From Pseudomonas brassicacearum (lineage in GTDB: Bacteria; Pseudomonadota; Gammaproteobacteria; Pseudomonadales; Pseudomonadaceae), in assembly GCF_009601685.2 (NCBI RefSeq), contig NZ_CP045701.2:3844001-3908000 (forward strand): a stretch of 64,000 bases of DNA, given 5' to 3'. A program made the position numbers and the translations under genes. Of the stretch, positions 1 to 64,000 are shown one piece after another. The stretch's first letter is position 1, and each line of letters opens with the position of its first letter. The notes under the pieces are model-generated. The model saw only the letters and a program-made list of their open reading frames with translations, was not told the DNA's origin and ran no database searches.

Positions 1-791
1 TCTGGCGCGACGCGGCCCTGCCCTTCATCGAAGCCCGGGCCATCGGCGATGGGCGCAAGGTCTGCTATTCGCGCCATTCCCATGACCACTTTTCCATCGG
101 TGCGATCACCGCAGGGCGCAGCACTTACATTCACGAACGGTCGAATTTCCAGGTAGAGAGCGGCACGGTGGTGCTGATGAACCCGGGCGACGTCCACGCG
201 TGCAACCCGATCGACGATCAGCCATGGTCCTACGTGATGTTGTACGTCGACACCCTGTGGCTCAGGGACTTGCAGCGCCGTATCGGCTTTGACGAAAGCC
301 TGGATTTCCAGGGCTTCGCCACCACGCACAGCCGCGACGTGGAGCTGTTTGCTGCGTTGGGACGGCTGTATGAGCAACTGGTGGACGAGCGACTCGACAC
401 TGCCGCCAAGCACGCCGCCGCCGAGGCATTTTTCATTGACCTGCAACAACGGCTCAATCCGGCCGGTCGTCCCGACCGGGGCAGTCATCCGGGCCTGATG
501 CGTGCGGCACAGTTTATCCACGACCATTGCAGCGAAGCCTTGAAGCTGGAAGACATCTGCACCGCCGCGCAGCTGTCGCCGTCCTACCTGAGCCGAGCCT
601 TCAAGCGCCATTACGGGATGACGCCCCACGCTTTCCTGGTCAACCGCCGGATCCAGTTTGCCCGGCGCCAATTGCGCGAAGGCAAGCTGATCGCCGACGT
701 AGCGCTGGACAGCGGGTTTGCCGACCAGGCGCATTTCCAGCGTGCCTTCAAGCAACACCTGGCGGCTACGCCCGGGCAATATCGCGGTTGA
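1..791 (+). CDS. AraC-family transcriptional regulator, 5' end cut by window edge
   Basis: The reading frame is open from base 3 with no start, so the gene begins before the window. The visible part has an N-terminal cupin-like sensor segment with histidines (SRHSHDHFSIG, then NPGDVHACNP), typical of AraC regulators that bind a small ligand. A C-terminal double helix-turn-helix follows (LSPSYLSRAFKRHYGMTPHAF, then VALDSGFADQAHFQRAFKQH). It ends PGQYRG, a usual AraC terminus. The convergent neighbour is a LysE-type exporter; AraC/LysE pairs are common in pseudomonads, so it may control that exporter. The ligand is unknown. Confidence 0.93.
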   Translation, partial: WRDAALPFIEARAIGDGRKVCYSRHSHDHFSIGAITAGRSTYIHERSNFQVESGTVVLMNPGDVHACNPIDDQPWSYVMLYVDTLWLRDLQRRIGFDESLDFQGFATTHSRDVELFAALGRLYEQLVDERLDTAAKHAAAEAFFIDLQQRLNPAGRPDRGSHPGLMRAAQFIHDHCSEALKLEDICTAAQLSPSYLSRAFKRHYGMTPHAFLVNRRIQFARRQLREGKLIADVALDSGFADQAHFQRAFKQHLAATPGQYRG

Positions 792-809
792 GCTTGCTCC
801 GGCCGGGCT

Positions 810-935
810 CTGTAGGCGCTGGCGAAGCTGGCGATCTTTTGATCTTTTGATCTTTCGCTTGAGATTCAATTGGCTGGGGAAAGATCGCAGCCTCGTTGCA
901 CTCGACAGCTCCTACACAGCTCCTACATAGCTCCT
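810..935 (-). repeat. GTAGGAGCTG/GCGATCTTT family repeat, copy 1
   Basis: An imperfect long inverted repeat: CTGTAGGCGCTGGCGAAG ... GCGATCTTTTGATC ... AAAGATCGCAGCCTCG ... CAGCTCCTACA. It belongs to a family with five other copies here (23772, 40240, 52100, 55842, 59620). This copy is reversed relative to most others. Its right end carries extra tandem copies of AGCTCCTACAYAG. It fills the gap between the convergent AraC and LysE genes. Confidence 0.85.
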
Positions 936-971
936 ACACAGTTCCTATATCCAACAGCTAAACGTATTGAC

Positions 972-1559
972 TCAAGGCAACAACAGATACACCGCACTGG
1001 CCACCAACAACACTGCCATCGCCCGATTGAACAGGCGCATGGTCGCCGGGTTACCCAGCCACGTGCGCAGAAAACTCCCGGCGTAGGCCCAGCAGCCCAC
1101 CGAGACGTAGCAGATCACCAGGTAGATCGCCGCAAACTGCCACACCAGCCGCGCCTCGCCGTCAGCCACGAATGCGCCCATCCCCGCTACGCAGGCCAGC
1201 CACGCCTTGGGGTTGAGCCATTGCATCAGCGCGCCATGGAACATCGAAGGCGCCCGTCCCTCGTCTTCGCCGCCCAGGTGCCCGTTATCCATCGCCAGTT
1301 TCCAGGCCATGAACAACAGAAACGCCACGCCTCCCAACTGCACCACCCGCGTGAGGCCAGGCCAGCGTTGCAGCACTTCATGCAACCCCAAGCCCATCAA
1401 CACCAGCAGCAAGACAAACCCAAGGGTCGCACCGCCCACATGGCGCAACGTCGCACGAAACCCGTATCGCGCCCCGGAGCTGAGGGCGACGATATTGACC
1501 GGGCCGGGTGTAATGGAAGCCACCAAAGCAAAAATGGCCATGGAAAGTATCAAGCTCAT
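972..1559 (-). CDS. LysE-family amino-acid/metabolite exporter
   Basis: A 195-residue inner-membrane protein of LysE/RhtB size. It has the family signature near the N-terminus (SITPGPVNIVALSSG) and about six hydrophobic segments. The start is the ATG at 1559 (MSLILSMAIF); an upstream extension to 1670 is basic, non-hydrophobic and unlike the family. LysE proteins export amino acids or related metabolites by proton exchange. The substrate cannot be read from sequence. The gene is convergent with the AraC regulator at the left edge, across a repeat. Confidence 0.9.
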   Translation of the reverse strand: MSLILSMAIFALVASITPGPVNIVALSSGARYGFRATLRHVGGATLGFVLLLVLMGLGLHEVLQRWPGLTRVVQLGGVAFLLFMAWKLAMDNGHLGGEDEGRAPSMFHGALMQWLNPKAWLACVAGMGAFVADGEARLVWQFAAIYLVICYVSVGCWAYAGSFLRTWLGNPATMRLFNRAMAVLLVASAVYLLLP

Positions 1560-1734
1560 CACATATCTTCTTCTTTTCAGGAAAGGGCCTCCAAAATAAT
1601 GGGGCCGGCGCTGGCGGTATTGAAGAAAACTGCCTTGTCGTCTAGCGTGACCGCTCACTTTTTTACGCAAACTTTACGCGGTAGGCGATTGCCCCCAATC
1701 GATACTGTGCGGCTTATTGAATCAGGCGTTTCTC

Positions 1735-3189
1735 ATGTCCATTGCGGTTCTGCGTCTCATCGGTTTTATCCTCGGCATTTTCCTGATTACCCTGGCGGTC
1801 AGCATGGCGATTCCGCTGCTCACGCTGATGCTGTACGAGCGCAACGATGATTTGTCGGCGTTTCTCTGGTCGAGCCTGATCACTTTCGTCTGTGGCGTTG
1901 CATTGGTCGCCCGTGGAAGACCGGCACACGCCCAGATGCGCCCCAGAGACATGTACCTGCTGACGACCGCAAGTTGGGTGTTCGTATGCGCTTTCGCCGC
2001 GCTGCCCATGGTGTTTATCCGACACATCAGTTACACCGACGCTTTTTTTGAAACGATGTCCGGCATCACCACCACCGGCTCGACCATTTTCAGCGGCCTC
2101 GATACCGCATCGCCTGGCCTGCTCATCTGGCGTTCGATGCTTCAATGGCTGGGCGGGATCGGCTTTATCGGCATGGCCGTGGCGATCTTGCCGCTGTTGC
2201 GGGTCGGCGGCATGCGGCTGTTCCAGACCGAATCGTCGGACTGGTCGGATAAAGTCACGCCGCGCTCGCACGTCGCGGCAAAATACATATTGTCGATCTA
2301 TTTGGGGCTGACCGCCCTTTCCACCGCGGCATTGTGGTTGGCCGGGATGACGCCGTTCGAGGCCATCAATCACGCCATGACGCTGATCTCCACGGGCGGC
2401 TTCTCTACCTCCGATGCCTCTTTGGCTCACTGGACACAACCGGCCATTCATTGGGTCGCCGTGGTCATCATGATTTTCGGCGGGATGCCCTTTGCGCTGT
2501 ATGTTTCCACGTTGCGCGGCAACAGGCGCGCTCTGATCAAGGATCACCAGGTTCAGGGGTTCATCGCTTTTCTGGTCTTCGTCTGGCTCGCGGCAGGCAC
2601 CTGGCTGAGCCTCAACAGTGACTTCACCTGGCTCGATGCGGTACGGACCGTAGCCGTCAACGTCACCTCGGTGGTCACCACCACGGGTGTGGCGCTCGGG
2701 GACTACACGTTGTGGGGAAGCTTTGCGGTTTTGCTGTTCTTTTACCTGACCTTCGTCGGCGGCTGTTCCGGATCCACCTCCGGAGGCCTGAAGATCTTTC
2801 GATTCCAGGTGGCCAATGCGCTTCTGATGGGCAGCTTGAAACAGCTCATCCATCCTCGCGCGGTGACTCAAAAGAAATACAACAACCATCCTATCGATGA
2901 AGAAATCGCCCGCTCACTGCTGACCTTTTCGTTTTTTTTCGCGGTGACCATTGGCGTCATTGCATTGGGGTTGGCGCTGATCGGCCTGGACTGGACCACA
3001 GCACTGTCCGGTGCGGCCACAGCAGTATGCAACGTGGGCCCTGGACTGGGGGATATCATCGGCCCGGCGGGTAACTTCTCGACGTTGCCAGATTCGGCCA
3101 AATGGCTGCTGACCATTGGCATGCTGCTGGGTCGGCTGGAAATCCTGACCGTGCTGGTGCTGTTCACGCCGGTGTTCTGGAAGTATTGA
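1735..3189 (+). CDS. trkH: Trk potassium uptake system, membrane subunit TrkH
   Basis: This 484-residue integral membrane protein matches the length of E. coli TrkH. Four pore-loop segments with the selectivity-filter glycines are visible: TTTGSTIFSG, STGGFSTSD, TTTGVALG and CNVGPGLG. The repeated MPM fold imports K+ together with the cytosolic NAD-binding subunit TrkA, which is not in this window. ATG 1735 gives the standard N-terminus; a TTG 18 bases upstream is possible but unneeded. A strong hairpin follows the stop, so the gene is probably monocistronic. Confidence 0.95.
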   Translation: MSIAVLRLIGFILGIFLITLAVSMAIPLLTLMLYERNDDLSAFLWSSLITFVCGVALVARGRPAHAQMRPRDMYLLTTASWVFVCAFAALPMVFIRHISYTDAFFETMSGITTTGSTIFSGLDTASPGLLIWRSMLQWLGGIGFIGMAVAILPLLRVGGMRLFQTESSDWSDKVTPRSHVAAKYILSIYLGLTALSTAALWLAGMTPFEAINHAMTLISTGGFSTSDASLAHWTQPAIHWVAVVIMIFGGMPFALYVSTLRGNRRALIKDHQVQGFIAFLVFVWLAAGTWLSLNSDFTWLDAVRTVAVNVTSVVTTTGVALGDYTLWGSFAVLLFFYLTFVGGCSGSTSGGLKIFRFQVANALLMGSLKQLIHPRAVTQKKYNNHPIDEEIARSLLTFSFFFAVTIGVIALGLALIGLDWTTALSGAATAVCNVGPGLGDIIGPAGNFSTLPDSAKWLLTIGMLLGRLEILTVLVLFTPVFWKY

Positions 3190-3211
3190 ACACCTCGAAC
3201 AGACAAACAAA

Positions 3212-3246
3212 GAAGCCGCGACGCCATGAACAGGCGTCGCGGCTTC
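3212..3246 (+). terminator. Hairpin after trkH, probable terminator
   Basis: A perfect 14-bp inverted repeat (GAAGCCGCGACGCC / GGCGTCGCGGCTTC) with a 7-base loop, 22 bases after the trkH stop. The trailing T-run is weak on the + strand, so termination efficiency is uncertain. Confidence 0.65.
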
Positions 3247-3356
3247 CCTTCAGGTGATCAGACTCAAAGGGTCCGCTTTTTGTTCGTGAGCATTCGACCA
3301 AGCGAACGGAAAATTCACTGTCGATTTTTCGGTGGAGTCGTTCCGGACACGGTTCT

Positions 3357-4451
3357 ATGCTCAGGCCCATGAACCTACACGACTCGCTGCTCCCGCCCCA
3401 TGCCGAGATGGTCCGCGCCATGCTCGAACGAGACACCGCCTACGAGGGGGTGTTCTTCACTGCGGTCAAGACCACCGGCATTTTCTGTCGCCCCAGTTGC
3501 ACCGCGCGCAAGCCGAAGCCGGAGAACGTGGAGTTCTTCGCCCATGCCGACGAAGCCATGTCGGCCGGCTACCGGGCTTGCCTGCGCTGCAAGCCGCTGG
3601 ACGCCGCCGCCATCGCACCCGACTGGATCCAGGCCCTGCTCAAAACCGTGGACGCCGAACCCGACCTGCGCTGGACCGACGCCCTGCTGCTGGAACAAGG
3701 CATCGAGCCGCTGAAACTGCGCCGCTGGTTCAAGCAACATTTCGGCATGACCTTTCACGCCTACCTGCGCAGCCGCCGCCTGGGCATAGCCTTGGGCGGC
3801 ATCAAGGACGGCAGCTCGATCGACAACGCCGCGTTCGACTCCGGTTATGAGTCATTGAGCGGTTTTCGTGACGCGTTCGTGAAGTCCTTCCATATCACGC
3901 CAGGCCGCGCGGCCCTCAGCGAACCCTTGCTGTTCACCCGCCTGACTACGCCGTTAGGGCCGATGCTGGCCATGGCCGAACGACGGGGCCTGGTGCTGCT
4001 GGAATTCCTCGACCGCCCGGCCCTGACCAAGGAACTGGAAGAACTGCAGCAACGCTACGGCTACACGGTTGCGCCGGGGCACAACGCTCATTTGCAGCAG
4101 ATCGAGACCGAACTGGCCGACTATTTCGCCGGCAAGCTCACGGCATTCAACGTCCCGCTGCACATGCCCGGCAGCGCCTTCGCCGTACGGGTCTGGGCAG
4201 AACTGCAAAAGATCCCCTACGGCGAAACCCGCAGCTACGGCAACATCGCCACGGCCCTGGGCAGCCCCGGCGCCAGCCGCGCCGTGGGCCTGGCCAACGG
4301 GCAGAATCGCTTGGCCATCGTCATTCCCTGTCACCGGGTAATCGGTGCGGATGGCTCGTTGACCGGCTATGGTGGCGGACAACCGCGCAAGGCATTTCTG
4401 CTACGACTGGAGAAAGCCGCGGTGCAGGTTTCGCTGCCCCTGGCGTTTTGA
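3357..4451 (+). CDS. ada: Bifunctional Ada: methylphosphotriester sensor and O6-methylguanine-DNA methyltransferase
   Basis: This suicide repair protein and activator of the adaptive response is 364 residues (E. coli Ada 354). The N-terminal zinc/methyl-acceptor domain has all four cysteines (FCRPSC and CLRC). A central AraC-like helix-turn-helix follows (RRWFKQHFGMTFHAYLRSRR). The C-terminal methyltransferase has the active-site PCHRV in VIPCHRVIGADGSLTGYGGG. ATG 3369 (MNLHD) is an alternative start; neither has a clear Shine-Dalgarno sequence. The AlkA-like glycosylase gene follows immediately, so the two likely form an alkylation-repair operon that Ada activates after self-methylation. Confidence 0.96.
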   Translation: MLRPMNLHDSLLPPHAEMVRAMLERDTAYEGVFFTAVKTTGIFCRPSCTARKPKPENVEFFAHADEAMSAGYRACLRCKPLDAAAIAPDWIQALLKTVDAEPDLRWTDALLLEQGIEPLKLRRWFKQHFGMTFHAYLRSRRLGIALGGIKDGSSIDNAAFDSGYESLSGFRDAFVKSFHITPGRAALSEPLLFTRLTTPLGPMLAMAERRGLVLLEFLDRPALTKELEELQQRYGYTVAPGHNAHLQQIETELADYFAGKLTAFNVPLHMPGSAFAVRVWAELQKIPYGETRSYGNIATALGSPGASRAVGLANGQNRLAIVIPCHRVIGADGSLTGYGGGQPRKAFLLRLEKAAVQVSLPLAF

Positions 4452-4474
4452 GCGCCCCGGAGAACGAATACCCG

Positions 4475-5086
4475 ATGCCTGCCTACCACGACGCCAGTGC
4501 CTTGCTGGCAAGTCTCGACCTAGACTGGCGACGTCACGTCGAGACCATCGGCCCTTGTCTGCTGCAACCCAAGCCAGCCCGCGATCCCTATGAAGCCCTG
4601 GTGCGGGCGATTGCCTACCAGCAACTGCACGCCAAGGCAGGCGATGCAATCCTCGGTCGGCTGCTGGCATTATTCCCGGCGCAGACCTTCCCCGGTCCCG
4701 GGCAGATCCTGGCGACAGACGTTGCGCAGCTGCGCGGCTGTGGGTTTTCTGCCAGCAAGATCGCGACGATCCAGGGCATCGCCCAGGCGACGCTGGACGG
4801 CATCGTGCCGGATTACGCCACCGCGCGGGCGATGGAGGATGATGTATTGATCGAACGCTTGGTCACCTTGCGCGGCGTCGGACGCTGGACCGTGGAAATG
4901 CTGCTGATCTACAGCCTCGAGCGACCGGACATCCTGCCAGCCGATGACTTTGGCGTACGCGAAGGTTATCGACGGCTCAAGGGGTTGGAGCATCAGCCCA
5001 GCCGCAAGCAGATGGCTGAGATCGGCCTGGCCTGGAGCCCATATCGGACGGTGGCGGCGTGGTATTTGTGGCGGGTGCCCAAGTGA
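4475..5086 (+). CDS. AlkA-like DNA-3-methyladenine glycosylase
   Basis: A 203-residue helix-hairpin-helix base-excision glycosylase that removes alkylated purines. The HhH is LRGVGRWTVEMLLIY, followed by the catalytic aspartate region PADDFGVREGY, both as in AlkA/MAG proteins. It lacks the extra N-terminal domain of E. coli AlkA and is nearer the short bacterial forms. The start is ATG 4475 with GGAGA upstream. A TTG overlapping the ada stop is possible. Position right after ada supports a joint alkylation-damage response. Confidence 0.9.
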   Translation: MPAYHDASALLASLDLDWRRHVETIGPCLLQPKPARDPYEALVRAIAYQQLHAKAGDAILGRLLALFPAQTFPGPGQILATDVAQLRGCGFSASKIATIQGIAQATLDGIVPDYATARAMEDDVLIERLVTLRGVGRWTVEMLLIYSLERPDILPADDFGVREGYRRLKGLEHQPSRKQMAEIGLAWSPYRTVAAWYLWRVPK

Positions 5087-5099
5087 TGGAAGCTGTACC

Positions 5100-5204
5100 G
5101 ACGCCTTCGCGAGCAAGCCCGCTCCCACACTGACCGGGCGTGTGCGGAAAATCCATGACCGACACAGATCCCCTGTGGGAGCGGGCTTGCCCGCGAAGGC
5201 GGTC
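5100..5204. repeat. REP pair (GTGGGAGCGGGCTTGCCCGCGAAGG type)
   Basis: Two inverted copies of the Pseudomonas REP core: CCTTCGCGAGCAAGCCCGCT at 5104-5123 and GGAGCGGGCTTGCCCGCGAA at 5178-5197. They enclose about 50 bases and form a BIME-like hairpin in the gap between the glycosylase and GFA genes. Confidence 0.9.
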
Positions 5205-5287
5205 ACATGGTCACCCTCAACTCAACTGACAAGACGCAGACTGTCTAGGCTGTACTGAGTCATTTCCAATCCCACTGGAGGTTCCCC

Positions 5288-5776
5288 ATGCAGCTCGAAG
5301 GATCCTGCCACTGCGGCGCGGTGTCGTTCACCCTCGACAGTGCTCACCCCTACCCTTATCAGCGCTGCTACTGCTCGATCTGCCGCAAGACCCAGGGCGG
5401 CGGCGGTTTTGCGATCAACCTGGGGGGCGATGCCCAGAGCCTGAAGGTGCGCGGTCGCAAGCACATCTCGATCTACCATGCGCGGCTCAAGGACGAAGGC
5501 GATCAACGCGCCCACCGCAGCAGTGCCGAACGACATTTCTGTTCCTTGTGCGGTTCAGGGCTATGGCTGTTCAGCCCCGAATGGCCGGACCTGATTCACC
5601 CTTTTGCCTCGGCCATTGACACACCGCTGCCGGTACCGCCGCAGCACACCCACCTGATGCTGGGTTCCAAGGCACCCTGGGTGGAAGTCGAGGCGCATCC
5701 GGGCGACCAGCAGTTCGAGGTCTATCCCCAAGAGTCAATTGCCCAGTGGCATGAGCGCCTGGGGCTGACCGTTTGA
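5288..5776 (+). CDS. GFA-family (Mss4-like) zinc-binding protein
   Basis: A 162-residue protein with the GFA/CENP-V cysteine pattern: CHCGAVSF at the N-terminus, CYCSICRKTQGGGG, and CSLCGSGLW. These ligate structural and labile zinc. Family members were first linked to glutathione-dependent formaldehyde activation, but most, including this one, have no proven reaction. The Shine-Dalgarno GGAGG lies eight bases before the ATG. It stands alone, convergent with miaE. Confidence 0.88.
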   Translation: MQLEGSCHCGAVSFTLDSAHPYPYQRCYCSICRKTQGGGGFAINLGGDAQSLKVRGRKHISIYHARLKDEGDQRAHRSSAERHFCSLCGSGLWLFSPEWPDLIHPFASAIDTPLPVPPQHTHLMLGSKAPWVEVEAHPGDQQFEVYPQESIAQWHERLGLTV

Positions 5777-5797
5777 AAGGCAGCGCGGCATAACGTC

Positions 5798-6403
5798 CTA
5801 TGCCGCAGGCACACCGCTGTGAAAACGAAACTCCACGTCCGGTGACTCGATCAGTTCCCGCTCGGCGTCACGGACCTTGTCGATCACCTGGGCAATGTCC
5901 TTGGCGTCGCCGTACTGGTAAGCCAGCTTCAGGTAGCCCTGGAAATGCCGGGCTTCGCTTTTCAGCAAGCCGAAATAGAACTTGCCCAGTTCCTCGTCCA
6001 GGTGCGGCACCAAGGCCTCGAAACGCTCGCAACTGCGGGCCTCGATGAAGGCGCCGACCACCAGGGTGTCCACCAGCTTGACCGGTTCGTGACTGCGTAC
6101 CACCTTGCGCAGCCCCGAGGCATAACGCCCGGCGGAGAGCTGGCGCAAGCCGATCTTGCGCTTTTTCATCAAGCGCATGACCTGCTCGTGATGCACCAGC
6201 TCTTCCCGGGCCAGGCGCGACATCAAATTGATCAGGTCGACGTGGGAATGGTATTTGGCGATCAGGCTCAAGGCAGTGCTGGCCGCCTTGAATTCGCAGT
6301 TCTTGTGGTCGATCAGCAACGTTTCCTGGTCAGCCAGCGCGGCCTGGACCCAGGCATCGGGGGTGCGGCAACCAAGGAATTCGTGAATTTCGGGAAGATT
6401 CAT
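5798..6403 (-). CDS. miaE: tRNA-(ms2io6A37) hydroxylase MiaE
   Basis: This diiron enzyme hydroxylates the isopentenyl group of ms2i6A at tRNA position 37. The 201 residues have ferritin-like EXXH iron ligands (REELVHHEQ and KSEARHFQGY) and the invariant RSCERFE segment, all as in MiaE. ATG 6403 (MNLPEIHEF) is used; a GTG nine bases upstream would add three residues. It is probably a single-gene unit. No miaA/miaB is visible here. Confidence 0.94.
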   Translation of the reverse strand: MNLPEIHEFLGCRTPDAWVQAALADQETLLIDHKNCEFKAASTALSLIAKYHSHVDLINLMSRLAREELVHHEQVMRLMKKRKIGLRQLSAGRYASGLRKVVRSHEPVKLVDTLVVGAFIEARSCERFEALVPHLDEELGKFYFGLLKSEARHFQGYLKLAYQYGDAKDIAQVIDKVRDAERELIESPDVEFRFHSGVPAA

Positions 6404-6580
6404 GGGGCTCACGGGAAAAGGTAGTCGAGCGAAGGGCGCCGATTATACCGGCCTGCCCCCAGACCACCAGCCACCGCCGTTGATATGCATCAAGTCGACC
6501 ACTCAGCCACAGCAACTAGACTGCCCACAACAACTATAGTTGAGCAATGCCAGCCCTTTCATTGCAGGAGAACACCGATC

Positions 6581-7444
6581 ATGCAAGCCATTCGCAGCAT
6601 CCTGGTGGTCATTGAGCCCGAACATTCGGAAAGCCTGGCGCTCAAGCGCGCCAAACTGATCGCTGGGGTGACCCAGGCCCACCTGCACCTGCTGGTGTGC
6701 GACAAAAAGCATGACCATGCCGGCCTGCTCAGCGTGCTCAAGGCCGCACTGCTGGCTGACGGCTACAGCGTCACCACCGAGCAGGCCTGGAACGAAAGCC
6801 TCCACGAAACCATCATCGACGTACAGCAGGCGGAAGGTTGCGGGCTGGTGATCAAGCAGCACTTCCCCGACAGCCCGCTGAAAAAAGCCCTGCTGACCCC
6901 GGCGGACTGGAAACTGCTACGCCATTGCCCGACCCCGGTGCTGCTGGTGAAAACCGCCGGTTCCTGGAAAGACAAGGTGATCCTGGCCGCCGTCGACGTT
7001 GGCAATGCCGACGGCGAGCATCGCCACCTGCACTCCACCATCATCGATCATGGCTATGACATCGCCCTCCTCGCCAAGGCCCACCTGCATGTGATCGGCG
7101 CCCATCCCTCGCCGATGCTCTCGTCCGCCGACCCGACGTTCCAGCTCAAGGAAACCATCGAAGCCCGTTACCGCGAACAATGCCGGGCGTTCCAGGCCGA
7201 ATTCGACATCGATGACCAGCACCTGCACATCGAGGAAGGCCCGGCGGACGTCTTGATTCCGTTCATGGCGCGCAAGCTGCAGGCAGCGGTAACGGTGATC
7301 GGCACCGTGGCCCGCTCGGGGTTGTCCGGGGTCCTGATCGGCAACACCGCCGAGGCTGTGCTCGATACGCTGGAAAGTGATGTGCTGGTGCTCAAGCCCC
7401 AGGAGGTCGAGGATCACCTGGTGGAGTTGGCGGTCAAGGAGTGA
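6581..7444 (+). CDS. Tandem universal stress protein (UspE-like)
   Basis: 287 residues holding two UspA-like domains (about 1-140 and 150-287). The second ends with the ATP-binding style loop GLSGVLIGNTAEAVL and a final VLVLKP strand. Tandem Usp proteins are cytosolic stress and anaerobic-survival factors; in Pseudomonas they are often controlled by Anr, but no clear Anr box was identified here. ATG 6581 is preceded by GCAGGAG at good spacing, so the longer frame from 6485 is rejected. Confidence 0.9.
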   Translation: MQAIRSILVVIEPEHSESLALKRAKLIAGVTQAHLHLLVCDKKHDHAGLLSVLKAALLADGYSVTTEQAWNESLHETIIDVQQAEGCGLVIKQHFPDSPLKKALLTPADWKLLRHCPTPVLLVKTAGSWKDKVILAAVDVGNADGEHRHLHSTIIDHGYDIALLAKAHLHVIGAHPSPMLSSADPTFQLKETIEARYREQCRAFQAEFDIDDQHLHIEEGPADVLIPFMARKLQAAVTVIGTVARSGLSGVLIGNTAEAVLDTLESDVLVLKPQEVEDHLVELAVKE

Positions 7445-7472
7445 CACGCCAACCTGTGGCGAAGGGATTTAT

Positions 7473-7562
7473 CTGTGGGAGCAAGGCTTGCCCGCGATAA
7501 AAACGACGCGGTCTCTCTGGAACCGAGGCGCCTGCATCGCGAGCAAGCTTTGCTCCCACAGC
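7473..7562. repeat. REP pair
   Basis: TGTGGGAGCAAGGCTTGCCC and its inverted partner GCGAGCAAGCTTTGCTCCCA flank about 45 bases, between the convergent stress-protein and DUF1289 genes. Same BIME organisation as at 12720 and 37048. Confidence 0.88.
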
Positions 7563-7606
7563 GGGGCGGTGCGACGTTTTGCTAAATCCTCTCGCCACAA
7601 AAGCTG

Positions 7607-8077
7607 TCAGCCGCCAATCGCATCCTTCAGGAACCCTGGGGCGATGTAACGCTGGTAATGGGCTTCGGACAAAAGGAAAAACTCCCGATCAATGGCATCG
7701 CGCAGGTCCGGCAGTTCCCAGTCGCGAAACTCCGGCATCAGCACCATGCCGTAGGCCTCCAGGTTGTTGATCACCCGTGCGCCCCGGGCGATCAACTGAT
7801 AGGCCCAGCAATATTGCGACTGGTGCGGCACAAAGCGGATCTTGCGCGACTCCAGTTGCTGGCGCAGCAGTATCGGGTCGAAAACCTCCAACTTGGCCAC
7901 CATCACCTGCACCAACAGCTGCTCTAGCCGCATCCACACCGCGCGTTTTTCGTCCTCGTTGTAGCCGTTCCAGTGAATCACTTCATGGTGGAACCGCTTG
8001 CAGCCACGGCACACCAGGTCACCGTAGACAGTGGAGCAAAGGCCGATGCAGGGGGTCTTGATGAGCTGGTTGGGCAT
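7607..8077 (-). CDS. DUF1289-containing protein
   Basis: 156 residues. The N-terminal DUF1289 module has the cysteine set TPCIGLCSTVYGD ... CRGCKRFHHEV followed by the W-N-x(5)-K segment (HWNGYNEDEKRAVW). Such cysteine clusters are presumed to bind metal or Fe-S, and the function is unknown. The remaining 100 residues are a conserved pseudomonad extension with no recognised domain. ATG 8077 (MPNQLIKTPC) is the conserved-looking start. It is divergent from acnB. Confidence 0.85.
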   Translation of the reverse strand: MPNQLIKTPCIGLCSTVYGDLVCRGCKRFHHEVIHWNGYNEDEKRAVWMRLEQLLVQVMVAKLEVFDPILLRQQLESRKIRFVPHQSQYCWAYQLIARGARVINNLEAYGMVLMPEFRDWELPDLRDAIDREFFLLSEAHYQRYIAPGFLKDAIGG

Positions 8078-8163
8078 AAGGAAACGCACACGCAAAAGCA
8101 GGACAGGCCGGCATGTTAGCCCTTTGTCTAAGATTGATCACCCCTCAAACTTCCAGGCCCAAC

Positions 8164-8192
8164 TTACCTTTAATTTTTTTTTCCCGTAGAAT
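8164..8192 (+). promoter_or_regulatory. Predicted sigma70 promoter of acnB
   Basis: TTACCT (8164-8169), a 17-base spacer rich in T, and TAGAAT (8187-8192). Transcription would start near 8199, giving an unusually long leader of about 285 bases before acnB. Seen by eye only. Confidence 0.5.
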
Positions 8193-8198
8193 CAGCCA

Positions 8199-8485
8199 GC
8201 CTTTTAAGGCGCCAATGTCCGTTAGAAGCTGTTTTCAAAGCGTCACGAGCACAGTCGTTCCTTCAGAGCGGTGTTGGCGAAGGGTCTTTCCAGCGGGGAA
8301 AGCCCAACGCCAACCCTCATCAGCTCCCCGTTCTGCAGGCGTAAAACTTTGAAAGCAGCTTCTGTGAGGAACGTGCGGAAACTCTGGCGTGGTGGCTCAA
8401 AAAGCCGCCGACGCGCATGAGTACCGTGGGTTCCTGGATGAGCGTCCCGGACACCCATTTGGGACCACTGATGAGGGTAATAACT
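8199..8485 (+). promoter_or_regulatory. Structured acnB 5' leader with sequestered ribosome-binding site
   Basis: The leader folds into several supported helices. A 16-bp closing helix pairs 8225-8240 with 8347-8362 (one G-U pair). Inside it, 8273-8279 pairs with 8308-8314 and 8282-8291 with 8297-8305. A second hairpin pairs 8387-8397 with 8403-8414. In addition, ACCCTCATCAG (8313-8323) is a perfect 11-base complement of CTGATGAGGGT (8468-8478), which contains the acnB Shine-Dalgarno GAGGG eight bases before the GTG start. It could act as a translational switch; the ligand or partner is unknown. I do not recall a named RNA family here. Confidence 0.55.
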
Positions 8486-11095
8486 GTGCTTGAAGCCTAC
8501 CGCAAACATATCGAAGAGCGCGCAGCCCTGGGTATCGTTCCCCAGCCGCTTAACGCCGAACAAACCGCAGGCCTGATCGAGCTGCTGAAGAATCCCCCGG
8601 CTGGCGAAGAAGCTTTCCTCGTTGACCTGATCACCAATCGCGTTCCGCCTGGAGTCGACGAGGCTGCCTACGTCAAGGCCGGCTTCCTGTCCGCCCTGGC
8701 CAAGGGCCAGGCCCAATCCCCTCTGCTGGACAAGAAGCGCGCCGTTGAACTGCTCGGCACCATGCAGGGCGGCTACAACATCGTGACCCTGGTAGAGCTG
8801 CTGGACGACGCCGAGCTGGCGCCGGTAGCCGCCGAAGAACTCAAGCACACCCTGCTGATGTTCGATGCCTTCCACGACGTGGCTGAAAAAGCCAAGAACG
8901 GCAACGCTCACGCCAAAGCCGTGCTGCAATCCTGGGCTGACGGCGAGTGGTTCAAGAAGCGCCCGGTGCTGGCCGACAAGATCAGCCTGCGCGTGTTCAA
9001 GGTCACCGGCGAAACCAACACCGACGACCTGTCCCCTGCCCCGGACGCCTGGTCGCGTCCTGACATCCCTCTGCACGCCCTGGCCATGCTGAAAATGGCC
9101 CGTGACGGCATCGTTCCGGACGAGCAAGGCAAGACCGGCCCGATGAAGCAGATCGAAGAAATGCGCGGCCAAGGCTTCCCGATTGCCTACGTCGGTGACG
9201 TGGTCGGTACCGGTTCCTCGCGTAAATCGGCGACCAACTCGGTGCTGTGGTTCTTCGGCGACGACATTCCTTATGTGCCGAACAAGCGCGCTGGCGGTTT
9301 CTGCTTCGGCAGCAAAATCGCTCCGATCTTCTACAACACCATGGAAGATGCCGGCGCACTGCCAATCGAGTTCGACGTTTCGAACATGAACATGGGCGAC
9401 GTGATCGACCTGTACCCGCATGCCGGCAAAGTCTGCAAGCACGGTACCGATGAAGTCATCACCACCTTCGAAATGAAGACACCTGTGCTGTTGGACGAAG
9501 TCCGTGCCGGCGGTCGTATTCCGCTGATCATTGGCCGCGGCCTGACCGAGAAGGCTCGCGCCGAGCTGGGTCTGCCACCGTTCGACCTGTTCAAGAAGCC
9601 TGAAGCACCCGCCGAAAGCACCAAGGGTTTCACCCTGGCGCAGAAGATGGTCGGCAAGGCTTGCGGTCTGGCAGAAGGCCAAGGCGTGCGTCCTGGTACC
9701 TACTGCGAACCGAAAATGACCACCGTGGGCTCCCAGGACACCACCGGTCCCATGACCCGTGACGAACTCAAAGACCTGGCGTGCCTGGGCTTCTCGGCTG
9801 ACCTGGTGATGCAGTCCTTCTGCCACACCGCGGCCTATCCGAAGCCGATCGACGTCACTACCCACCACACCCTGCCTGACTTCATCATGACCCGCGGCGG
9901 CGTTTCCCTGCGTCCGGGCGACGGCATCATCCACTCGTGGCTCAACCGCATGCTGCTGCCAGACACCGTGGGCACCGGTGGCGACTCGCACACCCGCTTC
10001 CCGATGGGCATCTCGTTCCCGGCCGGTTCCGGCCTGGTCGCGTTTGCCGCTGCCACCGGCGTCATGCCGCTGGACATGCCGGAATCGATCCTGGTGCGCT
10101 TCAAGGGCAAAATGAAGCCTGGCATCACCCTGCGTGACCTGGTTCATGCCATTCCGTACTTCGCCATCCAGAACGGCCTGCTGACCGTCGAGAAGAAAGG
10201 CAAGAAAAACGCCTTCTCCGGCCGCATCCTGGAAATCGAAGGCCTGGAAGGCTTGACCCTGGAACAGGCTTTCGAATTGTCCGACGCCTCGGCCGAACGT
10301 TCGGCTGCCGGTTGCACCATCAAGCTGTCGAAAGAGTCGATCACCGAGTACCTGCAATCGAACATCACCCTGCTGCGCTGGATGATCGGCGAAGGCTACG
10401 GTGATGCACGTACCCTGGAACGTCGCGCCCAAGCGATGGAAGCCTGGATCGCCAACCCTCAGTTGATGGAAGCCGATGCCGACGCCGAATACGCCGAAGT
10501 CATCGAAATCGACCTGGCCGACATCAGCGAGCCTGTGCTCTGCGCGCCGAACGATCCGGACGACGCCCGCCTGCTGTCCAGCGTTGCTGGCGAGAAGATC
10601 GACGAAGTGTTCATCGGTTCGTGCATGACCAACATCGGTCACTTCCGCGCTGCCGGTAAACTGCTGGAGCAGGTCAAGGGTCAGCTGCCAACCCGTCTGT
10701 GGCTGTCGCCGCCGACCAAGATGGACGCTCACCAGCTGACCGAAGAAGGCTACTACGGCATCTACGGCAAGGCCGGTGCACGGATGGAAATGCCAGGTTG
10801 CTCGCTGTGCATGGGTAACCAGGCACGCGTCGAGCCAAACTCCACCGTAGTGTCGACCTCGACCCGTAACTTCCCGAACCGTCTGGGTGACGGCGCGAAC
10901 GTCTACCTGGCTTCGGCCGAACTGGCGTCCGTTGCTTCGATCCTGGGTCGCCTGCCGACCGTCGAGGAGTACATGGAGTACGCCGGCAAGATCGACAGCA
11001 TGGCAGCGGACGTGTATCGCTACCTGAGCTTCGACCAGATCGCCGAGTTCCGTGAAGCGGCTGCAAACGCCAACATCCCGGTCGTTCAAGCCTAA
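8486..11095 (+). CDS. acnB: Aconitate hydratase B
   Basis: AcnB interconverts citrate and isocitrate in the TCA cycle and usually also acts on 2-methylaconitate. The 869 residues match the AcnB architecture: N-terminal HEAT-like and swivel domains ([17 protein letters not shown]), then the catalytic Fe-S domains. The three cluster cysteines are in [10 protein letters not shown] and CSLCMGNQA. The start is GTG 8486 ([12 protein letters not shown]), matching the family N-terminus and preceded by GAGGG; longer upstream starts would add 23 unrelated residues. Long antisense frames across the gene are codon-bias shadows. A strong terminator follows. Confidence 0.98.
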
Positions 11096-11113
11096 AGCTT
11101 AAAACGCCCGACT

Positions 11114-11152
11114 AAAAACGCCGCCCTTCTTGCGAGGGGCGGCGTTTTTTTT
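11114..11152 (+). terminator. Rho-independent terminator of acnB
   Basis: Inverted repeat AAACGCCGCCC / GGGGCGGCGTTT around a 9-base loop, followed by eight T residues, 20 bases after the acnB stop. Confidence 0.9.
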
Positions 11153-11247
11153 ATGCCTGTCTATTTGAGGGGAAGTGCCTTTTTGTTGGGGGCATATCCG
11201 TTACCGCAAAAACGGATATACACACCAACCTCGCCCCTCAATAAAAG

Positions 11248-12528
11248 CTACGCCAAGAGGGAGTAAACCAACGCTGTAATCGCCACCAGCCCCACCAACG
11301 TAACGAAGACATTCGAAGCCTGGCCGCGATAACGGGCCATGGCCGGAACTTTGCGGATCGCATACATCGGCATCAGAAACAGGATAGCCGCGATAACCGG
11401 ACCGCCCAAGGTTTCGATCATGCCCAGGATGCTCGGGTTGAGGGTCGCGACGATCCAGCACACCATCAGCATGAAAACAGCTGTGAGCCGGTCCAAAGTC
11501 TTGGGCGCCGGGCGCCGGCCGCTCTTGACGATCAGGCCCTTGAGGCCTTCGCTGGCGCCGATGTAGTGCCCCAGGAACGATTTGGAAATGGCGACAAACG
11601 CAATCAACGGCGCGGCAAAGGCGATGGTCGGGTTGCTGAAGTGATTGGCCAGGTACGACAGGATCGACAGGTTCTGCGCCTTGGCCTCGGCCAGTTGCGC
11701 CGGGGTCAGGGTCAGCACGCAACTGAATACGAAGAACAGCACCATCACCACCATCAGCACATGGGCGCGGGACAGGATCTGTGAACTGCGCTCCTCGGCG
11801 TTATTCCCATAGCGACGTTTCTGGTCCACCGCAAAGGCCGAGATGATCGGCGAGTGGTTGAACGAGAACACCATCACCGGGATTGCCAGCCACAAGGTAT
11901 GCAGCAGCGCCGAAGGTGCAGGCGGCGTCGATGCCGTGGTCAGGATGCCGCCGCTCCAATGGGGAATCAGGAACACCGCCAGGAACAGCAGCGCAACGAT
12001 GAACGGGTAGACCATCAGGCTCATGGCCTTGACGATCGCCTGCTCGCCGCAGCGGACCACCGCCAGCAGGCCCAGGATCAGCACCAGGGATAGCACAGCC
12101 CGAGGGGGCGCCTGGATATGCAACTGATGCTCCAGGAAACTGCCCACGGTATTGGTCAACGCCACGCTGTAGATCAACAGGATCGGGAAAATGGCAAAGA
12201 AGTACAGAAGCGTGATCAGCGCACCGGCCTTGAGGCCGAAATGTTCTTCCACCACCTCGGTGATGTCCGCGCCGTCGCGACCGGACAACACGAAACGAGT
12301 CAGGCCCCGGTGGGCATAGAACGTCATGGGGAATGCCAGCACCGCGAGGATCAGCAACGGCCAGAAGCCGCCCAGGCCTGCATTGATGGGTAAAAACAGA
12401 GTACCTGCACCGATGGCGGTGCCAAACAGGCCCAGCATCCATGTGGTGTCCTGGCGACTCCACTGGCTGAGGGTGGCTGAAGCTGTCGTTTCAAAGCGCT
12501 CTTCGACGCTATTGGCCTGATCATTCAT
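11248..12528 (-). CDS. SdaC-like serine/threonine (HAAAP family) permease
   Basis: A 426-residue inner-membrane protein with about eleven hydrophobic helices. Its N-terminal motif TAIGAGTLFLPINAGLGG is characteristic of hydroxy/aromatic amino-acid permeases related to E. coli SdaC/TdcC. SFNHSPIISAF is another conserved helix. It is most likely a proton- or sodium-coupled serine or threonine importer. ATG 12528 (MNDQANSVEE) is chosen; an upstream extension to 12648 is arginine-rich and not membrane-like. No catabolic dehydratase gene is adjacent. Confidence 0.88.
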   Translation of the reverse strand: MNDQANSVEERFETTASATLSQWSRQDTTWMLGLFGTAIGAGTLFLPINAGLGGFWPLLILAVLAFPMTFYAHRGLTRFVLSGRDGADITEVVEEHFGLKAGALITLLYFFAIFPILLIYSVALTNTVGSFLEHQLHIQAPPRAVLSLVLILGLLAVVRCGEQAIVKAMSLMVYPFIVALLFLAVFLIPHWSGGILTTASTPPAPSALLHTLWLAIPVMVFSFNHSPIISAFAVDQKRRYGNNAEERSSQILSRAHVLMVVMVLFFVFSCVLTLTPAQLAEAKAQNLSILSYLANHFSNPTIAFAAPLIAFVAISKSFLGHYIGASEGLKGLIVKSGRRPAPKTLDRLTAVFMLMVCWIVATLNPSILGMIETLGGPVIAAILFLMPMYAIRKVPAMARYRGQASNVFVTLVGLVAITALVYSLLA

Positions 12529-12719
12529 CCGGGCGGATCTCCGTATTCCGGTCACATGCACCCGGCCGGGACGAGTCGGAAAAACCCGACAGGCAGCGCC
12601 CTGGCCGAAACAGGGGCGCGATTGTCCGGGATTAGTGAGTAGAAGCAAAGACTTAGCTGAGGAGCGGTTATGCGGATCAGATCATTGCCATGGAATTATC
12701 CCTGCATTCCCCTGCCTGC

Positions 12720-12813
12720 CCTGTGGAAGCAAAGCTTGCTCGCGATAGAGGTGGGTCAGCTTGCATCAGCGCTGAATGTACCGCCGCCTCGCGAGCAAGC
12801 TTTGCTCCCACAG
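12720..12813. repeat. REP pair
   Basis: CTGTGGAAGCAAAGCTTGCT at 12721-12740 and the inverted GCGAGCAAGCTTTGCTCCCA at 12791-12810. It lies in the 430-base gap between divergent genes. Apart from this and presumed promoters, the gap shows nothing else. Confidence 0.88.
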
Positions 12814-12960
12814 ATCTGACGGGGTACGACCCGCAGAGCCAGGTCGGCTGCCAGGACACCACGCAACCGAAATGCACATAAAAAGCCAAGCCCCCCTGCC
12901 CCCGGCTCCTACAATCAGGTTGAATAGATAAAATCGCCCCAGCGCCCACAGGAGCCCAGC

Positions 12961-13914
12961 ATGACCGCAACCGTTCTGGTACTGATTGAAACCGTCAATG
13001 AATACCTACCCATTCTCGAGCGGCAGGGCTACCACCTGGAGTTGGCGCCCACGCCTGCCGAACGCAAGACGGCGATTTTCGAACACGGAGACCGCTTCAG
13101 CGCAGTACTGACCCGCGGTCCACTGGGTCTGACGGCGGAAGAAATCGCCGCCCTGCCCAACCTCCAGATCATTTGCGTGATCGGTGCCGGTTACGAACAA
13201 GTGGACCTGCAGGCCGCACGCAACCGGGGCATCGTGGTCACCAACGGCGCCGGGGTCAACGCCTCGTCGGTGGCCGACCATGCCATGGCGCTGCTGCTGG
13301 CGCTGGTGCGCGACATTCCCCATTGCGATGCTGCCCTGCGACGGGGCGAATGGCCGAGGGGCGCGCGCCCTTCCCTGGCGGGTAAGCGGCTGGGCGTGTT
13401 GGGCCTTGGCGCGGTGGGCATGGCGATCGCCAAACGGGCCGCCCAGGGCTTTGACATGAGTGTCAGTTATCACAATCGCCGGGTACGCAATGACGTGCCC
13501 TACACCTTCTGCGCCACCCCCACGGAACTGGCGCGGGTCTCGGACTTCCTGATCGTCGCCACGCCAGGCGGCCTGGATACCCGGCAGTTGATCAACAAGC
13601 AGACCCTCGATGCGCTCGGCCCAAAAGGGTTCCTGGTGAACGTCGCCAGGGCCAGCGTGGTTGCTACCGCCGATCTGATCAGCGCCCTGGAACACAGGCG
13701 AATTGCCGGAGCGGCCCTGGATGTGTTCGATCACGAGCCCGAGGTGCCGCAGGCGCTGAAAAACCTGCCCAACGTCGTCCTCACACCCCACGTGGCCGGC
13801 CTGTCGCCGGAAGCGACCCGCGCCATGGTAGAACTGGTGGGCCAGAACCTGACCGCCTTCTTTTCCGGCAAACCCGTGCTGACGCCGGTGCGATTGGCCG
13901 ACGAGGAACGTTAG
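12961..13914 (+). CDS. D-isomer-specific 2-hydroxyacid dehydrogenase
   Basis: 317 residues with the NAD(P)-binding loop VLGLGAVGMAIA. The catalytic Arg, Glu and His lie in VNVARASVV, DHEPEVP and LTPHVAGLS, the set used by glyoxylate/hydroxypyruvate and related reductases. It probably reduces a 2-keto acid cytosolically; the substrate is not fixed by sequence. Shine-Dalgarno CAGGAG precedes the ATG. Its stop overlaps the stop of the convergent tssA by four bases, so it forms the left border of the T6SS locus. Confidence 0.9.
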   Translation: MTATVLVLIETVNEYLPILERQGYHLELAPTPAERKTAIFEHGDRFSAVLTRGPLGLTAEEIAALPNLQIICVIGAGYEQVDLQAARNRGIVVTNGAGVNASSVADHAMALLLALVRDIPHCDAALRRGEWPRGARPSLAGKRLGVLGLGAVGMAIAKRAAQGFDMSVSYHNRRVRNDVPYTFCATPTELARVSDFLIVATPGGLDTRQLINKQTLDALGPKGFLVNVARASVVATADLISALEHRRIAGAALDVFDHEPEVPQALKNLPNVVLTPHVAGLSPEATRAMVELVGQNLTAFFSGKPVLTPVRLADEER

Positions 13915-14993
13915 AGAACGCCCAACAACGTCCACAACCGGCGGGATTCGGCATCGGCACTGATCAGCTCACCCAGCAACTCGCTCAACGGTTTGTTGCC
14001 CCACTCCACACCGCGCCGGATCAGGTAGGGCACCGGGCTGTGGGGTTCGGTGCGGGCCAGGTAACCGGCGATGACCAGTAGCTGTCGGTAGGCCTCTTCA
14101 CGACTGGCCGGTTCCTGGAATACCTGGGCAGGTGTCGCCTGCGGCTGGGACGTCGGTGTTGTAGATGTCGGGGACGTTTGCACCGGCACGACGGTGGGTT
14201 GCTGTGGGTGCATCGCAATGAACTCCTCTACCAGTGCCAGCAAGGCCTGCATCACGTCCTGCAGGGATTTGTAGCCCGGGGCCAGGTTGCCCAGGTAAGC
14301 GTCGCTCCAGGCTTCGAGCCGTTGCAGGTGCTGCAGGCTCAACATCAAGCTGCCTTGGCGATGCAACCAGAACGACAAGGGTGTGCTGCGAATCAGTTCG
14401 CCAAGTTTCTTTTGATCGTTGCGCGCCGCTTCCGCCGAGGCCTTGGCGTTCTTGCTGTCGTTGACCAGCACTTGCTGGCGCTGCAAGCGTTGCCAGTCGT
14501 CCAGGCAAAAAGCGGCGAAGGCCTGTTCCCGACCGTCGAACAACGGCACCCGCGTCAGCAGCACTTCGCTGTAGCGACGGGCCAGCCACTCCAGCGGGAT
14601 CACCCGCCATGACTGGTCGCCTTCCTCAGCCTGGGGGTGCAACTGCTCCGGATAGCGCTCACACAGCCCCGCCACCAGCGCCAGGCTGCCCGGCAAACCC
14701 TCCAGCCCGGCCATATGCAGCCAAGCCTCCCCTAGCCAGGCACTGATCATCAAGTCCTTGCTGCGCTCCAGCAGCAACGTGGTCGCGAGCCGCTCCAGGT
14801 CCGGCCACAGGGCGCGCTTGATCGAAGACTGCCACACACCGGTGGGCAGGCTAGTGTCATCCTCCCGGCGCAATTCGCGCAACTGGTCATATTCCGGTTC
14901 GTAGCGCAGGTCCGGGCCACAGGGCGATTCGGCGCTGATCGGCTCGAGCAACTGGCTGACCAGCTCAGGCAAAGGCGATATCGGCAAGTTCAC
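13911..14993 (-). CDS. tssA: Type VI secretion protein TssA
   Basis: 360 residues. The N-terminal ImpA_N domain contains ISAESPCGPDLRYEPEYDQL, and the C-terminus ends in the TssA-like ARTEPHSPVPYLIRRGVEWG segment, with a Thr/Pro/Gln-rich linker between. TssA links the membrane complex and baseplate and primes sheath and tube polymerisation. It is the last gene of the leftward arm, overlapping tssM by ATGA, so translation is coupled. In many Pseudomonas clusters tssA heads the other arm, so this placement is a useful subtype marker. Confidence 0.93.
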   Translation of the reverse strand: MNLPISPLPELVSQLLEPISAESPCGPDLRYEPEYDQLRELRREDDTSLPTGVWQSSIKRALWPDLERLATTLLLERSKDLMISAWLGEAWLHMAGLEGLPGSLALVAGLCERYPEQLHPQAEEGDQSWRVIPLEWLARRYSEVLLTRVPLFDGREQAFAAFCLDDWQRLQRQQVLVNDSKNAKASAEAARNDQKKLGELIRSTPLSFWLHRQGSLMLSLQHLQRLEAWSDAYLGNLAPGYKSLQDVMQALLALVEEFIAMHPQQPTVVPVQTSPTSTTPTSQPQATPAQVFQEPASREEAYRQLLVIAGYLARTEPHSPVPYLIRRGVEWGNKPLSELLGELISADAESRRLWTLLGVL

Positions 14994-17900
14994 AGGCCCT
15001 CCTCACGGGTGGCGATGGCGGGGTTCGATGCGCTCGTCATGAAAGGTGAACGGGGCGCCCGCGTCGGCAACGGCGGGATCGACAAGGGCAGTTTGGAGCC
15101 CTGGCTCATCAACGACAGGCGCACGAACATCAACGTTTGCTGCGCCGTGCTGGCCTGGGTCTGAGCGGTCACCGGCAGTTGCAGAGCCAAGGGAAAATCG
15201 GTGTAGTCGACATTCGGCTGGCGCTGATTCGACACCAGCGAGCGCATCAGGCGCAACAACGACCAAGGCCCCTGATACTCCCAACCGGCCTCCAGGTCGC
15301 GCACCACCAGGTTCGGTTGCAGCGGGTCGTTGGCCGGACGCTGATAACCGTTACGGGCCCAGCGCAAGGTCAGGCGCACGGGCTGGCCGACCATCCACCG
15401 CAGGTTCTGCTGGCCGCCGCCGGGGTAGCGGATCTGTTGGTTGCCGGCGTCCAGGCTCCAGGCGATCACCTGGTCGGCGCCGCGTTCTTCATCGCGATCG
15501 GTGCGCCAGCGCACGTCCATTTCCACCCCCAGGATGCCACTCTTGTCGCGTACGAACAGCGGCCCGAGCCAGGTACCGGCCTGTTTCAAACGATTGAGGA
15601 AATCCTCGGCCGCCAGCCGCTCCGGCGTCTGGCTCAACGTCAGCCCGGCCTGGGCCAGGGGTACGCGCGTGTCGATCAGCTCCAGCAAATGCTGGACCCG
15701 CGCCGGGTCGGCATCGCTGGCCCGCACATCCTGGGAAAACGGAAAGCGCCCCGCCAGGTACTGATTGAAATAGTTGGCAAGGTCATTCCAGGCGGTCGCC
15801 GCCTGGTTCTGTTGCAGGTACAGGCACCGTTGCAGGGCGCCCTGCTGCAACGCGACGGTGCGCAGGGCCAGGTCACCGCGTCCGCTGGGCAGGCTGGAGG
15901 TCTGCAAGATCTGCGCGCAGGAGGTGGTGTCCATGGCGATGAAGTCCCGGCTCACCAATTGTTCCAGTTGGGCCGCCGAACTGGCCGGGTTCTGGCTCTT
16001 GTACTTGAGCAATTCATCGTTGAGGGCCATGAAGCGTGCCACCTGATCGTGTTCCAGGGTCGACAGGTTGTCCTGCTGGACGATCAGCCATTCCAGCGCA
16101 GGCATTCGCTGCTCGGCGATCTGCAGCATCGCGCCAAACTGCTGGTCCAGGTTCAGCTTCAGGTCTTGTGGGTCGCGGGCACCGTACAACTGCAAGCCGA
16201 AGTTTTTCGAACCGTCCCAATGCTGGACGTCGGCCCGCTGGCTGAACAGCGGCTGGGCATCGATTTCGCCCAGGCCACTCTTGATCTGCGCCAATGCCCG
16301 GCGATTGAGCAAACGCTGGAAACGTATCGCCAGGTCGCCACGGTGCACGTCCATGAAGGCTTTTTGCAGCGCAACGGCCTGGGTCGTTTGTACATTGAAG
16401 CCCATGCCAGGCAGCGGCTCGTCGTTTTCATCCAGGCTCAACCACATCGCCCGCGCTGCGGCGCCTTCAGCGGCCTGCATCAGCGCGTCACGGTAATCCG
16501 GCGGAATGCGCGGCAGCTCCTCATTGGCATAGCTCTTGTAGCTGGCGAAGTAGTTCAGGGCGACGCTGAAATCATCGCTGCCATCGCCTTGGCTCATCGA
16601 ACCGGAGTTGCTGTCCGACGGATCCTTCTGCATGGCCAACGCCACGAAGTCACGCTTGAACAGCGCCTGCACCGCGCCCTCCAGCGCCGTGACATGGTCT
16701 TGCAAGACCAGCAGGCCACTGCCCTGTTGCACCAACAGATTGTCCCGGGAGCCGGTCTGGACGATCCACTGGTCACGAAAGCTCTGCTGAAGCTTCGCCG
16801 CCTGGCTCTCCAGGTCCTGCTCGATATCCGGCCCCAGCAAACTGCTGTGGCTGACTTTGTCCAGCATCTGGCTGTAGCCGGGTACCAGGTCCTGGCCCTT
16901 GCCCCGGCCCCAGGCTGAATTGGTCAGGCTGACCAGCGTTTGCAAATCGTCGATCAGCGCCATCAGGTCTTCGAGTTCGCTCAACGAATTGCCACTGCCG
17001 GCCTCCAGCCGTTGCAGGTGTAGCTTGAGGTAACCGGCCTGGCGCACGAAGTTGTCCGCCAGGAAGTAATGGTCCAGCCAGCGCTGCATCAGGCCGGTGA
17101 AATTATCGGAGACCACCGGGCGCGCGGCGTTCAGGTCCAGCCCTTTCAAATCGCTGTTCTGGGCATCGAACAGCACCCGGTTGTAGAACCGCGGCCGGCT
17201 CAAGGTGCCGGTGTTGAGCCCCAGGGACAAGGCGGTGTTGCTCAGTTGCACCAGTTCGTCCAGCGGTGCCTTGGGATCGTTCACCACCTGGCTGAACATC
17301 TGGTTGTGCTGTTCCAGGCGTACGGCGAGGTCCACCAGCGCCTTGGCTTTCACGTAGCTCTGCCACTGCGCCGGGTCTTCGTTCTCCACATTGCCCCGCC
17401 GCTCGGTGTTGCGGATGGATTTAAGCTGTTCCAGGTCTGAATTGAGCAGGTCCCGCAGGGGCAATATCCAATGGTGCCGAGCCGTCAGGCGCAACCCATT
17501 CTCCAGCTGTGTGTCCACGGAGGAGAACCACGAAGTGGGAAAGACCACCGAGACGAAGCGCCAGCGCGGGGCCTTCTCCAACATGTGCCAGTAGTTCTGC
17601 ACGTTGTGCCGGGTCGGTTCCAGCTGCGGTTCGTCACGGTCGACGACGACGTGGTTCTTATGGGTGCTGAGGATCAACCGTGACAGCTCCTCGGCTTGTT
17701 CCACCGAGTCGTGCCAGACCCAGACCATGCCTCCCAACCAGACCAGGCCCACCACCGCCGCCACCCCTGCGGCCAGCCGATGCCCGCGCTGGCGCAGGCG
17801 CAACAACCGTGGCACAGGCTGAGCCAGGCCACGTTCGGCCACCAGTCGACGCGACCACAGCTGGCGGGCGAACACGGTTTGCCGCTGGGCATTGTCGCTG

Positions 17901-18814
17901 GCGGTCAAACCGTCGCCGCTGACAGCCGGTGCCTGGCTGGCAGTGAAATACACCCCGCGAAAACGCGGCGCTTCGCCTTGGGCATTGCCCTGGAACACCG
18001 GTTCCAGCAGGATCTGCAAGGCCCGCCGCAAGCCTTCGAAGCGCTCCGGCAACCCATAGAGATCAGCACCCAATTGCCCCGACAGCGCACCGATCTCGAT
18101 GATCGACTGTGACAACGCGGCGTTGACCTCGTCCAGGGCCTGGTCACTCCAATGCGACTGCCAGGCCGCCTCCGGCAAATAGGGCGAGGACCAGCCCAGC
18201 ATCGACTCGCGCGCCTCGGCGGGCAGCGCGCTGACCAGCTCCTGGACTCCCGGCAGCTCCTCCATCCCGGTGATCACCACATACACCGGCACGCTGAGGC
18301 CGAACCGTTGCAACAGGTCGATAAAGCCACGCCGGACCTTGAGGCTCAGTTCGGTGGTGTGCTCGATGTCGTCAAGGGTGCTGAACGGCACGGTCCAGAT
18401 CACCGCATCCAATGGTCGCTTGCTGCGCAAGCGCAACATCAGCCCCAACAGGCGCCACCAATTGCCCCGTTGCCGGTTCATGCCTTCATCGGGCAGGAAC
18501 AACGCCTGGGGCACCACCAGCACCGAGCCTTCGACATCGGCAAACCAGCGCCCGAACCAGGCCGCCTTGTCGGTCGGTTGCAAGCGCCACTGGGCGCACA
18601 ATTGGGCGCCGTCGGTTTCGTTGCCGAGCATCATCAGCCAAGGCATCTGATAGCGGTCCCGGGTGCCCTGCTCCTGCTCCATGCGGCGCACCGCCCCATA
18701 GAAACTGCGGATCGCCGCCCCGCCTTGGGTCCGCAGCCACCAGATCAGGGCCGCGATCAGCAGCACCACGACAATGGCGATCACTACCAGGGCAACGATG
18801 CTCAGCGGACTCAT
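14990..18814 (-). CDS. tssM: Type VI secretion membrane-complex protein TssM (IcmF)
   Basis: A 1274-residue inner-membrane and periplasmic core protein that joins TssL to lipoprotein TssJ. Hydrophobic segments lie at about 4-27 and 347-367, followed by a long periplasmic region ending in the IcmF C-terminal domain. At residues 59-73, where many TssM proteins have a Walker A GxxxxGKT, this one reads MLGNETDGAQLC with no Lys-Thr/Ser, so nucleotide binding is doubtful. It overlaps tssL and tssA by four bases each. It is otherwise full length and intact. Confidence 0.95.
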   Translation of the reverse strand: MSPLSIVALVVIAIVVVLLIAALIWWLRTQGGAAIRSFYGAVRRMEQEQGTRDRYQMPWLMMLGNETDGAQLCAQWRLQPTDKAAWFGRWFADVEGSVLVVPQALFLPDEGMNRQRGNWWRLLGLMLRLRSKRPLDAVIWTVPFSTLDDIEHTTELSLKVRRGFIDLLQRFGLSVPVYVVITGMEELPGVQELVSALPAEARESMLGWSSPYLPEAAWQSHWSDQALDEVNAALSQSIIEIGALSGQLGADLYGLPERFEGLRRALQILLEPVFQGNAQGEAPRFRGVYFTASQAPAVSGDGLTASDNAQRQTVFARQLWSRRLVAERGLAQPVPRLLRLRQRGHRLAAGVAAVVGLVWLGGMVWVWHDSVEQAEELSRLILSTHKNHVVVDRDEPQLEPTRHNVQNYWHMLEKAPRWRFVSVVFPTSWFSSVDTQLENGLRLTARHHWILPLRDLLNSDLEQLKSIRNTERRGNVENEDPAQWQSYVKAKALVDLAVRLEQHNQMFSQVVNDPKAPLDELVQLSNTALSLGLNTGTLSRPRFYNRVLFDAQNSDLKGLDLNAARPVVSDNFTGLMQRWLDHYFLADNFVRQAGYLKLHLQRLEAGSGNSLSELEDLMALIDDLQTLVSLTNSAWGRGKGQDLVPGYSQMLDKVSHSSLLGPDIEQDLESQAAKLQQSFRDQWIVQTGSRDNLLVQQGSGLLVLQDHVTALEGAVQALFKRDFVALAMQKDPSDSNSGSMSQGDGSDDFSVALNYFASYKSYANEELPRIPPDYRDALMQAAEGAAARAMWLSLDENDEPLPGMGFNVQTTQAVALQKAFMDVHRGDLAIRFQRLLNRRALAQIKSGLGEIDAQPLFSQRADVQHWDGSKNFGLQLYGARDPQDLKLNLDQQFGAMLQIAEQRMPALEWLIVQQDNLSTLEHDQVARFMALNDELLKYKSQNPASSAAQLEQLVSRDFIAMDTTSCAQILQTSSLPSGRGDLALRTVALQQGALQRCLYLQQNQAATAWNDLANYFNQYLAGRFPFSQDVRASDADPARVQHLLELIDTRVPLAQAGLTLSQTPERLAAEDFLNRLKQAGTWLGPLFVRDKSGILGVEMDVRWRTDRDEERGADQVIAWSLDAGNQQIRYPGGGQQNLRWMVGQPVRLTLRWARNGYQRPANDPLQPNLVVRDLEAGWEYQGPWSLLRLMRSLVSNQRQPNVDYTDFPLALQLPVTAQTQASTAQQTLMFVRLSLMSQGSKLPLSIPPLPTRAPRSPFMTSASNPAIATREEGL

Positions 18815-19575
18815 GAATCCAACTCCTGAACCACCGCCGACTCATTCAGTTGCAACACCGGCTCGAGCTCCAAACGAATGTCACGCCAGAACACCTGCCC
18901 CAGTCCGGTCAGCAACAACACCATCGCCAGGATCGCCAGCCCCAGGCGAAAGCCGTCCGGCAGTGACTCTTGCACCGGCATGCGCACTGGCGGCGTCGCC
19001 GAAGCCAGCGCCAGGCGCTGGCTGACGTCGACGTAATCGGGCTCGTGTTGCCAGGCGAACGTGAACAGCGCCGCGCGCCACTTTGCATGCTGAAGCTGGC
19101 CAGGCTCGCCACGCAATCGCCCCTGGAACCCGAGGATCAGGCATTGCAGGTAGACATTCGCCAGGTCCCGGGTGCCGGGCATCTGCTCGTCCAGCAGTTT
19201 CTTGATCGCCGCGGGCAAGCGCTCGCCGGCCTGGCGACTGGCATACATGCGTGACTCGAGGGGGTGCTGCTGCCAGGCCAGTTGTCCGGGCCAAGGGCTG
19301 AACAGCAAGGTTTCGTCCACCAGCGCCACGAAGGCATAGACCAGCGCCTTGACCTGCTCGGTGGCGGCATCGCCGACGGTGGCGAAGGCCACCCGCCACA
19401 GACGCTGGGCGCCGCGCCCGGAAAACTCCACCACCCGATTGACCAATACCGCAGGGTCGCTGTCCCTGGGCAAGTCTTGCCACTCCTGGGACCACTTCAG
19501 CCAGGCCTGGCGAAAAGCGCTGCTCAGCGGCGCCTCATGCAGACTCCGAACCGCCCCGCCACTTCCATCAGGCAT
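18811..19575 (-). CDS. tssL: Type VI secretion protein TssL (DotU)
   Basis: 254 residues: a cytosolic DotU domain with the conserved FVALVDETLLFSPWPG and LQCLILGFQGRLRG segments, and one C-terminal transmembrane helix (LGLAILAMVLLLTGLG). It has no peptidoglycan-binding OmpA extension, so cell-wall anchoring must come from elsewhere. It sits between tssK and tssM in one leftward operon. Confidence 0.93.
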   Translation of the reverse strand: MPDGSGGAVRSLHEAPLSSAFRQAWLKWSQEWQDLPRDSDPAVLVNRVVEFSGRGAQRLWRVAFATVGDAATEQVKALVYAFVALVDETLLFSPWPGQLAWQQHPLESRMYASRQAGERLPAAIKKLLDEQMPGTRDLANVYLQCLILGFQGRLRGEPGQLQHAKWRAALFTFAWQHEPDYVDVSQRLALASATPPVRMPVQESLPDGFRLGLAILAMVLLLTGLGQVFWRDIRLELEPVLQLNESAVVQELDS

Positions 19576-19593
19576 ACGACTCCCCTTTTGCGA

Positions 19594-20925
19594 TCAGGCA
19601 CTTTCACTGGCTTGCGCCACGAACAACACCACTTGCCACGGGCTGCTGGCCTGGGCCGATGCCGGCGCCACGATGTGCAGCGGCAATTGCGCGTCGAACC
19701 ATTGCCCGCTGGCGGCCACCACGAACAAACGGGTGTCGTCGCCCACGCTGTAGGCCACCTGTTCGTTGCGGCTCATGGCCTGGTGGGGCAGACCGCTCAT
19801 GCGTTGCCGGCTCAGCAGCGGGATGTGCCGCGCCGACGCGATGATCGCCCCGCGCAACCAGTCGGCCGCCGCCTGCTCGCTGGCGCCGTTGGGCATGCGC
19901 AGGCCGATCACCAGGCGTTGCTCCGGCTGGTCATCGGGCAACTGGATCGAGAAGACCTGCTCATCGCGTTCGAAGGCCAGGCTGCGATAGCCGGCACGAA
20001 CCAGTTCCAGGGTGGTTTCCAGCCAGTCGAGCAACGGCTCGTAGCCGCGCTGCAATTCGAGGAAATCCAGCGGCGCGAAGGCCGGGACGCCCGCCAGCGG
20101 ATCGAGGGCCGACCAGCTCCCGGCCAGCCCCAGCAGCAAACCGTAGAGCGCCTGGGGCGTCGCCACCCGGGTGCTCAGCGCCCCTTCGACTTCCGGCAAG
20201 CGCGCCCACAAGGCGGTCAATTGCCGGCGGATCTCCATGGCATCGTCCTGGTTGCCGGCCGCCTGGGCCTGGCGCAAGCGGCCGGCGAGAAACATGCACT
20301 TTTCCCGGGCCCGGGCGCACACCCCGGCGACCCGTCGACCGAGGGCCGACTCCGGCAACAGGATCGGCGTCGGCGGGGTGTAGGGCACGCGCCAGAAGCC
20401 GCCGCCCTCCTTGCGGATGCGCAACAACGGCAGGCAGATCGAATCGGCCTTGCTCAGTTGCGTACACAACCTCGGGTTGGGTCGCCAGACGGTGACCGAC
20501 TCGGGAAATGCACCGCTGGTGAGGTCCGGCAACGCCTCGCCAACCACCGATTGCAGGCGCCCCTTGAGCGGCACCAATTGCCCGGCGCGCCACAGTGGGC
20601 TGACGGCCAGGTACACCGTCACGGTGGCGTCGTCGGTCTTGTCGATCGCCTCGCCGATATCCAGCTCCAGGGTCGGCCCGACACCAGCCTGCAGGTTGAC
20701 CGGCAAGCCGTCCGGCAAGGTGCCTTGCAGTTGCAGCAGCCGCACCTGGCCGGCGCTGAGGGCCGAAGGATCGACTTCCAGCTCGCTGACACCCCAGAAC
20801 CAAGGGTTGCAGGCCCCGGCAAAGTGCGCGGCCAGGGCCTCGGCACGCAGCCCTTGCAATTGAAAATGCTGGGGCAGCAATTGCATGCCCTCATGCCAGC
20901 ACACCGCGTCAGGTAACAGACTCAT
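19594..20925 (-). CDS. tssK: Type VI secretion baseplate protein TssK
   Basis: 443 residues, the usual length. TssK trimers connect the baseplate to TssL/TssM. It starts MSLLPDAVCWHEGMQLLPQH; the W-x-EGM-x-L-x-PQHFQ motif is diagnostic. ATG 20925 is used because the longer frame to 20976 adds non-conserved residues. It lies 18 bases upstream of tssL and 47 bases downstream of tssJ. Confidence 0.95.
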   Translation of the reverse strand: MSLLPDAVCWHEGMQLLPQHFQLQGLRAEALAAHFAGACNPWFWGVSELEVDPSALSAGQVRLLQLQGTLPDGLPVNLQAGVGPTLELDIGEAIDKTDDATVTVYLAVSPLWRAGQLVPLKGRLQSVVGEALPDLTSGAFPESVTVWRPNPRLCTQLSKADSICLPLLRIRKEGGGFWRVPYTPPTPILLPESALGRRVAGVCARAREKCMFLAGRLRQAQAAGNQDDAMEIRRQLTALWARLPEVEGALSTRVATPQALYGLLLGLAGSWSALDPLAGVPAFAPLDFLELQRGYEPLLDWLETTLELVRAGYRSLAFERDEQVFSIQLPDDQPEQRLVIGLRMPNGASEQAAADWLRGAIIASARHIPLLSRQRMSGLPHQAMSRNEQVAYSVGDDTRLFVVAASGQWFDAQLPLHIVAPASAQASSPWQVVLFVAQASESA

Positions 20926-20972
20926 ACGACTCCCTTCGACATCCCAATGTCGCCGCACAAGGCGGCACGCGG

Positions 20973-21440
20973 TCACTCAAGCTGGCCTTTATCGAGCTGA
21001 CCATCATTCACGAGGGTCATCTCGCGACTGTCGAACTTCAGCCAGGCCTTGCGCTGATCGTCCAGCCGAAGCCGGTGGGCTCCGGGAGTGTTATAGCTGG
21101 CGAAGACCAAAAGTCCAGCGGCGCGCCGGCCCTCCAACGGGAAGGGTTGGCGGTCGATGAATTGCCCCGGGACCAGCTCCAGCCCCCACACCGACATGAG
21201 TTGACGATAGTCGCGCTGGAACTGTTCCCGCTCGGCGAACCATTGGCTGGCAGTGATGCCCGACAGTTGTTTGAGCAGGTCCGGGTCGTTCACGGCGATG
21301 AAATCCACGGCGATCGGTGTGTCGTCATTGGCGCCGGCAGCGACGTCCAGGGTCAGGCTGTCCAGGTCGACGCTGGGGGCAAAAAGCGAGCAACCGGTGA
21401 GCGCCAGGCTCAAAAGAAATCCGAAAAAAAAACCACGCAA
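20973..21440 (-). CDS. tssJ: Type VI secretion outer-membrane lipoprotein TssJ
   Basis: 155 residues with a lipoprotein signal peptide: hydrophobic FFFGFLLSLALTGCS with lipobox LTGC, the Cys at about residue 17. TssJ anchors TssM to the outer membrane. No in-frame ATG exists nearby. The start is TTG 21440, supported by AGGAAG eight bases upstream, an uncommon codon that may limit yield. It is the first gene of the leftward arm. Confidence 0.9.
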   Translation of the reverse strand: MRGFFFGFLLSLALTGCSLFAPSVDLDSLTLDVAAGANDDTPIAVDFIAVNDPDLLKQLSGITASQWFAEREQFQRDYRQLMSVWGLELVPGQFIDRQPFPLEGRRAAGLLVFASYNTPGAHRLRLDDQRKAWLKFDSREMTLVNDGQLDKGQLE

Positions 21441-21664
21441 AATGAATCTTCCTTTTCTCAGCGGTCAAAAATTGTTTTTGCTTGCTTTTTTATAGACCTG
21501 TTCTAGCGTCTTGGGTAGTTCGACCCACACGGTCGAATGCACCAGGTTCGTCAAGGGAATGACAGTTTTTCTGCCGTCCATTTGCAACCTGCGGATCAGC
21601 AAGGGAATGCGATGAGCGGGACTCCCGATGCATTGCGCCCACACATGCATCGGAGTCGGCCGCC
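21441..21664. promoter_or_regulatory. Divergent T6SS promoter region
   Basis: 224 bases separate the divergent tssJ and tssB starts and must hold both promoters. I could not assign -10/-35 or sigma54 elements confidently. The right end carries the hairpin at 21620-21657. No coding sequence is supported. Confidence 0.5.
21620..21657 (+). promoter_or_regulatory. Hairpin covering the tssB ribosome-binding site
   Basis: GACTCCCGATGCA (21620-21632) pairs with TGCATCGGAGTC (21646-21657) apart from one bulged base, across a 13-base loop. The right arm contains GGAG (21652-21655), the tssB Shine-Dalgarno, nine bases before the ATG at 21665. A folded leader would therefore block initiation, giving a plausible point of post-transcriptional control of the sheath operon. 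Confidence 0.5.
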
Positions 21665-22225
21665 ATGGCAGAAAGTACCCAGCACAAGCTCGACAGAATC
21701 CGTCCTCCCCGCGTCCAGATCACCTATGACGTGGAAATCGGCAACGCCATCGAGAAAAAAGAATTGCCACTGGTGGTCGGCATTCTGGCCGACCTCTCAG
21801 GCAAGCCACTGGACCCGCTGCCCAAGCTCAATGAGCGGCGCTTTACCGAAATCGATCGGGACAATTTCAACGAGGTGCTCGCCTCCATCTCCCCCCGCGC
21901 CACGCTCCAGGTGAACAACACCCTCAGCGGCGACGACAGCAAGCTCAACATCGAACTCAACTTCCGTCACATCGACGACTTCGATCCGGTCAAGGTCGTG
22001 GAACAGGTCACGCCGCTGCGCCGGTTGTTCGAAGCGCGCCAACGCCTGCGAGACCTTTTGACCAAGCTCGATGGCAACGACGACCTGGACAAGCTGCTGC
22101 GCGACGTGATCGCCAACACCGAAGGCCTGCAGGAAATCAAGTCGGCCCGACCCCAGGACGTACCGCCAGAGCTGCCTGCCGCGGCCGCCAACGATGACCC
22201 TGCCCCGGCCGAACCACAGGCCTGA
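21665..22225 (+). CDS. tssB: Type VI secretion sheath small subunit TssB
   Basis: 186 residues (VipA/TssB). Conserved N-terminal segments are PPRVQITYDVEIG and LPLVVGILADLSG, with LNERRFTEIDRDNF following. TssB and TssC form the contractile sheath that propels the Hcp tube. It is the first gene of the rightward arm and is followed by tssC after 30 bases. The C-terminus is a Pro/Ala-rich tail of low complexity. Confidence 0.96.
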   Translation: MAESTQHKLDRIRPPRVQITYDVEIGNAIEKKELPLVVGILADLSGKPLDPLPKLNERRFTEIDRDNFNEVLASISPRATLQVNNTLSGDDSKLNIELNFRHIDDFDPVKVVEQVTPLRRLFEARQRLRDLLTKLDGNDDLDKLLRDVIANTEGLQEIKSARPQDVPPELPAAAANDDPAPAEPQA

Positions 22226-22255
22226 TCGCGCGCATCATTCACGGGAGATAACGCC

Positions 22256-23737
22256 ATGCCTGCTTCATCCAGCGCTCAAACCAGCGAGAGCACGACCCAG
22301 ACCCTGTCCCTGCTGGACAAGATCATCGCCGAAGGCCGCATGGCCCACGACGATAGCCAGCAAGACTACGCCCGCGACATGCTGGCCGAATTCGCCACCC
22401 AGGTCCTCGACGAAGGCATGGCCATCGACAAGGACACCGTGGCGATGATCAACGACCGCATCAGCCAGATCGACCAGTTGATCAGCGCCCAGCTCAACGA
22501 AGTGCTGCACCATCCCGACCTGCAGAAGCTCGAAGCCTCCTGGCGCGGCCTGCACCTGCTGGTGCAGAACACCGAAACCAGCACCCGGCTCAAGTTGCGC
22601 CTGCTCAACGTCACCCAGAAAGAACTGCAGAACGATCTGGAAAAAGCCGTCGAATTCGACCAGAGCGCGCTGTTCAAGAAGATCTACGAGGAAGAATACG
22701 GGACCTTCGGCGGACACCCGTTCAGCCTGCTGGTAGGCGACTACACCTTTGGCCGGCATCCGCAGGACATCGGCCTGCTGGAAAAACTCTCGAACGTCGC
22801 CGCTGCCGCGCACGCCCCGTTCATTGCCGCCGCCAGCCCACGGTTGTTCGACATGACCAGCTTCACCGAGCTGGCGATACCCAGGGACCTGTCGAAGATT
22901 TTCGAGAGCCAGGAGCTGATCAAATGGCGCGCCTTCCGTGAAAGCGAAGACTCGCGCTACGTGTCCCTGGTGCTGCCGCACTTCCTGCTGCGCCTGCCCT
23001 ACGGCCCGGACACGCTGCCGGTGGAAGGCATCAACTACGTCGAAGACGTCAACGGCACCGACCACAGCAAATACCTGTGGGGCAACGCCGCCTGGACGCT
23101 GGCGCAACGCATCACCGAAGCCTTCGCCAAATATGGCTGGTGCGCAGCCATTCGCGGGGCCGAGGGCGGTGGCGCGGTCGAAGGCCTGCCGGCCCATACC
23201 TTCCGCACCAGTTCCGGGGATCTGTCGCTCAAATGCCCAACCGAAGTGGCGATCACCGACCGCCGTGAAAAAGAACTCAACGACCTGGGCTTCATCTCCC
23301 TGTGCCACAAGAAAAACAGCGACGTGGCGGTGTTCTTCGGCGGCCAGACCACCAACAAGGCCAAGGCCTACAACACCAACGAGGCCAACGCCAACGCGCG
23401 GATCTCGGCCATGTTGCCGTATGTGCTGGCGGCCTCGCGTTTCGCCCATTACCTGAAGGTGATCATGCGCGACAAGGTCGGCAGTTTCATGACCCGCGAC
23501 AACGTGCAGACCTACCTCAACAACTGGATCGCCGACTACGTGCTGATCAACGACAACGCGCCGCAAGAGATCAAGGCGCAATACCCGTTGCGCGAAGCCC
23601 GGGTGGACGTGACAGAAGTGGCCGGCAAGCCAGGGGCCTACAAGGCCACGGTGTTCTTGCGGCCGCACTTCCAGCTGGAAGAGCTGACCGCCTCGATCCG
23701 CCTGGTGGCGACCCTGCCGCCACCGGTAGCTGCCTGA
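22256..23737 (+). CDS. tssC: Type VI secretion sheath large subunit TssC
   Basis: 493 residues, standard for VipB/TssC. Diagnostic stretches include ASWRGLHLLVQNTE, FGGHPFSLLVGDY and the C-terminal ARVDVTEVAGKPGAYKA strand that completes the sheath handshake. It co-assembles with TssB and is recycled by ClpV. It is separated from hcp by about 190 bases containing an intra-operon repeat. Confidence 0.97.
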   Translation: MPASSSAQTSESTTQTLSLLDKIIAEGRMAHDDSQQDYARDMLAEFATQVLDEGMAIDKDTVAMINDRISQIDQLISAQLNEVLHHPDLQKLEASWRGLHLLVQNTETSTRLKLRLLNVTQKELQNDLEKAVEFDQSALFKKIYEEEYGTFGGHPFSLLVGDYTFGRHPQDIGLLEKLSNVAAAAHAPFIAAASPRLFDMTSFTELAIPRDLSKIFESQELIKWRAFRESEDSRYVSLVLPHFLLRLPYGPDTLPVEGINYVEDVNGTDHSKYLWGNAAWTLAQRITEAFAKYGWCAAIRGAEGGGAVEGLPAHTFRTSSGDLSLKCPTEVAITDRREKELNDLGFISLCHKKNSDVAVFFGGQTTNKAKAYNTNEANANARISAMLPYVLAASRFAHYLKVIMRDKVGSFMTRDNVQTYLNNWIADYVLINDNAPQEIKAQYPLREARVDVTEVAGKPGAYKATVFLRPHFQLEELTASIRLVATLPPPVAA

Positions 23738-23771
23738 CCGCCTTGGCAAGGGAGCAAGCTCCCACTGCCCT

Positions 23772-23883
23772 CTGTAGGAGCTGACTGTAGGAGCTGACGA
23801 GTGCAACGAGGCTGCGATCTTTCCAAGGACGCTTGAGTCCCAAGCGAAAGATCAAAAGATCGCAGCCTTCGGCAGCTCCTACA
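23772..23883 (+). repeat. GTAGGAGCTG/GCGATCTTT family repeat, copy 2 (inside the T6SS operon)
   Basis: CTGTAGGAGCTGACGAGTGC ... AGGCTGCGATCTTT ... AAAGATCAAAAGATCGCAGC ... GGCAGCTCCTACA, a long imperfect hairpin. It follows tssC and precedes hcp by about 45 bases, so it is transcribed within the operon. The left end has a short duplicated GTAGGAGCTGACT. It could terminate, stabilise or process mRNA so that hcp is expressed separately. Confidence 0.88.
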
Positions 23884-23928
23884 GGTACCGGGCACTACCT
23901 CATTCGTCTTCTTCAGGAGTTCCACACA

Positions 23929-24426
23929 ATGGATGCAATCATTCTCGACCTCGGCGGCGACATCAAGGGCGACAGCTTGCTGGAGGGTTTCACGGACAAG
24001 ATCGAAGTCATGTCCTACAGCCACAACGTGGCGATGCAGGTCACCAACGACGTCAGCAACTCGGAGCGCACTTCCGGCCGGCCGCACATCGGCGAATTCA
24101 CGCTGACTAAATTCGTCGACAGCTCCACCCCTTCGCTCAACGAGTATTGCTGTGCCGGCAAGCCGATCCCGCAAGCCGTCATCACCATTGGCCGCAATGC
24201 CGCCGAGGGCAGCGGCAAACTCATGCCGTTCATCATCTACACACTGACCAACGTCGTGCTGTCCAACGTCAGTGTCAGCGGCGGCACCGGCGGCAAACCG
24301 GTGGAAACCCTGTCGCTGAACTTCACCAAGATCAAATGGGAGCTCACCGCACAGAAAGACGATGGCACCAAGGAAGGCACGGCGGGCACGACCTGGGACC
24401 TGGCCGCCAACAAAATGACCAAGTAA
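23929..24426 (+). CDS. hcp: Type VI secretion tube protein Hcp
   Basis: 165 residues. Hexamers stack into the inner tube and chaperone small effectors. The N-terminus MDAIILDLGGDIKGDSLLEG and SNSERTSGRPHIGEF are typical of the H1-type Hcp subfamily. ATG 23929 has AGGAG upstream; the frame open further left runs through the repeat and is not coding. Its position between tssC and tssE matches H1-like clusters, though a TagJ gene is absent. Confidence 0.96.
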   Translation: MDAIILDLGGDIKGDSLLEGFTDKIEVMSYSHNVAMQVTNDVSNSERTSGRPHIGEFTLTKFVDSSTPSLNEYCCAGKPIPQAVITIGRNAAEGSGKLMPFIIYTLTNVVLSNVSVSGGTGGKPVETLSLNFTKIKWELTAQKDDGTKEGTAGTTWDLAANKMTK

Positions 24427-24439
24427 GGAAGCCGCGCCC

Positions 24440-24883
24440 ATGGCTGGCTTCGGGCTGCGCCCGCCCCTGTTCGAACGCCTGGCCAGCCCGGCGGACGATA
24501 CCCGGCGGGCGTTCGACCGACAGGCGCTGCAAGACTCGGTGCATGCCGAACTGTCGCGCCTGTTCAATACTCGACGCGGCCCACGGGCGCTGACCGAACC
24601 GCCAAGCATCCTGGACTACGGCATCGCCGACTGGACCGCGCTGCAACAGCAGCGCAGCGATGACCGGCGCCAACTGACCCGGGAAATCCGCCAGGCCATC
24701 ACCCACTTCGAACCTCGCCTGCGCCTGGGCGAGGTCGAGGTCTGCCCGGTGCCGGGCCATCCACAGCAACTGTGCATACGGTTGCTGGGCGAACTGCGTG
24801 GCGACTTGCATGCCTGGCCCGTGGCCTTTGTCATCGAGCACGCCAGCGACGGCCTTGAGGTACGACATGAGCGACTCGATTGA
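24440..24883 (+). CDS. tssE: Type VI secretion baseplate protein TssE
   Basis: 147 residues, gp25-like. The family signature appears as RGPRALTEPPSILDYGIADW, and a basic/acidic core (IRQAITHFEPRLRLGEVEV) contains the conserved E-P-R-L. It is part of the wedge that initiates sheath assembly. It starts 13 bases after hcp and overlaps the tssF start by 17 bases. Confidence 0.94.
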   Translation: MAGFGLRPPLFERLASPADDTRRAFDRQALQDSVHAELSRLFNTRRGPRALTEPPSILDYGIADWTALQQQRSDDRRQLTREIRQAITHFEPRLRLGEVEVCPVPGHPQQLCIRLLGELRGDLHAWPVAFVIEHASDGLEVRHERLD

Positions 24884-26657
24884 CCCGCAACTCTTGGACT
24901 ATTACCAACGCGAACTGACCTGGTTGCGGCATGCCGGGAGCCTGTTCGCCGAGCGCTATCCCAAGGTCGCCAGGCGCCTGGAGTTGTCCCCCGGCGAATG
25001 CCCCGATCCGCATGTCGAGCGCCTGCTGGAAGGTTTCGCACTGTTGGCCGCCCGCCTGCAACGCCGACTGGACGACGACTACGCCGAATTCAGCGATGCC
25101 CTGCTCGAACAGCTTTATCCGTTGGCCATGCGTCCCTTGCCGTCGTGCGCCATCGTGCAGTTCGAACCCGACCCCAGCAAAGGCAACTTGAACGAGGGCT
25201 ACCCGCTGCCCCGCGACACTCCGCTGTTCATCACCACGGACAAAGGCCAGAGCATTCATTTTCGGACCACCGCCGCCGTGCATTTATGGCCGGTGCAAAT
25301 CAGCGAGGCATTGCTGCTGGGCAGCGACGAAGCCCAGGCATTGACCGGCGTGGTCCGGGCACGCTCGGCCCTGCGCCTGGAGCTACGGTGCCTGGGCGAA
25401 AGCCAGTGGTCGACACTGGCGATCGATTCGCTGCGGGTGCACCTGGCGGCATCACCGATCATCAACGCCGGGCTGTACGACCTGCTGGGCGCGCACGCCA
25501 TCGAGGTCCTGGCCGGTGCGCCGGGCAGCGTGCCGGAGTCACTGACAGGCTTGCCACAAATCGTCGGCTTCGCCAGTGACCAGGTCTTGCTGCCGGACGA
25601 AGACGGCGTGCATCCCGGCATGCGCCTGCTGGCCGAGTACTTTGCCTTCCCGGATAAATTCGGTTTCTTCGACCTGCCACTGGCCGGCGCCACCAGCGAC
25701 GGCCCGTCCTTGTACCTGTACATCGTTTTCGACCGCCCCCCCACCAGCCGCCTGCCGCTGCAGGCCAGCGACATCGCCCTGGGCTGCACGCCGGTGATCA
25801 ACCTGTTTCCCAGGACTTCCGAGCCGCTGCGCCCGGATGGCACCCGCAGCGAGTACCGGTTGGTGGCCGACAGTCATCGGGAAAACAGCGTCGAGATCCA
25901 CAGCATCCGTGGCATGCGCGCCATGTCCAGCCAGGGCGTGCGCAAAGTGCCGGCCTATTACGGCAGCCAGCATGGCAACGACCAAACCTGTTATTGGCAT
26001 GCACGACGGGTCAGTGGCATGAGCCCGAACCGAATGGGCACCGACTTGATGGTCAGCCTGGTGGACACCCAGTTCGACCCGCTGGCCGACACGCGCGACT
26101 ACAGCCTCACCGCCGAACTGCTGTGCACCAACCGCCACCTGGCCCAGAGCCTGCCGGCTGGCACCCCGCTGGGTTTCGAGCGGCCGGGGCCGGTGGCCTG
26201 GGCGCGTCTGCGCAACCCACCCAGCCCACAAAGCCTGCCGCGCCTGGATGGCGAATCGCGCTGGCGGCTGGTGTCGCAACTGACCCTCAACCATTTGTCC
26301 CTGGTGGAAGGCCCCCAGGCATTGGACGCATTGCGCGAGATTCTCCAACTGCACAACCTGCGGGACGAGGCCAGCGCCCATCGCCAGATCGACGGCGTAT
26401 CGGGGCTCAGTTGCGACCGGGTCATCGCCCATGTCGGCGAGGACGCCTGGCGCGGCTGGCGAAACGGGCTGGAGGTGCGCCTGCAACTGGATCCGCAATA
26501 CTTCGTCGGTAACAGCGCCGTGCTGTTCTCCGGGGTGCTGGCGCAATTCTTTTCCCTTTACGCCACCGCCAATCGCTTCGTGCGCACCGTGCTGGTCCAG
26601 TCCGACAAGGAGGTGAAGACATGGCAACCCCAAGCCGGCAAACCCCTGGTGCTCTGA
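24867..26657 (+). CDS. tssF: Type VI secretion baseplate protein TssF
   Basis: 596 residues, usual length. It begins MSDSIDPQLLDYYQRELTWL and carries FAERYPKVARRL with PDPHVERLLEGFALLAARLQ, classic TssF (VasA/ImpG). ATG 24867 follows GAGG within the end of tssE; an upstream start at 24798 would add unrelated residues. TssF and TssG form the baseplate wedge. Confidence 0.96.
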   Translation: MSDSIDPQLLDYYQRELTWLRHAGSLFAERYPKVARRLELSPGECPDPHVERLLEGFALLAARLQRRLDDDYAEFSDALLEQLYPLAMRPLPSCAIVQFEPDPSKGNLNEGYPLPRDTPLFITTDKGQSIHFRTTAAVHLWPVQISEALLLGSDEAQALTGVVRARSALRLELRCLGESQWSTLAIDSLRVHLAASPIINAGLYDLLGAHAIEVLAGAPGSVPESLTGLPQIVGFASDQVLLPDEDGVHPGMRLLAEYFAFPDKFGFFDLPLAGATSDGPSLYLYIVFDRPPTSRLPLQASDIALGCTPVINLFPRTSEPLRPDGTRSEYRLVADSHRENSVEIHSIRGMRAMSSQGVRKVPAYYGSQHGNDQTCYWHARRVSGMSPNRMGTDLMVSLVDTQFDPLADTRDYSLTAELLCTNRHLAQSLPAGTPLGFERPGPVAWARLRNPPSPQSLPRLDGESRWRLVSQLTLNHLSLVEGPQALDALREILQLHNLRDEASAHRQIDGVSGLSCDRVIAHVGEDAWRGWRNGLEVRLQLDPQYFVGNSAVLFSGVLAQFFSLYATANRFVRTVLVQSDKEVKTWQPQAGKPLVL

Positions 26658-27646
26658 ACCTGAGCCAGCGCCTGCGGCGTGACCCGCAACGCTTCGAATG
26701 GCTCCAGGCCTTGCTGTTGCTCGAACGCGAACATCCCCAGGCCGAGCCCCTGGGCAGCGGCACCGCGCCGCACGCCGAAGCCTTGCGCCTGCGTGGGCCC
26801 TTGACGCCGCTGTTCGCCGCCAGCGAAGTGGAAAGCCTGGGCCAGGAACCCGGCCTGCCGCCAACCCTGACCACGCCGATCTTCGGCCTCGGCGGCCCCG
26901 ACGGCCCGTTGCCCTACGCCTACCAGGAATGGCTGCAACAACGGGCACGGGCCAAGGACTATGCCCCGGCGGAATTCCTCGACCTGTTCCAGCATCGCCT
27001 GCTCAGCCTGCTTTACAAGGTGATGCGCAAGCATCGCATCGCCGTGGGTTTTACCGCCCCAGGCGCATCTGCCGTACACGCGCAACTGCGGGCGTTGACC
27101 GGTCTGCTGCCCAAGGCCTTGCAGGAGCGCCAGGCCGCACCCGACTCGGCGGTACTGGCCTGCACCGCGCTGTACGCCGATGGCCGGCGCTCCCTGGACG
27201 GGTTCGCGGCGATTGTCCGCGAACAGTTCGGGCTGCCCGTGGAGCTGAAGGCCTACGAAGGTGGCTGGCGTGAAATCCCGCCGGCCAGCCGCAGCCGCTT
27301 GCAACCGGGCGGGCGCAACCTGTGCCTGGGCCGCAACGCGGTGGTCGGCACCCACGTCTGGGACGAACATGCCGGCGTGCGCCTGACCCTCGGCCCGCTG
27401 ACCACAAGCCAGGCCAACGCACTGCTGCCCAACGGCGAGACCCATCCACTGCTCGCCAGCCTCTACGCCCTGTACTTCGGCCCCGATCTGGATTGCACCC
27501 TGGTGCTGCTGATCCGTGGCGCCGGCCCGCTGCAACTGGACCGCCAGGCAGCGCCACGGCTGAACTGGAACGGTGGCCTGCAACGCCAGCCAACCCTCGC
27601 CGTGCAACGGATCGAAACCCGCCTTCGTCAGCCGGAGATTGCCTGA
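26621..27646 (+). CDS. tssG: Type VI secretion baseplate protein TssG
   Basis: 341 residues (VasB/ImpH). FGLGGPDGPLPYAYQEWLQQ and FLDLFQHRLLSLLYKV match the conserved G-P-x-G-P-L-P and FxDxFHHR regions. It overlaps tssF by 37 bases, implying coupled translation of the wedge partners. It is followed one base later by clpV. Confidence 0.95.
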   Translation: MATPSRQTPGALNLSQRLRRDPQRFEWLQALLLLEREHPQAEPLGSGTAPHAEALRLRGPLTPLFAASEVESLGQEPGLPPTLTTPIFGLGGPDGPLPYAYQEWLQQRARAKDYAPAEFLDLFQHRLLSLLYKVMRKHRIAVGFTAPGASAVHAQLRALTGLLPKALQERQAAPDSAVLACTALYADGRRSLDGFAAIVREQFGLPVELKAYEGGWREIPPASRSRLQPGGRNLCLGRNAVVGTHVWDEHAGVRLTLGPLTTSQANALLPNGETHPLLASLYALYFGPDLDCTLVLLIRGAGPLQLDRQAAPRLNWNGGLQRQPTLAVQRIETRLRQPEIA

Positions 27647-27647
27647 A

Positions 27648-30191
27648 ATGGAACTGGCCAGCCTGATCGGACGCCTCAACCCGGACAACCGCCGCGCCCT
27701 GGAACGGGCCGCGCAACGCTGCATGCAGCGCAGCCACCACTATGTGGAAATCGAACACCTGCTGTTGGAATTGCTCGACATCGAGGGCGGTGACTTTGCC
27801 TGCCTGCTGCCACGTTTCGGTCTGGAGCGCGACGCGGTGGCGGTGGAAACCAACAAGGCCCTGGACCTGTTCAAGTCCGGCAGCACCCGCACGCCCGCCT
27901 TGTCGGCGCAAACCATCGGCCTCTTGGAAGACGCCGTGGTCCAGGCCAGCGTGCTGGGCCTGGACAGCATTCGCTCCGGGTTGCTGTTGCTGGCCCTGCT
28001 GGACCGTGATGAGCGCCGCAGCCTGCTGCTCAATAGCGCCTCGTCGTTGCTGCGCATTCCCCGCGATGCCCTGCGCACCCACCTATTGGAATGGACCGAA
28101 AGCTCCCGCGAGCATGTCGGTGGCGTGCGCCCGGCCAAACCCGGCGAGCCGCCCCAGAAACAGGACCCGGTGCTGGACCAGTACACCCAGGACTTGACCG
28201 CCGACGCCCGGGCCGGGCGCATCGATCCCATCGTCGGCCGCGACGGCGAAATCCGCCAGTGCATCGACATCCTGCTCCGGCGCCGGCAGAACAACCCGAT
28301 CCTGGTGGGCGCGCCAGGCGTCGGCAAGACGGCGGTGGTGGAAGGCCTGGCCCTGCGTATCGCCGCCGGGGATGTGCCGCCGTCGTTGCAGGAAGTCACC
28401 CTGCGCGTCCTCGACCTGGGCCTGTTGCAGGCCGGTGCCGGCGTCAAAGGTGAATTCGAACAACGCCTCAAAGGCGTGATCGACGCGGTACGCAGTGCCG
28501 AAAAACCGATCATCCTGTTCATCGACGAAGCCCACACGCTGATCGGCGCCGGCGGTGCGGAAGGCGGCAGCGACGCGGCCAACCTGCTCAAGCCGGCCCT
28601 GGCCCGGGGCGAACTGCGCACCCTGGCCGCCACCACCTGGCTGGAGTACAAAAAATATTTCGAGAAAGACCCGGCCCTGGCCCGCCGCTTCCAACTGGTG
28701 CAGGTCGAAGAACCGGACGAACTCACCGCCGTGGAAATGCTCCGCGGCGTGGCGAGCAAACTGGAACAGCACCACGGCGTGCAGGTGCTGGACGCGGCCA
28801 TCCACGAGGCGGTGAAGCTGTCCCACCGCTACATCTCCGGGCGCCAGTTGCCGGACAAAGCCATCAGCGTGCTCGACACCGCCTGCGCCCGGGTCGCCCT
28901 CGGCCAGCACGACGTGCCGCCGCCGCTGGAAAGCCTGCGCCATCGGCAGAACAGCCTCAAGGACGAGGTCGAACGCCTGCGCCGGGAACAGGCCACCGGG
29001 CTCGATCACCGCGAGCGCATCACCCTGCTCGAAGGCGAATCGACCAGCAACGTGCAAGCCATCCGCGAGCTGGAAACCCGCTGGGGCGAAGAGCGCGAAG
29101 CCGTGCGCGAATTGCTCGACACCCGCCGCGAACTGCTTGCCCTGAGCGAACGCGCCGACGGTGAAAAAGCCGACACCGAGATCGATAACCGCATCGACCA
29201 CCTGGCCGCCGAACTGCTGCGTCTGGAGGCGGGCCTGGATGCCATTCGCCAGGACGATCCGTTGGTGCCCGAACAGGTGGACAGCAAGACCGTCGCCGCG
29301 GTGATTGCCGGCTGGACCGGCATTCCGGTGGGCAAGATGCTCGCCGACGAAGCCCACGCCGTGCGCACCCTCGGCCAGCGCATGGGCCAGCGGGTCATGG
29401 GCCAGAGCACCGCGCTGAACACCATCGCCCAACGCCTGCAAGCCTACCGCGCCGGCCTCACCGACCCACAGAAACCGGTTGGCGTGTTCCTGCTGGTGGG
29501 CCCCACCGGCGTAGGCAAGACCGAAACCGCCTACGCCCTGGCCGACGCCTTGTACGGAGGTGAACGCAATCTGATCAGCATCAACCTCTCGGAGTACCAG
29601 GAAGCCCACACCGTCAGCCAACTCAAAGGCGCCCCACCCGGCTACGTCGGCTACGGCAGTGGCGGCGTGCTCACCGAAGCGGTGCGGCGCAAACCCTATT
29701 CGGTGGTGCTGCTGGATGAAATCGAAAAGGCCCACCCGGATGTGCTCGAAGCGTTCTACAACGTCTTCGACAAAGGCCTGATGGAGGACGGCACCGGCCT
29801 GGTGGTGGACTTCAAGAACACCGTGATGCTCGCCACCAGCAACGTCGGCGCCGAGCTGCTTTTGGACACACCGACCGCGCAACTGGGCAGCGACGCCTTC
29901 AACGAAGCCTTGCACAAGGTGCTGCTGCAAGCGTTCCGCCCGGCGTTTTTGGCGCGCATGACGGTGGTGGCGTATCGGCCACTGGACGAAGCGACGCTGG
30001 AGGGGATCGTGCTGGCGAAGCTGGAGAAATTGCGGGGGCGCTACAAGGCTGCGACCGGTAAGCAATTCGAGTTTGATGCGGGGATTGTTAAAGCAGTGCT
30101 CGCCAAGTGCAGCGCAGCCGGGGCGAGGGACGTCGAGAATGTGCTGATGACGCAGGTGACGGGAAAACTGGCGGAGTGGGTGTTGGAATGA
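27648..30191 (+). CDS. clpV: T6SS sheath-recycling AAA+ ATPase ClpV (TssH)
   Basis: 847 residues. An N-terminal double-Clp domain binds the contracted sheath. AAA domain 1 has Walker A GAPGVGKT and Walker B ILFIDEAH. A coiled middle region follows. AAA domain 2 has Walker A GPTGVGKT and VVLLDEIEKAH. It unfolds TssC to disassemble contracted sheaths. ATG 27648 is chosen; 25 extra residues of an upstream frame lie inside tssG. It closes the core block. Confidence 0.97.
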   Translation: MELASLIGRLNPDNRRALERAAQRCMQRSHHYVEIEHLLLELLDIEGGDFACLLPRFGLERDAVAVETNKALDLFKSGSTRTPALSAQTIGLLEDAVVQASVLGLDSIRSGLLLLALLDRDERRSLLLNSASSLLRIPRDALRTHLLEWTESSREHVGGVRPAKPGEPPQKQDPVLDQYTQDLTADARAGRIDPIVGRDGEIRQCIDILLRRRQNNPILVGAPGVGKTAVVEGLALRIAAGDVPPSLQEVTLRVLDLGLLQAGAGVKGEFEQRLKGVIDAVRSAEKPIILFIDEAHTLIGAGGAEGGSDAANLLKPALARGELRTLAATTWLEYKKYFEKDPALARRFQLVQVEEPDELTAVEMLRGVASKLEQHHGVQVLDAAIHEAVKLSHRYISGRQLPDKAISVLDTACARVALGQHDVPPPLESLRHRQNSLKDEVERLRREQATGLDHRERITLLEGESTSNVQAIRELETRWGEEREAVRELLDTRRELLALSERADGEKADTEIDNRIDHLAAELLRLEAGLDAIRQDDPLVPEQVDSKTVAAVIAGWTGIPVGKMLADEAHAVRTLGQRMGQRVMGQSTALNTIAQRLQAYRAGLTDPQKPVGVFLLVGPTGVGKTETAYALADALYGGERNLISINLSEYQEAHTVSQLKGAPPGYVGYGSGGVLTEAVRRKPYSVVLLDEIEKAHPDVLEAFYNVFDKGLMEDGTGLVVDFKNTVMLATSNVGAELLLDTPTAQLGSDAFNEALHKVLLQAFRPAFLARMTVVAYRPLDEATLEGIVLAKLEKLRGRYKAATGKQFEFDAGIVKAVLAKCSAAGARDVENVLMTQVTGKLAEWVLE

Positions 30192-30235
30192 TTTCCCATG
30201 AGTACGCAACCCAATCGATCAACGAGGTTTATTAA

Positions 30236-30718
30236 ATGTCTGCGATAACCGTTTGGAGCTGTATCCAGTCGTACCGTACGAGCAAGGCTCAGGAATTGGA
30301 TCGAATCTTCATATCGCATCATAAAATAATTGAATGCCTGGAAGGCTATGGCGGAAAAGATGAGTACCACGGTCATGAATCAGGCCCCGCAGGTGGGCCG
30401 GAATCCCCCGCGGCAACTATCAACCTGGACAAGGCGATTGCCTATCTGGAGCGGAACAAGCCAACGATTGCCCAGGAAGAAAAGAAAACCAAGAGCATGA
30501 ATCATCTCCAAAAGAAGAGCCTGAGCCAGACCGATACCCTGATCCAGATAATCAATGACAACGACAATCTTGGTGCAATCCCCACCTTACTGCATAGCAA
30601 AGCGACTGAGCTCAAAACCACACAGCCCTGGTATGACATCCGGTTGGTCTGGGGGGCATTTGAAGTCAAATATCGCAAAAAAAAAGGTAAAGACCCCCAA
30701 AAAACCAATTACAAATGA
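30236..30718 (+). CDS. Unrecognised A+T-rich gene between clpV and vgrG
   Basis: 160 residues, start supported by GAGG eight bases upstream. I recognise no domain. It is hydrophilic and lysine-rich at the end (EVKYRKKKGKDPQ), with no signal peptide or membrane segment. Base composition is clearly lower in G+C than the flanking T6SS genes, suggesting later acquisition. Position just upstream of vgrG, where cargo, adaptor and immunity genes often lie, makes a T6SS accessory role possible, but nothing in the sequence proves it. Confidence 0.7.
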   Translation: MSAITVWSCIQSYRTSKAQELDRIFISHHKIIECLEGYGGKDEYHGHESGPAGGPESPAATINLDKAIAYLERNKPTIAQEEKKTKSMNHLQKKSLSQTDTLIQIINDNDNLGAIPTLLHSKATELKTTQPWYDIRLVWGAFEVKYRKKKGKDPQKTNYK

Positions 30719-30727
30719 GGATGTTCA

Positions 30728-32737
30728 ATGCCCCGCGCCACCGACAGCAATACCACCCTATCCCTCACCGCGACTGCGCTGTCGGCGCTGTACCCTGAGT
30801 CGCTGTCCGGCGAAGAACGCCTCAACGCCTTGGGCTCGCACATGCTCAACGGCATCAACGACGGCGCTTCGCTGGACCTCACGACGGCCGTCGCCAGCCA
30901 CGTGACCGCCACGCTGCACAAGGACGCCTTGCTGCGCCCGCTGGATTGGCTGGTGGCCGAGATCCGCCAGCTCCCGGCTGACGCCACGGCCGAGCGCTAT
31001 CAACTCCTGCTGCGTCCCTGGCTTTGGTGGCTGAGCCTGGCCAGCAACAACCGCGTGTTCCAGAACCTTGTCACGTCGGACATCGTCACCACGATTTTCA
31101 AGGCCCATGGTTTCACCGACTTCCAGCTCAAACTCACCGCCAGCTACACCCCGCGCGAATACTGCGTGCAATACGGCGAAACCGACCTGGCCTTCGTCTC
31201 GCGCCTGCTGGAAGAAGACGGGATCTTCTGGTTCTTCACCCACGAGCAAGGCACCCACACGCTGGTCCTTGCCGACAGCAACGACGCCTTCGCGCCCATC
31301 CCCAACGGGCCGACGGTGAATTATCTCGGGCAGAAAATCGGCGAACGGGAACTGCACGGCATCCGCTCCGGCCAAGTGTGCCTGCAAGCGGTCGCCGGGG
31401 TTTACCAGGCCACCGACTATGAATTCACCACGCCGACGACCTCGCTCTACAGCCAGGCCGAAGCTGTGGCCGGACCAAGCTCGATGTACGAACATCCGGG
31501 CGGCTATACCGCCAAGGCCCAGGGCGATGCGTTGACCAAACAGCGGGTGGACGGCCTGCGCAGCCAGGAGAGACGCTTCGTCGGCGAAAGCGACTGCCGC
31601 TGGCTGGTGCCGGGGTATTGGTTCACCCTCGCCGGCCATGAAGACACGACGCTGAATATCGATTGGGTGGTGACCTCGGTCAGCCACGAAGCCAGCCACG
31701 ACAGCTATCGCAACCGCTTCGAAGCAATTCCCAAGGCCACGGTCTATCGACCGCCCCGCGTCACGGCAAAACCGCGCATGCACACCCAGACGGCGCTGGT
31801 GGTGGGCAAGGCCGGCGAAGAAATCTGGACCGATGAATACGGGCGGGTCAAGTTGCAGTTTCCCTGGGACCGCACCGGCAAGAACGACGAGAGCTCATCC
31901 TGTTGGGTCCGCGTGGTCTTGCCCTGGAGCGGCAAAGGCTTTGGCATGCAGTTCGTGCCGCGCATCGGCCAGGAAGTCATCGTGACCTTCATCGACGGCG
32001 ACCCGGACCGTCCCTTGGTCACCGGCTGCGTCTACAACGGCGACAATGCCCTGCCCTATGCGCTGCCGGCGAACCAGACCCAGTCCGGGATCAAGACCAA
32101 CTCGTCCAAGGGCGGTGGCGGTTTCAACGAGTTGCGTTTCGAAGACAAGAAGGACGCCGAAGAGGTGTTTCTCCAGGCCCAGAAAGACTTCAACATCAAC
32201 GTGCTCAACGACACCACCGCCACCGTCGGCCACGACGAAACCCTCACGGTACAGAACGCTCGCACCCGCACGGTGAAGGATGGCGACGAAACCGTGACCC
32301 TGGAGAAAGGCAAGCGCAGCGTGACCATCCAGACCGGCAGCGACAGCCTCGACGTGAAGGACACCCGCACCGTCACCGTGGGCTCGGACCAGACCCACAG
32401 CACCGGCGGTAACTACGAGCACAAGGTCACTGGCAATTACAGCCTGACAGTGGACGGCAACCTGACTATCAAGGTCAGTGGCACCCTGACCCTGCAAAGC
32501 GGCGACAGCTTCGCGATCAAGAGCGGCGCAGACCTGGCCGCCCAGGCCAGCACATCCATCAGCCAGAAAGCCGGCACGGCCCTGAGCAACCAGGCCGGTA
32601 CGTCGCTGGAAAACAAGGCCGGCACCACCCTGACCAACGATGCCGGCATCAGCCTGATGAACAAGGCCGCCGCCGAACAGACCGTGGACGGCGGCGGCAT
32701 GCTGACCATCAAGGGCGGCCTGGTGAAGGTCAACTGA
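30728..32737 (+). CDS. vgrG: Type VI secretion spike protein VgrG
   Basis: 669 residues. The gp27-like half contains YTPREYCVQYGETDLAFVSR and EEDGIFWFFTHE. The gp5-like OB fold contains GRVKLQFPWDR and SSSCWVRVVLPWSGKGFGMQ, and GDPDRPLVTGCVYN follows. The C-terminal beta-helix needle includes an 8-residue repeat (SQKAGTAL, SNQAGTSL, ENKAGTTL, TNDAGISL; about 611-646). There is no added enzymatic C-terminal domain, so effectors must load through the PAAR-like tip or Hcp. It starts nine bases after the preceding gene. Confidence 0.96.
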   Translation: MPRATDSNTTLSLTATALSALYPESLSGEERLNALGSHMLNGINDGASLDLTTAVASHVTATLHKDALLRPLDWLVAEIRQLPADATAERYQLLLRPWLWWLSLASNNRVFQNLVTSDIVTTIFKAHGFTDFQLKLTASYTPREYCVQYGETDLAFVSRLLEEDGIFWFFTHEQGTHTLVLADSNDAFAPIPNGPTVNYLGQKIGERELHGIRSGQVCLQAVAGVYQATDYEFTTPTTSLYSQAEAVAGPSSMYEHPGGYTAKAQGDALTKQRVDGLRSQERRFVGESDCRWLVPGYWFTLAGHEDTTLNIDWVVTSVSHEASHDSYRNRFEAIPKATVYRPPRVTAKPRMHTQTALVVGKAGEEIWTDEYGRVKLQFPWDRTGKNDESSSCWVRVVLPWSGKGFGMQFVPRIGQEVIVTFIDGDPDRPLVTGCVYNGDNALPYALPANQTQSGIKTNSSKGGGGFNELRFEDKKDAEEVFLQAQKDFNINVLNDTTATVGHDETLTVQNARTRTVKDGDETVTLEKGKRSVTIQTGSDSLDVKDTRTVTVGSDQTHSTGGNYEHKVTGNYSLTVDGNLTIKVSGTLTLQSGDSFAIKSGADLAAQASTSISQKAGTALSNQAGTSLENKAGTTLTNDAGISLMNKAAAEQTVDGGGMLTIKGGLVKVN

Positions 32738-32750
32738 CAGGAGCCGATCG

Positions 32751-33293
32751 ATGGCCTCGAAAAAACTCGACCTGGAGCGTGGCGACAGCCAACTGAGCGG
32801 GCAACTGGTCGACGGCCAGCTCGACGGTCCGCTGCAGATCCAAGAAGCGCAACGCCCGCAAGCAACACTCAACTACAACCAAGGTGAACTGCAAGGCACC
32901 AGCACCCTGTATCACCCCAATGGCAAGGTCTCGGCGGTACTGCCATTCGTGAAAGGCAAATTGCAAGGTGTGGCGAGCTTCTACGCGGCCGAAGGTGGGT
33001 TGCAACGCCAGGCCACCTATCGTCGCGGGCTGCTGCACGGCGAAGCGAACAATTATTTTCCCGACGGGCAACTGGCCGAGGCCGAGTTCTATCGCGACGG
33101 CGTGCGCGATGGCCGCTATCGTCGCCTGCACCCCAACGGCAACCCGGCGGTCGAAGCCCGCTACCTCAACGGCCAACTGCTGGAACCGGCCCATGCCTAC
33201 GCTGAAGATGGCCGGCCACTGGACGCCGAGGGCAAACCGATCTCCCGGGTGCGCTGGTGGTTCAGGCGCTGGAATGATCCGACAACGGTGTAA
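32751..33293 (+). CDS. MORN-repeat (YwqK-like) protein beside vgrG
   Basis: 180 residues made of about five 22-24-residue MORN/YwqK-type repeats, e.g. TSTLYHPNGKVSAVLPFVKG, EANNYFPDGQLAEAEFYRDG and GRYRRLHPNGNPAVEARYLN. Members are sometimes annotated as antitoxins and occur beside vgrG/PAAR genes. It starts 13 bases after vgrG, so it is co-transcribed. Its stop abuts the stop of the convergent PAAR-like gene with no gap. Immunity or adaptor function is inference; no signal peptide is seen. Confidence 0.82.
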   Translation: MASKKLDLERGDSQLSGQLVDGQLDGPLQIQEAQRPQATLNYNQGELQGTSTLYHPNGKVSAVLPFVKGKLQGVASFYAAEGGLQRQATYRRGLLHGEANNYFPDGQLAEAEFYRDGVRDGRYRRLHPNGNPAVEARYLNGQLLEPAHAYAEDGRPLDAEGKPISRVRWWFRRWNDPTTV

Positions 33294-33689
33294 TCAGGGA
33301 ATCAACATCTGCACCTGCCCCGGCACAACGATCTTGATCACCCCGGCCCAGGTGCACATCAAGGTGCTGTTGGCATCGATGGCCGGCATGTTGCCCAGCA
33401 ACAGGGTCGGCGCGCCGCCGGGGATCCATGGGGCCGCGGTGGCCGGGATGCACGGCATGGGGGTCAGCACGCCGAGCGCCGCAGCGGTGGCGGCGGCCAC
33501 GGTCGGGTTCGCCAGGCTCATGCACATGCCGAACGTGGTGATGTTCACCAGCGGGATGTGATCCATGATGTTCGCCGCCGGCATCCCCCCGGTCAGCAGG
33601 CGATTGACCGGCAGCACATTGAGCACCGCCGGGGCGGCGCCGAAGCTGCATTGCAAGGTCGCGGTGCCACAGACTTGCGGACATCCCAT
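33294..33689 (-). CDS. PAAR-like (DUF4280-type) spike-tip protein
   Basis: 131 residues, Pro/Ala/Cys-rich. It begins MGCPQVCGTATLQCSFGAAP and contains GMPAANIMDHIPLVNITTFG and PGGAPTLLLGNMPAIDANST, the layout of DUF4280 proteins, which resemble PAAR tips. It would cap VgrG and carry cargo. ATG 33689 follows AGGAG. It is on the opposite strand from vgrG yet directly adjacent, so it is separately transcribed. No C-terminal toxin extension is present. Confidence 0.8.
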   Translation of the reverse strand: MGCPQVCGTATLQCSFGAAPAVLNVLPVNRLLTGGMPAANIMDHIPLVNITTFGMCMSLANPTVAAATAAALGVLTPMPCIPATAAPWIPGGAPTLLLGNMPAIDANSTLMCTWAGVIKIVVPGQVQMLIP

Positions 33690-33888
33690 CGTGGTTGCTC
33701 CTTTGAAGCGACAGACTCTGAGAAACCTTAGCTCGCCCCTACCCGACGCGCACGCCGCCATGCATCAAGCCCGCTGATTATCCAGCAACACGCTAACCTA
33801 TAAGACCCTGGCGTGCTTGTGACGCCTCCCGCGCGCCATTAGATTAGCCAATGATCGATGGCCTCCAAAATAAGCAGAAGGGATAAGC

Positions 33889-34956
33889 ATGGCGTTTACT
33901 GATCAGTCCACCCGCGTGCGCGACGGTGAAGAACTCGATGCCAACGTGATCGACCCGTACCTCAAGGCCCACATTCCCGGCCTGACCGGCGTGCCGCAGA
34001 TCAGCCAGTTTCCCGGTGGCGCGTCGAACCTGACCTACCTGCTGGAATACCCCGAGCAGGAATTCGTCCTGCGTCGTCCGCCGTTCGGCCATAAAGCCAA
34101 GTCCGCCCATGACATGGGTCGTGAGTTCCGCATCCTCAATCAATTGCGCGAAGGTTTCCCGTACTGCCCCAAAGCCTACGTGCACTGCACCGACGAGTCG
34201 GTGATGGGCGCCGAGTTCTATGTGATGGAACGGGTCAAAGGCATCATCCTGCGCTCCGAGCTGCCGCCGGAACTGGGTTTCGACGCCGCCCGCACCGAAG
34301 CACTGTGCAAGAGCTTCATCGACCGGCTCGTCGAGCTGCACCGCGTCGACTACAACGCTTGCGGCCTGGCCGACCTCGGCAAGCCCGAAGGCTACGTGGC
34401 CCGGCAGATCCGCGGCTGGAGTGACCGCTACGAAAAAGCCCTGACGCCCGATGCGCCGAAGTGGGAAGCGGTCAAGGCCTGGCTCAACGACAAGATGCCG
34501 GCCGACCACCCCACTTCGAGCATCGTGCACAACGACTACCGCTTCGACAACGTGATCCTCGACCCGCAGAACCCGATGCAGATCATCGGCGTGCTGGACT
34601 GGGAACTGACTACCCTCGGCGATCCGTTGATGGATCTGGGCAACAGCCTCGCCTACTGGATCGAAGCCGCAGACCCGGCCCCCGTCCAACTGATGCGCCG
34701 CCAGCCAAGCCATGCCCCCGGCATGCTGACCCGCCGCGAGTTCGTCGATTACTACGCCGAGCGCGCCGGGATCCGCATCGACAACTTCGACTTCTATTAC
34801 ACCTACGGCCTGTTCCGCCTGGCCGGCATCGTCCAGCAGATCTACTACCGCTTCTTCCACGGCCAGACCCAGGACAAACGCTTCGCGCAGTTCGTTTCGA
34901 TGAACAAACTGCTGGAGCAGATGAGCCTGCAGGTCATCGGCAAATCCACGCTCTGA
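33889..34956 (+). CDS. APH-family phosphotransferase (ACAD10/11-like)
   Basis: 355 residues with a kinase-like fold: N-lobe GGASNLTYLLEYPEQEFVLR, catalytic loop VHNDYRFDNVILD, and metal-binding GVLDWELTTLGDPLMDLGN. These resemble proteins fused to or neighbouring acyl-CoA dehydrogenases, which phosphorylate hydroxyacyl-CoA or similar small molecules rather than antibiotics. The SDR gene follows 24 bases later, so a two-step lipid or hydroxyacid pathway is plausible. Confidence 0.88.
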   Translation: MAFTDQSTRVRDGEELDANVIDPYLKAHIPGLTGVPQISQFPGGASNLTYLLEYPEQEFVLRRPPFGHKAKSAHDMGREFRILNQLREGFPYCPKAYVHCTDESVMGAEFYVMERVKGIILRSELPPELGFDAARTEALCKSFIDRLVELHRVDYNACGLADLGKPEGYVARQIRGWSDRYEKALTPDAPKWEAVKAWLNDKMPADHPTSSIVHNDYRFDNVILDPQNPMQIIGVLDWELTTLGDPLMDLGNSLAYWIEAADPAPVQLMRRQPSHAPGMLTRREFVDYYAERAGIRIDNFDFYYTYGLFRLAGIVQQIYYRFFHGQTQDKRFAQFVSMNKLLEQMSLQVIGKSTL

Positions 34957-34980
34957 GCGCACCTATAACAAGGAAACAGC

Positions 34981-35748
34981 ATGTCCAAGACCCAGTTGTT
35001 CGACCTCGACGGTAAAATCGCTTTCGTTTCCGGCGCCAGCCGCGGCATCGGCGAAGCCATCGCCAAACTGTTGGCCCAGCAAGGCGCCCATGTGATCGTG
35101 TCCAGCCGCAAGCTCGACGGTTGCCAGCACGTGGCCGACGCCATCATCGCCGCTGGCGGCAAGGCCACCGCCATCGCCTGCCACATCGGTGAAATGGAGC
35201 AGATCAGCCAGGTCTTCGCCAACATCCGCGAACAGTTCGGGCGCCTGGACATCCTGGTCAACAACGCCGCCACCAACCCGCAATTCTGCAACGTGCTGGA
35301 CACCGACCTGGGCGCGTTCCAGAAAACCGTGGACGTGAACATCCGCGGCTATTTCTTCATGTCGGTGGAAGCCGGCAAGCTGATGCGCGAGAACGGCGGC
35401 GGCAGCATCATCAACGTGGCGTCGATCAACGGCATCTCGCCGGGAATCTTCCAGGGCATCTACTCGGTGACCAAGGCCGCGGTGATCAACATGACCAAGG
35501 TCTTCGCCAAGGAATGCGCGCAGTTCGGCATCCGCTGCAACGCCCTGTTGCCGGGCCTGACCGACACCAAGTTCGCTTCGGCACTGGTCAAGAACGACGC
35601 CATCCTGAAGACCGCCCTGGCGCAGATCCCCCTCAAGCGCGTGGCCGACCCGAGCGAAATGGCCGGCGCGGTGTTGTACCTGGCCAGCGATGCGTCGAGC
35701 TACACCACGGGTGTGGCGTTGAATGTCGATGGTGGGTTCCTGTCCTGA
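34981..35748 (+). CDS. Short-chain dehydrogenase/reductase
   Basis: 255 residues of classical SDR. The cofactor loop is SGASRGIGEA, followed by the NNAA motif (LVNNAATNP), the catalytic YSVTKAA preceded by a Ser in VASINGIS, and C-terminal SSYTTGVALNVDGGF. It probably uses NAD(P) on a hydroxyacyl or alcohol substrate. It is in an apparent operon with the phosphotransferase upstream. Confidence 0.92.
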   Translation: MSKTQLFDLDGKIAFVSGASRGIGEAIAKLLAQQGAHVIVSSRKLDGCQHVADAIIAAGGKATAIACHIGEMEQISQVFANIREQFGRLDILVNNAATNPQFCNVLDTDLGAFQKTVDVNIRGYFFMSVEAGKLMRENGGGSIINVASINGISPGIFQGIYSVTKAAVINMTKVFAKECAQFGIRCNALLPGLTDTKFASALVKNDAILKTALAQIPLKRVADPSEMAGAVLYLASDASSYTTGVALNVDGGFLS

Positions 35749-35793
35749 TCACGACATTCATCCTGTGGGATGATCTGCAGTGACAACACAAAT

Positions 35794-35836
35794 GAATATT
35801 TATTCCAACATTTGCAATTAGCGAATATTTATTCCA
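35794..35836 (+). promoter_or_regulatory. Twin GAATATTTATTCCA sites upstream of the dehydrogenase
   Basis: A 14-base direct repeat at 35794-35807 and 35823-35836, 29 bases apart. Read on the other strand each is TGGAATAAATATTC, i.e. GGAA-N6-TTC, one base short of the GGAA-N6-TTCC operator known for IolR (RpiR family) in rhizobia. They lie just upstream of the Gfo/Idh/MocA gene and resemble the palindrome at 62664. Confidence 0.5.
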
Positions 35837-35879
35837 TAAAGAGTCCTTCTGAAAACAATAATTCAAAGGGCTCTTTCTC

Positions 35880-36995
35880 ATGCGTGAACTCGGCATCGGT
35901 CTGATTGGCACCGGCTTCATGGGCCGTGCCCATGCCTTGGCGTTCCACAACGCCAAGGCGGTGTTCGACCTCCCCCTGAACCTGAAACTGGCGGCCCTGG
36001 CCGACGCCGATCCGCAGCGTGCCCGGCAATGCGCCCACAGTTGGGGGTTCGAAACGGCCCACAGCGACTGGCAACAACTGATCGACGACCCGAAGGTCAA
36101 CCTGATCGCCATCACCACGCCCAACCACCTGCACTTTCCCATGGCCATGGCGGCGCTGGCGGCGGGCAAGCCAGTCTATTGTGAAAAGCCCCTGGCGGTT
36201 TCCCTGGAACAGGCCGAGCAGATGCGCCAGGCGGCCAAGGCGGCCGGGGTGGTGACGCGGGTCGGCTACAACTACCAGCACAACCCGATCATCCAACGAG
36301 CGCGGGACATGATCCAGCGCGGCGAACTGGGGCAGATCATCAGTTTCCAGGGCGAGTTCAGCGAAGACTTCATGGCCGACCCGGCCTCGCCATGGTCATG
36401 GCGCTGTGAAGCGGCCCACGCCGGTGGCGCACTGGCGGACCTGGGCAGCCACTTGCTGGCCATGGCCCGGCACCTATTGGGCGATGTCGAGGCGGTGTGC
36501 GCCGACAGCCAGACCGTGCACCACCAACGCCCTGCCAACGCCGGCAATGCCGAACAACGCGCCATCGCGGTGGATGACCAGGTCCATGCGCTGCTGCGTT
36601 TCGCCAACGGCGCCCGGGGCACGGTGAGCAGCAGTTGGCTCAAGCACGGCTACAAGAACCACCTGAGCTTCGAGATCAGCGGCACCCTCGGCACCCTGGC
36701 ATTCGATCAGGAACGGCTGAATGAACTGCGCCTGTGTCGCGGCGGCCAGGCAGGTTTCCAGCGCCTGCTGGCCGGTCCGGATCTGCCGGGTTATGCCGCG
36801 TTCAGCCCGGCGGCCGGGCACCAGTTGGGGTACAACGAGTTGAAGACTTTGGAAGTGCATGAACTGGTGATGACGCTTGCCGGCGAAGGCGGCAGCGGGA
36901 CGGATTTTGAAGAGGCCTGGGAAGTGGAGCGGCTGGCGGCGGCGATTCGTGTGGCGGCGCGGGAGGAGCGTTGGGTGAAGGTCAGCGAGCTATAA
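35880..36995 (+). CDS. Gfo/Idh/MocA-family dehydrogenase
   Basis: 371 residues. The N-terminal Rossmann fold begins IGLIGTGFMGRAHALAFH and has the family motif CEKPLAVS. The C-terminal domain has the substrate-site GGALADLGSHLLAMA. These enzymes oxidise or reduce cyclitols and sugars with NAD(P). Given the IolR-like sites upstream and the inositol-type cluster near 60 kb, an inositol or inositol-derivative dehydrogenase is a reasonable guess. Confidence 0.9.
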   Translation: MRELGIGLIGTGFMGRAHALAFHNAKAVFDLPLNLKLAALADADPQRARQCAHSWGFETAHSDWQQLIDDPKVNLIAITTPNHLHFPMAMAALAAGKPVYCEKPLAVSLEQAEQMRQAAKAAGVVTRVGYNYQHNPIIQRARDMIQRGELGQIISFQGEFSEDFMADPASPWSWRCEAAHAGGALADLGSHLLAMARHLLGDVEAVCADSQTVHHQRPANAGNAEQRAIAVDDQVHALLRFANGARGTVSSSWLKHGYKNHLSFEISGTLGTLAFDQERLNELRLCRGGQAGFQRLLAGPDLPGYAAFSPAAGHQLGYNELKTLEVHELVMTLAGEGGSGTDFEEAWEVERLAAAIRVAAREERWVKVSEL

Positions 36996-37047
36996 GCGCT
37001 CATTTGTGCCCATTTTGTGAACCCGTGTGGAAGGGGATTTATTCCCA

Positions 37048-37138
37048 TCTGTGGGAGCAAGGCTTGCCCGCGATGAAGATGACACGGTCTCCCTGGGAGC
37101 CGAGGCGCCTGCATCGCGATCAAGCTTTGCTCCCACGC
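37048..37138. repeat. REP pair
   Basis: TCTGTGGGAGCAAGGCTTGC and the inverted ATCAAGCTTTGCTCCCAC enclose about 45 bases, between convergent genes. Nearly the same sequence as at 7473. Confidence 0.87.
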
Positions 37139-37178
37139 AGCGCGGATAAATCCCCTCGCCACAGCGGTGTGTCCAACT

Positions 37179-38621
37179 TCAATCTTGGGATTGCAGTTCA
37201 ACCAACCGCCCCGCCAGCGCCTTGGCCTGGCTCGCCACATCAGTCACGGCGGTGCTTTCCCACCACATTCCGCGCAATGGCGGGCCCATGGCGAACAGGC
37301 GGTCGGCGGGGTTGCCTTTGGCATCCAGTACCGCGCCATCGGCACGCGCGGCGATGCCCAAGGCCAGCGGCCCAGGCTGAATCAGTCCACGGGCCAACAG
37401 CTGTTGCGGCAACGGCCGGGCAACACGCCGCCAATCATATTCAATGCCGCTGGAGTTGATCAGCGCGGCACCCTGCACCACTTCCAGTTCAGCCTCGCCC
37501 CGTCGGCGCACGCTAATGGCCACTAATCCATCGGCAGACGCGGCCAGCCCCTTGAACGACGCCGCCTGGATCCGCAACCGCCCTTCTTCGTGCAGACGCG
37601 CCACCAATTCAGCACTTAACGGTGGCGAGCGATGGTGATGGCTCTCCCACCAGGGCCGCACATGCCGCACGAACTGCCGGCGCTGCACATCGCTGGCCTG
37701 GTTCCACAAGCGCCCGATGTGCGCGCGCACGGTGTCCAACGGGGCCTGCCAATCGATCCCTTCGGCGTGGGCCTGATGGCATTGCTCGCGCAGGGCCCGC
37801 ATTAGTTGGCGGGGCGAACGCAGACTGTGATCGTCGGCGAGAAAATCCACCCAGGCGGGTGGCTGGCGACGCACATGGGGTAGCAGGCCGTGGCGGGAAA
37901 ACACTTCAATCGGCCCGCGGTGCCCAGCTTGCTCCAGGGACACCACGGCATCGACCATGGTCAGCCCCGAGCCGATGATCATCACCGTTGACTGCGGATC
38001 CAGTTGCCGCATGGCCGCGACATCCCAAGGATCCAATGCCGCGGCATTCAAGCCGCTGGATTCGGTTTGCGGGGTGCGTGCCGCCGGGAACATACCGGTG
38101 GCCAGCACCGCGAAACGGCCGCGCAAGACCTGGCCGTCATCCAGCGTCAGCACTACAGCATCGTCGACAACCCGCAGGTCCACGGCCTCCCCGCGCACGT
38201 GCTCGGCGGTCGAACCGTTTCGTGCGCCCACCTCGCGGGCCTCGGCCAGGCGTTGCTGCACATAGAGGCCAAACATTCCCCGGGGCGGGAACAACTCGCT
38301 GATCGGCACCTGTTGCTGATCCGCCTCGGGCCAGCCGCCGGCCTCGATGAACGCGGTGAGCCATTGGGTCAGGTCATCGGCGTTGTCCGGGTCGACACTC
38401 ATGCGGGCCGCGTTGCCGTTCAAGGTGTGGCCCAGCTCCACGGCACTGTAGGCTTCGCCCCGACCCAGTTCGCTGCGCGGCTCGACAATCAGCACTTCGC
38501 GCCGGCCCGGCAAGCGCAGCAATTGCGCCGCCAGCATGGCGCCGCTCAGGCCGCCGCCGATGATCAGGATATCGGCCTCCCGGATAATGCCCTGCTCATA
38601 TCGCTCCAGCGCTGTACCCAT
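37179..38621 (-). CDS. FAD/NAD(P)-binding oxidoreductase
   Basis: 480 residues. The FAD-binding beta-alpha-beta motif is ILIIGGGLSGAMLAAQLL, and a second dinucleotide loop is VMIIGSGLTMVDAVV. It belongs to the large pseudomonad group with the NAD_binding_9 fold (LGHTLNGNAARMSVDPDN). The reaction is unknown. It lies 15 bases downstream of an XRE-cupin regulator in the same direction, so the two are probably co-transcribed. Confidence 0.87.
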   Translation of the reverse strand: MGTALERYEQGIIREADILIIGGGLSGAMLAAQLLRLPGRREVLIVEPRSELGRGEAYSAVELGHTLNGNAARMSVDPDNADDLTQWLTAFIEAGGWPEADQQQVPISELFPPRGMFGLYVQQRLAEAREVGARNGSTAEHVRGEAVDLRVVDDAVVLTLDDGQVLRGRFAVLATGMFPAARTPQTESSGLNAAALDPWDVAAMRQLDPQSTVMIIGSGLTMVDAVVSLEQAGHRGPIEVFSRHGLLPHVRRQPPAWVDFLADDHSLRSPRQLMRALREQCHQAHAEGIDWQAPLDTVRAHIGRLWNQASDVQRRQFVRHVRPWWESHHHRSPPLSAELVARLHEEGRLRIQAASFKGLAASADGLVAISVRRRGEAELEVVQGAALINSSGIEYDWRRVARPLPQQLLARGLIQPGPLALGIAARADGAVLDAKGNPADRLFAMGPPLRGMWWESTAVTDVASQAKALAGRLVELQSQD

Positions 38622-38636
38622 ACCGCTCTCCCGGAA

Positions 38637-39212
38637 TCAAATCACCACATTGCGTACGAATCTCGCCGCCACCGGGCCATCGTTGCGATAGGCATGGGGC
38701 TGGTTGCTGGCAAACATGAAAAACTCACCGGCGCCAATCCGGCGCTCCTCGCTGCCCAACAGCAGGGTCAGGCAGCCCTCGAATACGTAGAGTTGCTCGC
38801 TCCAACCGTCGGCATCGGGCTCCGAAGCGTAATACTCGCCGGGCTCCAGGCGCCATTCCCAGAGTTCCACTTCACGGCTGGCGGTAGCCTTGGCGAGCAA
38901 TACGGCTTTGCTGCCGGCAATGGTCCCGGCCCAGGCCAGTTCATTGATGCGGCTTGGGTCGCGGGCGTCGGGAGCCTGGATCAAGTCGCTGAAGGCCACG
39001 TCGAGGGCCTCGGCGACACGGTCCAGGGTGGTCAGGCTGACGTTCTTTTCCCCGGCTTCGATAGCCACCAGCATTCGCCGGCTGACCCCGGACAGTTCCG
39101 CCAGCGCGGTCTGGCTAAGCTGTGCGGCATGCCGCAGGCGACGGACGTTCTGGCTGACGTGTTGCAGGACGGACGCCCGCTGGCCGGTTTCTTTGTGCAC
39201 TATATTGCTCAC
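38637..39212 (-). CDS. XRE-family regulator with C-terminal cupin sensor
   Basis: 191 residues: a helix-turn-helix (LSQTALAELSGVSRRMLVAI), then a cupin domain (YVFEGCLTLLLGSEERRIGA, SNQPHAYRNDG). This architecture is common in repressors of amine or amino-acid metabolism that sense a small molecule through the cupin. The start appears to be GTG 39212; the GTG at 39200 is an alternative. It is divergent from an EamA exporter and heads a pair with the FAD enzyme, both likely targets. Confidence 0.88.
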   Translation of the reverse strand: MSNIVHKETGQRASVLQHVSQNVRRLRHAAQLSQTALAELSGVSRRMLVAIEAGEKNVSLTTLDRVAEALDVAFSDLIQAPDARDPSRINELAWAGTIAGSKAVLLAKATASREVELWEWRLEPGEYYASEPDADGWSEQLYVFEGCLTLLLGSEERRIGAGEFFMFASNQPHAYRNDGPVAARFVRNVVI

Positions 39213-39284
39213 ATGCTAGGGCTGCGCATTATACTGCCCAACTTCGGGCGCATTGTGCGTCCGCCTCAAGTGGCGCGCAAGGTC

Positions 39285-40217
39285 ATGACATCGGTGAACT
39301 CCCCTCAAGCTTCCTCCCGTTTCTCCCGGTTCAGCAAGGCCGAATGCGTGCTGGTGCTGATCACCATGATCTGGGGCGGGACCTTCTTGTTGGTGCAGCA
39401 CGCCATGACCGTCAGCGGACCGATGTTCTTTGTCGGCTTGCGCTTTGCCGCCGCCGCGGGGTTTGTCGCGCTGTTCTCCTGGCGGCATCTCCGGGAGCTG
39501 ACCTTGTTCGAACTCAAGGCCGGGTCCTTTATCGGTGTAGCAATCATGCTCGGCTATGGCTTGCAGACCGTCGGCCTGCAAACCATCCCCAGCAGCCAGT
39601 CAGCGTTCATCACCGCGCTCTACGTGCCGTTCGTGCCCTTGCTGCAATGGTTGGTGCTGGGCCGTCGACCGGGCTTGATGCCCAGCCTCGGCATCATGCT
39701 GGCGTTCACCGGGCTGATGCTGGTGTCGGGCCCGGCCGGGGCTTCGCTGAACTTCAGCCCCGGTGAGATCGCCACGCTGATCAGCGCCATCGCCATCGCC
39801 GCCGAGATCATCCTGATCAGCGCCTATGCCGGCCAGGTCGATGTGCGCCGGGTGACCGTGGTGCAACTGGCAAGCACCGCAGTGTTGGCCTTCCTGATGG
39901 TGGTGCCGACGCAGGAAAAAATTCCGGATTTTTCCTGGCTGCTGCTGGTCAGCGCCGTGGGCCTGGGCGCCGCCAGCGCAGCGATCCAGGTGGCGATGAA
40001 CTGGGCCCAGAAAAGCGTCTCGCCCACCCGCGCCACGCTGATCTATGCCGGTGAACCGGTGTGGGCCGGCATCGCCGGGCGCCTGGCGGGCGAGCGGCTG
40101 CCAGCGATTGCCTTGTTCGGCGCAGCACTGATCGTGGCGGCGGTGATTGTCAGTGAGCTGAAGACCCGGAGCAAAGGTGTTGTCGAGGTGGATGAGGCGC
40201 TTGAGCGCGAGCAGTGA
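39285..40217 (+). CDS. EamA/DMT-superfamily transporter
   Basis: 310 residues with about ten transmembrane helices in two EamA repeats. The first repeat has MIWGGTFLLVQHAMTVSGPM and the second LIYAGEPVWAGIAGRLAGER. Such drug/metabolite transporters usually export amino acids or metabolites. ATG 39285 is used; the frame is open far upstream only because it runs antisense to other genes. Divergent from the XRE-cupin regulator. Confidence 0.88.
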   Translation: MTSVNSPQASSRFSRFSKAECVLVLITMIWGGTFLLVQHAMTVSGPMFFVGLRFAAAAGFVALFSWRHLRELTLFELKAGSFIGVAIMLGYGLQTVGLQTIPSSQSAFITALYVPFVPLLQWLVLGRRPGLMPSLGIMLAFTGLMLVSGPAGASLNFSPGEIATLISAIAIAAEIILISAYAGQVDVRRVTVVQLASTAVLAFLMVVPTQEKIPDFSWLLLVSAVGLGAASAAIQVAMNWAQKSVSPTRATLIYAGEPVWAGIAGRLAGERLPAIALFGAALIVAAVIVSELKTRSKGVVEVDEALEREQ

Positions 40218-40239
40218 GGCCGGTAGAAGCTTATGAGCT

Positions 40240-40344
40240 GTGTAGGAGCTGACGAGTGCAACGAGGCTGCGATCCTTTCCCAGACACTTGAATCCCAAGC
40301 GAAAGATCAAGATCAAAAGATCGCAGCCTTCGGCAGCTCCTACA
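40240..40344 (+). repeat. GTAGGAGCTG/GCGATCTTT family repeat, copy 3
   Basis: TGTAGGAGCTGACGAGTGCA ... GCTGCGATCCTTTCC ... GCGAAAGATCAAGATC ... GCAGCCTTCGGCAGCTCCTA. It is followed by GCGGGAGCAAGCTCCCTCGC, an outer segment also seen at copies 4-6. It fills the gap between convergent genes. Confidence 0.87.
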
Positions 40345-40429
40345 CGAGCCCAGCGGGAGCAAGCTCCCTCGCCACGGGTTATAGGTATGGCGTGTTATCT
40401 CCTGACTGGCATTACCCAAGTGTCTTCAA

Positions 40430-41929
40430 TCACGCGCTTCGACGGTCGTTGAACACAACATAGACCGGCTCCAATCCCGATTCCTGGGGAAACACCACGA
40501 CATAATCATCGAATCGAACCTCTTCGATGGATTCAAAAGTTTCCAATGTCGGTACCGGCGAAGCGTGAATGAAACCGGCAGAATCGAGTCGATTTTGCTC
40601 GGACGCAATAGGCGCCTCCAAGCTATCCGCACGACTCCATTCAATCACTCGGGCCTGCGGGCCGTCCGTGGTCAAGCGAAAAACCCGTCCAACTTCATCC
40701 CAAACTGCCAACCTCACACGCACCTTGGACGGCAACACACCCGTGGCAGGCGTGATGTAGATCTGAAACAGTTCACGTATTTCTTTCAGGCCCCTGAAAC
40801 GGCTGCCAGGTTTTGTCGCGACCGTTGCAGTGCTCATTCGCAACGGCAACGCCACCTCGCCCTGCCGCGCGGCGAGGGCCTGCCAGTCCTGTTCGACTGC
40901 AGAGATCTCGGCCAGCGCCACACACAGGCCAAAACGCGCCTCTTTGGTTCGACTGACAAGATCAAAACCCAGGACCTCGGCATATTGCCCGGCGTGCCCC
41001 TGCTCTGGATGCGTCATCAACCAATTGAACTCGGCGACGGCTGAGCGAATGGATTTTTGCAAATCCACCCGTTGACTAACCCTTAGTGGCGGCGCATCGC
41101 TCAGCAACAGGTTTGGGTGCCTCGTACCGTTTGCAGCGGACATGCGAAACAATACTGGGCTGCTGTCCTCTCCACGCAACCGCATCAATTGCTGCGAGGA
41201 ACGTTCCAGTACGGCTTCAGCGGCGGCGTGAAGAACGGCATGCCGCTGGGCGATCGAGGTCAGTCGCGCAAGATAACGACCATGATTGGCAGTGGCCTGT
41301 CGTGAATTCGCTTGCCAGAGCGCCTGGTCGGCTTTGTTATAGGTGAGATCACGCTGGGCGCCGTTCAGGGCAAACTCGACACGCATTTTACGCCGCTCGA
41401 ACGCGCCAACGGCCATGACCACTTCGTGCTGCGCTTGCTCCAATTGCCGCATGCTCTGCTTGAGTGCATCCAGCGTCTGCTCAGCATCTTGTTGGGTTTG
41501 TCGTTGCCGGGTAGCAAGCTCCAGCTGGGTAAAGGCCTTTTCAACCGTCTGGTCTGCGGCGGTGATGTCCGAGGCCATCTGCTGTGCATTGGCAAACTCG
41601 CGCTGGGCTCTTGCCGTCGCGTGTTGCGCCATGTTCAAGCGAGGCGCGGGCTTGGCCGGGGCAGGCAGTACCCCACCCTTGAAGGGGATAACGTTCTTTT
41701 TGAAGTGCCACTGTTTTACAAAGTAGACGACCGCATTCGGCGAATTCATATTCACGGTGTCGTCCGGGTAAAACAGCAGGTCCGCGCCTTTGGGGTGCCC
41801 GACGATTCGATCGAAGTGGTTGATCAGTCGGTCATGCTCTTCTTTGCCCATGTCGACATTCCAGATTTTCCCTACGAACGCCTGAAACTCGGCCTCGGTG
41901 TAATCCTGGAGTTTGGGTTTAAGTTCCAT
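40430..41929 (-). CDS. Im9-type DNase immunity domain fused to a pyocin-S-like domain
   Basis: 499 residues. Residues 1-86 match colicin E9/pyocin DNase immunity proteins: MELKPKLQDYTEAEF, GHPKGADLLFYPDD (the helix III toxin-contact region DLIYYP in Im9) and VKQWHFKKN. Residues about 95-250 are an Ala/Gln-rich coiled coil. Residues about 360-499 resemble the bacteriocin pyocin-S domain, ending FDDYVVVFPQESGLEPVYVV. No nuclease or pore domain follows. The start ATG 41929 has AAGGA upstream. It is the last gene of the bacteriocin locus. It may protect against DNase pyocins or be a recombination product; a role in import or binding is unknown. Confidence 0.8.
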   Translation of the reverse strand: MELKPKLQDYTEAEFQAFVGKIWNVDMGKEEHDRLINHFDRIVGHPKGADLLFYPDDTVNMNSPNAVVYFVKQWHFKKNVIPFKGGVLPAPAKPAPRLNMAQHATARAQREFANAQQMASDITAADQTVEKAFTQLELATRQRQTQQDAEQTLDALKQSMRQLEQAQHEVVMAVGAFERRKMRVEFALNGAQRDLTYNKADQALWQANSRQATANHGRYLARLTSIAQRHAVLHAAAEAVLERSSQQLMRLRGEDSSPVLFRMSAANGTRHPNLLLSDAPPLRVSQRVDLQKSIRSAVAEFNWLMTHPEQGHAGQYAEVLGFDLVSRTKEARFGLCVALAEISAVEQDWQALAARQGEVALPLRMSTATVATKPGSRFRGLKEIRELFQIYITPATGVLPSKVRVRLAVWDEVGRVFRLTTDGPQARVIEWSRADSLEAPIASEQNRLDSAGFIHASPVPTLETFESIEEVRFDDYVVVFPQESGLEPVYVVFNDRRSA

Positions 41930-41965
41930 CTATGGTTTTCCTTGTTTAAACATGCTGCTCGGTAA

Positions 41966-41995
41966 CGCACCTGCTCGATTGTTCGAGCAGATGCG
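41966..41995 (-). promoter_or_regulatory. 13-bp hairpin upstream of the immunity-fusion gene
   Basis: CGCACCTGCTCGA (41966-41978) and TCGAGCAGATGCG (41983-41995) pair along 13 bases with one mismatch or wobble, around a 4-base loop. No T-run follows on the minus strand, so a terminator is uncertain. It lies about 40 bases before the 41929 start codon. Confidence 0.45.
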
Positions 41996-42010
41996 TACAC
42001 GGGGCTTGGT

Positions 42011-42124
42011 CTATTCTGGTTTGAAGCCGGGTTTGTAAAAACTCAAATTCGGTATAGCCTTCATATTTTTTTGAAGATCATTTAGCAGCCATTCTCGATA
42101 AAAGTGATTCGGCACGCTCATCAT
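42011..42124 (-). CDS. Very small ORF in the bacteriocin locus (37 codons)
   Basis: The frame runs from ATG 42124 to TAG 42011, encoding a peptide starting MMSVPNHFYREWLLNDLQKN and ending YKPGFKPE. It begins just after the disrupted immunity gene. No clear Shine-Dalgarno sequence is seen. By position it could be a remnant of another toxin tip or a tiny gene. Base composition is A+T-rich like its neighbours. Function unknown. Confidence 0.3.
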   Translation of the reverse strand: MMSVPNHFYREWLLNDLQKNMKAIPNLSFYKPGFKPE

Positions 42125-42129
42125 CTTGA

Positions 42130-42606
42130 TCAACGGTGTCCTTTATCTATCAAAGTGAAGACCAAGGTCTTTACTCTCATATCCTGGGTATATTGAAAAA
42201 CAACCTTTTTACCGGGATACAGTTCTGGGTCCAACGGGTACGAATCCCACCCCCCAGTCATCCCTATCGGCACTGGCATTTTTATTGGGCCTTTCGATGC
42301 CATCGGTTCCCCGAAAACCCTATGAATATCAGACTGCGTCATTTCCGACATATAGAGAGCAGGAAGTTCGCCTTTATACTCTTTCGTTGAGGGTGTGGTT
42401 CGTATAAGCGAAACGAAAAGCGTCTCGAATCGCCCCGTCTCCCGCCAGACCCCCAACTCTATTCCGGGCTCTGGCTCAAACTCAAGTCGATTTCGTCCTT
42501 CATACATTTCGGTCAATGGCTGATCGGGCAGTATGCCCTCGCTTACCAATACCTAATATTGACTCCCAATACGTTCAATGAGCACTTCAAGCTCAAAAGA
42601 TTTCAT
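42130..42606 (-). pseudogene. Second bacteriocin immunity gene, interrupted by an in-frame amber codon
   Basis: From ATG 42606 the frame reads MKSFELEVLIERIGSQY, then TAG (42555-42553) at codon 18, and then continues open to 42130 with clear similarity to the intact immunity protein next door (LPDQPLTEMYEGRNRLEF, KGPIKMPVPIGMTGGWDSY, VFTLIDKGH). The whole unit is 477 bases, exactly the length of the intact paralogue. The stop replaces the codon for Glu18. A downstream TTG (42549) could allow a 139-residue product lacking the first helix. The start overlaps the TGA of a toxin-tip remnant. Confidence 0.8.
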
Positions 42607-42653
42607 CAATACCAACCTTGTTTTTTATGCAAATCCTGCATCGACAGCTCTCC
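42606..42653 (-). pseudogene. Remnant of a second pyocin toxin C-terminus
   Basis: Directly before the disrupted immunity gene the minus strand encodes GELSMQDLHKKQGWY followed by TGA. The intact pyocin ends AAQESLHDLHKEQGWY. The last nine residues differ at one position, and the stop overlaps the immunity start in the same way (TGATG here, TAATG there). This shows that a toxin-tip plus immunity module was once duplicated or exchanged and then mostly deleted. Confidence 0.75.
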
Positions 42654-42677
42654 CTTATCCATACAAGCTAAGTAACC

Positions 42678-43154
42678 TCAAGAGTGACCTGTATCTAGCA
42701 AGGTAAAAACCAAGGTATTTACTCTCATATCAACGCCATATTGAAATACAACCTTTTTACCAAGATACCGCTCTGGATCCAATTGGTAGGACTCCCACCC
42801 TCCTGTCTGCCCGATCGGTAGCGGCATTTTAATGGGACCTTTTGATATCATCGGCTCGCCAAAAATCGCGTGCACATCAGTTTTTGTCATCTCCCGAACA
42901 TAGGGGGCGGGAAGCTCGCCCTGATATGCAGATGTTGAAGGTGTGGTTTTTCTGAGCGTAATGAAAAGGGTTTCAAATTTTTTCGTCACTCGCCAGAAGT
43001 CCATATTGATACCAAGCTCTGGCTTAAACCCCAACCGATCCCGACCTTCATACATTTCACTCAACGGCCAATCCGGCAGGAGCCCACGACTTATCAAGGT
43101 CTCATGACTACTTCCAATACTTCTAATAAGCTCTTCAAGCTCAACTCTTTTCAT
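42678..43154 (-). CDS. Immunity protein for the adjacent pyocin
   Basis: 158 residues, starting MKRVELEELIRSIGSSHETL. Key segments are LPDWPLSEMYEGRDRLGF, GPIKMPLPIGQTGGWESYQL and VFTLLDTGH. It resembles proteins filed as DUF6392/pyocin immunity in pseudomonads (from memory, not searched). The ATG overlaps the pyocin stop by one base (TAATG), the tight coupling expected of a toxin-immunity pair. Lower G+C than the mrp or T6SS genes. Presumed to bind and block the pyocin C-terminal domain in the cytosol. Confidence 0.8.
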   Translation of the reverse strand: MKRVELEELIRSIGSSHETLISRGLLPDWPLSEMYEGRDRLGFKPELGINMDFWRVTKKFETLFITLRKTTPSTSAYQGELPAPYVREMTKTDVHAIFGEPMISKGPIKMPLPIGQTGGWESYQLDPERYLGKKVVFQYGVDMRVNTLVFTLLDTGHS

Positions 43155-45727
43155 TAGTACCATCCTTGTTCTTTGTGAAGGTCATGTAGTGATTCTTGAG
43201 CTGCATTTAGCTCAGCCTCCGAAAACCCTGACTCGACAAGACCCGGTTTGAGCGCTGCGAAATTGTTGCTCACCGCGGCTTCCAGATTTGTAGCGTCTTT
43301 TATGCGCCTATCGAGATTATTGCGCCCACCGTAGGTCTCACTAAATTTTTGATGAACACCAGAAGGAATTGCGATGCTTGGAGCCCTTCGGATGAGATCC
43401 GAAATCGTGTCGTAGTCCCAAGTTTCAAAATTCATACGAATATAGGTCTCCAGCGCTTTCCTCGACGGAATATGGTCAATATCCAACCCATCCCCTCTAC
43501 TTCGACCACTGAGTTCGTTATACGGCCCCACCTCCAAGGGTTCCACCGGCGGACCGACAAACACCAACCCCGGCGAAGGCAGTTCCATGTCCGTCGGATA
43601 CCCCGGAATATTGGCACCGACTTGCCCCGGGTCAACAGCCGGAAACGTCTCGTTTTCCGGTAGGACCGGGATGACGGGTTTGCCGGGATACACCGACGAG
43701 AGTGGCGGTGTAATCGGTGAGGTGGTGGGCCCAAGCTGTTCGATGCCCGGGGGGACCAAGGGCGTTCGGGTGCCGTTGCCGATTGGAGGCGCTGGCCAGG
43801 GGATGACCGCCGGTACGATGCCCGGCCTGCCAAGCAGGCTGTTTGGGGTGGTGATGCTGATGCGGTCGAAATTGAAAGGGTTTTCACCCAGCTCGGCGCG
43901 GTTTAGATAACGCAGTTCAAATTCACGGCGCTCACCGACCCACGTGCTTTTCGGCGCGTAGGGCGCAAAACCTCGTTCGATGCGTTTTTGGTTGAGTTCG
44001 TCTGTGTTGTCCCACAGCGTCGGATGCTCGGCGAGGGTGCGCCACAGTGCCTGGTCCAAGGCGCTGAATGACTTTATCGTCTGCGCCCGCATCTGATGGC
44101 CGACTTGCTCGGGAATGGCCGCGCCCTGGGGCTGGCTGGCCTTGCTCCACCAATCATTCGCAGCCGGCTTGCCGGCACCCGTGACAATGCCCGAGCCCAG
44201 GGGTGGCAAATCGAATGAGAAATAGGTCGGCGGCAGCCCGGGCACGCAGACGATGCAGTCTTGAATGCGCAGGTCCACGCCCGCCGGCAGGGTCTCGACT
44301 TGTGGCGCCATGAGCATCAGCGCTGGCGGGCTTGTCGGGGAAGTGCGTGGGACCGCGTATGTGGCGAACTGTAGTTGCCGGGTTACAACACCGGGAACTT
44401 CGGCGTTATAGAGGCCGGTCAGAGGGTCCAGGACTGCATTGATGACCGGAACCTGAGCGCTGATTGCCCCTCCGGTATTGGCGACGTGGATCGTGGTGCC
44501 TTCGGACACGGTTTCAGGTTTGAGCCGGTGAGGCATTTCCACCGAGCCACCTGCATCGGCAACTGAGCTCAGCCTCTGCTCGTCCGCCAGACCCAGTGTT
44601 TGGACCGGTACGCCAACGCCTTGAAACAGTCGCCGACGTTGCTCGACAGTGAGTTCTCCGTTGCCCAGAGGGGTGGTGTGTGTCGCCAGCGCGATAAATA
44701 AACCTGGCCCCTTCAAGGCAATGCTCTTTAACTCACCGAGCATCTCCACGGCCGACTGGACAGCTTTGTCCAATACCGCCGTGTCTTGCCGGGGCACAAA
44801 CACGGTCCCCTGGCTCAACACCATCCCGCCCGCTGTCAACGAAGAGGCGGGCACACTCACGGTATGGACTTGCCTGAACCGCTCCAGCCGGACGCTTTCA
44901 TCCATCTGCTGTTTGAAGCGAATGCGCGCCGCCCGTTGTTCGGCGTATTGACGCTGGCGCTCCCAGACAGCTTCCCGTTCACGCCAAGCCACCGCCTGTT
45001 CGGCATGATGCCGTGCCAGCGCGTTGGATTTTTCGCTCAGGGCCTTGATCTGCGCGGACAGCAGTCGCGCCTCCTGGGCTGCGGTGTAACTCTGCTCCCA
45101 GAGTCGATGACCCTCATCGAGTGAGGCGCCAAATTGATCCAGTCGCGTGCGGTAGTCGTTCGCCGAACGGGTGAGCGGATCCTGTCCGTCAAAGACGCGA
45201 GCCGCGAGATTCCTGGCGTTGAGCTCCTTGGTCTTGCGGGCGATCAGCCCGTCGATTTCGTTTTTTTCCTTGGTGATGGTGTAAAGCTGCCAACGCTCGG
45301 TCGAGTTCGAGGTGGGCGGCCGTTTTGCTGCCGAAATTTCCTTTTGAAGCGATGCGTCGAGCTGTTGCTTTTTACTCGCGAAGTTTCGATCCACCTCGGC
45401 CCGGGTGGTGGTGTAGCGCTGCACCATCGTCGCCAGCGCTTGTTGGCGTGCCTGCTCCTTGGCTTTTGCGGCAGCGGCGGCCTTGGCTTTTTCGGCGTCG
45501 GCCTTCGCTTTTGCAGCGGCTTTCGCTTCCTCGGCCTGGCGCTTGAGCGTCGCTTGCCGCCGCTTTTCCATGCCCTTGGCTGAACGCTTGGGGCCTCCTG
45601 TCGCTCCGACGCGGTTTCCTCCGAAGCCGCCGCCATACCCGCCACCGGAACCGCCACCCGATGAGGGTCGCCCCGGTCTGATAACTACCGTTCCATTTGA
45701 TCCATCGCTAAATGTTCGCTTTGCCAT
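43154..45727 (-). CDS. S-type pyocin (colicin-like bacteriocin) with dead DNase domain and new C-terminal toxin domain
   Basis: 857 residues. 1-45 is a Gly-rich disordered leader. About 46-290 is a Lys/Ala-rich coiled coil. About 290-480 is the pyocin-S domain (LDPLTGLYNAEVPGV). About 517-630 aligns with colicin E9 DNase (GAAIPEQVGHQMRAQT, VGERREFEL), but every HNH residue is replaced: FELHH is FELRY, the Asn is Arg622, and both later His are lost. A Pro-rich linker (638-735) leads to a C-terminal domain with GDGLDIDHIPSRKALE and IPSGVHQKFSETYGGRNN, a likely His-dependent nuclease. There is no signal peptide; release would need lysis. Start ATG 45727 with AAGGAGA. Confidence 0.88.
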   Translation of the reverse strand: MAKRTFSDGSNGTVVIRPGRPSSGGGSGGGYGGGFGGNRVGATGGPKRSAKGMEKRRQATLKRQAEEAKAAAKAKADAEKAKAAAAAKAKEQARQQALATMVQRYTTTRAEVDRNFASKKQQLDASLQKEISAAKRPPTSNSTERWQLYTITKEKNEIDGLIARKTKELNARNLAARVFDGQDPLTRSANDYRTRLDQFGASLDEGHRLWEQSYTAAQEARLLSAQIKALSEKSNALARHHAEQAVAWREREAVWERQRQYAEQRAARIRFKQQMDESVRLERFRQVHTVSVPASSLTAGGMVLSQGTVFVPRQDTAVLDKAVQSAVEMLGELKSIALKGPGLFIALATHTTPLGNGELTVEQRRRLFQGVGVPVQTLGLADEQRLSSVADAGGSVEMPHRLKPETVSEGTTIHVANTGGAISAQVPVINAVLDPLTGLYNAEVPGVVTRQLQFATYAVPRTSPTSPPALMLMAPQVETLPAGVDLRIQDCIVCVPGLPPTYFSFDLPPLGSGIVTGAGKPAANDWWSKASQPQGAAIPEQVGHQMRAQTIKSFSALDQALWRTLAEHPTLWDNTDELNQKRIERGFAPYAPKSTWVGERREFELRYLNRAELGENPFNFDRISITTPNSLLGRPGIVPAVIPWPAPPIGNGTRTPLVPPGIEQLGPTTSPITPPLSSVYPGKPVIPVLPENETFPAVDPGQVGANIPGYPTDMELPSPGLVFVGPPVEPLEVGPYNELSGRSRGDGLDIDHIPSRKALETYIRMNFETWDYDTISDLIRRAPSIAIPSGVHQKFSETYGGRNNLDRRIKDATNLEAAVSNNFAALKPGLVESGFSEAELNAAQESLHDLHKEQGWY

Positions 45728-45750
45728 ACAGATCTCCTTTTCTGTATGGC
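45723..45750 (-). promoter_or_regulatory. Perfect hairpin placing the pyocin Shine-Dalgarno in its loop
   Basis: GCCATACAGA (45723-45732) and TCTGTATGGC (45741-45750) form a perfect 10-bp stem. On the mRNA the 8-base loop is AAAGGAGA, the Shine-Dalgarno, and the ATG start codon lies in the stem. A GGA in a hairpin loop is the classic RsmA/CsrA binding arrangement, so translation is probably repressed by Rsm proteins or by the fold itself. Confidence 0.65.
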
Positions 45751-45778
45751 GCAGGATGGCGATGAAGCCATGCTCGGC

Positions 45779-45798
45779 TGCGGTACATACCTACCGCA
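45779..45798. promoter_or_regulatory. Palindrome TGCGGTA-N6-TACCGCA upstream of the pyocin
   Basis: A perfect 7-bp inverted repeat with a 6-base spacer, about 50 bases before the pyocin start. It could be an operator for a dimeric regulator. It does not fit the LexA box or the PrtN P-box as I know them. Confidence 0.4.
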
Positions 45799-45987
45799 TC
45801 CGGAAACTGTTCTTATGGTACGAGTGCCTTGATACCCGTGGCCGATCCCGACGTCCCGGCGCTCATCAAAACAACTCGAAACAGGAAAACTCCCCCCTAC
45901 CTTGTAGGATTCTGCGACACCCTCACGGTTGGTGATCGGGAATACGCCACGTATGATCCCTGCTACCCACCCGCCGAATAGAAGCCT

Positions 45988-48912
45988 ATGTCACTGATAG
46001 TTCTATTGCTTTTGCCCTTCATCGGCAGCTGTGTCGCGGCGCTGCTGCCGCATAACGCCCGTAACGCCGAATCACTGCTGGCCGGCCTCGTGGCCCTGGT
46101 CGGCACGGTTCAGGTGGCCTTGCTGTACCCGCAGATCGCCGACGGCGGCGTGATCCGTGAGCACTACGCCTGGTTGCCCAGCCTGGGCCTGGATTTCGTA
46201 TTGCGCATGGACGGGTTCGCCTGGCTGTTTTCGGTGCTGGTGCTGGGCATCGGCACGCTGGTGTCGCTGTACGCTCGCTACTACATGTCACCGGACGATC
46301 CGGTGCCACGCTTCTTCGCCTTTTTCCTGGCGTTCATGGGCGCCATGCTCGGGCTGGTGATCTCCGGCAACCTGATCCAGATGGTGTTTTTCTGGGAACT
46401 GACCAGCCTGTTCTCGTTCCTGCTGATCGGCTACTGGCACCACCGCGCCGACGCTCGACGCGGTGCCTATATGGCGTTGATGGTGACTGGGGCCGGCGGG
46501 CTTTGCCTGTTGGCCGGGGTGATGCTGCTCGGCCATGTGGTGGGCAGCTATGAGCTGGACAAGGTCCTGGCCGCCGGCGACCTGATCCGTGCCCATGCCC
46601 TCTACCCCATCCTGTTGCCGCTGATCCTGATCGGCGCCTTGAGCAAAAGCGCTCAGTTTCCGTTCCACTTCTGGCTGCCCCATGCCATGGCTGCCCCCAC
46701 GCCGGTGTCGGCGTATCTGCACTCGGCGACCATGGTCAAGGCCGGGGTGTTCCTGCTGGCGCGATTATGGCCGTCGCTGTCGGGCAGCGAAGAATGGTTC
46801 TACATCGTCGGCGGCGCGGGGGCCTGTACGTTGCTGCTGGGCGCCTACTGCGCGATGTTCCAGAACGACCTCAAGGGCCTGCTGGCCTACTCCACCATCA
46901 GCCACCTCGGGCTGATCACCCTGCTGCTGGGCCTGAACAGCCCCCTGGCGGCCGTGGCGGCGGTGTTTCATATCCTCAACCACGCCACCTTCAAGGCCTC
47001 GCTGTTCATGGCCGCCGGGATCATCGACCACGAAAGCGGCACCCGTGACATTCGCAAGCTCAGCGGCCTGGTGCGGCTGATTCCGTTCACCGCGACCCTG
47101 GCCATGGTTGCCAGCGCGGCAATGGCCGGGGTGCCGCTGCTCAATGGTTTCCTGTCCAAGGAAATGTTCTTCGCCGAGACCGTGTTCATTTCCGCCACGG
47201 CCTGGGTCGAACTGGCGCTGCCGATCATCGCCACCATCGCCGGGACCTTCAGCGTCGCCTATTCCCTGCGCTTCACCGTGGATGTGTTCTTCGGCCCCAC
47301 CGCCACCGACCTGCCCCATACCCCTCACGAACCACCGCGCTGGATGCGCGCGCCGGTGGAGTTGCTGGTGTTCACCTGCCTGGTGGTGGGGATTTTCCCC
47401 GCCCAAGTGGTCGGCTCGTTACTCGCCGCGGCCGCGTTGCCGGTGGTGGGAGGGACGCTGCCGCAGTACAGCCTGGCGATCTGGCACGGCCTGAACGCAC
47501 CGATGATCATGAGCCTGGTAGCCATGTCCGGCGGCATCGTCCTGTACCTGCTGCTGCGCAAACAGCTCCGGCAAGGGCACATCACGCACCCGCCGTTCAT
47601 TGGCCGACTCAGCGGCAAGCGCCTGTTCGAACGTTCCCTGGTAATGATGATGCGCCAAGGCCGGCGCCTGGAACGACGGATCAGCACCCGCCGCCTGCAG
47701 GCCCAGTTGTTCTGGCTGGTCCTGGTTGCGGTGCTCGCCGGGCTGGTCCCGATGCTGCACAGCACGCTGGTCTGGGGCGACCGGCCGAAGATCCCCGGCT
47801 CCATCGTCTTCGTCGCCCTGTGGCTGCTGGCGATCGCCTGTGCCCTGGGCGCGGCCTGGCAGGCCAAGTACCACCGGCTCGCGGCCCTGACCATGGTCAG
47901 CGTCTGTGGCCTGATGACCTGCGTGACCTTCGTCTGGTTCTCCGCGCCCGACCTGGCCTTGACGCAACTGGTGGTGGAAGTGGTCACCACCGTGCTGATC
48001 CTGCTGGGCTTGCGCTGGCTGCCACGGCGGATCGAGGACGCCTTGCCCCGGCCCAACAGCGAGCGCCGCGCGCGCATCCGCCGCCTGCGCGACTTGCTGC
48101 TGTCCATCGCCGTCGGCGGCGGCATGGCGCTGTTGTCCTATGCGATGCTCACGCGCCAGACGCCCAACGACATTTCTTCGTTCTACTTGAGCCGTGCCCT
48201 GCCCGAAGGCGGCGGCAGCAACGTGGTGAACGTGATGCTGGTGGACTTCCGCGGCTTCGACACCCTCGGGGAAATCACCGTGCTGGTGGCAGTGGCCCTG
48301 GCGGTGTTCGCCCTGCTGCGACGTTTCCGTCCGCCGAAGGAAAGCATGCAGCTACCAGCGCAACAGCGCCTGCTGGCACCGGACGTGGTCACCGACCTGG
48401 TCAACCCGCGCCATGCCAGCGACACTGCATTGGGCTTCATGATGGTGCCGTCGGTGCTGGTGCGCCTGCTGTTGCCGATCGCCTTGGTGGTGTCGTTCTA
48501 CCTGTTCATGCGCGGCCACAATCAACCCGGTGGCGGCTTCGTGGCCGGGTTGGTGATGTCGGTGGCGTTCATCCTGCAATACATGGTCGCCGGCACCCAG
48601 TGGGTCGAGGCGCAAATGAGCCTGCGACCGCTGCGCTGGATGGGCACCGGGCTGTTGTTCGCCACCGCCACGGGCCTGGGGGCGATGGCCGTGGGTTATC
48701 CGTTCCTGACCACCCACACCTGGCATTTCGAATTACCGCTGCTGGGTGATTTCCATGTGGCCAGCGCGCTGTTCTTCGACATCGGCGTGTACGCCGTGGT
48801 GGTCGGCTCCACACTGTTGATCCTCACCGCCCTGGCGCACCAATCGGTACGGGCCCATAAGCCGGGCCTGCATGCCAAACCCGTCGCCCCCGCCAAAGGA
48901 ACCACCGCCTGA
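45988..48912 (+). CDS. mrpA: Mrp/Sha Na+/H+ antiporter subunit A with fused B domain
   Basis: 974 residues. The N-terminal two thirds is a NuoL-like antiporter module with more than a dozen helices and FHFWLPHAMAAPTPVSAYLH, the proton-channel signature. The C-terminus carries the MnhB domain (LFMRGHNQPGGGFVAG), so A and B are fused as in Pseudomonas ShaAB. The complex exports Na+ (and often K+ or bile salts) against H+ for salt and alkaline tolerance. It heads a six-gene operon whose neighbours overlap by one to four bases. Confidence 0.95.
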   Translation: MSLIVLLLLPFIGSCVAALLPHNARNAESLLAGLVALVGTVQVALLYPQIADGGVIREHYAWLPSLGLDFVLRMDGFAWLFSVLVLGIGTLVSLYARYYMSPDDPVPRFFAFFLAFMGAMLGLVISGNLIQMVFFWELTSLFSFLLIGYWHHRADARRGAYMALMVTGAGGLCLLAGVMLLGHVVGSYELDKVLAAGDLIRAHALYPILLPLILIGALSKSAQFPFHFWLPHAMAAPTPVSAYLHSATMVKAGVFLLARLWPSLSGSEEWFYIVGGAGACTLLLGAYCAMFQNDLKGLLAYSTISHLGLITLLLGLNSPLAAVAAVFHILNHATFKASLFMAAGIIDHESGTRDIRKLSGLVRLIPFTATLAMVASAAMAGVPLLNGFLSKEMFFAETVFISATAWVELALPIIATIAGTFSVAYSLRFTVDVFFGPTATDLPHTPHEPPRWMRAPVELLVFTCLVVGIFPAQVVGSLLAAAALPVVGGTLPQYSLAIWHGLNAPMIMSLVAMSGGIVLYLLLRKQLRQGHITHPPFIGRLSGKRLFERSLVMMMRQGRRLERRISTRRLQAQLFWLVLVAVLAGLVPMLHSTLVWGDRPKIPGSIVFVALWLLAIACALGAAWQAKYHRLAALTMVSVCGLMTCVTFVWFSAPDLALTQLVVEVVTTVLILLGLRWLPRRIEDALPRPNSERRARIRRLRDLLLSIAVGGGMALLSYAMLTRQTPNDISSFYLSRALPEGGGSNVVNVMLVDFRGFDTLGEITVLVAVALAVFALLRRFRPPKESMQLPAQQRLLAPDVVTDLVNPRHASDTALGFMMVPSVLVRLLLPIALVVSFYLFMRGHNQPGGGFVAGLVMSVAFILQYMVAGTQWVEAQMSLRPLRWMGTGLLFATATGLGAMAVGYPFLTTHTWHFELPLLGDFHVASALFFDIGVYAVVVGSTLLILTALAHQSVRAHKPGLHAKPVAPAKGTTA

Positions 48913-49256
48913 TGGAAGAAGTCATCGCAATCGCAATCGGCGTACTGGCCGCCTCCGGTGTCTGGCTGGTGCTGCGACCACGGACCTTCCAGGTGGTCAT
49001 GGGCCTGTGCCTGCTGTCCTACGGCGTCAACCTGTTCATCTTCAGCATGGGCAGCCTGTTCATCGGCAAGGAACCGATCATCAAGGATGGCGTGCCCCAG
49101 GACCTGCTGCACTACACCGACCCGCTGCCCCAGGCGCTGGTGCTGACCGCCATCGTGATCAGCTTCGCCATGACCGCGCTGTTCCTGGTGGTGCTGCTGG
49201 CGTCCCGTGGTCTGACCGGTACTGACCACGTGGACGGTCGGGAGCCCAAGGAATGA
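48912..49256 (+). CDS. mrpC: Mrp antiporter subunit C
   Basis: 114 residues, NuoK-like, three transmembrane helices. MEEVIAIAIGVLAASGVWLV and MGLCLLSYGVNLFIFSMG hold the conserved segments. Its start overlaps the mrpA stop by one base, and its end overlaps mrpD. Confidence 0.94.
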   Translation: MEEVIAIAIGVLAASGVWLVLRPRTFQVVMGLCLLSYGVNLFIFSMGSLFIGKEPIIKDGVPQDLLHYTDPLPQALVLTAIVISFAMTALFLVVLLASRGLTGTDHVDGREPKE

Positions 49257-50938
49257 TGTTCTCTCCCCACCTGATCGCCGCGCCCATCCTGCTGCCGCTG
49301 CTGACCGCCGCGTTGATGCTGATGCTCGGCGAGAAACACCGCCCGCTCAAGGCGCGGATCAATCTGCTTTCCAGCCTGCTGGGCCTGGGCATCGCCGTGC
49401 TGTTGCTGTACTGGACCCAGGACCAGGCCTTGCCCGCGTCCATTGGCGTGTATCTGCCGGGCAACTGGCAGGCACCGTTTGGCATTGTGCTGGTGGTCGA
49501 TCGCCTGTCGGCGCTGATGCTGGTGCTGACCGGCATCATCGGCGTCAGCGCGCTGCTGTTCGCCATGGCCCGCTGGGACCGCGCCGGGGCGAGTTTCCAC
49601 GCGCTGTTCCAGATCCAACTGATGGGCCTCTACGGTGCCTTCCTGACGGCGGACCTGTTCAACCTGTTCGTGTTCTTCGAGGTCTTGCTGGCGGCCTCCT
49701 ACGGCCTGATGCTGCACGGTTCGGGCCGGGCGCGGGTGTCGTCGGGCCTGCATTACATTTCCATCAATCTGCTGGCCTCGTCGTTGTTCCTGATTGGCGC
49801 AGCGCTGATCTACGGCGTCACCGGCACGTTGAACATGGCCGACCTGGCCCTGAAAATCCCGCTGGTACCGGAGGCTGACCGCGGTTTGCTGCACGCCGGG
49901 GCAGGCATCCTTGCGGTGGCGTTCCTGGCCAAGGCCGGCATGTGGCCGCTGAACTTCTGGCTGGTGCCGGCCTACAGCGCCGCCAGCGCACCGGTGGCAG
50001 CGCTGTTTGCGATCATGACCAAGGTGGGCGTCTACACGATCCTGCGCCTGTGGACGTTGCTGTTCTCCGGCCAGGCCGGCGCCTCGGCGTATTTCGGCGC
50101 CGACTGGCTGGTCTACGGCGGCATGGCGACCATTGTCTGCGCGGCCATCGCCATTCTGGCGGCCCAACGCCTGGAGCGCATGGCGAGCCTGAGCATCCTG
50201 GTTTCGGCCGGCATCCTGTTGTCGGCCATCGGCTTCGCCCAACCGAACCTGGTGGGCGCGGCGCTGTTTTACCTGGTGAGCTCGACCCTGGCGCTTTGCG
50301 CGCTGTTCTTGCTGGCCGAGCTGATCGAACGCTCACGCTCGGCCAACGAACTGTCCCTGGATGACGACCTCGACACGTTGCCGCGACCGCTGGAGTCCTT
50401 GCAACTGCCCAAGGGCATCAACCTCGATGACGAGCAGAAAGCCGTGGTCGGGCAAGTGATTCCCTGGACCATGGCCTTCCTTGGCTTGAGCTTTATCTTC
50501 TGTGCGCTGTTGATTATCGGCATGCCGCCGCTGTCAGGGTTCATCGGCAAGCTGAGCCTGCTCAGCGCCCTGCTCAATCCCCAAGGGTTCGGGGCCAGCA
50601 CCGAGGCACTGGTGTCGAACCAGGCGTGGGGCCTGTTGGCGTTGCTGATCCTGTCGGGGCTGGCCTCCTTGATTGCCTTCTCACGCCTGGGCATCCAGCG
50701 TTTCTGGACGCCGCAAGAGCGACCGTCACCGTTGCTGCGACCGTTCGAGTGCCTGCCGATCATCGTGCTGCTGGGCCTGGGCATCGCCCTGACCTTCAAG
50801 GCCGAAACATTGCTGCGCTATACCCAATCGGCCGCCGATGCACTGAACAACCCGGAACATTACGTGATGTCAGTACTCGCCACCCGCGCCGTGCCCAACC
50901 CCGAAGCTCGCGCCGCGTTGCGGGAGGTGCAGCCATGA
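49253..50938 (+). CDS. mrpD: Mrp antiporter subunit D
   Basis: 561 residues, NuoM/N-like proton-translocating subunit. LTADLFNLFVFFEVLLAASY has the conserved Glu in helix 5, and KAGMWPLNFWLVPAYSAASA the conserved Lys-Pro helix 7. The C-terminus is extended compared with Bacillus MrpD (about 490 residues). It overlaps mrpC and mrpE by four bases each. Confidence 0.95.
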   Translation: MMFSPHLIAAPILLPLLTAALMLMLGEKHRPLKARINLLSSLLGLGIAVLLLYWTQDQALPASIGVYLPGNWQAPFGIVLVVDRLSALMLVLTGIIGVSALLFAMARWDRAGASFHALFQIQLMGLYGAFLTADLFNLFVFFEVLLAASYGLMLHGSGRARVSSGLHYISINLLASSLFLIGAALIYGVTGTLNMADLALKIPLVPEADRGLLHAGAGILAVAFLAKAGMWPLNFWLVPAYSAASAPVAALFAIMTKVGVYTILRLWTLLFSGQAGASAYFGADWLVYGGMATIVCAAIAILAAQRLERMASLSILVSAGILLSAIGFAQPNLVGAALFYLVSSTLALCALFLLAELIERSRSANELSLDDDLDTLPRPLESLQLPKGINLDDEQKAVVGQVIPWTMAFLGLSFIFCALLIIGMPPLSGFIGKLSLLSALLNPQGFGASTEALVSNQAWGLLALLILSGLASLIAFSRLGIQRFWTPQERPSPLLRPFECLPIIVLLGLGIALTFKAETLLRYTQSAADALNNPEHYVMSVLATRAVPNPEARAALREVQP

Positions 50939-51423
50939 AGCGCCTGTTTCCCGCCCCGTGGCTGTCCCTGGCGCTGGGCGTGCTGTGGCTGGTGTTGAAC
51001 GTGTCCGTCAGCGCCGGCCATCTGCTGCTGGGCGCCGCATTGGGCTTCCTGGCGCCGCTGATGATGCGCCGGTTGCGACCGCGGCCCATCCGTATCCGGC
51101 GACCGTGGGTGGTATTGCGCTTGTTTCTGCTGGTGGGCCGTGACGTATTGGTGTCCAACCTGGCGGTAGCCTGGGGGGTGCTCAACGCCGGGCGCCGCCC
51201 GCCTCGCTCGCGGTTCATCAAGGTGCCGCTGGACCTGCACGACGCCAACGGCCTGGCCGCGCTGTCGATGATCACCACGGTGATTCCGGGGACAGTCTGG
51301 TCGGAACTGGCCCTGGACCGCAGCATTTTGCTGATACATGTGTTCGATCTGGAGGACGAGGCGTCATTCATCGCGCATTTCAAGGCCACCTACGAGCGCC
51401 CGTTGATGGAGATTTTCCAATGA
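50935..51423 (+). CDS. mrpE: Mrp antiporter subunit E
   Basis: 162 residues. Two N-terminal helices (LGVLWLVLNVSVSAGHLLLG) and a C-terminal cytosolic domain with ALSMITTVIPGTVWSELAL, the MrpE signature. ATG 50935 overlaps the mrpD stop. Confidence 0.94.
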   Translation: MKRLFPAPWLSLALGVLWLVLNVSVSAGHLLLGAALGFLAPLMMRRLRPRPIRIRRPWVVLRLFLLVGRDVLVSNLAVAWGVLNAGRRPPRSRFIKVPLDLHDANGLAALSMITTVIPGTVWSELALDRSILLIHVFDLEDEASFIAHFKATYERPLMEIFQ

Positions 51424-51698
51424 GCCCCTTGCTGTCCAATGCGATCCTGTTGAGCCTGTTCCTGTTCTCCCTGGCGATGGCATTGACCCTGTGGCGGCTG
51501 TTCAGGGGACCTTCGGCGCAGGATCGGGTATTGGCCCTGGACTACCTGTACATCGTGGCGATGCTGATGATGTTGGTGCTGGGCATCCGTTATGCCAGTG
51601 ACACCTATTTCGAGGCGGCGTTGCTGATCGCCTTGTTCGGCTTTGTCGGCTCGTTTGCCCTGGCCAAGTTCCTGTTGCGTGGCGAGGTGATCGAATGA
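51420..51698 (+). CDS. mrpF: Mrp antiporter subunit F
   Basis: 92 residues, three helices. RLFRGPSAQDRVLALDYLYI is the conserved MrpF motif (GPS-DR-D). ATGA overlaps on both sides keep subunit stoichiometry coupled. Confidence 0.94.
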   Translation: MSPLLSNAILLSLFLFSLAMALTLWRLFRGPSAQDRVLALDYLYIVAMLMMLVLGIRYASDTYFEAALLIALFGFVGSFALAKFLLRGEVIE

Positions 51699-52057
51699 AC
51701 GGCGAACTGTCGATGTGGGTCGAAATCCCGGTGGCGATCCTGCTGGTGCTCGGCAGCCTCTTCGCCCTGGCCGGGGCGATCGGCCTGGTGCGGTTGAAGG
51801 ATTATTTTCAACGCATGCACCCTCCGGCCCTGGCGTCCACACTGGGCGCCTGGTGCGTGGCACTGGCTTCGATCGTGTATTTTTCAGCGCTCAAGTCCGG
51901 GCCGGTGTTGCACGCCTGGCTGATACCGATCCTGTTGTCCATCACCGTCCCGGTGACAACCCTGCTGCTGGCCCGAGCGGCGTTGTTCCGCAAGCGCATG
52001 GCTGGGGATGATGTGCCGGCGGAGGTCAGCAGTCGCAGGACCGGGCAGGATGGCTGA
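51695..52057 (+). CDS. mrpG: Mrp antiporter subunit G
   Basis: 120 residues, three helices. GAIGLVRLKDYFQRMHPPAL matches the MrpG pattern G-x-x-R-x-x-D-x-x-x-R-x-H. It is the last gene of the mrp operon. A repeat follows and may end the transcript. Confidence 0.94.
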   Translation: MNGELSMWVEIPVAILLVLGSLFALAGAIGLVRLKDYFQRMHPPALASTLGAWCVALASIVYFSALKSGPVLHAWLIPILLSITVPVTTLLLARAALFRKRMAGDDVPAEVSSRRTGQDG

Positions 52058-52073
52058 CTGCTATCTTGAGCCG

Positions 52074-52222
52074 CCCCCTTGCTCCCGCTGGGCTGCGCCC
52101 TGTAGGAGCTGTCGAGTGCAACGAGGCTGCGATCTTTCCCCAGACACTTGAGTCTCGAACGAAGATCAAAAGATCGCAGCCTTCGGCAGCTCCTACACAA
52201 GCCCAGCGGGAGCAAGCTCTCG
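52074..52222 (+). repeat. GTAGGAGCTG/GCGATCTTT family repeat, copy 4, with outer arms
   Basis: Core 52100-52198 (CTGTAGGAGCTGTCGAGTGC ... GATCGCAGCCTTCGGCAGCT). It is enclosed by an outer inverted pair, CTTGCTCCCGCTGGGC and GCCCAGCGGGAGCAAG, giving a nested cruciform-like structure. It sits after mrpG and before a convergent gene. Confidence 0.87.
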
Positions 52223-52248
52223 CCACGGCTGCGTTCGCCGTTAGAGAC

Positions 52249-52686
52249 TCAGGCCCACGCCACCGTCAGCAGCCCGGCCCCAAGCACCACGCACAACGGC
52301 GAATAGACCCAGGTGTCGAGCCTGGCGAAGGTCGAGCCCTTGACCTCCTTGAAGAAACCCACCAGCTCCGACTCGCCAATGGCCCGGGCGAACATCAGCA
52401 AGGCAATCGCGCTGATCAGCCACTGCAACGCCCGATGGGTGACCGGCTGCGCCAGCAGGCCGACCCGCAGGCACACCAGCAGCGCCACCATCAGCAGTGC
52501 CACGGCCACCAGCAAGGTCAGCCAGCCCGAGGGGTTGAATGCCGGCCGCAACGCCTCTCCCTGCTTCGTCGGCACCTGAGGCACCACAGCCTTGGCCGCC
52601 CACCGCCCGCCCAGGGCCCAATACATATGAATCAAGCTGATGGTCGCAAACACTGCGACCAGCGACCGAGCCAATAAAAGCGTCAT
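52249..52686 (-). CDS. DUF3995 membrane protein
   Basis: 145 residues with four hydrophobic helices. ISLIHMYWALGGRWA near the N-terminus and FARLDTWVYSPLCVVLGAGL at the end are typical of DUF3995. Function unknown. ATG 52686 (MTLLLARS) preferred over an upstream start that adds 11 polar residues. Confidence 0.85.
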   Translation of the reverse strand: MTLLLARSLVAVFATISLIHMYWALGGRWAAKAVVPQVPTKQGEALRPAFNPSGWLTLLVAVALLMVALLVCLRVGLLAQPVTHRALQWLISAIALLMFARAIGESELVGFFKEVKGSTFARLDTWVYSPLCVVLGAGLLTVAWA

Positions 52687-52822
52687 TCGCCAGCCTCCTG
52701 AAAAGGGTTGAACACTCATCCTAGCTTGAATTTGGCATTTCGCTGGATGGGTACAGGTTGCCAGTTTCCAGCGAATGACTCATTGCCCAGGATCAAGAGT
52801 TCAACCTGCCGGCACGCGAGGC

Positions 52823-53833
52823 CTAGAGACCGGCAGACACCTTGTCCGCTACCTCCTTGGGCAGCCAGGCCTGCCAGACCTGCGGATGCGCCTTGAGGAA
52901 CGCCTCGGCGGCTTCACGGGGTGGCGTGCGCTTCTCGCTCATGTCGGCCAGGGCCTTGTTCAACGGTTCGATGGGTAAATCGACCTTGCTGAAGAACTCG
53001 GCGATGTCCGGGTGTTGCTTCTGGAACGGCGCGGATACGCCAATCGACAGTTTCGAGGCCAGTGAGCGGGTCGGCTTCGGGTTGGGGTTATCGGCGTCGG
53101 TCAGGGTTTTCCAGGCCTCGGCATCGAACGGTGGCTCTTGCAACTGCACCAGCTTGAAGCGCCCGAGCAGTGGCGTGGGCGACCAGTAGTAAAACAGGAT
53201 CGGCTTGCCCCGGCGGATCGTCGAGCTGATTTCCGCATCCAGCGCCGCGCCCGAGCCGCTGCGAAAATTCACGTAGCTGTCAGACAAGCCATAGGCCTTG
53301 AGCTTCTGTTTGTTGACCACCTCGGAGGTCCAGCCAATGGGGCTGTTGAGGAAGCGGCCCTTGTCGGGGCTCTCCGGGTCCTTGAACACATGCTTGTAGC
53401 GCGCCAGGTCTTCGACACTGCGCAGGTCCGGCGCCAGGGGCTTGATGCCCTTGGCCGGGTCGCCCTTGATGACGTATTCAGGCACCCACCAACCTTCCGT
53501 CGCGCCTTTGACCGTATCGCCCAGGGCGATCACCTTGCCCTCGGCCTCGGCCTTGACCCACACCGGGCTGCGGCCGGCCCATTCCTCGCCGATCACCTGG
53601 ATGTCGTTATTGGCCAGGGCGGTTTCCAGGGTAATGGTAGTGCCCGGCAATGTGTCGGTCTGCAACCCGTAGCCTTTTTCGACGATGATCCGCAGGATAT
53701 CGGTGATCAGGCTGCCACTTTCCCAGTTCAAGTCGGCAAAGTGGATCGGCGCTGTGGCAGCCGACGCCGGAAGGGGTGAAACCAACACAGCGAAGGTGGC
53801 CCAGGCAGCCAGCCACTGTCGAACTCGTTTCAT
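52823..53833 (-). CDS. Glycine betaine/quaternary-amine ABC transporter binding protein
   Basis: 336 residues. The signal peptide (WLAAWATFAVLVSPLPASAA) directs it to the periplasm. OpuAC domain with aromatic box candidates in HFADLNWESG, GEEWAGRSPVW and ATEGWWVPEYV. GAALDAEISSTIRRGKPILF is also conserved. It is probably an orphan receptor, since no permease or ATPase gene is adjacent. Start ATG 53833 with GAGGTG upstream. Betaine, carnitine and choline cannot be told apart here. Confidence 0.9.
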   Translation of the reverse strand: MKRVRQWLAAWATFAVLVSPLPASAATAPIHFADLNWESGSLITDILRIIVEKGYGLQTDTLPGTTITLETALANNDIQVIGEEWAGRSPVWVKAEAEGKVIALGDTVKGATEGWWVPEYVIKGDPAKGIKPLAPDLRSVEDLARYKHVFKDPESPDKGRFLNSPIGWTSEVVNKQKLKAYGLSDSYVNFRSGSGAALDAEISSTIRRGKPILFYYWSPTPLLGRFKLVQLQEPPFDAEAWKTLTDADNPNPKPTRSLASKLSIGVSAPFQKQHPDIAEFFSKVDLPIEPLNKALADMSEKRTPPREAAEAFLKAHPQVWQAWLPKEVADKVSAGL

Positions 53834-53983
53834 GCTTTGCACCTCATGCCAGATACCCCAATAGCTGAACGGCCCTGCGTAACCGAACGCAAGCCCTGAA
53901 TAGTTCAGTCAATTGACTGTAGCCGAGGTTCCAGCGAGTTCTTGCGAAACTGTCACGGTTCAGGCGCAAAGGCTCTGAAACGG

Positions 53984-54433
53984 TCACTCACTGGCCTTGA
54001 AGGTCACCAGTTCGCCCTTGCGCCACTTGGCGGCCTTGGCGGTGACCGCCTTCAGGGTCTTGGTCAAGCCTTCTTGCAGTTGTTCGTTGGCCGCAAACAC
54101 GGTCACCACACTGTGGCCTTCCTTGAACAAAATTGCCTGACCACCGGGGGTCGTGACGAAGGCGTAATCGCCCAGGCCATAGACCGTCAGCTTGATTTCG
54201 CGAAAGCGGATTTCAAACTTGCCACCTTCACGACTGGGCAACACCGCTGCGCGAAAATGATCGCCGACCTTGAGTTCGAGCCTGGGCTTGTCATCGACCA
54301 CCAGCGCCGACTCGGTGTCGATTTCGGCGACATAAATACCTTCGGCGGTCTGCTCGGTGATGTAGACGAAACGTGACTGGAAGAGTTTGACCAGTTTTGC
54401 CCGCAGGTCACCAAGTACGAATAACGCATGCAT
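53984..54433 (-). CDS. Conserved hypothetical protein, 149 residues
   Basis: No family recognised. The sequence is a compact mix of beta-strands (FVYITEQTAEGIYVAEIDTE, FEIRFREIKLTVYGLGDYAF) with a basic C-terminus, no signal peptide and no membrane helix. Start uncertain: ATG 54433 (MHALFVLGDL) is used, but TTG 54454 has a better GGGGA and would add seven residues. Stands alone. Confidence 0.7.
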   Translation of the reverse strand: MHALFVLGDLRAKLVKLFQSRFVYITEQTAEGIYVAEIDTESALVVDDKPRLELKVGDHFRAAVLPSREGGKFEIRFREIKLTVYGLGDYAFVTTPGGQAILFKEGHSVVTVFAANEQLQEGLTKTLKAVTAKAAKWRKGELVTFKASE

Positions 54434-54454
54434 GTCGAGATTACTTACTGCCAA

Positions 54455-54860
54455 GGAAACATCCCCATCTTTGAAAAAGGCCCGCCCTGCATAAAGGACG
54501 GACCACGAGAACCCGTGCCGACGGTAGTGTCGTAATGGACCTGTAACTGAGTTTCGAAGTGAACGGCGCGCCCTGTCCCGGGCCGAGAGCAGACTAAAGG
54601 TTGCCGCTCTCGCCGTCTTTCCCAGGAGATCGCCAGAGGCTGAAGGAAAAAGCCACTCTGAGCATCGGAAAAGATGGGACTACTAACTTTAGGGAAATTT
54701 CTCACTTAAAAAAGCATTTTTCTGACATCGAGCCCAAAAAAAATTGCTTTAGATAGGCGCAACCGTCCACACGACACTGCCGATTCTAGAGCAGCTGGAG
54801 GCGTGGAGACTACTCGAAATACCCGACAATTCGTCGGTAAACCATAGAAAAGGAATTCAC
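54455..54860. other. Non-coding gap, about 400 bases
   Basis: No convincing gene. The segment near 54711-54757 has AAAGCATTTTT facing AAAAAAAATTGCTTT, a possible bidirectional terminator or A+T-rich promoter region for the gene at 54861. A GTG-started frame over 54445-54705 has no family features and is rejected. Confidence 0.5.
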
Positions 54861-55097
54861 ATGACCTCTTTCACAACCCTGCCCCACCCCTGCCCACCTT
54901 GCATCGTTGATACAGCTGACACGTTTGACGGGGTCAATACCCTGCACCTTTCGTTGATTCAACCGCGTTATCGGGTCGTTTTGGCTGGCAGGTGTTTCTT
55001 TCACATTGAGGAAACATCGACTGGACGTGTAAGAGGGTTCCGAACCGACCATAACGAAGCCTGCTACCTGGCCAGGCGTCTGGAAAGCAGCGCCTGA
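54861..55097 (+). CDS. Small hypothetical protein, 78 residues
   Basis: Starts MTSFTTLPHPCPPCIVDTAD with a good AAGGAATT upstream. Hydrophilic, with three early cysteines or prolines (PCPPC) and a central beta-rich part (RYRVVLAGRCFFHIEE). No family recognised. Probably expressed alone. Confidence 0.6.
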   Translation: MTSFTTLPHPCPPCIVDTADTFDGVNTLHLSLIQPRYRVVLAGRCFFHIEETSTGRVRGFRTDHNEACYLARRLESSA

Positions 55098-55228
55098 ACT
55101 CATCTGTGCCCGTCCATGACTTAACTCAGCCGTCGACGGGCAACTGCTGCCATACTGCCCGCCCAGCGAAGCCGTCGCCCATCGACGGATCGCGCACCCA
55201 CAGTATGACTTCGAGGAGAAGGCGCGAC

Positions 55229-55459
55229 GTGACGGAATTTGATATCGGCGAATTTTTTATCCGGGGCGAAGCCAGAGAGGTCGAAGGCGAGTTCCAGGCC
55301 GTCATCGTTATGCGCGCCAAGCCACCCTTGACCACCGTCAGTTACCACCAGGTGGAGAAAGATCGCTGGTTCAAGACTGCGCAGATCGCTGCCGAGGCTG
55401 CCAGGGAAGCGGCCAAGGCATTGAAGGCCGCCGTGGACGAAGGGGCCTTGAACGCCTGA
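55229..55459 (+). CDS. Small hypothetical protein, 76 residues
   Basis: GTG 55229 is chosen because GAGGAGAAGG lies just upstream; ATG 55205 would add eight basic residues. FDIGEFFIRGEAREVEGEFQ is beta-rich, then an Ala-rich helix (AAEAAREAAKALKAAVDEG). No family recognised. Confidence 0.65.
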   Translation: MTEFDIGEFFIRGEAREVEGEFQAVIVMRAKPPLTTVSYHQVEKDRWFKTAQIAAEAAREAAKALKAAVDEGALNA

Positions 55460-55546
55460 TTCCAATCGAACTCCTGATGAGCGCTTGCCTCAGATAAAGG
55501 TAAGCACCGAGGCGCCGCGACGGCGCCCCACTCAAAGGAGACTTTC

Positions 55547-55783
55547 ATGGAACAACCTTCCCACGATATCGAGACCCTGTTTGACCAACTGGGCCTGCCC
55601 TCCGACGGCAAGGCCATTGACGAGTTCATCATCGCCCACCCGCTGGCCCAGGATATCAAGCTGGTGGAGGCCGATTTCTGGTCGGACCAGCAAAAAGACC
55701 TGCTTCGGGAATGGCTGCTCGCCGACGGCGAAGAAGCTTTGTTGGTGGACGAACTGAACGTGCGCCTGCACGGCGGCAAATAG
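55547..55783 (+). CDS. DUF2789 protein
   Basis: 78 residues, acidic and helical. ETLFDQLGLPSDGKAIDEFI and DFWSDQQKDLLREWLLADGE are DUF2789 hallmarks. Function unknown. AAAGGAG precedes the ATG. Confidence 0.85.
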   Translation: MEQPSHDIETLFDQLGLPSDGKAIDEFIIAHPLAQDIKLVEADFWSDQQKDLLREWLLADGEEALLVDELNVRLHGGK

Positions 55784-55810
55784 TCTCAAAAGCCACCACC
55801 GCTTTTTTGT

Positions 55811-55958
55811 GGCGAGGGGCTTGCTCCCGCTGGGGTGCGCCCTGTAGGAGCTGTCGAGTGCAACGAGGCTGCGATCTTTCCCCAGGCACTTGAGTCCCAA
55901 GCGAAAGATCAAAAGATCGCAGCCTTCGGCAGCTCCTACACAAGCTCCCTCGCCAAAG
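55811..55958 (+). repeat. GTAGGAGCTG/GCGATCTTT family repeat, copy 5
   Basis: Core 55842-55942 is nearly identical to copy 4 (CTGTAGGAGCTGTCGAGTGC ... TCGCAGCCTTCGGCAGCT). GGCGAGGGGCTTGCTCCCGC precedes it. Located between the convergent DUF2789 and chemoreceptor genes. Confidence 0.88.
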
Positions 55959-56031
55959 GGTTGTGGCTGGATGGAAAACTCAATCACCAGGGATTGTGGT
56001 GGGCTGAAAATCCCACCACCTGTAATCAGGC

Positions 56032-57636
56032 CTATCGCGGCTTCTCGGGTTTGTAGCCCAGGCGCAAACCACCCCAGTGACGCCCCTTGAGCATGATTGG
56101 TACGGAAAGATCGTGCATCAACTCACCCGTGTCGCGGGTGTAGGTCTGGAGCAGCACCGGCTGCTGGTGGCTGCCGCAGCGGATCCCGGTGCGATCGGAG
56201 AATTTGCGCTTGGTGCGGTTATTCAGCGTGTCCACCTGGGGATCGCCGGTCAGCGGCTGGCTGAAGACCTTGTTATGAGTCGGCACATAGCCCTGCTGGG
56301 TGCAGGCAATCGCAAACACCAGGCCCTCATGCCGGGTAAGCAAGGGCTCTTGGATCGCCGGCAGAACCTGGTCGGTGTAGCGGTCGAAGCGGGTCTGGTA
56401 TTTGGCCGGCTGGGTATTGGGGATGGGCTGGTAGTTACGGTCGAACAGGTCCTCCAGGCTGACACGGCCCTGGTCGATGTCGGCCTCGAACTGCGCGGCG
56501 ATCTGGCTCGCACCTTCGCGCGCCAGGTCGTAGACCCGTTGGTGATAATCGTCGAGGCCCACCTCGGCCAGGCGTTCGCTGATGGTTTCGGCCTGGCCTT
56601 CCATCTGCACGGCCGCCTCGGCCAGGCGCTGGGTCTGCTGGTCGCTGATGGACAGGTCGCCGCGCATCTGCTCGATGGCGTGGAACAGGCTGTCGAGTTG
56701 TTCGCGATTGGTGTCGGTGCCTTCGGCGATGGCGCTGACCTGGGTTTCGACGCCGGCGGCGAGCCGGGCGATGTTTTCCAGATGTTGGCCGGTGTGCTCG
56801 ACCTGCTGCACGCCAATGTCCAGGTCAGCGGCCAGTTGACGGATCTGCTCCACCACCTGGGCGGTGCGCTGCTGGATGTCGGCCACCATCACCCCGACCT
56901 CGCCGGTCGCCGCGGCTGTGCGCCCGGCCAGGCCTCGTACCTCATCGGCCACCACGGCGAACCCACGGCCATGCTCACCGGCTCGTGCTGCCTCGATGGC
57001 CGCGTTCAGCGCCAGCAGGTTGGTCTGGCTGGCGATCGACTGGATCACCAGGCTGACCCGCTGGATTTCATCGCTGCGTACGCTCAAGGCTTCGATCAAC
57101 TCGCGGCTGTCATTTGCGCGCTGGCTGAGTTGGTGCATGCGGCTGATGGATTCCACCAGCTCGCTGCGCCCGGCCACGCTGCTGCGATGGGCTTCGCTGG
57201 CGGCGCCCAGGGCCTGCTGGCTGAGTTGTGAAGTGGCCTGTTCGGTGGCGATCATCGATTCGGCATTGCTGACGATCTGCGCCGCCGCGTCGAGTTGGGA
57301 CTGGACCTTGCCGGCCAGTTGCTTGACCGAATAGGCGACACCAGCCGCTGACAGTGCGTTATGGCTGGTGGTGTAGGACAGGTCGCGGGTCAGCTCGGCC
57401 AGGGTGTCGGTCGTAGGTGCGGGCGCCGCGGCCACGCGCGAACGCAGGCGCGGCAACCAGACGATGAGCATGACCAGCGGCAGGCCCAGGTACAGCGACC
57501 AGCCGCCCAGGGTCATGCCGCACAGCAGCAATGCCAGGGCGAGACTCTGCAAGGTCGGCGTCAGCCAGCGCGCCGTGCTTTTTGTCTCAGGTACCGAGGC
57601 CGGCACCGCCCCTGTCAGCGTTCGGTCTGTCGCCAT
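56032..57636 (-). CDS. Methyl-accepting chemotaxis protein with C-terminal sensory region
   Basis: 534 residues. A hydrophobic hairpin ([20 protein letters not shown] and following) lies near the N-terminus, with no periplasmic domain between helices. The kinase-control tip is [20 protein letters not shown] then [16 protein letters not shown]. The last 150 residues ([41 protein letters not shown]) form a Cache/PAS-like region found at the C-terminus of some receptors, so sensing is probably cytosolic. No HAMP domain is evident. Start ATG 57636; ATG 57651 also possible. Confidence 0.88.
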
Positions 57637-57762
57637 GTTCGTCACCCACATTCTCGTTGTTATGACCGCATTAAACGCCACTACAGAGCCATTATCCATG
57701 GTCCATTAGTAGCGTTCTTGCAGCAGATCAACGGGAGTCGACGAACGAGCACCCACGAAAGC

Positions 57763-57801
57763 AAAAGATCGCGGCCTTCGTTAAAAGGTCGCGATCTTTT
57801 T
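57763..57801 (-). terminator. Terminator after the DksA-like gene
   Basis: AAAAGATCGCGGCC and GGTCGCGATCTTTT form a 14-bp stem with one wobble. It lies 13 bases beyond the DksA-like stop, with T-richness on either side, so it could work in both directions. Confidence 0.75.
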
Positions 57802-57813
57802 GGAAAACGCGAA

Positions 57814-58218
57814 TCAGGCCTGACGCTGGTGCTTGTCGATCTGTTCGTGACGTTCCTGGGCTTCGATGCAGTACTTGGTGGTCGGGCTGATCAGCAGGCG
57901 CTTGAGGCCGATCGGCTCGCCGCTGTCGTCGCACCAGCCGAAGCTGTCGTCGTTGATACGGTCCAGGGCCTGCTCCAGCTGAGGCAGCATGCGCTGGTCG
58001 CGATCGATGGCGTTGACCAGCCAGGTACGCTCTTCTTCTACGGAAGCAGCGTCCGCCGGGTCAGCCGGGGTGTCCAGGCTCTCAATGGCGATTCGGTTCT
58101 GTTCGATGCGCTCGTGGGTTTCGACTTTCATGTTCTGCAACAGCTTGGTGAAGAAAGCCAGCTGCTCGGCATTCATGTAGTCATCCGCCGGCATGGCCAG
58201 CAACTTTTCCTTTGTCAT
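57814..58218 (-). CDS. TraR/DksA-family protein with incomplete zinc finger
   Basis: 134 residues: a long coiled coil (VEEERTWLVNAIDRDQRMLP) then the DksA finger. The canonical CxxC...CxxC is reduced to FGWCDDSGEPIG and TKYCIEAQERHE, i.e. one Cys left in each pair. DksA proteins reach into the RNA polymerase secondary channel and work with ppGpp. Cys-poor paralogues function without zinc in P. aeruginosa (DksA2). Start ATG 58218 (MTKEKLLAMPADDY). The coiled-coil tip acidic pair seems altered compared with DksA, so its activity may differ. Confidence 0.85.
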   Translation of the reverse strand: MTKEKLLAMPADDYMNAEQLAFFTKLLQNMKVETHERIEQNRIAIESLDTPADPADAASVEEERTWLVNAIDRDQRMLPQLEQALDRINDDSFGWCDDSGEPIGLKRLLISPTTKYCIEAQERHEQIDKHQRQA

Positions 58219-58545
58219 TGATTTCTCTATAAAAAAACGTGCATTAAGGCGAATTATGGAGCGTCCCGCAGCGCAGCTGCCGCGCTCATCAGGAAGGCGC
58301 CGTCTATTCCAAGCGCCACCCGGCACTCAATTTACGAGGGGCGGCAGTCTAAGGCCGAGTCGAGGCCTCAGCAACTGAAAACATAGGGAAAATGTCCGAC
58401 AACCCCTTCAAATGTTCTCTGACAGGCTTTTGGCAGTCATCGGAGTGCGTTTATAACAAGAAATTCGGTGCAATAGCTGTATTAAGAAGACAAATGGCAA
58501 CGCCACGCGGGTCAGGCGTGGCGCTTTGTCGCAACTTCTTGGGTG
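58219..58545. other. Non-coding gap of 327 bases with a terminator-like hairpin
   Basis: No gene supported. CGCCACGC (58501-58508) and GCGTGGCG (58516-58523) form a strong hairpin about 20 bases beyond the permease stop, a probable terminator of the transporter operon on the minus strand. The rest presumably holds the DksA-like promoter. Confidence 0.6.
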
Positions 58546-59568
58546 TCAGCGCTTGAGTTTGCGCTTGTTGCGGTACTGGTCGATGACCACCGCCACCACG
58601 ATGATCAGCCCCTTGATGATGTCCTGGATGTAGGCATCGACCCCGACGAAGGTAAAACCGCTGGCCATCACCCCAAGGATCAGTGCCCCGATCACAGTCC
58701 CGGTGATGCGCCCCACCCCGCCCGCCAGGCTGGTGCCGCCGATCACCGCCGCGGCAATCGCGTCCAGTTCATAGGACATGCCCATGCCCGCCTGCCCGGT
58801 CGCCGCCCGCGCCGAGGCCACCACGCCGGCCAACCCGGCCAGCAGCCCGGCGATGCTGTAGACGATCACCAGGTGACGCTTGACGTTGATGCCTGATGTG
58901 CGCGCCGCCTGCATGTTGCCGCCGATAGCGTAGGTGTACTTGCCATACTTGGTGTAGCGCAGGGCAATGTGGAAGATCACTGCCGCCACCAGGAAGATGA
59001 TCACCGGCATCGCGCCATGGCCGATGGCGGTATAGGAATCGGACAGCATGCTCACCGGCTGGCCTTCGGTGTAGTAGCGCGCCAGGCCACGGGCCGACAC
59101 CATCATGCCAAGGGTGGCAATAAAAGGAGGGATGCCGGTGATGGCAATGATGCTACCGTTGATCGCCCCGGCCAGCAGCCCTACGCCGAGCCCCGCCACC
59201 ACCGGTATCCACACCGGCAAGTCCGTCAACGAGGGAAACACCGCCCGGGTGAAGTCAGAAGTCTGGGCCAGGCTGGCGGCAATCATCGCCGACAGCGCCA
59301 GCACCGAGCCGGACGACAAGTCGATACCCGTGGTGATGATCACCTGGGTCACACCGATGGCCAGCAGGCCGATGATCGACACTTGCAGGATCATCAGCAC
59401 CAGGCGCTGGGAGTTCATCAGGAAACTCTGGTCGCGCACGATCCAGCCGAACATCTCGAAGACCAGGCCGATACCGATCAGCACCAGGAAGATACTCAGT
59501 TCCGTCGGCAGTCGCCGGCGCGCCCTGGCCGGTGCTGCCGCGGGTTTGTTTTCCAGTATCGCGTTCAT
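58546..59568 (-). CDS. Sugar (probably myo-inositol) ABC transporter permease
   Basis: 340 residues, about eight to ten helices, of the RbsC/ribose-type BPD_transp_2 family. Diagnostic segments are ITTGIDLSSGSVLALSAMIA and IGGTSLAGGVGRITGTVIGA. It forms the membrane channel for the ATPase and binding protein encoded upstream in the same direction. Start ATG 59568 with AGGTGA eight bases upstream. A 220-base gap with a repeat separates it from the ATPase gene. Confidence 0.92.
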   Translation of the reverse strand: MNAILENKPAAAPARARRRLPTELSIFLVLIGIGLVFEMFGWIVRDQSFLMNSQRLVLMILQVSIIGLLAIGVTQVIITTGIDLSSGSVLALSAMIAASLAQTSDFTRAVFPSLTDLPVWIPVVAGLGVGLLAGAINGSIIAITGIPPFIATLGMMVSARGLARYYTEGQPVSMLSDSYTAIGHGAMPVIIFLVAAVIFHIALRYTKYGKYTYAIGGNMQAARTSGINVKRHLVIVYSIAGLLAGLAGVVASARAATGQAGMGMSYELDAIAAAVIGGTSLAGGVGRITGTVIGALILGVMASGFTFVGVDAYIQDIIKGLIIVVAVVIDQYRNKRKLKR

Positions 59569-59590
59569 AACCATTCACCTTTTTTATCTG

Positions 59591-59759
59591 CGGCGAGGGA
59601 GCTTGCTCCCGCTGGGTTCTGTAGGAGCTGGCGAAGCCTGCGATCTTTTGATCTTTCGCTTGGGACTCAAGTGCCTGGAGAAAGATCGCAGCCTCGTTGC
59701 ACTCGTCAGCTCCTACACCGTTCTACAGACCCAGCGCGAGCCTGCTCCCTCGCCACGGG
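59591..59759 (-). repeat. GTAGGAGCTG/GCGATCTTT family repeat, copy 6 (inside transporter operon)
   Basis: Core 59620-59718 is reversed relative to copies 2-5: CTGTAGGAGCTGGCGAAG ... AAAGATCGCAGCCTCGTTGC ... GTCAGCTCCTACA. Outer arms are GGCGAGGGAGCTTGCTCCCG and CCTGCTCCCTCGCC. It lies between the ATPase and permease genes. Confidence 0.87.
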
Positions 59760-59795
59760 ATTATTTCTCGACGTTATTGATCCGAACGACGGGCA

Positions 59796-61349
59796 TCAGG
59801 ACAGGCCCGAGGCCAATTGCATGACGCGTTCCTGGGTCGCTTCGCTGCGGTCGAGGATGCCCATCAGGTCGCCTTCGTGCATCACCATGACCCGGTCGCT
59901 CATGCCCAGGACTTCCGGCAGTTCCGAGGAAATCATGATCACCGCCATGCCTTCGCTGGCGAGGTAGGAAATCAGCCGGTAGATCTCGGCCTTGGCACCG
60001 ACATCGATGCCACGGGTCGGCTCGTCAAGGATCAGGATGCGCGGGTTGGTCATCAGCCAGCGGGCCAACAGCGCTTTCTGCTGGTTACCGCCGGACAAGG
60101 TGTCGATGCACTGTTCCAGCGACGGGGTCTTGACCCGCAGCTTCTTGCACATGTCCTCACACAAGGCGCGCAGGGCTTTCTGCTGGATGAAGCCGTTGCC
60201 CACGTAATGGGGCAGCACGGCCATCTCCATGTTTTCCAGCACCGACAGGCACGGGAACAGGCCACTGAGCTTGCGGTCCTCGGTCAACAGCGCGAAACCT
60301 TTTTCGATGGCCATGTGCGGGTCGCTGATGCGCACCGGTTGGCCGTCCAGCAGGATTTCGCCGCCGGTACTCGGGGTCACGCCGAAAATCGCCTCGGCCA
60401 CGTTGGTCCGGCCCGAGCCCATCAACCCGGCGATGCCCAGGATCTCCCCGGCATGCAGGTCGAAGGACACCCCTTTGAAGATACCGTCCAGGCTCAGGTC
60501 GAGCACCGACAGCACCAAATCGCCGATGGGTTGCTCGCGTACCGGGAACAGCTGGCTCAGTTCACGCCCGACCATCATCGAAATCAGGCTGTCGCCGTCC
60601 ATGCTGTCGGCCCGTTGCAAGCCGATGTAGGCACCGTCGCGAAACACCGCCACTTCATCGGCGATGGCAAACACCTCGTTCATTTTATGGGTGATGTAGA
60701 TGATGCCTTTGCCTTGGGACTTGAGGTCGGCAATGATCGAGAACAGGTGGGCGACCTCGGTCTCGGTAATGGCCGAGGTCGGCTCGTCCATGATCAGGAT
60801 GTCGGAGTCGTAGGACACGGCCTTGGCAATCTCCACCATCTGCCGCTCGGCGATGCTCAGGTTGCCCACCTGCTCCTCGGGGTCGAGGTTGATGCGCAGG
60901 CGCTCCAGCAGCCGGGCGGTGCAACGATGCATCTCGCCATGGTCAACCATGTGCAGGCCGTTGAGCTGTTCGCGACCGATCCAGATGTTTTCGGCGATGC
61001 TCATGTGGGGCATCAGGTTCAGTTCCTGATGGATCATCGCGATGCCGGCCTGCAAGGCCGCCAGCGGCGTGTCGAACGTCACCGGCGTGCCGCGCAGGCG
61101 CAGTTCGCCGGCGTCCGGCTGGTAGATACCGGCGATGATCTTCATCAAGGTGGATTTGCCTGCGCCATTCTCGCCCATCAGGGCCAGCACAGAACCGGGG
61201 CGTACCCGCAGTTGTACATCGGACAGGGCCACCACGCCGGGAAAGCCTTTGCTGACATTGACGACTTCCAGCAGATACGGCTCATCAGGTATTACGTCCG
61301 GCCGGAAAGTCATCGCCGGGGCGCTCGAAGCAGTCGCTGAAGCGAACAT
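59796..61349 (-). CDS. Sugar (probably myo-inositol) ABC transporter ATPase
   Basis: 517 residues with two ABC domains, as in RbsA/MglA. Domain 1 has Walker A GENGAGKS, signature [14 protein letters not shown] and Walker [11 protein letters not shown]. Domain 2 has a degenerate Walker A ([16 protein letters not shown]), signature [15 protein letters not shown] and [10 protein letters not shown]; this asymmetry is normal. Start ATG 61349. It energises uptake of the substrate captured by the binding protein encoded just upstream. Confidence 0.94.
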
Positions 61350-61426
61350 GATCAGGTACTCCCTCGGCAAGGTCGGCGTTGCAACCTTGCCTGTTTATTG
61401 TTGTGGTGGGACCGGTGCGTCAAACG

Positions 61427-62353
61427 TCACTTGAACTGATCGACGTTTTCCGGCGTGATCAGGCGGTACGGCACCCAGACGGACTGTTCGACCGCTTGTT
61501 TCTTGACCATTTTCACAGCCGTATCGATCGAGCCGTCGGCCTGGCCCTTGGCGTCCTGGAACACCGAGACCGCCATGTCGCCTTTCTTGATGGCGTTCAA
61601 GCCGTCCGGTGTGCCATCGACCCCGGCAATCAATACGCTGCCCTTCTTGGTGCCCGCTTGCTTGAGGGCCATGGCGGCACCGATGGCCATCTCGTCGTTG
61701 TTGGCCACCACGGCATTGAAATCGCGGCCCTGGGTCAGCCAGTCGTTGACCAGGGTCATGCCCTTGTCCCGGGACCAGGTGCCCGTCTGCTCCTGCTCGA
61801 TCTTGATGTCAGGGTATTTGGCCAGGACTTCCTTGACGCCCTTGGTGCGGTTGGTGGTGGAGTTATTGGCCAGGTCACCCAGCAGGATCACGATGTCGCC
61901 CTTGCCGCCCATCTTGTCGGCCAGGTATTGCATCTGCATGCGGCCGGCTTCCAGGTCATCGGAGGCCACGGTGACCACGCCTGCTGGCAACTTCGGATCA
62001 TCCGGACGGCGGTTGACGTACACCAGCGGGATACCGGCAGCCACGGCGGCCTTGGTGATACGCTGGGTCGCGGCAGTGTCCACCGGGTTGACGATGAGCG
62101 CGTCGACCTTCTGGCTGATGAAGTTTTCCACCTGGCTCAGTTGCTTGACCACGTCACTGCGCGCGTCTTCGAACTGCAGGGTGACGCCGTCCGGCAAGGA
62201 CTTGGCTTTCTTGTCCATGGATTCGCGCAGGTAAGTCAACCAGGTGTCATCGAACTGGGACATGCTGACGCCGATCTTCAGGTCCGCCAGGGCAGCGCCG
62301 CTGGTGAGCATCAACGACAGGGCCAGCGAGGCGATACGGGTCTTGGTCTTCAT
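61427..62353 (-). CDS. Sugar (probably myo-inositol) ABC transporter binding protein
   Basis: 308 residues. The signal peptide (IASLALSLMLTSGAALA) exports it to the periplasm. It is a type-I fold relative of RbsB: DLKIGVSMSQFDDTWLTYLR, DALIVNPVDTAATQRITKAA and VLIAGVDGTPDGLNAIKKGD. The N-terminal GVSMSQFDDTWL form matches inositol-binding proteins I recall (IbpA/InoE type). The first gene of the transporter set, about 80 bases before the ATPase gene. Confidence 0.9.
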   Translation of the reverse strand: MKTKTRIASLALSLMLTSGAALADLKIGVSMSQFDDTWLTYLRESMDKKAKSLPDGVTLQFEDARSDVVKQLSQVENFISQKVDALIVNPVDTAATQRITKAAVAAGIPLVYVNRRPDDPKLPAGVVTVASDDLEAGRMQMQYLADKMGGKGDIVILLGDLANNSTTNRTKGVKEVLAKYPDIKIEQEQTGTWSRDKGMTLVNDWLTQGRDFNAVVANNDEMAIGAAMALKQAGTKKGSVLIAGVDGTPDGLNAIKKGDMAVSVFQDAKGQADGSIDTAVKMVKKQAVEQSVWVPYRLITPENVDQFK

Positions 62354-62404
62354 GAACGATCTTTCTCCACTTTTTTGTTGGTTTTATGGATAAGGCGTGA
62401 CGGA

Positions 62405-62557
62405 TCAGGAACGGGGCAAGGGCACGATGGGCGCGCCGGGCATGCAACACACCACGGCGCCCTTACGCTGGATACACAGGGATTGGAACAGGGGAAGGAC
62501 GGCGGACAGGCGCAGCAGATGTGGCAGGTCAAACGCAGAGCGGCTGAAGGTTTTCAT
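62405..62557 (-). CDS. Possible small leader ORF before the binding-protein gene
   Basis: 50 codons from ATG 62557 to TGA 62405, starting MKTFSRSAFDLPHLLRLSAV and containing a CC pair. AGGT lies about eight bases upstream. It sits in the 346-base leader of the transporter operon, 50 bases before the binding-protein start. No homology recognised. It may be chance. Confidence 0.3.
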   Translation of the reverse strand: MKTFSRSAFDLPHLLRLSAVLPLFQSLCIQRKGAVVCCMPGAPIVPLPRS

Positions 62558-62663
62558 CGACGGTACCTAGCTGTGTTTCTTGTTTTTGTTTCGTCTGTCA
62601 TCCGTTCAAGGCTGGCTTGGCGGGAGACAGACAGGATTGTCGGTAACCTGGAATCGACTTTAT

Positions 62664-62679
62664 TGGAAAATATTTTCCA
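62664..62679. promoter_or_regulatory. IolR-like operator TGGAAAATATTTTCCA
   Basis: A perfect 16-base palindrome matching GGAA-N6-TTCC, the operator pattern reported for IolR (RpiR family) in Sinorhizobium. It lies upstream of the transporter genes and just after the preceding dehydrogenase stop, in the only substantial gap of the cluster. Related sites occur at 35794-35836. Confidence 0.6.
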
Positions 62680-62699
62680 TATCAACTCATTTTAGAATT

Positions 62700-63752
62700 T
62701 TATTCGTTTTTCATTCCATGACCGACAGGCGTGGACAACCGCACCACTTCGCCCTGCTCGGCACTCTGCCTGGCAGCGTCAAGGATGCGTGTGGTTGCCA
62801 GTGCATCACGGCCCTCCACCGGCAGCGGACCAGCGCCCTGCAACGCGGTTTGCAAGTGTTGGTAGAACGCCAGCCAACAGCCACGCTCCGAGGTCACCCG
62901 CTCGCGCTCGGTGCCGTGTTCGAACCAGCCCCAGCGCCGATGCTCCTCAGCGCCCCAGCGTTCACCCTCGGTCGCCGGGCTCAACCCGGCCAGCGCCTGA
63001 GCCTCCTGCCCATCCAAGCCTTCGACGGTGTAGCAACCCTGGGTGCCGCTGACCCGAAAGCGCGGGCGCGCTGCGTTCTGCACACAGTTGCCGCTCAAGT
63101 GGGAAATCACGCCGCTGGCATGGGTCAAGGACAGGAAGAAGCCGTTGTCGAACACCTGGTCCGCCTGCCGGTAGTCCAGCTCGGCGTAGACCCGCTCCAC
63201 CGGCCCGAACAGTTGCAGCGCCTGGTCTACCAGGTGGCTGCCCAAGTCGCGCAGGAACCCGCCACCGCTGCCTTTGCCGACCGAGGTCGGCGAGTAGCGC
63301 TCGACGCTGGATTCAAAACGAATGACCTGCCCCAGGGCGCCGGAAGCCAGCAGTTTGCGCAAGGTCAGGAAGTCCGAATCCCAGCGACGGTTCTGGTACA
63401 CGCTCAACGGCACGTTGCGTTGTTCGGCGGCGACCACCATTGCCTCGGCTTGCGCTGCATCCCAGGCAAAAGGCTTGTCGCTGACCACCGCCACGCCGAG
63501 GTCGATGGCTTGCATCACCACCTCCGGGCGGCCGTCCAGCGGCGTGGACACCACCACCGCATCAATGCCGGCGGCGACCAGTTGTTCGAGGGAGTCGAAG
63601 GCTTGGACGTGCGGATAATCATTCGCCAGTTGCTGGCGCCGCTCGGCAGACCGGGTCACCACGCCGACGAACGTGGCCCCGGGCAGACTGCTGATCAACG
63701 GCGCATGAAAAAACCGCCCGCCCTTGCCGTAGCCCACTAGTCCGATTCGCAT
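62700..63752 (-). CDS. Gfo/Idh/MocA-family dehydrogenase
   Basis: 350 residues. Rossmann start IGLVGYGKGGRFFHAPLISS, conserved SDKPFAWD (in place of EKP) and the catalytic-domain GGGFLRDLGSHLVDQALQLF. NAD(P)-dependent oxidoreductase on sugars or cyclitols, in the subgroup resembling YdgJ/IolW-type enzymes. Transcribed toward the transporter genes, about 345 bases ahead of the binding protein. Confidence 0.9.
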   Translation of the reverse strand: MRIGLVGYGKGGRFFHAPLISSLPGATFVGVVTRSAERRQQLANDYPHVQAFDSLEQLVAAGIDAVVVSTPLDGRPEVVMQAIDLGVAVVSDKPFAWDAAQAEAMVVAAEQRNVPLSVYQNRRWDSDFLTLRKLLASGALGQVIRFESSVERYSPTSVGKGSGGGFLRDLGSHLVDQALQLFGPVERVYAELDYRQADQVFDNGFFLSLTHASGVISHLSGNCVQNAARPRFRVSGTQGCYTVEGLDGQEAQALAGLSPATEGERWGAEEHRRWGWFEHGTERERVTSERGCWLAFYQHLQTALQGAGPLPVEGRDALATTRILDAARQSAEQGEVVRLSTPVGHGMKNE

Positions 63753-63786
63753 GAAAGCTCCTTAGATCACGGTTTGAATGCAGTCC

Positions 63787-63879
63787 CTGTGGGAGCTGAG
63801 CTTGCTCGCGATAGCGGTGGATTAGCTTGCATTGATGCTGAATGTGCCGCCGTCTTCGCGAGCAAGCCCGCTCCCACAT
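63787..63879. repeat. REP pair
   Basis: TGTGGGAGCTGAGCTTGCTC at 63788-63807 and the inverted CGCGAGCAAGCCCGCTCCCA at 63858-63877, between two dehydrogenase genes of the same direction. Confidence 0.88.
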
Positions 63880-63890
63880 TTGGGTTGTGG

Positions 63891-64000
<110 letters not shown>

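Follow-up and report, generated by a model that had tools for sequence, protein, structure and literature searches.

The S-type pyocin encoded at 43154..45727 of the window (the whole 64,000-nucleotide stretch of Pseudomonas brassicacearum DNA analysed here, in whose positions all coordinates are given) contains a colicin-type DNase domain that has lost its catalytic residues. Judged from sequence comparisons, this pseudo-DNase most likely serves to dock a second subunit, the product of gene C, rather than as an import carrier. We consider it reasonably probable that gene A encodes an S-type pyocin with exchangeable tips whose dead DNase binds protein C through its exosite, giving a two-subunit weapon. 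The fuller proposal, a two-subunit bacteriocin joined by a retired toxin-immunity pair, with a private, charge-reversed interface derived from among the tightest between proteins that are known, and swappable warheads behind it, seems to us slightly favoured. The folds, domain order, HNH loss, purifying selection, constant presence of gene C, exosite, charges and tip exchange described below are computed results.

Gene A, identified by its open reading frame, Pfam, phmmer and a family of 51 loci, runs from 45727 to 43154 on the minus strand, as do all features given below, and encodes 857 residues, on which its residue numbers are based; the pyocin frame reported in the initial annotation is real. 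With an import domain, a C-terminal tip and a linked immunity gene, the predicted product has the make-up of an S-type nuclease pyocin. Residues 50–286 (44870..45580) are modelled by AlphaFold as long helices (block means 59–93 as far as residue 280) and are possibly the receptor-binding part; FpvAI–pyocin S2 (5odw) is a weak Foldseek match (E 0.015) that covers the whole gene A model without ranges, so that we infer the placement at 50–286. The Pyocin_S or inner membrane translocation (IMT) domain PF06958 follows at residues 388–502 (44222..44566; 36.1 bits, cut-off 22.5), a domain needed for inner-membrane transport of pyocin G according to PMC9040868. After the dead DNase, alignment and AlphaFold place the previously noted proline-rich linker at residues 640–729 (43541..43810), before the exchangeable tip, with pLDDT block means below 40 across 641–720. 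Reading the sequence upstream of gene A by eye identified no promoter or SOS box, and a distant blastn search for a plasmid origin gave no match among 72,556 plasmid records.

The pseudo-DNase occupies residues 513–636 (43820..44191) and is defined by its PF21431 match, alignment with colicin E9, HNH loss and dN/dS. PF21431 (Col-Pyo_DNase) matches residues 513–629 over profile positions 1–117 of 124 (84.7 bits, E 7.7e-24), and the colicin E9 DNase aligns to the same residues without gaps (phmmer, E 1e-18), so that a window residue equals the E9 residue plus 504; the colicin E9-type DNase that the initial annotation had seen at about 517–630 is borne out by both. The positions which we take to form the HNH site of colicin E9 (H102, H103, N118, H127 and H131) align with R606, Y607, R622, L631 and P635, and the earlier claim that every HNH residue is lost therefore holds. 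Across the family none of the five is left in 38 of 51 loci and one is left in 13, and an intact HNH site is ruled out by the aligned residues in the window protein and the family. The expected DNase fold was also recovered by structure comparison, the colicin E9 and pyocin AP41 DNases being the first Foldseek matches to the gene A model, though with an rmsd of about 9 in a low-confidence region (block means 29–73 for residues 511–630). An AlphaFold model of residues 400–640 is likewise of low confidence and a weak result; in the AlphaFold alignment of gene A, the rows of HNH-tip loci were trimmed after the dead domain.

The C-terminal piece of gene A gave no Pfam match. Residues 730–857 (43157..43540) are presumed to form a TseN-like DNase warhead on the basis of sequence match, tip alignment and Foldseek. 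TseN (PDB 9J9W) matches residues 735–847 with E 0.005 when the whole protein is the query and with E 6e-5 (best stretch 8e-4) when the last 144 residues are used, and Foldseek aligns the AlphaFold model of gene A with TseN at E 5.6e-4 (TM 0.64 on target, rmsd 3.1). His752 (in DHI) and His792 (in the VHxxxSET stretch) are invariant among 14 aligned tips; H792 is probably the TseN catalytic His, since the TseN H254A mutant, in the chain whose structure was solved, has an Ala at the aligned position. The tip is thus predicted to have both the TseN-type DNase fold and its catalytic His, and the unrelated domain first described as a replacement toxin is TseN-like by sequence and Foldseek and likely the warhead of gene A.

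Gene B (42678..43163; PF19929, 47.8 bits) encodes a DUF6392 protein presumed to confer immunity to the TseN-like tip. Its frame reads 161 residues from its ATG, not 158 as initially annotated, and a DUF6392 gene accompanies 24 of 24 TseN-tip loci. A second, shorter DUF6392 copy (42130..42549; PF19929 at 21.8 bits, below the gathering score of 25.9) is presumed to be a spare immunity gene or a remnant. No solved structure, that of TsiN among them, is convincingly matched by the sequence of the DUF6392 protein, and a literature search for DUF6392 returned nothing.

The dead domain is common to 51 distinct Pseudomonas loci, in which the tip is TseN-like in 24, an HNH DNase in 26 and unresolved in one, so the search for homologues sharing the dead DNase but differing in their tips, suggested earlier, yielded two tip classes. 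Tip class has changed at least 8 times within the family, and the immunity gene matches the type of tip in all 26 HNH-tip and all 24 TseN-tip loci. The frame of gene A is uninterrupted in 46 of the 51; the interrupted ones (L108, L109, L118, L120 and L129) were counted wherever the dead domain is readable. L086 was assigned to the TseN tips despite HNH-tip fragments downstream. The HNH-tip relatives have two DNase-fold modules, which Pfam recognised in the two of them that were run. Both the dead domain (100/100) and the Im domain of gene C (Im-C; 100/99) form single clades, the Im-C tree and the distance tests covering 50 loci with L109 dropped. Excluded from the 51 were loci with the dead domain only partly present (L132/L098) or with a truncated gene A (L139/L167), L094, where gene A is broken and gene C missing, L069 (G389), whose C-terminal DNase has HNH residues and lies outside the family, and loci repeating a dead domain already counted (the same genomes twice).

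Gene C (40430..41929; 499 residues), established from Pfam, AlphaFold and the family, is a fusion of an Im domain, a coiled coil and a second IMT domain. The initial annotation had overlooked this partner. Its Im domain (residues 1–80, 41690..41929; Pfam, alignment and Foldseek) matches PF01320 at 4–80 with 75.1 bits and resembles Im9 chains in Foldseek (TM up to 0.89 on target, about 40% identity). It has the hotspot ADLLFYP, and Lys29 at the site of the conserved Glu of Im proteins. Long helices of the coiled coil follow at residues 100–252 (41174..41632), modelled as H100–146, H153–178, H181–197 and H202–252 (AlphaFold, mean pLDDT 85), and the ColE7 translocation-like IMT domain lies at residues 350–492 (40454..40882; PF06958, 65.4 bits; Foldseek against 2axc, E 3e-6). 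Gene C is found downstream of gene A on the same strand in 51 of 51 loci, irrespective of the tip. Among 398 genomes of the genus, strong matches to the dead domain occur in 37, gene C in 40 and both in 36; in the four with gene C but no strong dead-domain match the adjacent gene A is truncated, deleted or fragmentary, and the single genome with gene A but no gene C holds a broken remnant. L109 has an interrupted gene C and L118 a short one. That Im-C is leftover immunity to live DNases is unlikely, because in those live DNases that were checked Lys29 would be expected to meet an Arg.

The immunity-protein exosite (IPE) of the pseudo-DNase (residues 576–602, 43922..44002), delimited by entropy ranking, is conserved in a manner opposite to that of live DNases. 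In the 26 HNH-tip loci its mean column entropy is 0.31 bits in the dead domains versus 1.41 in the tips, with the preceding part (513–575) at 0.85 and 0.92, respectively. Among 91 sliding windows the exosite ranks 7th in conservation in the dead domain, and 8th in TseN-tip loci alone, versus 83rd in HNH tips; in 27 ordinary pyocin DNases, a non-random sample hand-picked from weaker matches, all with long open frames, it comes 90th. Toxin-immunity surfaces normally diversify, according to an excerpt of PMC4548480. The IPE motif NxxxPhixxGxAP (PMC4548480, excerpt) is kept, with Ala replaced by Pro in 9 of 51 loci and by Ser in one; all 51 have K/R at the loop-4 place, where Pro goes with the alternative Im hotspot (same excerpt). 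All 37 aligned rows of Im-C have the hotspot Asp, and the window proteins have both the IPE motif and the Im hotspot Asp of a DNase–Im pair.

What differs is the salt bridge between Im Glu30 and a DNase Arg, strictly conserved in all DNase–Im structures according to the same partial source (PMC4548480). Asp558 (44054..44056; phmmer alignment) corresponds to colicin E9 Arg54. This position is D/E in 45 of 51 loci, while its equivalent is Arg in 25 of 26 HNH tips (L108 has the sole tip without a readable HNH residue or Arg) and in 27 of 27 ordinary DNases. The conserved Arg(DNase)–Glu(Im) bridge is absent from the dead domain/Im-C pair and reversed, with D/E at 558 and K/R at Im-C position 29, in 41 of 51 loci, which are not independent, the reversal being probably one ancestral event; the ordinary arrangement (R/K with D/E) occurs there in 0 of 51. 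Tip/Im pairs of the HNH-tip loci have Arg with E/D in 23 of 26; in the count of ordinary Im proteins, 7 of 41 were left unplaced by the script and 5 are without E/D. Ten of the 51 dead domain/Im-C pairs are not cleanly complementary (K–G in 3, Q–E in 2, R–N, Q–G, K–H and E–D in one each, and one unreadable), and the E–D pair (L138) would repel.

Purifying selection acts on the dead domain. The dN/dS ratios, rough because mean dS exceeds 1 throughout, are about 0.19 for the dead domain, 0.09 for its exosite, 0.21 for the IMT domain of A, and 0.17, 0.23 and 0.23 for the Im domain, coil and IMT domain of C; those of the tips (0.16) and their Im proteins (0.12) are no higher than those of the dead domain and Im-C. 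A one-off pseudogene is ruled out by the 51 loci and the ratio of 0.19. Im helix II, the specificity-setting part, shows stronger conservation in Im-C (0.62 bits) than in the Im of the tip (1.33), whereas this does not hold for Im-C as a whole (0.90 versus 0.84), and its hotspot is less conserved (0.60 versus 0.37), which does not favour docking. Im-C distances follow those of the dead domain when A's IMT is controlled for (partial r 0.60), whereas no correlation with A's IMT remains once the dead domain is controlled for (partial r −0.03). Within the main clade of 36 loci, however, the correlation of Im-C distances with the exosite (r 0.58) does not exceed that with the remainder of the domain (0.68) or with A's IMT (0.58), which does not favour docking either.

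The mechanism we propose is as follows. Killing would be done by the TseN-like DNase at the C terminus, from which the DUF6392 protein would protect the producer. A single loss of the active site, in the family's ancestor, would have disarmed the middle DNase, which would since have been retained as a protein-binding module, its exosite holding the Im domain of the gene C product. Protein A, supplying the receptor-binding part, IMT domain, pseudo-DNase and warhead, would then be released docked to protein C as a two-subunit particle, with C contributing the coiled coil and a second IMT domain that may help entry. A toxin-immunity pair would in this way have become an assembly joint, made private by reversal of the conserved salt bridge. 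Binding of A to C, joint release and help from C in entry are what we infer. Im9 leaves colicin at the outer-membrane step of import (PMC12927319, in part), so that docked C might be lost there.

The initial annotation had proposed a two-warhead design in which the old warhead survives only as an import carrier, its fold or surface helping the tip across the inner membrane. The dead domain does always lie between IMT domain and tip, the place of the live DNase in ordinary pyocins, it is retained before two unrelated tips, and, according to PMC12927319, it is the nuclease itself that becomes associated with the inner membrane in transit. However, gene A already has a dedicated transport domain in PF06958 (PMC9040868, in part), and a carrier role leaves the conserved exosite, the reversed salt bridge and gene C unexplained. 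The net charge of residues 513–629 averages −0.7 (range −5 to 6), compared with 0.8 in tips and 3.1 in the 27 ordinary DNases; the ranges overlap, and the low average suggests that a basic surface is not specially kept. Because of PF06958 at 388–502, the frozen exosite and the constant Im-bearing gene C, which looks matched to it, import alone is not the best account and we regard it as unlikely, although the dead domain may have an additional role in import; of the earlier design, the dead DNase, unrelated tip and tip swapping stand.

Rather more doubtful is that gene C confers family-wide immunity or resistance, its Im domain capturing incoming members by their constant dead domain. Every locus has gene C, and the Im domain of its product appears to be cognate to the dead domain, but the tip-type immunity gene is kept as well (26/26 and 24/24), the dead domain is presumably not toxic itself, its exosite is conserved where toxin-immunity surfaces normally diversify (PMC4548480, excerpt), and C has 400 further residues under purifying selection. 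It is very improbable that the locus is a relic, a decaying tandem-DNase hybrid in which linkage keeps the dead domain and gene C in place. Broken loci (L094, L098/L132, L139/L167 and L164–L166) and the degenerate DNase at the end of gene C in 5 of 51 loci would fit such decay; against it stand dN/dS of 0.09 to 0.23 over all parts, the uninterrupted frame of A in 46 of 51 loci, a single origin with long persistence, and an exosite more conserved than the rest of the dead domain.

Docking of C to the dead DNase would set this family apart from the systems it resembles. The putative hybrids PsdH1 and PsdH2 (PMC5358913 and PMC8469651, both in part) have two C-terminal nuclease modules and two putative immunity modules downstream, and the HNH-tip loci may, by description, be of this kind. 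As far as those excerpts describe them, both modules are treated as catalytic, whereas here, comparing by description, the first has lost its catalytic site in every one of the 51 loci; PsdH1 carries two S1-like DNases, while the window protein has only one module of this fold, and, unlike in either hybrid as described, TseN-like tips occur here and one Im module belongs to a fusion and looks matched to the dead DNase. PmdH (a ColM domain with deviating motif, PF06958 and a carocin D toxin; PMC5821083, excerpt) likewise has a probably inactive former warhead before another toxin, but its dead domain is ColM and precedes the import domain, and a docking partner is not described in that excerpt. 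With the DNase–Im pairs of colicins E9, E2 and E7 and pyocins S2 and AP41 (PMC4548480, in part) the family shares the DNase profile, exosite motif, Im fold and hotspot type, but here the catalytic site is missing, the exosite is conserved rather than hypervariable, the salt bridge is reversed and the Im domain forms one part of a fusion with a coiled coil and an IMT domain. The PF06958 domain of pyocin G (PMC9040868, in part) is found in A and again in C, so that, unlike in pyocin G, each locus has two IMT domains, one on a protein without its own warhead. The warhead fold and conserved His are shared with TseN–TsiN, a T6SS DNase pair of Acidovorax citrulli without known close homologues of TseN in the excerpt of PMC12574953; here the TseN-like domain is a pyocin tip. 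Within the literature covered in part, outside which the 2014 review of PsdH1/PsdH2 lies, we found no account of a dead DNase as docking site or of an Im–IMT fusion subunit.

DNase–Im complexes are the textbook model for affinity and specificity, and in this family such a pair has apparently been reused as a structural joint, orthogonal through a charge swap at the bridge reported for every solved complex. The TseN-type DNase, described in 2025 without close homologues (PMC12574953, excerpt), is now placed in pyocins. The 26 loci with dead and live exosites side by side offer a natural experiment on interface evolution. Should our reading be right, such Pseudomonas hybrids with tandem DNases would have to be seen as weapons that have a single warhead and a docked partner, not as double warheads.

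The S-type pyocin gene of the window (gene A, 45727-43154, minus strand) is an open reading frame encoding 857 residues. The protein has a Gly-rich start followed, in the AlphaFold models, which are of single chains, by long helices, which may form the receptor-binding part, as the FpvAI-pyocin S2 structure is among the Foldseek matches. An import domain (residues 388-502, PF06958 match in Pfam) precedes a colicin/pyocin DNase domain (residues 513-629, PF21431, 84.7 bits), which aligns without gaps to the colicin E9 DNase in a sequence search (E 1e-18) and over which the AlphaFold model is poor. The alignment bears out the proposal in the initial annotation that this domain has no HNH site, five out of five HNH residues being gone. 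Also consistent with that annotation, a Pro-rich linker then leads to a separate C-terminal domain, which resembles TseN both in sequence and in fold (Foldseek).

Searching the 398-genome genus set with this degenerate DNase (the dead domain) gave a match in 150 genomes, strong in 37; the weaker matches, with an identity of ~36% or less, resemble ordinary pyocin DNases. A scan of one genome per species across 84,980 species, which works by short peptide patterns that distant relatives may escape, found 39 loci, 38 under Pseudomonas and one under Pantoea. The latter (L133, NZ_VWXK01000007.1, recorded as Pantoea sp. Ap-967) matches a genome placed in the window's own genus (G134), and its Pantoea title is probably wrong. 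With identical copies removed, the dead domain can be read in 51 loci, of which 38 keep no HNH residue and 13 a single one (the His at 607 in 12, the Asn at 622 in 1); His is found at the remaining three HNH places in 0/51. By comparison, all 27 ordinary DNases chosen by hand from the same genus as a control are C-terminal and carry the full HH-N-HxxxH pattern. The dead domains form one clade (support 100/100), and their dN/dS of 0.19 is near that of the import domain of A (0.21) and the tips (0.16), which argues for a maintained part rather than decay, these values being rough since dS is near saturation.

As anticipated, homologues share the dead DNase but differ in their C-terminal tips, which are HNH DNases in 26 of the 51 loci and TseN-like in 24, with one unresolved. 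All five HNH residues are present in 24 of the 26 HNH tips and four in another; the last (locus L108) sits in an interrupted frame. The tip class switches 10 times on the dead-domain tree, at least eight of these on well-supported branches, and in three pairs of loci the dead domains are 94-96% identical, yet the tips differ. The tip-type immunity gene is PF01320 in 26/26 HNH-tip loci and DUF6392 in 24/24 TseN-tip loci, and the two kinds occur together in five loci. Spare tip pieces lie between genes A and C in some relatives (L080:4559-5104, L086:4533-5105, L124:6493-6978, L112:7205-7456 and L137:6596-6760), and these orphans adjoin immunity genes, as in other polymorphic toxin loci. The window itself holds a second, shorter DUF6392 copy (42130-42549, minus strand), under the Pfam cut-off, which is probably a spare immunity gene or one in decay. 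In another locus, a 437-residue relative of A (L164:3264-4577) has its N-terminal part joined directly to a TseN-like tip, with neither IMT domain nor dead DNase; gene C still adjoins. The TseN DNase domain is said, in the accessible text of PMC12574953, to have no close homologues. Whole or partial TseN-like domains occur in 60 of the 398 genus genomes, in A-type pyocins and also within other open frames, which in some cases run to 2,600-4,600 codons; four such frames of about 2,700 to 4,600 codons (domains at G094:C1:78213-78578, G163:C1:61763-62098, G136:C8:120612-120992 and G200:C1:1586445-1586771, as genome:contig:position) are perhaps contact-dependent polymorphic toxins.

Gene C (41929-40430, minus strand, 499 residues) joins a PF01320 Im domain (Im-C) to a coiled coil, and the locus's second PF06958 domain follows. 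A homologue lies downstream of A, on the same strand, in 51/51 loci, with either tip. The middle region of C is found in 40 of the 398 genomes, 36 of which also have the dead domain; in the other four the adjacent A is truncated, deleted or fragmentary. Only one genome (G367) has A without C, as a broken remnant; at this locus (L094, G367:C4:3491200-3499200) a deletion appears to join the dead DNase to the apparent end of gene C. The window copy of C ends with the IMT domain, and in five of the 51 loci a third, degenerate DNase is added at its end (L102:6276-8252, L131:6539-8491, L138:6542-8524, L120:6309-8360 and L074:1553-3499).

According to the accessible part of PMC4548480, the immunity-protein exosite of DNases shows little conservation and evolves under positive selection, and all structures share a salt bridge that links a strictly conserved Im Glu to a DNase Arg. 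Ranked by conservation among 91 windows (entropies without phylogenetic correction, the tips of the same proteins serving as control), the exosite (residues 576-602 of A) is 7th most conserved in the dead domain, whereas it is 83rd in the same proteins' tips and 90th in ordinary DNases. We take E2 Arg501 of that source to correspond to E9 Arg54 (residue 558 of A); PDB titles name the E9 mutants R54A, N75A, F86A and K97A in complex with Im9, so these are studied interface places. With the Im register counted backwards without gaps from the conserved His-Pro, the salt-bridge places hold D/E in the dead domain and K/R in Im-C (residue 29) in 41 of 51 loci, and the ordinary arrangement is found in 0/51 of these pairs versus 23/26 tip pairs. 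This reversal of charge probably arose once. Compared with the Im proteins of the tips, Im-C is more conserved in helix II, the specificity helix (0.62 versus 1.33 bits), but less so in the hotspot (0.60 versus 0.37 bits), and over the whole domain the two are about level (0.90 versus 0.84 bits). Im-C distances follow those of the dead domain (partial r 0.60) but not those of the A import domain (-0.03); this tracking does not show when the main clade is taken alone.

Related hybrids include PsdH1 and PsdH2, with tandem DNases and two immunity modules (PMC8469651, PMC5358913), and PmdH, with a probably inactive ColM domain (PMC5821083); in the accessible portions of these papers, their descriptions include no conserved dead DNase, reversed salt bridge or Im-coiled coil-IMT fusion. 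The simplest reading is that the dead domain and Im-C form an obligate, private docking pair, and the gene C product would belong to the released weapon as its second subunit.
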